From IMG/VR virus record IMGVR_UViG_3300025141_008359, positions 1-23,883 of that record: 23,883 nt of DNA; one strand, 5' to 3'. The number at the start of each line of letters is the position of its first letter. Position 1 is the stretch's first letter. Under the pieces are notes generated by a model. The model ran no database searches. It worked only from the letters and a program-made list of their open reading frames with translations, and was not told the origin of the DNA. The DNA is from a virus. This document shows positions 1 to 23,883 of the stretch, piece after piece. The position numbers and the translations under genes were made by a program.

Positions 1-1
1 T

Positions 2-1831
2 GTAGAGGGAACTTATTCTATGCAAATGAGTTGGATAAATCAACATCAATTAGGGTGGAACGCGTGGCAAGCTCAAAAGTCGGCTCAAGAGATGTATGAG
101 AGAATGTTTACTATGAAATTCTTACCACCTGGTCGTGGTTTATGGGCTATGGGAACACCAATCACCGAAGAAAAGAATCTATATGCAGCACTAAACAACT
201 GTGCATTTGTATCTACTAAAACACTTAAAGAAGATTACTCAAAACCATTCTGTTTCTTAATGGACGCATCAATGTTAGGTGTGGGTGTTGGATTTGATAC
301 AAAGGGTGCAGGTGAAATAGTAGTTAAAGGTGCAAATTGGGATAGAAAACAAGAAAAATTTGTTATACCAGATACTCGTGAAGGTTGGGTAGAATCATTA
401 CGATTATTGTTAGAGTCTTATTTTCACGCAACGGCACCAGTTGTATTTGATTATACAAAAATTCGGCCAGCAGGAGAACCAATTAAAGGGTTTGGTGGTG
501 TATCAAGTGGTCATGAACCACTAAAAGAAATTCATGAAGAAATTGGAAAAGTGTTAGAAAAGAATTCTAGTGAACCTATAACAGTTACTACAATTGTTGA
601 TATTATGAATCTTATAGGTAAATGTGTTGTAGCAGGTAATGTAAGACGAACAGCAGAAATTGTATTTGGAGATCCAAACTCAGATGAGTATTTAGATTTA
701 AAGAATTATAAAGTAAATAAACATAGAGAACAATATGGTTGGACTTCAAACAATTCAGTATTTGCAGAACTTGGTATGGATTATACTGAAGTATGTAAAA
801 GAATTACAGACAATGGTGAACCAGGATTAGCTTGGTTAGATAATATGAGAAGTTATTCTCGTATGAAAAATGGTAAAGATAATAAAGATCATAGAGTGTC
901 TGGTGGTAATCCTTGTCTGGAGCAATCGCTTGAATCTTATGAGCTATGTTGTCTTGTAGAAACATTCCCAAACAATCACGATTCATTAGAGGACTATAAA
1001 AGAACATTAAAGTATGCTTACTTGTATGCAAAAACAGTTACACTAGGTAAAACCCACTGGTCGGATACGAATAGGGTTATGTTACGTAACCGAAGAATCG
1101 GTTGTTCAGTTAGTGGCGTTGCGCAATTTATCACAAAACACGGAATGGAAGAGTTAAGGAAATGGTTAGAAAAGGGATATAAAACAATACAATCTTGGGA
1201 TTGTATGTATTCTGATTGGTTTGCAATACCAAAATCAATCAAAACTACTTCAGTTAAACCAAGTGGCACAGTTTCCCTTTTGGCTGGAGCTACTCCAGGT
1301 TTACATTATCCTGAAAGTCGTTTCTATATAAGAAGAATGAGATTATCAAATCAATCTGATTTAATAGAACCTTTAGTAAAAGCTGGGTATACATTAGAAC
1401 CAGCATTTGGTTCCGAGGATACTACGATGGTTGTAGAAGTTCCTGTTGATGTCGGTGAGGGGATTAGGACAGCTAATGAATTGTCAATTTGGGAACAATT
1501 TAGTTTAGCTGCATTTATGCAACGCCACTGGGCTGATAACCAAGTAAGTTGTACAGCAACTTTCAATCCAGAAACAGAATCAGATGAACTACCACACGTT
1601 TTAAATTATTTTCAGTATTATTTAAAAGGTATATCGTTATTACCAAGACACCCGTTAGGAGCATATAAACAAATGCCTTATGAAACAATTACAGAAAAAG
1701 AATACAATAAACAAGTTAAAAAACTTAAATATTTAAGTTTTGTGGGTGTTGAGGGTGAAGAAGCAGAAATAGACAAATTTTGTAATAACGATGTTTGTGA
1801 TATACCAGGCGAATCAGTTTATGAAGCATAA
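2..1831 (+). CDS. nrdJ: Adenosylcobalamin-dependent (class II) ribonucleoside-triphosphate reductase, 5' partial
   Basis: Reduces ribonucleotides to deoxyribonucleotides for phage DNA synthesis, using B12 to start the radical and needing no oxygen or second subunit. The frame is open to the window edge, so the true start lies upstream; the first ATG is at 20. Numbered from that ATG, the sequence follows the monomeric Lactobacillus-type RTPR. NNC at 59-61 holds the first redox Cys. NPCLE at 297-301 holds the radical Cys299 and Glu301, and Cys310 lies 11 residues later, the family spacing. The PSGT phosphate-binding motif follows in the middle. A C-terminal Cys588-x4-Cys593 pair is the re-reducing thiol pair. 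The family usually has about 740 residues, so roughly 100 or more N-terminal residues are missing here. The 3' end overlaps the glutamine synthetase start by 11 bases. Family assignment is firm. Confidence 0.95.
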   Translation, partial: VEGTYSMQMSWINQHQLGWNAWQAQKSAQEMYERMFTMKFLPPGRGLWAMGTPITEEKNLYAALNNCAFVSTKTLKEDYSKPFCFLMDASMLGVGVGFDTKGAGEIVVKGANWDRKQEKFVIPDTREGWVESLRLLLESYFHATAPVVFDYTKIRPAGEPIKGFGGVSSGHEPLKEIHEEIGKVLEKNSSEPITVTTIVDIMNLIGKCVVAGNVRRTAEIVFGDPNSDEYLDLKNYKVNKHREQYGWTSNNSVFAELGMDYTEVCKRITDNGEPGLAWLDNMRSYSRMKNGKDNKDHRVSGGNPCLEQSLESYELCCLVETFPNNHDSLEDYKRTLKYAYLYAKTVTLGKTHWSDTNRVMLRNRRIGCSVSGVAQFITKHGMEELRKWLEKGYKTIQSWDCMYSDWFAIPKSIKTTSVKPSGTVSLLAGATPGLHYPESRFYIRRMRLSNQSDLIEPLVKAGYTLEPAFGSEDTTMVVEVPVDVGEGIRTANELSIWEQFSLAAFMQRHWADNQVSCTATFNPETESDELPHVLNYFQYYLKGISLLPRHPLGAYKQMPYETITEKEYNKQVKKLKYLSFVGVEGEEAEIDKFCNNDVCDIPGESVYEA

Positions 1832-2828
1832 GTTAGAATATATATGGTTAGATGGTTCAGAACCTACCAAACAATTAAGAAGTAAAACTAAGGTAGTATC
1901 AAATTTCGGTAGAGAGAATGAGGACGCCCCAGTATGGGGATTTGATGGATCATCTACTAATCAAGCAGAAGGACATAATTCTGATTGTGTGTTACAACCT
2001 GTTAGGATATATCGTAACCCGTTAGAACCAGCTAGTTCTTTAGTACTTTGTGAAGTATGTTATGTAGATTACACTCCTCATGAAACTAATACAAGAAATA
2101 AGTTAGTTGAACTTTTAACTAGTTTTAATGAAGACCCAGAGGAGTGGGTAGGATTCGAACAAGAATACACTTTATATGAAAACAATAAACCATATGGTTG
2201 GCCTGAAATAGGACAACCAGCAGAACAAGGTGATTATTATTGTGGTAGAAATGCAGGTGAAAAAATATCTAGGGAACATATGGATGCGTGTATTGAAGCA
2301 GATATAAGTATTTGTGGAATTAATTCAGAAGTTATGTTAGGTCAATGGGAATATCAGATTGGAGCTGGACTTTCGTTAAAGATGAGTGATGATTTGTGGG
2401 TATCCCGTTGGTTAATGGAAAAGATTTGTGATAAATATGGAGTAACAGTTTCATTAGATTCAAAACCAGTTGAAGGTGATTGGAATGGAGCTGGATGCCA
2501 CACTAATTTTTCTACATCGGATATGCGAGCAGAACATATTGGATCTGATGGGGTTCATCATATTAAAGAAGCATGCGAAAAATTAAGTAAGGTTCATAAA
2601 GAACATATGGAAGTATATGGTGAAGGAAACGAAAGACGATTGACTGGATTACATGAAACTCAAGCTATAGATACATTTAGCTGGGGAGTTTCAGATAGAG
2701 GAGCATCAATTCGTATTCCGTGGCAAGTAGAAAAGGATGGTTGTGGTTATTTAGAAGATAGAAGACCATCAGCTAATTGTGATCCATATGAAGTTTCACA
2801 TAAATTAATTGAGACTATTTGTAAATAG
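1821..2828 (+). CDS. Glutamine synthetase, eukaryotic-type (GSII)
   Basis: Makes glutamine from glutamate, ammonia and ATP. The 335-aa product has the complete GSII layout: an N-terminal beta-grasp opening EYIWLDG then LRSKT, the FDGSSTNQA signature, GFEQEYTL carrying catalytic glutamates, the GDWNGAGCHTNFST nucleotide/ammonium region, RRLTGLHET, and the late DRGASIRIP and EDRRPSANCDPY motifs. No catalytic motif looks broken. The frame runs up to an ATG at 1791, but family alignment starts right after the ATG at 1821, which overlaps the reductase stop; an AGG at 1807-1809 is only a weak ribosome site. GSII is typical of eukaryotes and some bacteria, unlike the common bacterial GSI. Its place between nrdJ and the polymerase suggests a role in supplying amide nitrogen for nucleotides (inference). 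Identification is very secure; the in vivo role is not. Confidence 0.95.
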   Translation: MKHKLEYIWLDGSEPTKQLRSKTKVVSNFGRENEDAPVWGFDGSSTNQAEGHNSDCVLQPVRIYRNPLEPASSLVLCEVCYVDYTPHETNTRNKLVELLTSFNEDPEEWVGFEQEYTLYENNKPYGWPEIGQPAEQGDYYCGRNAGEKISREHMDACIEADISICGINSEVMLGQWEYQIGAGLSLKMSDDLWVSRWLMEKICDKYGVTVSLDSKPVEGDWNGAGCHTNFSTSDMRAEHIGSDGVHHIKEACEKLSKVHKEHMEVYGEGNERRLTGLHETQAIDTFSWGVSDRGASIRIPWQVEKDGCGYLEDRRPSANCDPYEVSHKLIETICK

Positions 2829-2831
2829 TGC

Positions 2832-2861
2832 TTGACTTGTATAGGGTTTTATTCGTATATT
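2832..2861 (+). promoter_or_regulatory. Candidate sigma70-type promoter upstream of DNA polymerase
   Basis: In the 62-base gap before the polymerase gene, TTGACT (2832-2837) and TATATT (2856-2861) are separated by 18 bases, close to a bacterial -35/-10 pair. It would start transcription about 20 bases before the polymerase start. The region is very AT-rich, so the -10 match alone means little; the -35 match carries most of the weight. No terminator is visible after the glutamine synthetase stop. Confidence 0.35.
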
Positions 2862-2890
2862 TAGACATAATAAATTGGAGAAATACATAG

Positions 2891-5446
2891 TTGTACCAGA
2901 ACGTATATTTTGATGGAAGAACAATTCATCTCTGGGATGATAAATTAGGTTATAAGAAATTTTCTAATAAGAGATATGCTTTTTTACCAGATAAAAATGG
3001 AAAATATATCGCATTAGATGGAAATAGAGTTAAAAAGGTTTTTAGATATGATAAAAAGAACTCTGACTTATATGAAAGTGATGTGCCCGCAGTTACTAGG
3101 GCATTAGTTGATAATTATACTCAAAGTGATGAACCTTCTACTGGTCATAAAGTTATGGTGTTTGATATTGAGGTTGAGGTTACAGAAGGATTTCCATCAC
3201 CAGCAACGGCAGAGAATAAAATAACTTCTATTGCATTATGGGATAGTCTTACAGACGAATATTATTGTTATGTTTTAGATCCAGAGAATAAACTTGAGAT
3301 AGAATCTGAAGACAGAGTATTAAAAAATGGTAATAATACTATATTTGGTTATAAATCAGAAGTTGAGTTGTTAAATGCATTTTTTGGTAAGTATTATGAG
3401 ATAAGACCAACAATACTTACTGGGTGGAATATAGATAATTTTGATATACCATATTTGTATAATAGAGCAACACAATTATTAGGTTCTGAAATATCTAATT
3501 TGTTATCACCAATCGGAGTTGTTAAATATTCAGAATACAGACAAAAATTTGAGGTAGCAGGAGTAGCTTCTTTAGATTATTTTGGTATATATAAGAAATT
3601 TACACCCAATGAAGTTAGTAGTTATAGATTAGATGATGTGGGTAAAAATGAAGTTGGTATTAAAAAAGTATCATATGAAGGTACACTTAACGATTTATAT
3701 GAAAATGATAGAAAAACGTTCGTAAAGTATAATTTAAATGACGTACATATAGTTGTAGAGTTAGATAAGAAATTAGATTATATTGAAATATCACGTGGTA
3801 TTTGTCATATTGGTCATGTTCCTTATGAAGATATTTATGCAAGTTCTCGTTATTTAGAGGGGGCTATTTTAACTTATTGTAAAAAGAGAAATATTGTAGT
3901 ACCTAACAAGAATCCGTATGGTAGACAACTGATGGGTCAAGATGATAAGTTTGCAGGAGCGTATGTACAGGATCCAATTAGAGGTAGACATGAATGGGTA
4001 TATGATTTGGATGTAACTTCTATGTATCCAAGTGTTATTCGTAGTTTGAATATATCACCTGAAACTAAAGTTGGTAAAGTTTTGGGGTGGGATGCTGAAG
4101 AATTTATAAAGAAAGATAATGTAAAAACTTATACATTAATGAGTGGTAAAGAGGAAATTTGTAAATATAGTGAAAAAGAATTAAAAAATTATTTGAATGA
4201 AACTAATGTTTCTATAGGCTCTAATGGAGTGTTATATAGAATGGATAAAGAAGGATTGATTCCTGCTATTTTATCTCAATGGTTTAACACTAGGGTAGAA
4301 TATAGAAAATTAGCAAAACAATTTCATGAAGAAGGAAATGAACAACAATTTCAGTATTATGATAGACGACAATATCTACAGAAGATTTTGTTAAACTCAT
4401 TATATGGAGTATTGGGATTACCTGTTTTTAGGTTTTATGATGTTGATAATGCAGAAGCTACAACCTTAACAGGACAAGAACTTATTAAATTTAGTAAAAA
4501 ACTTGTTAATCTATATTATAATAAAGAGTTAGGTACAACGGATGAAAATTATGTTATATACATAGATACTGATAGTATTTTCGCATCAGCCACACCGTTG
4601 GTTAAAGCAAGACATAAAGGAATTGATACTAGTGCTGAAGCAACGATGACTCAACATATTATTAATATTGCGGATGAGATACAAGGATTTTTAAACCAGA
4701 GTTATGATTTATTTGCTAAAAAGTTTTGTAATTTAGATAAACATTATTATGAAATTAAACAAGAAGTTATTGCTAAAACTGCATTGTTTGTTACAAAAAA
4801 ACGATATGGGATGAAAATTATAAATGATTCTGGGCGTAAAGTAAACAAAATACAGGTTAAAGGGTTGGATACTGTTCGTAGTAGTTTTGCTGTAGCTATG
4901 AAGAATTTATTATCAAAAATTTTAGATGATATTTTAGTAGCAGTGCCTAAAGAAAAAATTGATGAGAGAATTTTTAAGTTTAAAAAAGCTATGAAGGCTA
5001 TGGATTATGATGAAATTTCTTCACCAACTGGCGTAAAACGAATAGATAAATTTAAGTGTAGTATGGATAGAGAGACTGGATTGCCAGTAAATGTTCCAGG
5101 AGGAAAAATTATTTCTACTTATTATGAAAAAGCCACACCAGTTCATGTTAAGGCTTCTATGGCATATAATGATATGATAGATTATTATAAGATAAAAAGA
5201 TATCCTAAAATATCTAATGGAGAAAAGATTAAATGGGTGTATTTAAAACAAAATCCATTAAATTTGCCAGTTTTAGCATATAAAGGGTATGATGATCCTG
5301 CAAAGATTTTAGAATATATAAAAATTTATATAGATGTAAACAAAATGTATAAGCAAGCATTAAGTAAAAAAATTGATATGTTTTATCAAGCTATGAGTTG
5401 GGATAATCCAATTGATAAAAGATATACTTTAGAGAAATTTTTTTAA
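2891..5446 (+). CDS. 43: Family B DNA polymerase, T4 gp43-like
   Basis: Replicative polymerase with 3'-5' proofreading. The 851-aa product (T4 gp43 has 898) carries, in order: Exo I FDIEVEV (Asp92, Glu94), Exo II GWNIDNFD (Asp185), Exo III YNLND (Asp284), Pol A DLDVTSMYPS (Asp374), Pol B KILLNSLYG, and Pol C YIDTDS (Asp559, Asp561). All metal-binding carboxylates are present. The start is TTG: an in-frame TAG lies directly before it (2888-2890) and no in-frame ATG exists near the N-terminus. A GGAG at 2877-2880 sits 10 bases upstream, a slightly long spacing. The C-terminal end, YTLEKFF, fits the clamp-binding tail expected for this family. No intein or split is seen. Confidence 0.96.
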   Translation: MYQNVYFDGRTIHLWDDKLGYKKFSNKRYAFLPDKNGKYIALDGNRVKKVFRYDKKNSDLYESDVPAVTRALVDNYTQSDEPSTGHKVMVFDIEVEVTEGFPSPATAENKITSIALWDSLTDEYYCYVLDPENKLEIESEDRVLKNGNNTIFGYKSEVELLNAFFGKYYEIRPTILTGWNIDNFDIPYLYNRATQLLGSEISNLLSPIGVVKYSEYRQKFEVAGVASLDYFGIYKKFTPNEVSSYRLDDVGKNEVGIKKVSYEGTLNDLYENDRKTFVKYNLNDVHIVVELDKKLDYIEISRGICHIGHVPYEDIYASSRYLEGAILTYCKKRNIVVPNKNPYGRQLMGQDDKFAGAYVQDPIRGRHEWVYDLDVTSMYPSVIRSLNISPETKVGKVLGWDAEEFIKKDNVKTYTLMSGKEEICKYSEKELKNYLNETNVSIGSNGVLYRMDKEGLIPAILSQWFNTRVEYRKLAKQFHEEGNEQQFQYYDRRQYLQKILLNSLYGVLGLPVFRFYDVDNAEATTLTGQELIKFSKKLVNLYYNKELGTTDENYVIYIDTDSIFASATPLVKARHKGIDTSAEATMTQHIINIADEIQGFLNQSYDLFAKKFCNLDKHYYEIKQEVIAKTALFVTKKRYGMKIINDSGRKVNKIQVKGLDTVRSSFAVAMKNLLSKILDDILVAVPKEKIDERIFKFKKAMKAMDYDEISSPTGVKRIDKFKCSMDRETGLPVNVPGGKIISTYYEKATPVHVKASMAYNDMIDYYKIKRYPKISNGEKIKWVYLKQNPLNLPVLAYKGYDDPAKILEYIKIYIDVNKMYKQALSKKIDMFYQAMSWDNPIDKRYTLEKFF

Positions 5447-5454
5447 ATTTTGAG

Positions 5455-5487
5455 AATGGTAAATGATATATATGTATATATACCATT
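5455..5487 (+). terminator. Weak hairpin after DNA polymerase
   Basis: AATGGTA (5455-5461) pairs perfectly with TACCATT (5481-5487) across a 19-base AT loop, followed by four Ts (5486-5489, two of them inside the stem arm). It could be a weak intrinsic terminator or an mRNA structure separating polymerase from clamp expression. The stem is short and AT-rich, so this is tentative. The loop contains part of a 16-base sequence, ATATATATGTATATAT, that recurs at 21664-21679. Confidence 0.25.
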
Positions 5488-5523
5488 TTAAATTAATAAA
5501 TAACAAATAGGAGATGTAAAATA

Positions 5524-6249
5524 ATGAATAAAGGACTTTTAGAAAGATTCATTAATAAGTATACGCTGGGAGATAATGTTCAATCAGTAGTACTTAAAAT
5601 CAAAAATAATGTCTTATCGACAGAATTTATTACACCTGAAAAATCACTTTTAGGTAAATTAGCATTAAATGATTTTCAATTTGAAGATGTTGAATTGGGA
5701 GTTTATAATACATCACAACTTTCACGTATGTTGAATGTATTGGGCGAAGATGTTAAATTAACTGTTTTGAGATCGGACGATATAGCTATATCCATTAAAG
5801 TAGAAGATACAAATGCAAGTATAAATTTTATGTTGAGTGATAAAACTATTATTCCAGTTGTACCTGCAATGAAAAATGTACCTGAGTTTCAACTTTCCCT
5901 TAAAATTGATAATAATTTTATGGCTAGGTTTATAGCAAGTAAAAATGCTTTAACAGATAAAGAAACATTTACAATAGTTACAGATAAAGATAGAGAAACG
6001 TGTGATTGTATATTAGGATATTCAAGTATAAATACAGATAGAATTACAATACCAGTTAATGTAGACCAGTTTATTGATATGGATTTGTTATCATTTAATG
6101 CAGATCTTTTTGGTAAAATTCTACAAGCTAATAAAGAATGTAGTGTTGGAAAATTAGAAATTTCTGCACAAGGACTTGCTAGAGTTACATTTAAGGTAGA
6201 TAATTATCACGTAGTTTATAATTTAGTAGCGACACAAAGTGCGGACTAA
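5524..6249 (+). CDS. 45: Sliding clamp DNA polymerase accessory protein, T4 gp45-like
   Basis: Processivity clamp that forms a trimeric ring on DNA and tethers the polymerase; in T4 it also activates late transcription. The product has 241 residues (T4 gp45 has 228). Clamps lack short catalytic motifs, so the call rests on length, on the N-terminal pattern (a short helix then alternating strands with an early LLGKLAL segment), and above all on its place between polymerase and clamp-loader genes as in T4 relatives. AGGAG at 5509-5513 lies 10 bases before the ATG. The last codons overlap the GTG start of the methyltransferase by 11 bases, implying coupled translation. Confidence 0.88.
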   Translation: MNKGLLERFINKYTLGDNVQSVVLKIKNNVLSTEFITPEKSLLGKLALNDFQFEDVELGVYNTSQLSRMLNVLGEDVKLTVLRSDDIAISIKVEDTNASINFMLSDKTIIPVVPAMKNVPEFQLSLKIDNNFMARFIASKNALTDKETFTIVTDKDRETCDCILGYSSINTDRITIPVNVDQFIDMDLLSFNADLFGKILQANKECSVGKLEISAQGLARVTFKVDNYHVVYNLVATQSAD

Positions 6250-7051
6250 TCATATATACAATGTAGATTGTATAGAGGGTCTTAAAAAACATATATTAGA
6301 TAATTCTATAGATCTTTGTGTTACTTCACCACCATATAATGTAGGGATAGAGTATGATGTACATAATGATACTCTAAGACTAGATGATTATATGCAATTT
6401 TCTAAAGATTGGTTGACAGAAGTTTATAGAGTTCTGAAACCAGATGGTAGGATTGCAGTAAATATACCATATGAAGTTAATATGAAAAAACTTGGTGGAC
6501 ATAATAGAATAAATATATCTTCAGAATATCATCAAATGATGAAAGATATAGGATATGGGTTTGCTGGAATTGCTGATTTGGATGAAAAGGCGCCTCAGAA
6601 GGTAAAATATTCTGCATGGGGCAGTTGGTTATCAGCGTCTGCTCCTTATATGCACAATCCAAAAGAATGTGTATTGGTAGGTTATAAAGACCAATGGAAA
6701 AAGTTAGAAAAAGGCAAATCTTATTGGACAGATTCAGACGAAGATAAAAAGGGATTTATGGAAGTTGTGTCTGGGATGTGGGGTTATTTTGCAGAAACTC
6801 GAGGTATGACAGAAGCAAATTTTAGTCTTGATATACCAGTTAAGGCTATTAAATTCATGACATATATAGATGATATAGTATTAGATCCATTTATGGGTAG
6901 CGGCACTACAGCAGTTGCATCAGTAAATCTAGATAGAAATTACATTGGATTTGAAATTTCAGAAAATTATTGTAAGATAGCAAGGTCTAGAATTTTAAAA
7001 GAAAAAATAAAAATAGAAACAGCAGAAAAGGGATTTGATTTTTGGGAATAG
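6239..7051 (+). CDS. DNA methyltransferase, beta class (N6-adenine or N4-cytosine)
   Basis: Transfers methyl from S-adenosylmethionine to an exocyclic amine in DNA. Catalytic motif IV, TSPPYNVG (Ser30-Pro-Pro-Tyr33), is near the N-terminus and the SAM-binding motif DPFMGSGTTA (216-225) near the C-terminus. That order defines the beta class; SPPY is seen with both adenine and cytosine-N4 targets, so the base is not settled. The region between would hold target recognition. The start is GTG: an in-frame TAG at 6227 excludes anything earlier and no ATG follows nearby. It overlaps the clamp gene by 11 bases and the gp44 gene by 10. No restriction enzyme is adjacent, so self-protection against host restriction is the likely use (inference). 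Confidence 0.93.
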   Translation: MRTNHIYNVDCIEGLKKHILDNSIDLCVTSPPYNVGIEYDVHNDTLRLDDYMQFSKDWLTEVYRVLKPDGRIAVNIPYEVNMKKLGGHNRINISSEYHQMMKDIGYGFAGIADLDEKAPQKVKYSAWGSWLSASAPYMHNPKECVLVGYKDQWKKLEKGKSYWTDSDEDKKGFMEVVSGMWGYFAETRGMTEANFSLDIPVKAIKFMTYIDDIVLDPFMGSGTTAVASVNLDRNYIGFEISENYCKIARSRILKEKIKIETAEKGFDFWE

Positions 7052-7968
7052 AACATCACGGCATTTGGAATGAAAAATATAGACCTACTTCATTGGATAC
7101 TTATATTGGGAATGAACATTTAAAATCTAAAGTTAGTATTTTTATAGAAACTAATGATCCTCCACACTTATTATTTTATGGTAGAGCAGGTACTGGTAAG
7201 ACCACGCTTTCAAAGATTATTACAAAGTCTATAGAATGTGAATATTTGTATATAAATGCATCTGATGAGAATAGTGTAGATACAGTTAGAGATAAAGTTA
7301 AAGGTTTTGCATCTACATTAGGATTTCAATCGTTAAAAGTTATTATTTTAGATGAGTGTGATTACATCACACCTAACGCTCAAGCTGCATTAAGAAACCT
7401 AATGGAAACATTTAGTAGACATTGTAGGTTTATTCTAACTTGTAATTATGTAGAAAGAATTATTGACCCAATACAATCTAGGTGTCAATCATTTCAGATA
7501 GTACCACCATCCAAAAAAGAAGTGGCAGTACATTTATCTGAAATATTAACTAATGAGAATGTAAAATTTGAAGTGGATGATATAGCTACAATTATTAATG
7601 GAGCATATCCAGATATAAGAAAGGTTATAAATACATCACAAAGACAGGTTGTAGATGGTATTTTACGGATGGATGCGAGAGAGATTATTTTAAATGATTA
7701 TAAGTTACAAATATTAGAAGTTTTAAAATCTAGTAAATCTAAAAAAGAAACATTTACTGAAATAAGACAAATACTGGCAGATGCAAAGGTTACAGACTTT
7801 GCAGATTTTTTTAGATTACTATATGATGAAGTAGATAGTTATGGTAGTGGACATATTGCCGAATGTATCTTGGTTATAGCAAAGTATGAATTAAGTGATG
7901 CCCAAGTAGTTGATAAGGAGATCAATGTTATGGCTATGATAATAGAATTATTAAGAGTTATAAAATGA
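7042..7968 (+). CDS. 44: Clamp loader large subunit, T4 gp44/RFC-like AAA+ ATPase
   Basis: ATPase that opens the clamp and loads it onto primer-template DNA with gp62. The N-terminus has the RFC-type WNEKYRP start. Walker A is GRAGTGKTT (47-55), Walker B LDECD (Asp104, Glu105), and the SRC arginine-finger motif is at 146-148. Length 308 versus 319 in T4. The start is TTG inside the methyltransferase end; an in-frame TGA at 7036-7038 excludes earlier starts, and AGGGA at 7029-7033 lies 8 bases upstream, which supports it. Unlike T4, the gp62 partner is not adjacent but about 11 kb downstream at 19111. An ATGA overlap links it to the next gene, the first of the accessory island. Confidence 0.95.
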   Translation: MGIEHHGIWNEKYRPTSLDTYIGNEHLKSKVSIFIETNDPPHLLFYGRAGTGKTTLSKIITKSIECEYLYINASDENSVDTVRDKVKGFASTLGFQSLKVIILDECDYITPNAQAALRNLMETFSRHCRFILTCNYVERIIDPIQSRCQSFQIVPPSKKEVAVHLSEILTNENVKFEVDDIATIINGAYPDIRKVINTSQRQVVDGILRMDAREIILNDYKLQILEVLKSSKSKKETFTEIRQILADAKVTDFADFFRLLYDEVDSYGSGHIAECILVIAKYELSDAQVVDKEINVMAMIIELLRVIK

Positions 7969-9146
7969 AACTAAAAATATCTTATAATAAAAAATATATA
8001 GATTCAACATTAAAACTTAAAGAAGAACTTTATAAAAATTTTCCAAAGTGTGAAGTTGTTACTGGAGAAATAGATAATGATAATTTTAGGGTTGAAGTTT
8101 TAGGTTATAATTTAACCGGCGGTCTAAACATGCAAACTCCGGGAGCCTGGTTATGGGATAAAGAAAATAAACGAGATGAATTACCATATATTATAGGTAT
8201 AACAAAATCAAGTTGTGGTACTGTTAGTGGAATATTAGTTCATTGGATAATTCATGATATGATTGATTATGAGGATTCTCGTATTTTTAAAGAAAGATGG
8301 CATAATAATAAATTTCCAATTCCAGATTATGGAACATATACATATTCTAAAGTAGAATCCCCTCATATTTTTTGGTCAGGTGGATTTGATTCTACTTTTT
8401 TAGTTTGTAAAAAGTTAATCATAGATAGAGAACCAATTGAAACATATTATCTGAACTTTCCTTGCGATGGTTATCAGAAAAATTATAATAAATTTGTTTC
8501 AACCAATTTTGATAATTGTATGATTGACAATGAAACTAATGTAGTTGAAGAAGATCTATATGGTAGGAAAAGCTACGGGAGATACAGTAGATTCGTAGAA
8601 ATAGGGATAATGAATAAGTTAAGAGAAATGATTATAGATAAATTCCCTTATACTAAGGATATGTTTCCTAAAGTAAATTTAATTGATGAATTTGAAATTG
8701 ATTCTAAGGTTTTAAAAGATTCAAAGGTTATTTGTGATAAATATAATTCAAGACCTGATAGACCAGACCAAAGTTTGTATATGATACAATTTTCTTTGGA
8801 TTTAGGTAAAGATATATCTGTGGCATGGGAAGCAGATATGGATGGTGAAGATTATTGTTTATCTACGAGGTTGGTACGCAAACATTTAAATGATGAGTTG
8901 AAGGTAGAAAATGATTTAGTAGAGGAATTGTGGTTATACAAAAATTGGGATTTACCATTAGTAAAAACTCATAGAAAAGAGATGATTGAAGATTCGATAA
9001 AATATGATTTTGTAGATATTATGAACCATACTTGGTCTTGTAGATTTCCAAAGGAGAATGGTGATATTTGTGATGGATGTATAGGAGAGGTGGATAATTT
9101 TGATAGAGTTAGTAATTATAAAGATATATTATGTATGACTATTTAA
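7965..9146 (+). CDS. PP-loop ATPase, QueC/ExsB-like
   Basis: PP-loop enzymes adenylate a substrate before attack by ammonia or a thiol. SGGFDST at 138-144 is the pyrophosphate-binding loop. Near the C-terminus HTWSC (Cys359) is followed by CDGC (Cys369, Cys372), resembling the QueC zinc site C-x8-CGxCxxC, which also follows a WSC-like step. The fourth zinc ligand expected at 375 is Glu here. QueC has about 230 residues; this protein has 393, with some 120 extra N-terminal residues of unknown fold and a longer middle. QueC makes preQ0, the precursor of 7-deazaguanine in tRNA and in some phage DNA. No queD, queE, folE or transglycosylase gene is in the window, so a preQ0 role is uncertain and another amidation or thiolation is possible. 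Starts by an ATGA overlap with gp44. Confidence 0.7.
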   Translation: MKLKISYNKKYIDSTLKLKEELYKNFPKCEVVTGEIDNDNFRVEVLGYNLTGGLNMQTPGAWLWDKENKRDELPYIIGITKSSCGTVSGILVHWIIHDMIDYEDSRIFKERWHNNKFPIPDYGTYTYSKVESPHIFWSGGFDSTFLVCKKLIIDREPIETYYLNFPCDGYQKNYNKFVSTNFDNCMIDNETNVVEEDLYGRKSYGRYSRFVEIGIMNKLREMIIDKFPYTKDMFPKVNLIDEFEIDSKVLKDSKVICDKYNSRPDRPDQSLYMIQFSLDLGKDISVAWEADMDGEDYCLSTRLVRKHLNDELKVENDLVEELWLYKNWDLPLVKTHRKEMIEDSIKYDFVDIMNHTWSCRFPKENGDICDGCIGEVDNFDRVSNYKDILCMTI

Positions 9147-10375
9147 GAGAAATTCCACCATCTTATAGACAAGAGTATAATAGTTTAGTTGTAAATGATA
9201 ATCATATAGGGGATTCTGTAAAATATCAACTTATTATATTGTCATATAAAGAAGAAAATTGTATAGGTGATTGTGTAGAGTCTCTAATTAATCAAACAAT
9301 TTCTCCTGATGAATTTGAAGTATTAATTATAAATAATTGTTCATATGAAGAAGAATTTGATAATACTGAAAATATAGTTAAAGAAAAATTACATAAATAC
9401 AAGTATGATAATATACATTTAATTAATGTAAAATTTCCTAAAGAAATTGCAAGTGCAGCATTAGCAGCAAAATATGGCATGGATTTTGCATTGTATAGAT
9501 GGAAAGATTATGTAGATTTTAATAATGGGATAGTTGCATTTTTCGGAGCAGACAATATATTTGAAAATCATTATGTTGAAGAAGTATTAAATACCTTTAG
9601 GAAACCATCTAAGTATGAAAATCCACATCAATTGAATCCAATAGGAGATGGTGAGGATAGATTAGATATATTAGTAACAAATTGTGATAATAATAATTTC
9701 TCAAGTTTTGAAGGTGTGATTAATATTTCAAAGTTAAAACCTTATATAAATGAAATAGAAACTATGAACGGTTTGTTGGGAAAATGGTATTATAATAATT
9801 TTGATATAGTATGGGGAATTAAAAAAGATAAGAAGGTTAATTTAGATGAAAATTTATTGTACAGAGAAGATGATGGTAATGTAATCTGGCCCAAAACATT
9901 CAGAGCTAAAATTTATAATGATTTAGGTGGTGTGGAGGTTCAATGTCAAGAAGAACAGGCTATAATAATTAAAGCCGTGATGAATAATTGTGTTATAAAA
10001 TATAATGATTTAACAAATTTTACACATATACATAGGTTAGAAAAACCAAGAGTTCCTGATGGCAGTTTCACACAATTATTAGTAGATAGTTTTGAGGCAT
10101 ACATAAATAAAAAAGAATTACAGGTTTATAAACTTGATTATTGGACAATGAGAAATAACATTGAAAAATATTTCTATGAAAAAACTTTCTATGAAAATTG
10201 GAATCCTACCTTTTTTTCAGAGAAAGATTTAAATAAAATTATAGAAGATTCAGGTGAATCATATTTATATTTTAAGAACAAATTTATTTATCAGTTTCAG
10301 GATGAGATAAATAAGATTTACAAAAAGATAAGTATTAATAAAGTTATTAATAACATAAAGAAGGAGGTACGATGA
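9131..10375 (+). CDS. GT2-family glycosyltransferase
   Basis: GT-A fold sugar transferase using a nucleotide-sugar donor. Residues 33-68 match the GT2 opening: strand, SYKEEN, an amphipathic helix with SLINQT, then FEVLIINN with the nucleotide-binding end. GADN at 139-142 sits where the DxD metal motif is expected. The C-terminal 200 residues are lysine-rich and unassigned. No signal peptide or membrane segment is visible, so it should be cytosolic. The ATG overlaps the PP-loop gene end by 16 bases and lacks a clear ribosome site. The acceptor is unknown; it could be a small molecule, a protein or, by analogy with T4, modified DNA. Confidence 0.8.
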   Translation: MYDYLREIPPSYRQEYNSLVVNDNHIGDSVKYQLIILSYKEENCIGDCVESLINQTISPDEFEVLIINNCSYEEEFDNTENIVKEKLHKYKYDNIHLINVKFPKEIASAALAAKYGMDFALYRWKDYVDFNNGIVAFFGADNIFENHYVEEVLNTFRKPSKYENPHQLNPIGDGEDRLDILVTNCDNNNFSSFEGVINISKLKPYINEIETMNGLLGKWYYNNFDIVWGIKKDKKVNLDENLLYREDDGNVIWPKTFRAKIYNDLGGVEVQCQEEQAIIIKAVMNNCVIKYNDLTNFTHIHRLEKPRVPDGSFTQLLVDSFEAYINKKELQVYKLDYWTMRNNIEKYFYEKTFYENWNPTFFSEKDLNKIIEDSGESYLYFKNKFIYQFQDEINKIYKKISINKVINNIKKEVR

Positions 10376-10989
10376 AAGAAGAAAAGTATTGGGGAGAAAT
10401 TCCAAATAAAGATCGAGTAAAACCAAGTAAAAAACGTGGTGGTGAAGGGGATTATAAACATATAGCAGTAATTGAAAATAAAATTTATTTTTATGCAGGA
10501 GTAAATCGCGATAGTGCAGTAGAACTTAATAAGAAAGTAGGAGAGTTACAATCTAAAAGTTTTAGTTTAGCTAATAACTTAGATATTGAACCGCCATATG
10601 TACATTTATTTATAAATTCTGGAGGAGGATCAATTACATCTGGTATTTCATCAATGGATACTATATTGAGATGTAAAATTCCAGTTCATACTTATATAGA
10701 TGGATTCTGTGCAAGTGCAGCAACATTTCTTTCGGTAGTTGGAAGTAAACGATTTATGAGTAGAAATTCTTATATGTTGATTCATCAGTTATCTACAAAT
10801 TTTTGGGGTAAATATTCAGAGTTTGAGGATGAGAAACAGAATCTTGATTTAATGATGAAAACAATTAAAAATGTATATAAAGAATATACAAAAGTTCCAA
10901 TGAAAAAACTTGACGAGATATTGAAACATGATTTATTGTGGGATGCTGAAACTTGTTTAAAGTATGGATTAATTGATGAGATAATTTAA
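10372..10989 (+). CDS. clpP: ClpP-type serine protease
   Basis: Product of 205 residues with the ClpP fold signatures. INSGGGSITSG (81-91) is the oxyanion loop, CASAA holds the nucleophile Ser115, MLIHQ holds His138, and Asp187 precedes the conserved YGLID close to the end, aligning with the catalytic Asp of bacterial ClpP. The triad is complete. The first 30 residues are basic and not typical of ClpP. It overlaps the glycosyltransferase stop by ATGA, with a strong AAGGAGGT at 10361-10368. No ClpX or ClpA is in the window, so it may join the host unfoldase, mix with host ClpP, or process a phage protein. Phages also use ClpP-like prohead proteases, but no capsid gene is near. Confidence 0.92.
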   Translation: MKEEKYWGEIPNKDRVKPSKKRGGEGDYKHIAVIENKIYFYAGVNRDSAVELNKKVGELQSKSFSLANNLDIEPPYVHLFINSGGGSITSGISSMDTILRCKIPVHTYIDGFCASAATFLSVVGSKRFMSRNSYMLIHQLSTNFWGKYSEFEDEKQNLDLMMKTIKNVYKEYTKVPMKKLDEILKHDLLWDAETCLKYGLIDEII

Positions 10990-11008
10990 TTGGGTGGTTG
11001 GAGAGAAG

Positions 11009-11608
11009 ATGAGTAAAATATTTGTATTGGGATATAATAAAAGTGGAACTATAAGTTTATCTCAATCATTACAAATTTTAGGGTATAGTGTATTACATAC
11101 TGGAAGTAATAATTTTATGGAAACCTTAATGAAATTTTCTAATAATTTAGAACTTGGTATGGGAATATTAGATGGAATTGATAAATATGATTGTTATTTG
11201 GATTATCCTATCTACGAACCTACAGTCTTTAGTCATATTGTAGATGAATATCCAGATGCAAAGTATATTAGTTTGACTAAAAATTTAGATGATTATGTGG
11301 ATTCTGCATTACGGGCTAAAGTTAGAGATATTAAAAATGGGAATAAAAATACATGGAATTGGTTAGGTGTTGGTGATGAAGAAGTATTTAGAAATTATCC
11401 AGAATATCAAAAGGAGTGGGTAAAGCGCAGAACTACATTTAAACATAAAAGTAATTTAAAACATTTAAGTAATTTGGGAAATACTGAAAATATACTTCAT
11501 ATGAATATCTGTGATGATGGAGATGGTTGGAGAGAATTATGTAAATTTTTAAATAAGGAAATTCCAAATATAGAATTTCCATATGAAAACAAGAATGAAA
11601 TAGTTTAG
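11009..11608 (+). CDS. P-loop sulfotransferase-like protein
   Basis: Begins KIFVLGYNKSGTISLSQSL, the pattern of small sulfotransferases in which the K-S-G-T loop (Lys11-Thr14) binds the 5'-phosphosulfate of PAPS. A later strand with YPDAKYISLTKNLDDYVDSA corresponds to the 3'-phosphate site region (usually RxPxxxxxS), but here Arg is replaced by Lys. The frame extends to a GTG at 10994, yet the ATG at 11009 has GGAG at 11000-11003 and starts at the usual place before the first strand, giving 199 aa. The family also includes proteins of unproven activity, so the substrate is open. It sits between clpP and a sugar kinase. Confidence 0.72.
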   Translation: MSKIFVLGYNKSGTISLSQSLQILGYSVLHTGSNNFMETLMKFSNNLELGMGILDGIDKYDCYLDYPIYEPTVFSHIVDEYPDAKYISLTKNLDDYVDSALRAKVRDIKNGNKNTWNWLGVGDEEVFRNYPEYQKEWVKRRTTFKHKSNLKHLSNLGNTENILHMNICDDGDGWRELCKFLNKEIPNIEFPYENKNEIV

Positions 11609-11617
11609 GAGTTATAA

Positions 11618-12418
11618 ATGAATATATTAGTTATAGGAGATTGTTGTAAAGATGTTTTTATTTATGGGGATATAGAAAGAATAAGTCCAGAAGCACCAGT
11701 ACCAGTTTTTAAACCAACACACAAAGAATCAAATGGCGGTATGGCAAGAAATGTTGCAGATAATGTTGAATCATTAGATATGCACATTCATACCGTAACA
11801 AATAAAAATAGTATTATTAAAAAAAGATATGTAGAAAATCGTTCAGGTCAAATGGTATTAAGAGTTGATGAACATGATTATTGTGAAAGAATTGAAGAAA
11901 CTTTATTAAAAGGTATTACAAAGAATAAATTTGAAAGACCTCCATTTGGATTTGGTTCAACGACTGAAAATTATTATGATGCTATTATTATTTCAGATTA
12001 TTGTAAAGGGTTTTTAGAAGTATCAGATATTCAACATATTTGTGAAAACAATAAGAATGTATTTATTGATACCAAAAAGAAACTTGGTGAGTGGGTTAAA
12101 GACGCAGATTATATTAAGATAAATGAGTTAGAATACCAGAAAAACCATGAGATGTTATCAGAAAAAGGATTTGAAGATAAACTTATAGTTACGTTGGGAA
12201 GTAGGGGATGTAGATATAAGGGAAAAGAATTCCCAGTAAAAGAAGTTCCTGTAAAGGATGTTAGTGGAGCGGGGGATACATTTTTGGCAGGATTAGTTAG
12301 AGGGTATTTAGATTCAAATAATATATATGAAGCAATTAAATTTGCTCAAGAATGTACTACATTAGTGGTACAGAAACATGGTGTTGCAACAGTTACATTA
12401 AAGGAGTTAGAAAAATGA
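11618..12418 (+). CDS. PfkB-family sugar kinase, HldE/RfaE kinase-domain-like
   Basis: Ribokinase-fold kinase. RISPEAPVPVF (residues 21-31) is characteristic of the heptose-7-phosphate 1-kinase HldE, NGGMARNV (39-46) matches its substrate-binding GGAANVA segment, and DVSGAGDTF (214-222) carries the anion hole and catalytic Asp220. At 266 aa it is shorter than the roughly 315-330-aa HldE kinase domain; about 30 residues appear to be missing after IHTVTN (57-62), the lid and sugar-contact region, and there is no nucleotidyltransferase domain. AGGAG at 11607-11611 precedes the ATG. The natural substrate may be heptose phosphate for LPS-type sugars or another sugar. It fits with the glycosyltransferases in the window (inference). 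Confidence 0.78.
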   Translation: MNILVIGDCCKDVFIYGDIERISPEAPVPVFKPTHKESNGGMARNVADNVESLDMHIHTVTNKNSIIKKRYVENRSGQMVLRVDEHDYCERIEETLLKGITKNKFERPPFGFGSTTENYYDAIIISDYCKGFLEVSDIQHICENNKNVFIDTKKKLGEWVKDADYIKINELEYQKNHEMLSEKGFEDKLIVTLGSRGCRYKGKEFPVKEVPVKDVSGAGDTFLAGLVRGYLDSNNIYEAIKFAQECTTLVVQKHGVATVTLKELEK

Positions 12419-12663
12419 GTACTAAACCAATGAAACCACTTCCTAAAGCAAAACAGTCAGTAGATTTATCAAAAGCTGATACTATAAAATGTGATGATTG
12501 TGGAAATTATCTTTTTATCACTTCATTTGTGATTAAAAGAGTTTCTGCAATTTTATCACCAACAGGTCAAGAAGGACTAGTGCCAATTCAAGTTTATAGT
12601 TGTGGAAATTGTGGACAAGTACCAAAATCATTGTTAGAAGGTAGTGGATTAGAGACTAAATGA
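12415..12663 (+). CDS. Small zinc-ribbon protein
   Basis: 82-aa protein with two CxxC knuckles: CDDC at 26-29 and CGNC at 63-66, each followed by Gly, forming a probable zinc ribbon around a strand-rich centre. The N-terminal 20 residues are Lys/Pro-rich. The frame is open further upstream, to an ATG at 12352 inside the kinase, but the ATG at 12415 overlaps the kinase stop as ATGA, follows an AAAGGAG, and starts before the conserved part. No enzymatic motif is present. It could bind nucleic acid or a partner protein; function unknown. Confidence 0.8.
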   Translation: MSTKPMKPLPKAKQSVDLSKADTIKCDDCGNYLFITSFVIKRVSAILSPTGQEGLVPIQVYSCGNCGQVPKSLLEGSGLETK

Positions 12664-13364
12664 TTAAAAAACTATATACAATAGGGGATAGTTGGACATA
12701 TGGAGACGAGTTAAAGAATCCAAAAAAAGAATGTTGGCCAAGTGTCTTGTCAAGAGAGTTAGATTGTGAACTTATCAATCAGGCTGGTCCTGGTGGACCC
12801 AACGATTGGATGTTTAGAAAAACCATTGAATGGGTAAGTTGTCAAGAAAATTTAGATGATACTATATTAATAGTGGCGTGGAGTGAACCAAATAGACGAG
12901 AAGAAAATTATAAGTTTATGGGATATGAATCAAAACTTTGGAGAAAAGTAATGAAGGATCTTTATAATAATGAATTGTCATATTATAAATCCGTATGTTA
13001 TATGGTTACATTACAAGAATTTCTAAAATCGAGAAATGTAAAATATTTATTTTTTCAGCCTTGGTGTGATATATTAGGGAGCGAGAAAAGGTTATATGAA
13101 ACGAGAGAAAAAAAGATTAAATATAATCGGTGGTTAGTAGAAGATTACCAGAAAGAGTGTTATTCTGATAGTTTAGAAATAGGAAAAATAATTAAAAACA
13201 TAGATGGTAAATATTTAATAGGTCCCAACGTTCCAAAGTATATAGAAGAATATAATATAAGAACGATTATGCCGGGAGATGGAACTGGTAGACATCCTAA
13301 TAAAAAAGAACATAAAATAATGTCAAAGTTTATCAAAGAAAAATTAATTGAGTTATATTCATGA
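12660..13364 (+). CDS. SGNH/GDSL-family hydrolase-like protein
   Basis: TIGDSWTYG near the N-terminus carries the block I nucleophile Ser11. GPGGPND (43-49) resembles block II Gly and Asn, and RHPNKKEH with His212 is the block V histidine near the C-terminus. The usual Asp three residues before the His is not in place (Asp207 lies five before it), and block III GxND is altered to SEPN. The fold call is reasonable, the catalytic state less certain. Such enzymes remove acetyl or acyl groups from sugars and lipids, which would fit the nearby sugar and acetyltransferase genes. No signal peptide is seen. Joined to its neighbours by ATGA overlaps at both ends. Confidence 0.75.
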   Translation: MIKKLYTIGDSWTYGDELKNPKKECWPSVLSRELDCELINQAGPGGPNDWMFRKTIEWVSCQENLDDTILIVAWSEPNRREENYKFMGYESKLWRKVMKDLYNNELSYYKSVCYMVTLQEFLKSRNVKYLFFQPWCDILGSEKRLYETREKKIKYNRWLVEDYQKECYSDSLEIGKIIKNIDGKYLIGPNVPKYIEEYNIRTIMPGDGTGRHPNKKEHKIMSKFIKEKLIELYS

Positions 13365-13945
13365 TAGAAAAAGTATCATTAGATATTGCAAATTATTGGA
13401 CATCAAATGATTTTTTAACAGAATCTAATAAAAGTTGCGGAACTCTTGTTGCCTTTGATTGGACAGAAGGTTATTTAACTGAAATAAACACAAATATAAC
13501 TTTAAGTGATTTAGAACTTGAAAATTTTAAATTTGATGATTTCGTAGAATTTTTAAAAGAGAATAATTTTACTTTTGTATTGGGATTGAGAAATATTGTG
13601 TTTGAAGATAATCCATCACCAGAATGGACAGATAAATTAAAAGAAACATTAAAGTCTGATGAAATAAATTATGATGAATATTTGGTAGATACTTGGCCAG
13701 CACCAATTCCAGAATTTGACGTTCCCGATAATATTTTTTTGTTAAGATATTCATATGATCCATATAATAAAGTAGATAATTTGGCCTCAAACAATTTTTT
13801 ATTTGGAGATTTTATAAAAAAAAGTGATTGGGAAAAATACTATAAAGATAGTAAAACTGAAGAAAAGACAAGAGTTATAGTTTTTTGTAGTGATATAGAA
13901 AATTTAGTATTACATAAAGAATTTAAAAAGTGTATTATAAAATAG
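13361..13945 (+). CDS. Unassigned protein sharing a module with the Hint protein
   Basis: 194 aa, acidic, no signal or membrane segment. No family recognised with confidence. Landmarks are VAFDWTEGYLTEINTNI (30-46), DNPS (83-86) and IFLLRYSYDPYNKVDN (125-140) followed by FLFGDFI. The same landmarks occur in the same order and near-equal spacing in residues 30-170 of the Hint-domain protein at 14438, so the two look like paralogues. The acidic ExNTN motif resembles the metal-binding end of ATP-grasp ligases (FDW then EINTN), which would imply a circularly permuted or partial ATP-grasp domain; that is a guess. ATG overlaps the SGNH stop (ATGA). Confidence 0.7.
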   Translation: MIEKVSLDIANYWTSNDFLTESNKSCGTLVAFDWTEGYLTEINTNITLSDLELENFKFDDFVEFLKENNFTFVLGLRNIVFEDNPSPEWTDKLKETLKSDEINYDEYLVDTWPAPIPEFDVPDNIFLLRYSYDPYNKVDNLASNNFLFGDFIKKSDWEKYYKDSKTEEKTRVIVFCSDIENLVLHKEFKKCIIK

Positions 13946-14385
13946 ATTTAAGTAATTACGAACCAAAAGAAGTTCCAGAATATAATACTTATAATGATTT
14001 TGTATTTAGTGCAGATGTATTGAAGTGTTTAGAAGAAGAGTTAGATAACTTTAAAGATTCATTTGGAAAGCATTGGAAAGAATGGGATATTCCAGAGTTA
14101 AAACATAGACTTGAAAATAATTATACATTTTACTTAATATCAACTGATGAAGAAATTAAAGGTTGGGCATTTATAGATTGGAATAAAAAATATCCATATC
14201 TATGTAATAGGTATGTAGTTCCAGAATTTAGAAAAAAAGGATTAGGAAGTGATTTAGTGTGGTTAAGATGTAATGAAGTTGTTAAACTGGGATACAAAAA
14301 CGCTTCAATTATGTTAGAAGATTGGAATACCCCAGCATTATCGGTTAAAACAGAAAATAATTTTATAGAAATTAAAGAGATATGA
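13930..14385 (+). CDS. GNAT-family N-acetyltransferase
   Basis: Acetyl-CoA-dependent transferase of 151 aa. NRYVVPEFRKKGLGSDLVWL (93-112) holds the GNAT motif A: a strand, then RKKGLG (101-106), which binds the CoA pyrophosphate. GYKNASIML and the NTPALSVKTENNF stretch are the later strand and the helix typical of motif B. The first 60 residues are variable and may set the acceptor. The start is GTG at 13930: a stop at 13924-13926 excludes earlier starts and no nearby ATG follows; it overlaps the previous gene by 16 bases. Substrate unknown; amino sugars, small amines and protein lysines are all possible. Confidence 0.82.
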   Translation: MYYKIDLSNYEPKEVPEYNTYNDFVFSADVLKCLEEELDNFKDSFGKHWKEWDIPELKHRLENNYTFYLISTDEEIKGWAFIDWNKKYPYLCNRYVVPEFRKKGLGSDLVWLRCNEVVKLGYKNASIMLEDWNTPALSVKTENNFIEIKEI

Positions 14386-14414
14386 TATTTATAAGTGTAT
14401 ACAAACTATCATAT
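14380..14414 (+). other. Intergenic inverted repeat before the Hint gene
   Basis: ATATGATA (14380-14387) and TATCATAT (14407-14414) form a perfect 8-bp stem with a 19-base loop, overlapping the end of the acetyltransferase and most of the 52-base gap. There is no T-run after it, so it is not a standard terminator. It could be an operator or an mRNA structure. The Hint gene's own ribosome site, AAGGA at 14424-14428, lies just beyond. Confidence 0.3.
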
Positions 14415-14437
14415 TACAAAATTAAGGAACATAACTT

Positions 14438-16309
14438 ATGTCAGCAGAAACAAAAATAGTTAATTTATTTAATTATATAACGGGCAGTGCTGGAGGTTGG
14501 CCATCAGATACTAATGTTGGTGTACTCGCTAGTGTAGACTTTTTAATAGAAACAGGTTCAGATGATATTTACTTTCCTGAACTAAATACTAATATTGGAA
14601 TTTTAGGACCACTTTCTGAACAACGAGGGGTCTTTAATGAAGTTTCAGATTATGCAGCTTCAAAAAGTTGTGATACGGCGTATATATACGGAACATTACC
14701 TGCTGCTGGAAAAGATAATCCATCTTCATTTCAACAACCAATCATTAGTTCAAGTTTTGCACAAAATAGTATAAGTTGTAGTTTTGAATATTTTAATACT
14801 GATTCAAGCAGTTATTTTGCACAAAGAGGAGATACAAACTATGCAGGAAGTTTTCACTTTTTTGTTCAGACGCCTTGGTGGGTGGATGATACTCTTCTTA
14901 ATATTGTAAGTGGTTCATTTAATAAATCAAAATTTAGAGATATATTGGGAGCATCACCAGAGAGTGAAAGTTTAATTCCTTTATTTAATACATCATCTTA
15001 TACACCAAATACTAATTTTCCAGATTATGTTATAAAGAATCCAACGGGTCACGCAACTATTCAAACTGGACAATTAGGATTAAATACTTATATATCGAGT
15101 TCAGATTCTTATGAAAATGCAAATTTAGCTGGTAATATTACAGAAAAATTTATTATATCAAGTGGTAGTTATTGTGATGGTAATCCTTATATATTTCAAT
15201 CAAAGCGTTTTTACTTAATGACACCTGATGAACATATACTTTTACAATCATACGGCGGGAGTGTAGCTAGCGAAGGTAGATTTAATCAGCTTGAATCAAA
15301 ACTTATAAGATCCGGTAGTGAAGCTTGGATACCAACACCTATGAGTACGAAAATGTCTGCAAGTGGTAGTTTAATTCATATGTATGATGGTTCAACAAAA
15401 CAAGCACAAGATGTAGAGGTTGGAGATATGGTTAAATCATACTCAATAGTTGGAATGCCAGATGAATCATCAATAAAAGACTGGGGAAGTTTCACGACAT
15501 CAGATTTGAGTGGTTCAACTGCTTCTGATTCTATTGTGGTGAGTGTAAAGTCTTCAGAGCATTATGGATATTATCTAATAAATGATAGTATTAAATTACC
15601 TGTAGACTTGCAAACTACACTTCACGGTGGAAAACTTTTTACAAAAACAGATGATGATATTTGGCGTTGGAAAACCCCACGTGACCTGATAGTGGGCGAT
15701 AAATTTTTAACTCCTGACGTTGAAGAATTAGAGGTAACATCAATTTCTCAAGTATCAGAAGAAGAAACATTTTATGGAATGGATGTTGAGGATATCGATA
15801 CTTATTTCCAATCAAATATTTTGGTTCATAATATTCCACCAAAATGTTTTGTAGCAGGAACGCCTATCACAATGGGTGATGGAACTACAAAGGCGATTGA
15901 ATTAGTTGAGGTAGGAGATGAAGTTACAAATTATGACTTTGAAACAAAAGAAGTGAAAGTTAATAAGGTAACATCAATAGAAACACCAACACACGCAGAT
16001 ATTATAGAAATTAGTTTTGGTGATAAAAAAACTAAGAACACATTTGACCACCCATACTGGGTAGTTGGAAGTGGTCAAAAGGGTTGGAGTTCTTATAAAC
16101 CACAATGGACAGAAGAAAGATATGATATTAAATCGGAACAATTAGAAGTCGGAGATAAATGTTTAGAACTTCATAATGGAGAACTTAGAGAAGTTGAGAT
16201 TACTAATTTAGAAGAGAATATTAATCCAGTTCAGACTTATAGTTTAGAAGTTGAAACACATCATAATTATTTTGCAAATAATATATTAGTTCATAATAAA
16301 ATGCCATAA
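14438..16309 (+). CDS. Protein with two tandem C-terminal Hint domains
   Basis: 623 aa. Hint 2 (470-620) is classical: CFVAGTPITMGDGT with Cys470, repeated VEVGDEV, a TFDHPYWV block B, and YFANNILVHN ending in His619-Asn620, then only KMP. Hint 1 (306-465) has the same skeleton, with GSLIHMYDGST, VEVGDMV, TTLHGG and YFQSNILVHN (His464-Asn465), but Met306 stands where the Cys nucleophile should be. Hint domains in inteins, hedgehog and bacterial intein-like proteins cleave or splice peptide bonds; Hint 1 could at most do C-terminal Asn cleavage. Residues 1-300 are Ser-rich and contain a YFPELNTNIGI segment shared with the 194-aa protein at 13361; FPDYVIKNPTGH (194-205) and EKFI (236-239) recall ATP-grasp motifs. 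A tail or surface role is an alternative reading. AAGGA precedes the ATG by 9 bases. Confidence 0.85.
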   Translation: MSAETKIVNLFNYITGSAGGWPSDTNVGVLASVDFLIETGSDDIYFPELNTNIGILGPLSEQRGVFNEVSDYAASKSCDTAYIYGTLPAAGKDNPSSFQQPIISSSFAQNSISCSFEYFNTDSSSYFAQRGDTNYAGSFHFFVQTPWWVDDTLLNIVSGSFNKSKFRDILGASPESESLIPLFNTSSYTPNTNFPDYVIKNPTGHATIQTGQLGLNTYISSSDSYENANLAGNITEKFIISSGSYCDGNPYIFQSKRFYLMTPDEHILLQSYGGSVASEGRFNQLESKLIRSGSEAWIPTPMSTKMSASGSLIHMYDGSTKQAQDVEVGDMVKSYSIVGMPDESSIKDWGSFTTSDLSGSTASDSIVVSVKSSEHYGYYLINDSIKLPVDLQTTLHGGKLFTKTDDDIWRWKTPRDLIVGDKFLTPDVEELEVTSISQVSEEETFYGMDVEDIDTYFQSNILVHNIPPKCFVAGTPITMGDGTTKAIELVEVGDEVTNYDFETKEVKVNKVTSIETPTHADIIEISFGDKKTKNTFDHPYWVVGSGQKGWSSYKPQWTEERYDIKSEQLEVGDKCLELHNGELREVEITNLEENINPVQTYSLEVETHHNYFANNILVHNKMP

Positions 16310-16328
16310 TATATTAGTTCATAATAAA
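16278..16328 (+). repeat. 23-bp direct repeat spanning the Hint gene end
   Basis: A 23-base sequence beginning ATAATATATTAGTTCATAAT occurs perfectly at 16278-16300 and 16306-16328, a 28-base period. Copy 1 encodes the last Hint residues NILVHNK and copy 2 lies after the stop. In one frame copy 2 would again read NILVHNK followed by Phe and stop. It looks like a local tandem duplication or a recombination scar at the Hint terminus. Confidence 0.9.
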
Positions 16329-16376
16329 TTTTAAATGTAATGTATTGGACGTTGGGGTAGATATAGTAGATGGTAT

Positions 16377-17120
16377 ATGTCAGAGAATGACGATAAAGAA
16401 GGTTATGATACGATGGCAGATGCAGGTATGGCAAAAGAACAGTTATATTTTAATAACTTTTATAGAAGGAAATACATTCAAATGAAGAGAATTAAAGATG
16501 TAGAACAAAATCCCGATTTTAAATACTCGATACAAATCCCAAAATTTTTATCATCCGAAAAATGTGATGAATTAATCGAACAAATAACAACGACAGAAGA
16601 AATGGTTCCAGGCGGTGTTGGTGGTGAGCATGGTGAATGTGCAATTATACCTGAAATCCGTAAGACTAAAGAATGGTATTTATTTGATCAACCGTTAAAT
16701 CCACATAGACCTGATAAATGTAATGGTGATTGGCAATGGTTACAAGATAAAATATATGAAGTTGTAAAAATTGTAAATCAAGGAGTTTTTAAGTTTGATA
16801 TTGAAATGCCCGATAAAGAACTTAAACTTATTAAGTATGAAAAGGGTGATTTTTTTGGTTGGCATACAGATTATAATGCAGGAGATTGTTCTACTAGAAA
16901 ATTAGTAGCACTTATTCAACTCACAGACCCAAGTGAATATGAGGGGTTGGAGACCCAATTCGGTATTCAAGATAAAGATACAAAAGAGTGGTATACAATG
17001 AATAAATTAAAAGGATCATTGACAATTTTTCCTACTTTTATGTGTCACAATGTAACACCAATCACAAAGGGAACTCGTTATGTTATACAAGAATTGTTTA
17101 TTGGGAATCATTTTAGATGA
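16377..17120 (+). CDS. 2OG-Fe(II) oxygenase, prolyl-hydroxylase/PKHD type (copy 1)
   Basis: Uses 2-oxoglutarate, O2 and Fe(II) to hydroxylate a substrate. FGWHTD gives His163 and Asp165, the distal ligand is His224 in MCHNVTP, and Arg234 (KGTRY) should hold the 2OG carboxylate; all are intact. A typical LIQLTDPSEYEG strand lies between. At 247 aa it is about 40 residues longer than its two downstream paralogues, the excess being an N-terminal segment before NPDFKYSIQIPKF. The ATG at 16377 has only a weak ribosome site; later ATGs at 16410, 16425 or 16482 are alternatives. ATGA overlap couples it to copy 2. P4H-type enzymes act on proteins or free amino acids; the target here is unknown. Confidence 0.9.
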   Translation: MSENDDKEGYDTMADAGMAKEQLYFNNFYRRKYIQMKRIKDVEQNPDFKYSIQIPKFLSSEKCDELIEQITTTEEMVPGGVGGEHGECAIIPEIRKTKEWYLFDQPLNPHRPDKCNGDWQWLQDKIYEVVKIVNQGVFKFDIEMPDKELKLIKYEKGDFFGWHTDYNAGDCSTRKLVALIQLTDPSEYEGLETQFGIQDKDTKEWYTMNKLKGSLTIFPTFMCHNVTPITKGTRYVIQELFIGNHFR

Positions 17121-17725
17121 CGGAGAATAAAGATTTTAAGTGGTTTGTATATTTACCATTTCTTAGTGAAGAACAATGTGATGATTTGATAAAAAAAATA
17201 AAGGGTGAAGATAGTTGGGTAGCAGCTGGAGTTTATGACCCACAAAAAGAGAAATCTACTTCAGTAAATCCATCACACCATCGTGAGTGTGATGAGTTAT
17301 ATTTATTATCAGAAACAAATAAAGATATAAAAAATGACTATAGTTGGTTGATAGATAAATTAAATACTATAGTAAAAATTTCAAATGATAGAGTTTGGAA
17401 GTTTGATATTGAAAGTGGTGGTAGTGATTTTAGAGCTATACAATATAAGATTGGAGACCATTTTGGTTGGCATTCAGGTACAGATGCGGGTGTATTATCA
17501 TTAAATAAAATAACTTGTTTAATTCAATTATCAGACCCAAAAGATTTTGATGGTGGGGATTTACATCTCGCCTTTACCAATGAAAATAAAGAGTTTTTTA
17601 AATGTCCTTATAAAAAAGGATATTTATTTATGTTCCCATCTTTTTGTAGTCATATGGTTACACCACTTAAAAGTGGAGAAAGATTTATAATGAGACAAAC
17701 TTACTTAGGAGAGCCATTTAGATGA
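17117..17725 (+). CDS. 2OG-Fe(II) oxygenase-like protein with HxG in place of HxD (copy 2)
   Basis: Same fold as its neighbours: FLSEEQCDDLI opening, LIQLSDPKDFDGGDL strand, distal His179 in CSHMVTP, and Arg189 for 2OG. The iron motif, however, is WHSG (His119-Ser-Gly121) where copies 1 and 3 have HTD and HLD, aligned without gaps. In 2OG halogenases such as SyrB2 and WelO5 the Asp is Ala or Gly, leaving room for a halide on iron. So this may be a halogenase-like enzyme, or a decayed or regulatory paralogue; Asp123, two residues on, might also substitute as ligand. 202 aa, ATGA overlaps on both sides. Fold call is strong, chemistry is open. Confidence 0.88.
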   Translation: MTENKDFKWFVYLPFLSEEQCDDLIKKIKGEDSWVAAGVYDPQKEKSTSVNPSHHRECDELYLLSETNKDIKNDYSWLIDKLNTIVKISNDRVWKFDIESGGSDFRAIQYKIGDHFGWHSGTDAGVLSLNKITCLIQLSDPKDFDGGDLHLAFTNENKEFFKCPYKKGYLFMFPSFCSHMVTPLKSGERFIMRQTYLGEPFR

Positions 17726-18339
17726 TAGATAACTTAAAACAAAAAAATAATTTTAAGTTCGGTATACATAAACACAATTTTTTATCTAAATCCCAATGTG
17801 AAGAACTGATAAAACGATTTGAATCTTCAACACAAGAAAAGGCTAGAGTTGCAGGAACATACGAGGGAGAGGGATCAGTCATAGTGAATGAAAATGTTCG
17901 TAAAGTCCTAGAAGTCAGGTTTGATGATGATTTAGTTTTATCCGATGGGTTTAATGTAGCTAAAAGTATTATTTCAGCAATCAAAATTGCAAACGTAGGT
18001 TATTTTGAATTTGATATAAGTGATATACTTACAAAACCAAGAATATTGAAATATAGTGACACAAAAGATAAATATGATTGGCATTTAGATATTGGAAATT
18101 TTGAAACATCACTTAGGAAAATAACAGCGAGTATACAATTATCAAATCAAGATGATTATGAAGGTGGAAATTTAGAATTAAGTATGACTGAAAATACTGG
18201 AAAGGGAACTGCTGTTGGTAGTAGAGAACAGGGGACATTAGTATTGTTTCCATCCTTTGTAGGACATAGAGTGCTACCAGTTACAAAAGGAGTTCGTTAT
18301 TCGTTAATAGGTTTTATGTTGGGAAATGCATTTAAATAA
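17722..18339 (+). CDS. 2OG-Fe(II) oxygenase, prolyl-hydroxylase/PKHD type (copy 3)
   Basis: 205 aa. YDWHLD gives His121 and Asp123, distal His182 lies in VGHRVLPV, and Arg192 (KGVRY) is the 2OG anchor; the active site is complete. The SIQLSNQDDYEGGNLEL strand and the C-terminal MLGNAFK match the other two copies (FIGNHFR and YLGEPFR), showing they arose by tandem duplication with strong later divergence. Overlaps copy 2 by ATGA. After its stop there is a 56-base gap before the next gene with no convincing signal beyond AT-rich sequence. Confidence 0.9.
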   Translation: MIDNLKQKNNFKFGIHKHNFLSKSQCEELIKRFESSTQEKARVAGTYEGEGSVIVNENVRKVLEVRFDDDLVLSDGFNVAKSIISAIKIANVGYFEFDISDILTKPRILKYSDTKDKYDWHLDIGNFETSLRKITASIQLSNQDDYEGGNLELSMTENTGKGTAVGSREQGTLVLFPSFVGHRVLPVTKGVRYSLIGFMLGNAFK

Positions 18340-18395
18340 TAGTAAGATAAATTAAGAGATGTTAAAGGTAATAAATAATTTACACGAAAGTAAGA

Positions 18396-19040
18396 ATGAA
18401 TAAAGTATTAGTATTAGGGTGTAGTCGCAGTGGAACAACAGAGTTTTGTAAAACACTACAAGAAATAACATCAAAGAAATTGGTATGGGAGCCACAAGTT
18501 GGTTTACAGCGCGACACATCAAAAAATCTATTAAAATTATTTGGAGTTAATGGATTTTTAGATAAAATATATCAAGAGGAAGATACATTTGGAATAAAAT
18601 GGGGATTATATCCAGAGTCAGAATGTAGTACTGAGGTTATAGATTATCACGATTTAGTTTTCTTTTTATCAAGAAGAAATGTATTTAAACAAGTAATATC
18701 GTTATATCTGGCAAAGAAAACAGGGAAATGGAGATCAGTGGATTTTAATGTTGAAACTTTTACACAAAAAGAAAAAGAAGAGTATAATGAAATTAAAGTG
18801 GGTAAGATTGATATTGAAGATATAAAAAAAGATATTAAAGGAATAAAAGAAACATCAGTAAAATTCATAGGTCATTTAAAAAGTCATAGAAATGCAAGAG
18901 TGTTGTTTTATGAAGATTTATTTGGATTCTTTTCAGGTGTAAAAATCAACACCGAAGAGAATTATAAAAATATTGAAAACTGGAAAGAACTTCAGCAATT
19001 CTATATTGACAATAAAGATTTTTGCCGTTATCTTCATTAA
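18396..19040 (+). CDS. P-loop sulfotransferase, C-terminus apparently frameshifted
   Basis: VLVLGCSRSGTTEFCKTLQ (4-22) is the PAPS 5'-phosphosulfate loop, and FFLSRRNVFKQVISLYLA followed by KTGKW is the 3'-phosphate segment with the expected Arg and Ser, as in glycan or protein sulfotransferases. This site is better conserved than in the protein at 11009. The frame stops after CRYLH, but the -1 frame continues without a break for 17 more codons (see 19031-19084), so the family-length protein was probably longer. No obvious slippery heptamer lies at the junction, so a real indel or an assembly error is likelier than programmed slippage. 214 aa as read. Confidence 0.82.
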   Translation: MNKVLVLGCSRSGTTEFCKTLQEITSKKLVWEPQVGLQRDTSKNLLKLFGVNGFLDKIYQEEDTFGIKWGLYPESECSTEVIDYHDLVFFLSRRNVFKQVISLYLAKKTGKWRSVDFNVETFTQKEKEEYNEIKVGKIDIEDIKKDIKGIKETSVKFIGHLKSHRNARVLFYEDLFGFFSGVKINTEENYKNIENWKELQQFYIDNKDFCRYLH

Positions 19041-19084
19041 TTGATTGGTATGAAAAGTTTTTGGATGGGTTTGAAGATTTTTAA
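19031..19084 (+). pseudogene. Out-of-frame 3' tail of the sulfotransferase
   Basis: Directly continuing from codon 212 in the -1 frame, this stretch reads SSLIDWYEKFLDGFEDF then TAA. The composition, with Trp, Tyr and alternating acidic and aromatic residues, is protein-like and would complete the sulfotransferase. A single-base loss just before 19031 would explain it. It fills most of the gap before gp62. Confidence 0.5.
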
Positions 19085-19110
19085 ACTATTTATTTAAAAG
19101 GTTTCAATTC

Positions 19111-19536
19111 ATGAAATTAAAATCACTATTTGATCACATAAATCATATTACGTCAAAACAGACCAAAGGGTATTGGGATTCTCTAAACGATAGAGAGAAG
19201 AAACAATGGTCTAATTATATGATTAATCGTTTTCTCTCTATGAAAATGGAGTGGACAGATTTTGTAAATGAAATACAGAAATTAAAGCTTGACTCATATC
19301 AACTTTATGTTGTATATTCCAGTATATTACCGAGGGGTAAGCAGTATTTAAAATATATTAAGAAGAAAAAAGGGACTATTTATAATACACAAGTCATTCA
19401 GAAAGTCTCTGAATATTTCGAAATTAGTAAATCAGAATCAGAAGATTATTTAAATCTATTATCAAAAAAACAAATTAGAGAGTTAGTTTCAAAGTATGGT
19501 TATGCCAATAAAGAATTAAAACAAATGGGATTATAA
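19111..19536 (+). CDS. 62: Clamp loader small subunit, T4 gp62-like
   Basis: Non-ATPase subunit that bridges the gp44 tetramer and the clamp. The recognisable part is ILPRGKQYLKYIKKKKG, matching AVPRGKRYGKWAK of T4 gp62, followed by a helix and ISKSESEDYLNLLSKKQI, which fits the T4 segment around its DAINYKSIL. At 141 aa it is shorter than T4 gp62 (187 aa), mostly at the N-terminus. AAAGG precedes the ATG. In T4 the gene lies next to 44 and is translationally coupled to it; here 11 kb of accessory genes separate the two, so subunit balance must be set another way. Confidence 0.8.
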   Translation: MKLKSLFDHINHITSKQTKGYWDSLNDREKKQWSNYMINRFLSMKMEWTDFVNEIQKLKLDSYQLYVVYSSILPRGKQYLKYIKKKKGTIYNTQVIQKVSEYFEISKSESEDYLNLLSKKQIRELVSKYGYANKELKQMGL

Positions 19537-19537
19537 A

Positions 19538-19951
19538 ATGAAAGTTATTAAAGAGTCAAGTACAAAAAAAGGTATGTCGTTAGAAGAAGCGTATGGTAAT
19601 GCTAATGGTGATAAGTCAGTTGTTACTTTGATGGAAGAAGAATGGCCTGAAATGACCAATGAGTTTAAGAAGATACAAAAAGAACAATATGAATTGTTTT
19701 TACATAAACAACACGATTATGGTCCAGGTAATATTTCAGTCGGTACACAACTACAAACACCAGAAGAAGTAAGATTATCCCTAATCGGTCTTTTTTTCAG
19801 GATGAATGACAAAATACAACGAGTTAAAACATTACTGTTGAATAACAGAAAGTCAGCTGTAAAAGACGAACCTATTGAAGATGCCTATCTCGATGTTAGT
19901 AACTATGGTATTATGGCAACAATAGTAAATCGTGGTAAGTGGGGAAAATAG
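19538..19951 (+). CDS. Nmad1 / DUF1599 nucleotide-modification-associated protein
   Basis: 137 aa. HKQHDYGPGNISVG (56-69) and the later RLSLIGLFFRMNDKIQRVKTLL helix and EDAYLDVSNYG segment fit DUF1599, renamed nucleotide modification associated domain 1 because of its gene neighbourhoods in phages. The helical fold with acidic residues recalls MazG-like pyrophosphohydrolases, so nucleotide hydrolysis is conceivable, but activity is not established for the family. It sits two bases after gp62 and shares its operon with a methyltransferase and a PP-loop protein further upstream. Confidence 0.72.
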   Translation: MKVIKESSTKKGMSLEEAYGNANGDKSVVTLMEEEWPEMTNEFKKIQKEQYELFLHKQHDYGPGNISVGTQLQTPEEVRLSLIGLFFRMNDKIQRVKTLLLNNRKSAVKDEPIEDAYLDVSNYGIMATIVNRGKWGK

Positions 19952-19952
19952 T

Positions 19953-20822
19953 TTGTCAGACAAATTAAAAGTTAGTTATTCTCAATATTCTATGTGGTCT
20001 CAATGTCCTCATAGATGGAAATTAAATTATATAGATAGATTATCTACTTTTACGGATAGTATTCATACAATGTTTGGAACAAGTATGCATGAAGTTATGC
20101 AGTTTTGGGTTAAGACTATTTATGAAGTATCAGCTAAAGCGGCTAATGAATTAGATTTGAATACTATGTTGTTGGCTAAAATGAAAAAGTTATATTCTGA
20201 ACTTATGAAGGTAGAAGGGTCAGAGCACTTTACTACACCTGAAGAATTGACAGAGTTTTGGCAAGATGGGTGTGCAATTTTAGATTTTTTAAAGAAAAGG
20301 CGTGGAGATTATTTTTCTAAAAAGGGATGGGTTTTAAAAGGTATTGAAACTGAATTGGATTGTCCACTTACAGATCAAGTAGGTTTTAGAGGATTTATAG
20401 ATTTGGTACTTGAAAATACGATAAATCAGAAAATTAAAATTATAGATATTAAGACTTCTACAATGGGTTGGAATAAGTGGATGAAAACAGATAAAAAGAA
20501 AACAGACCAGTTATTATTGTATAAACAATTTTATTCTAAACAATTTAATACACCAATGGATAAAATTGATGTAGAATATTTTATTGTTAAGAGAAAGTTA
20601 TATGAAAATGTGGATTGGCCTCAAAAAAGAGTTCAATCATTTATTCCTGCTAATGGAACACCGTCTATAAATAAAGTTGTGAAAAATTTGAGTGATTTTT
20701 TAAATGATGGATTTGAGGGGAATACTCATAAACATAAAGATTATTTAAAAAATGCAAGTAAAAAAACTTGTAGATTTTGTGAATTCAATCAAACTGAGTA
20801 TTGCGATGAAGGGATAAAATAA
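19953..20822 (+). CDS. PD-(D/E)XK nuclease, RecB/Cas4-like with Cys cluster
   Basis: Begins YSQYSMWSQCPHRWK, the usual RecB-family start with the first cluster Cys (Cys18). His46, Asp150 (GFRGFID) and Asp165-x-Lys167 (IIDIKTS) form the metal site, followed by QLLLYKQF. The C-terminus has CRFC then C (273, 276, 284), so four Cys are placed as in Cas4 and AddB nucleases that hold a 4Fe-4S cluster. Numbering is from TTG at 19953, preferred because GGGGAA (19941-19946) lies just upstream; GTG at 19932 has no ribosome site but gives 7 more residues. Likely a single-strand or end-processing nuclease in recombination or host-DNA turnover. Not CRISPR-linked here. Confidence 0.88.
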   Translation: MSDKLKVSYSQYSMWSQCPHRWKLNYIDRLSTFTDSIHTMFGTSMHEVMQFWVKTIYEVSAKAANELDLNTMLLAKMKKLYSELMKVEGSEHFTTPEELTEFWQDGCAILDFLKKRRGDYFSKKGWVLKGIETELDCPLTDQVGFRGFIDLVLENTINQKIKIIDIKTSTMGWNKWMKTDKKKTDQLLLYKQFYSKQFNTPMDKIDVEYFIVKRKLYENVDWPQKRVQSFIPANGTPSINKVVKNLSDFLNDGFEGNTHKHKDYLKNASKKTCRFCEFNQTEYCDEGIK

Positions 20823-21271
20823 TGAATAGAATGAGAGTAACTTTAAGGTTTTATTTACCAGATTTTATAGAAAATTTAAATACTAATATAGAACAGTTAG
20901 AAAAAATATATAAAAAAAGTTTGGCACCCATAACTTTATATTTGTGGTATGATACTGACGATAAGAAAGATTTGGGACAGTTAAAGGAGTTTATTAAAAA
21001 TTGGGAATCTAGACAACATTTTAGAACGGTTATTAGAACATCTTTCGTAAATTCACCAAAGGATTTTATTTGGTTTGATATAATCCCATATACTTATGAG
21101 AATAAAACAGGCTATAATAGTAGATTTTCATATTCTTATATTGATAAATCTAAAATAGTGGACGGTATTAAACATTTTGATGAAATTTTAAGTTTTACAA
21201 CTGGACCCAAACCTAAAAAAATACAAAAAAGGACAGACCATAATTATAATGAAAGTGGCGATAGTAGGTAG
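20822..21271 (+). CDS. Hypothetical protein
   Basis: 149 aa, family not recognised. It is rich in aromatic residues and Lys, with a strand-helix start (RVTLRFYLPDFIENL), a long predicted helix around 20-33, and strands ITLYLWYD and FIWFDIIPYTYE; the last 20 residues are basic and probably disordered. No catalytic motif or membrane segment. It shares one base with the nuclease stop (TAATG), so is translated together with it, and its 3' end overlaps the SLOG gene by 23 bases. A nucleic-acid-related accessory role is only suggested by neighbours. Confidence 0.65.
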   Translation: MNRMRVTLRFYLPDFIENLNTNIEQLEKIYKKSLAPITLYLWYDTDDKKDLGQLKEFIKNWESRQHFRTVIRTSFVNSPKDFIWFDIIPYTYENKTGYNSRFSYSYIDKSKIVDGIKHFDEILSFTTGPKPKKIQKRTDHNYNESGDSR

Positions 21272-21650
21272 TCGTAAGTACGATAATAAACTAAAAATAA
21301 AAGAATTTATTTTTCAATGTAAAGAACAGTTTGGTGATAAATTGGAAATTGTTAGTGGTGGATGTAAATATGGAGCAGATAAATTTGCTAAACAGGTATC
21401 AATGGAGTTGGATTTAAGATATGTTGAATTTCCACCAGCACATTTTCCACATAACCAATTTTGTATCAGGGAAGCATTTAATTATGGTAAACCATATGCA
21501 GTATGGAATTACTTTAAAAGGAATAAAGAGATAGCAAATTATAGTGATATGGTTGTAGGTTTTATACCAGAGGGAGTTGAATCAAATGGAACTCGTAATA
21601 CACTAAATCACGCAGAAAACTTTAATAAAAAGGTTATTATTATAAATTAA
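21249..21650 (+). CDS. SLOG-fold (YpsA/YspA-like) nucleotide-binding protein
   Basis: 133 aa with the Rossmann-like pattern of the SLOG superfamily: VAIVGSRKY (3-11) at the N-terminus, IVSGGCKYGADKFA (34-47) as the phosphate-binding GG/GAD segment, FPPAHFPHNQFCIREAF, and SNGTRNTLNHA with a C-terminal strand KKVIIIN. DprA and lysine-decarboxylase-like proteins share the fold. Members bind nucleotide ligands and some act in nucleotide signalling or defence; the role in phages is not established. Overlaps the preceding gene by 23 bases. Confidence 0.78.
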   Translation: MKVAIVGSRKYDNKLKIKEFIFQCKEQFGDKLEIVSGGCKYGADKFAKQVSMELDLRYVEFPPAHFPHNQFCIREAFNYGKPYAVWNYFKRNKEIANYSDMVVGFIPEGVESNGTRNTLNHAENFNKKVIIIN

Positions 21651-21697
21651 GTATATATTTATTATATATATGTATATATGGAATAAGAGATTATGTT

Positions 21698-21895
21698 ATG
21701 AACGAAGATTTAAAATTAACATCAGTAAAGATTCTAACAAGCCTTCATAAGAGATTTAAAAGGTTTTGTTTAGAAGATGAGTTTACTCTTCAAAAACTTG
21801 TTAATAGATCATTGGATTTATATACAACGGATGGAGAGTTTAAAAAGAAAATTGATGAATATCAAGAATTGGAACATTCAGGTAGTATGATATGA
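21698..21895 (+). CDS. Small ribbon-helix-helix DNA-binding protein
   Basis: 65 aa. LTSVKILTSLHKRFKRFC then FTLQKLVNRSLDLY fits a strand, helix and helix arrangement of Arc/MetJ-type repressors, with Lys/Arg at the strand and a conserved LVN-SL helix. The last 20 residues are acidic. Dimers of such proteins bind operators, so it may control early phage genes or its own operon. It is preceded by a 47-base AT-rich gap containing ATATATATGTATATAT (21664-21679), a plausible promoter or operator region. Confidence 0.7.
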   Translation: MNEDLKLTSVKILTSLHKRFKRFCLEDEFTLQKLVNRSLDLYTTDGEFKKKIDEYQELEHSGSMI

Positions 21896-23283
21896 AGAAA
21901 AAGAAGAAAATTTTACTTTTATCTGATGATTTAAGAATGTCATCAGGAGTAGGTTGTGTTTCGAAAGAATTTGTTTTAGGTACTGTTAGTCATTATGATT
22001 GGGTACAGATAGGTGGAGCTATTAAACATCCAGAAACAGGTAAAGTGTTTGATATGCGGGATGATATAAGACAAGTAAGTCCTGAAATTGAAGATCCATA
22101 TTTGATGATTTATCCATGTGACGGATATGGAGACCAAGAGTTGTTGAGAGCAGTAATGCGAAAAGAAAAACCAGACGCAATTCTACACTATACAGATCCA
22201 AGATTTTGGACTTGGTTATATTCTATGGAGCATGAAATTCGGTCACAGATACCGATTTTTTATTATAATATATGGGATGATTTACCTTATCCAATGTGGA
22301 ATGAACCATATTATGAATCGTGTGATTTGATTATGAATATATCTAAACAAACTGTAAATATTGTTAATAATGTTTGGCACCAAGAACCACCTGAAGATTG
22401 GCAAGTAACTTATGTTCCACATGGAATAAATCAAGATGTTTTTAAACCTTTACCTAGAGATGACAAAGGTTATCAAAATTTTATGAAAGAAAGTAAACAT
22501 CCAGTTGAAGATTTTGAATTTGTAGTATTTTTTAACGCTAGAAATATTCGTAGAAAATTACCAGGTGATGTAATACTATCATTTAGTACATTTGTAGATA
22601 TGCTTCCAGAAGAAAAAAGAAATAAATGTTTATTGTTAATGCATACAAATCCAATTGATGAAAATGGAACTGACTTGATGGCGGTAGCAGATGCAGTAGC
22701 ACCTGGAAAAAATGTTAAATTTTCAACGGAAAAACTAACTCCAGAATGTTTAAATTATTTATATAATTTTGCAGATGTTACTATTAATCTGGCTTCCAAC
22801 GAAGGATTTGGACTAGGAACAGCAGAATCAGTAATGGCGGGTACTCCAATGATTGTAAATGTTACTGGTGGAATGCAAGATCAATGTGGATTTAGACTTG
22901 ATGGTAAATTATTGACAGCAGAAGATTATACAGATATACATTCTTTACACGATGCAAAGAAGTGGAAAGATAATCCACGACTTACTCACGGTAGTTGGAC
23001 AAAACCAATATGGCCTTCTAATCGATCATTACAAGGTTCAGTTCCAACACCATATATTTTTGATGATAGACCAAGTTTTGAAGATGCCGCTGAAAAGTTA
23101 TATGAATGGTATCAGACACCAAAAGAAGATAGAGATAAGGCTGGATTAGAAGGAAGAGAGTGGATGTTGAGAGAAGATACTTGTCTTTCAGCTAAGAGAA
23201 TGAGTGAGAGATTCATAGAAGATATGGATAGAGGTTTTGAAAAGTGGACACCAAGAAAACAATTTAAGTTATATGAGGCATAA
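21892..23283 (+). CDS. GT4-family (GT-B) glycosyltransferase
   Basis: 463 aa. The N-terminal half has ILLLSDDLRMSSGVGCVS, the glycine-rich acceptor-side loop of GT-B enzymes; VTYVPHGIN and FEFVVFFNARNIRRK open the donor half; ASNEGFGLGTAESVMAG (E304-x7-E312) is the nucleotide-sugar EX7E motif. Retaining mechanism expected from the family. ATGA overlap with the ribbon-helix-helix gene. The acceptor is unknown. A second gene of similar type starts at 23654, so two glycosyltransferases may act in series. Confidence 0.9.
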   Translation: MKKKKKILLLSDDLRMSSGVGCVSKEFVLGTVSHYDWVQIGGAIKHPETGKVFDMRDDIRQVSPEIEDPYLMIYPCDGYGDQELLRAVMRKEKPDAILHYTDPRFWTWLYSMEHEIRSQIPIFYYNIWDDLPYPMWNEPYYESCDLIMNISKQTVNIVNNVWHQEPPEDWQVTYVPHGINQDVFKPLPRDDKGYQNFMKESKHPVEDFEFVVFFNARNIRRKLPGDVILSFSTFVDMLPEEKRNKCLLLMHTNPIDENGTDLMAVADAVAPGKNVKFSTEKLTPECLNYLYNFADVTINLASNEGFGLGTAESVMAGTPMIVNVTGGMQDQCGFRLDGKLLTAEDYTDIHSLHDAKKWKDNPRLTHGSWTKPIWPSNRSLQGSVPTPYIFDDRPSFEDAAEKLYEWYQTPKEDRDKAGLEGREWMLREDTCLSAKRMSERFIEDMDRGFEKWTPRKQFKLYEA

Positions 23284-23661
23284 ATGAGTGATTATAATGG
23301 TTTTAGTTTTGATTTAGAAGGTAATGGTAAGAAAATAACTAAAGATAGAGTAGATAAAGTTCTTGAATTTACAGAAGATTCTAATGAATGGAACATAATA
23401 GAGGAAGTATTAGAGGTTGAAGATGGTAATATTATTCTTATGGGAGATAATGATGACCCATGGAGATATAATTATGCCAATGAAGTTTTGTTTCTTATTA
23501 AAAAATTACAAGAAGAATTAGATTTTACTTTCAAGGGAGAGTTTGTGTGGATGTCAGACGACTATCAAAATAGTTATACAAATACATATACATTTGATGG
23601 TAGTGGAGATTATGAAGAAGAATTTGAAGAGGAAGAGCATGAGTGGTACGAAGATGAGTAA
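23284..23661 (+). CDS. Acidic hypothetical protein
   Basis: 125 aa, strongly acidic, with a C-terminal run dominated by Glu (about 105-125) and Tyr/Trp-rich segments (FKGEFVWMSDDYQNSYTN). The family was not recognised. The acidic tail could mimic DNA or bind cations or a basic partner. ATG directly follows the previous stop, and its end overlaps the next glycosyltransferase-like gene by 8 bases, so it is expressed between two sugar-transfer genes. Confidence 0.65.
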   Translation: MSDYNGFSFDLEGNGKKITKDRVDKVLEFTEDSNEWNIIEEVLEVEDGNIILMGDNDDPWRYNYANEVLFLIKKLQEELDFTFKGEFVWMSDDYQNSYTNTYTFDGSGDYEEEFEEEEHEWYEDE

Positions 23662-23883
23662 ACCAGTTTGTTTAGTTACAGCACCTGTAGGTACAAGAAG
23701 TGGTTATGGGGCACATGCAAGAGATATAGTACATTCACTTATTGATTTAGATTTATATGATGTAAAGATAATGCCAGTTCGGTGGGGATCAACACCACAA
23801 AATGTATTGGATGAAAATGATCCAGAAGATAGAAAAATACTGGAAAGGTATTTACCACAACCACATTTAGAAAAGCAACCAGA
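23654..23883 (+). CDS. Glycosyltransferase-like protein, 3' partial
   Basis: Starts at an ATG overlapping the preceding stop; 76 codons are visible before the window ends. CLVTAPVGTRSGYGAHARDI (6-25) matches the N-terminal strand and glycine-rich loop of GT4 glycosyltransferases, as in the gene at 21892. The donor-binding half is outside the window, so the family is probable only. Confidence 0.65.
   Translation, partial: MSKPVCLVTAPVGTRSGYGAHARDIVHSLIDLDLYDVKIMPVRWGSTPQNVLDENDPEDRKILERYLPQPHLEKQP

Follow-up and report, generated by a model that had tools for sequence, protein, structure and literature searches.

Oxygenases of the Fe(II)/2OG superfamily usually hold their iron in an HxD/E...H facial triad, which is missing in halogenases and in AspH. 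In the 2OG halogenases, the Asp or Glu has given way to Gly or Ala, admitting a halide. These enzymes are very diverse, with BesD standing at only 7% to SyrB2 (PMC13244439). The plant halogenase DAH arose by an Asp-to-Gly change among tandemly arranged HxD paralogues (PMC12346261), filtering of AdaV homologues for HxG/A led to active nucleotide halogenases (PMC11186838), and the D157G variant of SadA chlorinates as well as hydroxylates (PMC8407142). Other cases point elsewhere. Human AspH (HxG...H) hydroxylates EGF domains without halogenating them and keeps a tightly held water in its site (PMC13168262, PMC10947486). Human prolyl 4-hydroxylase D414G/A neither hydroxylates nor halogenates, while still binding substrate (PMC2767507), and in a BesD-like hydroxylase the Asp-to-Gly change alone is insufficient for efficient halogenation (PMC13244439).

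The phage protein described here, OXYB, resembles the Fe(II)/2OG halogenases SyrB2, WelO5, BesD, AdaV and DAH in its HxG/A-type motif and its retained distal His and 2OG Arg, and resembles DAH also in having apparently arisen a single time from an HxD paralogue within a tandem array (PMC12346261). Unlike these enzymes, it belongs to phages rather than to natural-product clusters of cells and has prolyl hydroxylases as its nearest folds. Over its whole chain, OXYB is predicted to share the fold of Pseudomonas putida P4H (4iw3, which acts on EF-Tu), PHD2 and the viral vCPH (5c5t); in contrast to OXYB, these prolyl 4-hydroxylases carry HxD, and the triad of the human P4H is essential (PMC2767507). 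With human AspH, OXYB has in common a two-histidine HxG...H site (PMC10947486). However, AspH belongs to PF05118, whereas OXYB matched only PF13640/PF13759. Other shown or candidate halogenases of marine phages, namely the flavin-dependent viral halogenase VirX1 and cyanophage tryptophan-halogenase-like genes (PMC10452541), differ from OXYB in using flavin rather than Fe/2OG, with unrelated chemistry and fold.

The locus and its iron-site motif

The window, meaning the whole stretch of DNA analysed, is a 23,883-base virus record that looks like the replication region of a T4-like phage. Its DNA polymerase has its best match in Microcystis phage Mel-JY01 (45% identical), and a class II ribonucleotide reductase, a glutamine synthetase, a DNA methylase and a PD-(D/E)XK nuclease are also encoded. 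Further genes are presumably those of the clamp, the clamp loader and ClpP, names that come from reading the translations. The glutamine synthetase (1791-2828; PF00120/PF03951) lies beside the class II ribonucleotide reductase, and positions 7965-9146 encode a 393-aa protein without a Pfam match that carries a PP-loop-like motif, SGGFDST, and has a homologue near the oxygenase array of one relative (L057). The features discussed below are as follows.

13930..14385, + strand: GNAT acetyltransferase, preceding the Hint protein; same place in most relatives
14438..16309, + strand: Hint protein, 623 aa, with an N-terminal domain modelled as ATP-grasp-like and then Hint/intein-like domains; it immediately precedes the oxygenases in the relatives read
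16377..17120, + strand: OXYA, paralogue preceding OXYB, canonical motif HTD...H...R; stop and OXYB start overlap (ATGA)
17117..17725, + strand: OXYB, 2OG-FeII_Oxy_3 (PF13640) protein, 202 aa, ATG start
17471..17485, + strand: codons of H119-S120-G121-T122-D123 of OXYB, from the alignment with the paralogues
17471-17473, + strand: H119 codon, proximal His of the HxG motif
17477-17479, + strand: G121 codon (ggt), at the iron-binding Asp position of all HxD paralogues
17651..17653, + strand: His179, predicted distal iron ligand, invariant among orthologues
17681..17683, + strand: Arg189, expected anchor of the 2OG C5-carboxylate by analogy with PHD2 Arg383; invariant
17693..17701, + strand: Arg193 to Thr195 (R+4, R+6), predicted second-sphere residues, from the sequence register with PHD2
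17722..18339, + strand: OXYC, paralogue following OXYB, canonical motif HLD...H...R; start and OXYB stop overlap
18396..19040, + strand: sulfotransferase-like protein encoded after the array; its PF09037 match is weak

Positions 16377-18339 thus hold three tandem, start/stop-overlapping genes, each matching PF13640 and phrog_61 (phage 2OG-Fe(II) oxygenases). OXYB reaches 31.7 bits against the PF13640 profile (curated cut-off 27) and matches phrog_61 at E 8e-22, with E 4e-25 and 6e-33 for the two paralogues. Its translation includes GDHFGWHSGTDAGVLSLNKITCLIQLSDP, with the iron-site residues H119-S-G121...H179...R189; the reading frame 17117-17725 and these four residue numbers, as given in the original prediction, proved exact. 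The three paralogues align at the motif without a gap (HTDYNAG in OXYA, HSGTDAG in OXYB and HLDIGNF in OXYC), bearing out the gap-free pairing of HSG with HTD and HLD on which that prediction was built. The facial triad HxD/E...H is therefore incomplete in OXYB and in all its orthologues, which have HxG instead.

Conservation and constraint at the ligand position

Relatives were gathered by protein-relative scans of virus contigs. OXYB orthologues were present on 37 public virus contigs as 15 distinct proteins (58-100% identity), and every one of the 15 has HSGTD...H...R. Gly121, which random residues in homologues would have called into question, is invariant in this set, as are His179 and Arg189, whose retention had been read from the single sequence. 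Among distinct domains of the virus-contig relatives, taken from these loci and from more distant ones, 15 were H-G-H-R, 239 H-D-H-R and 3 H-E-H-K, and no residue other than G, D or E stood at the ligand position in any scoreable domain. The 242 scoreable relatives outside the OXYB clade were each HxD or HxE, so that among the relatives scored, Gly at this position is confined to the OXYB clade.

Across 17 distinct nucleotide sequences, codon 121 is GGT, GGA, GGC or GGG. The use of all four Gly codons indicates turnover of the codon under a constant amino acid. Median pairwise dN/dS, from simple Nei-Gojobori estimates, is 0.19 for the HxG clade, 0.17 for the A-type paralogues and 0.15 for the HxD sister; the closeness of these values argues that the gene is not decaying. 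Sequencing error or a pseudogene was considered and rejected: the identical protein recurs in two further contigs (L001, L002), the 37 contigs have open frames, and dN/dS is 0.19. Taken together, the alignments and codon data indicate that the loss of the iron carboxylate in this phage oxygenase is real, conserved, of single origin and under normal constraint, and that HxG at this site is beyond chance.

This constraint also bears on the suggestion that OXYB is a non-catalytic partner, a pseudo-enzyme that would bind iron/2OG or substrate and regulate, scaffold or dimerise with OXYA/OXYC. Its gene lies between those of two full-triad paralogues with overlapping starts and stops, virus groups without OXYB still have oxygenase arrays, and the D414G variant of P4H keeps substrate binding after losing activity (PMC2767507), all of which such a role would accommodate. 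Nevertheless, neither the iron His residues nor the 2OG Arg nor Tyr110 vary in the clade, where codon-level constraint equals that of the HxD paralogues, and a pure scaffold would have little reason to keep these residues. Position 121 also became Gly and stayed Gly, with no variation. We therefore regard a non-catalytic OXYB as unlikely, ranking it behind both of the catalytic readings considered below.

Origin of the HxG clade

The HxG proteins come together as a single group, nested inside HxD proteins, in a tree built from 59 dereplicated relatives (clade support 94/80), and HxG and HADYD proteins separate once in 100% of bootstrap trees. The HADYD proteins are the sister group, about 50% identical to OXYB and in the equivalent place in the array. 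Since all other rows of the tree are HxD, the history is most simply explained by a single Asp-to-Gly change.

The original prediction held that only the carboxylate had been lost, with all else kept. This stands for His119, His179 and Arg189, but not for S120, T122, F171 and T195, which are among the positions fixed differently from the HxD sister. Arg193 is common only to the HxG clade and the HADYD sister, while Thr195 is fixed only in the HxG clade. That further positions changed and became fixed alongside G121 suggests that the clade has specialised, rather than simply lost one residue.

The nearby Asp123 could in principle swing in to replace the missing Asp in space, giving an ordinary 2-His-1-carboxylate site, and its invariance across the HxG clade would fit such a role. 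However, Asp123 is equally invariant in the HADYD sister, where the normal Asp ligand is also present, and the loop from His to an invariant Lys measures 13 residues in HxG and most HxD domains alike, which speaks against a gap-shifted ligand. Asp123 as the ligand, named beforehand as an outcome that would refute the halogenase-type reading, is thus highly improbable by this comparison.

In two scans of genome contigs, no relative was found that would point to a host-derived gene, although these scans used short peptide patterns and so leave absence unproved. Among the matches listed, isolated phages had no OXYB orthologue, only proteins 22-32% identical. The HxG group is, as far as these sequences indicate, carried by uncultured marine viruses of bacteria in which the acidic ligand was lost once and permanently.

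Fold and the predicted iron site

An AlphaFold2 model of OXYB, built with 40 relatives, has pLDDT 89.6 and pTM 0.88, a confident DSBH fold of prolyl-hydroxylase type. Its best fold match is the Pseudomonas putida P4H bound to EF-Tu (4iw3_A; Z 20.1, 181 residues, 3.0 A), followed by PHD2 and other prolyl hydroxylases, and sequence profiles point to PKHD-type hydroxylases. Hydroxylases lead the listed PDB sequence and fold matches, among which there was no known 2OG halogenase; this is not an exclusion, and the modelled fold neither proves nor excludes halogenation. The fixed motif, a dN/dS like that of the HxD paralogues, the dismissal of D123 as a ligand and the confident fold together make it very probable that OXYB is a functional Fe(II)/2OG protein with a two-histidine site, one that would bind both iron and 2OG.

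R193 and T195 presumably occupy the positions of PHD2 T387 and W389, near the metal, on a register with the PHD2 sequence. A positive Arg193 beside the emptied carboxylate site would suit an anion.

The site can also be read as that of an active hydroxylase, or other oxidase, working like human AspH with a water in the Asp place and the usual hydroxyl rebound. AspH is itself a natural HxG...H protein hydroxylase with a water at the third site and no halogenation (PMC13168262, PMC10947486), and FIH is described, in a work cited in PMC10947486, as retaining some hydroxylase activity after an Asp-to-Gly change. The enzymes closest to OXYB in fold, P4H bound to EF-Tu and PHD2, modify residues of proteins, and the conservation and dN/dS of OXYB are compatible with any active enzyme. 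However, OXYB lies outside the AspH family, matching PF13640 and not PF05118, and the residue that stabilises the water in AspH (D721 of the D721/H725 pair, an Asp four positions before the distal His) is an invariant Ser175 in OXYB. Its own Asp was apparently lost from an HxD ancestor, with no obvious carboxylate substitute except possibly Asp123 in the second sphere. A hydroxylating OXYB is accordingly possible, if on the unlikely side, and it is the foremost of the alternatives to halogenation.

Halogenation as a candidate reaction

Halogenation is the leading single reaction hypothesis for OXYB, held tentatively at somewhat short of an even chance. Counted in its favour are the HxG, distal His and 2OG Arg invariant in 15 distinct orthologues, the emptied site with Arg193 predicted beside it, and the tailoring-like neighbour genes; the absence of a halogenase from the listed sequence and fold matches, with protein hydroxylases as the nearest folds, counts against it. 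The interpretation of the motif as halogenase-type thus survives in part: HxG is real and fixed and D123 is probably no ligand, but HxG is not exclusive to halogenases. To call it the mark of a halogenase was an overstatement, given an AspH that hydroxylates without halogenating and a P4H D414G/A that does neither (PMC13168262, PMC10947486, PMC2767507).

Under the halogenation hypothesis, OXYB would be a catalytically competent Fe(II)/2OG enzyme of prolyl-hydroxylase-type fold, with His119 and His179 as the only protein ligands of the iron. The vacated Asp121 place would be taken by an exogenous anion, most likely chloride. Decarboxylation of 2OG would yield an Fe(IV)=O that abstracts hydrogen from the substrate, and rebound of chlorine, not hydroxyl, would leave the substrate chlorinated. 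Such an enzyme would have arisen when one of the hydroxylase paralogues in a tandem array underwent a single Asp-to-Gly change, and would then have been maintained by purifying selection in a marine T4-like phage group. It would probably tailor the same product or protein as the HxD oxygenases beside it and the ATP-grasp/Hint protein.

If OXYB does halogenate, it would be the first viral Fe(II)/2OG halogenase in the literature searched, and one of prolyl-hydroxylase-type fold. Even if it does not, it offers a natural Asp-to-Gly experiment, an HSGTD/HADYD orthologue pair about 50% identical and in the same array place. This pair could be used to ask what steers such a site to hydroxylation, to halogenation or to loss of catalysis, which has until now been addressed mostly by engineered variants.

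Gene neighbourhood

Where the neighbourhood of relatives was read, the genes run (GNAT) - Hint protein - 3 to 5 oxygenases - (sulfotransferase-like) - gp62 clamp-loader subunit. Some have a methyltransferase-like gene within the oxygenase array, which in several comes directly after OXYB (L101:10399-11028, L103:4690-5322, L049:4600-5277), and in some, zinc dehydrogenase, radical-SAM/SPASM, B12 radical-SAM or AspH-family genes flank the array. The surroundings resemble an island of tailoring or modification genes, a setting in which a specialised oxygenase, whatever its substrate, is plausible.

The N-terminal domain of the Hint protein (residues 1-307) has a D34...E48-x-N50 pattern invariant in aligned relatives. 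ATP-grasp profile matches are weak and limited to 3 of 10 members. The AlphaFold model of the domain (pLDDT 73.7, pTM 0.74) finds as its best 25 PDB fold matches only glutathione-synthetase/glutathionylspermidine-synthetase-type or related ATP-grasp ligases (Z 10.9-6.8), with unrelated folds appearing only from Z 5.2; a viral fold search with this domain gave nothing significant. One to several Hint/intein-like domains follow C-terminally, their number differing between relatives. The Hint protein is possibly a self-processing ligase, and its constant adjacency is what suggests a link to the oxygenases. In its fullest version, the halogenation hypothesis has a phage Fe(II)/2OG halogenase with the prolyl-hydroxylase fold attaching chlorine to a peptide or protein that the neighbouring self-processing ATP-grasp/Hint protein makes or processes, all within a phage-borne tailoring cassette; as a whole, this version is improbable.

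An AspH-family (PF05118) oxygenase beside one array (L102:6296-6964, - strand) was considered as a parallel for the HxG motif and set aside, its motif being HND. At the end of another fetched stretch (L100:19035-19901, - strand), the C-terminal part of a TonB-dependent receptor barrel (PF00593) lies beside a phage polymerase, and represents either a host gene in a phage or a chimeric contig. The same contig carries an extra PF13640 oxygenase outside the array (L100:13821-14384, - strand), between clamp-loader and methylase-like genes.
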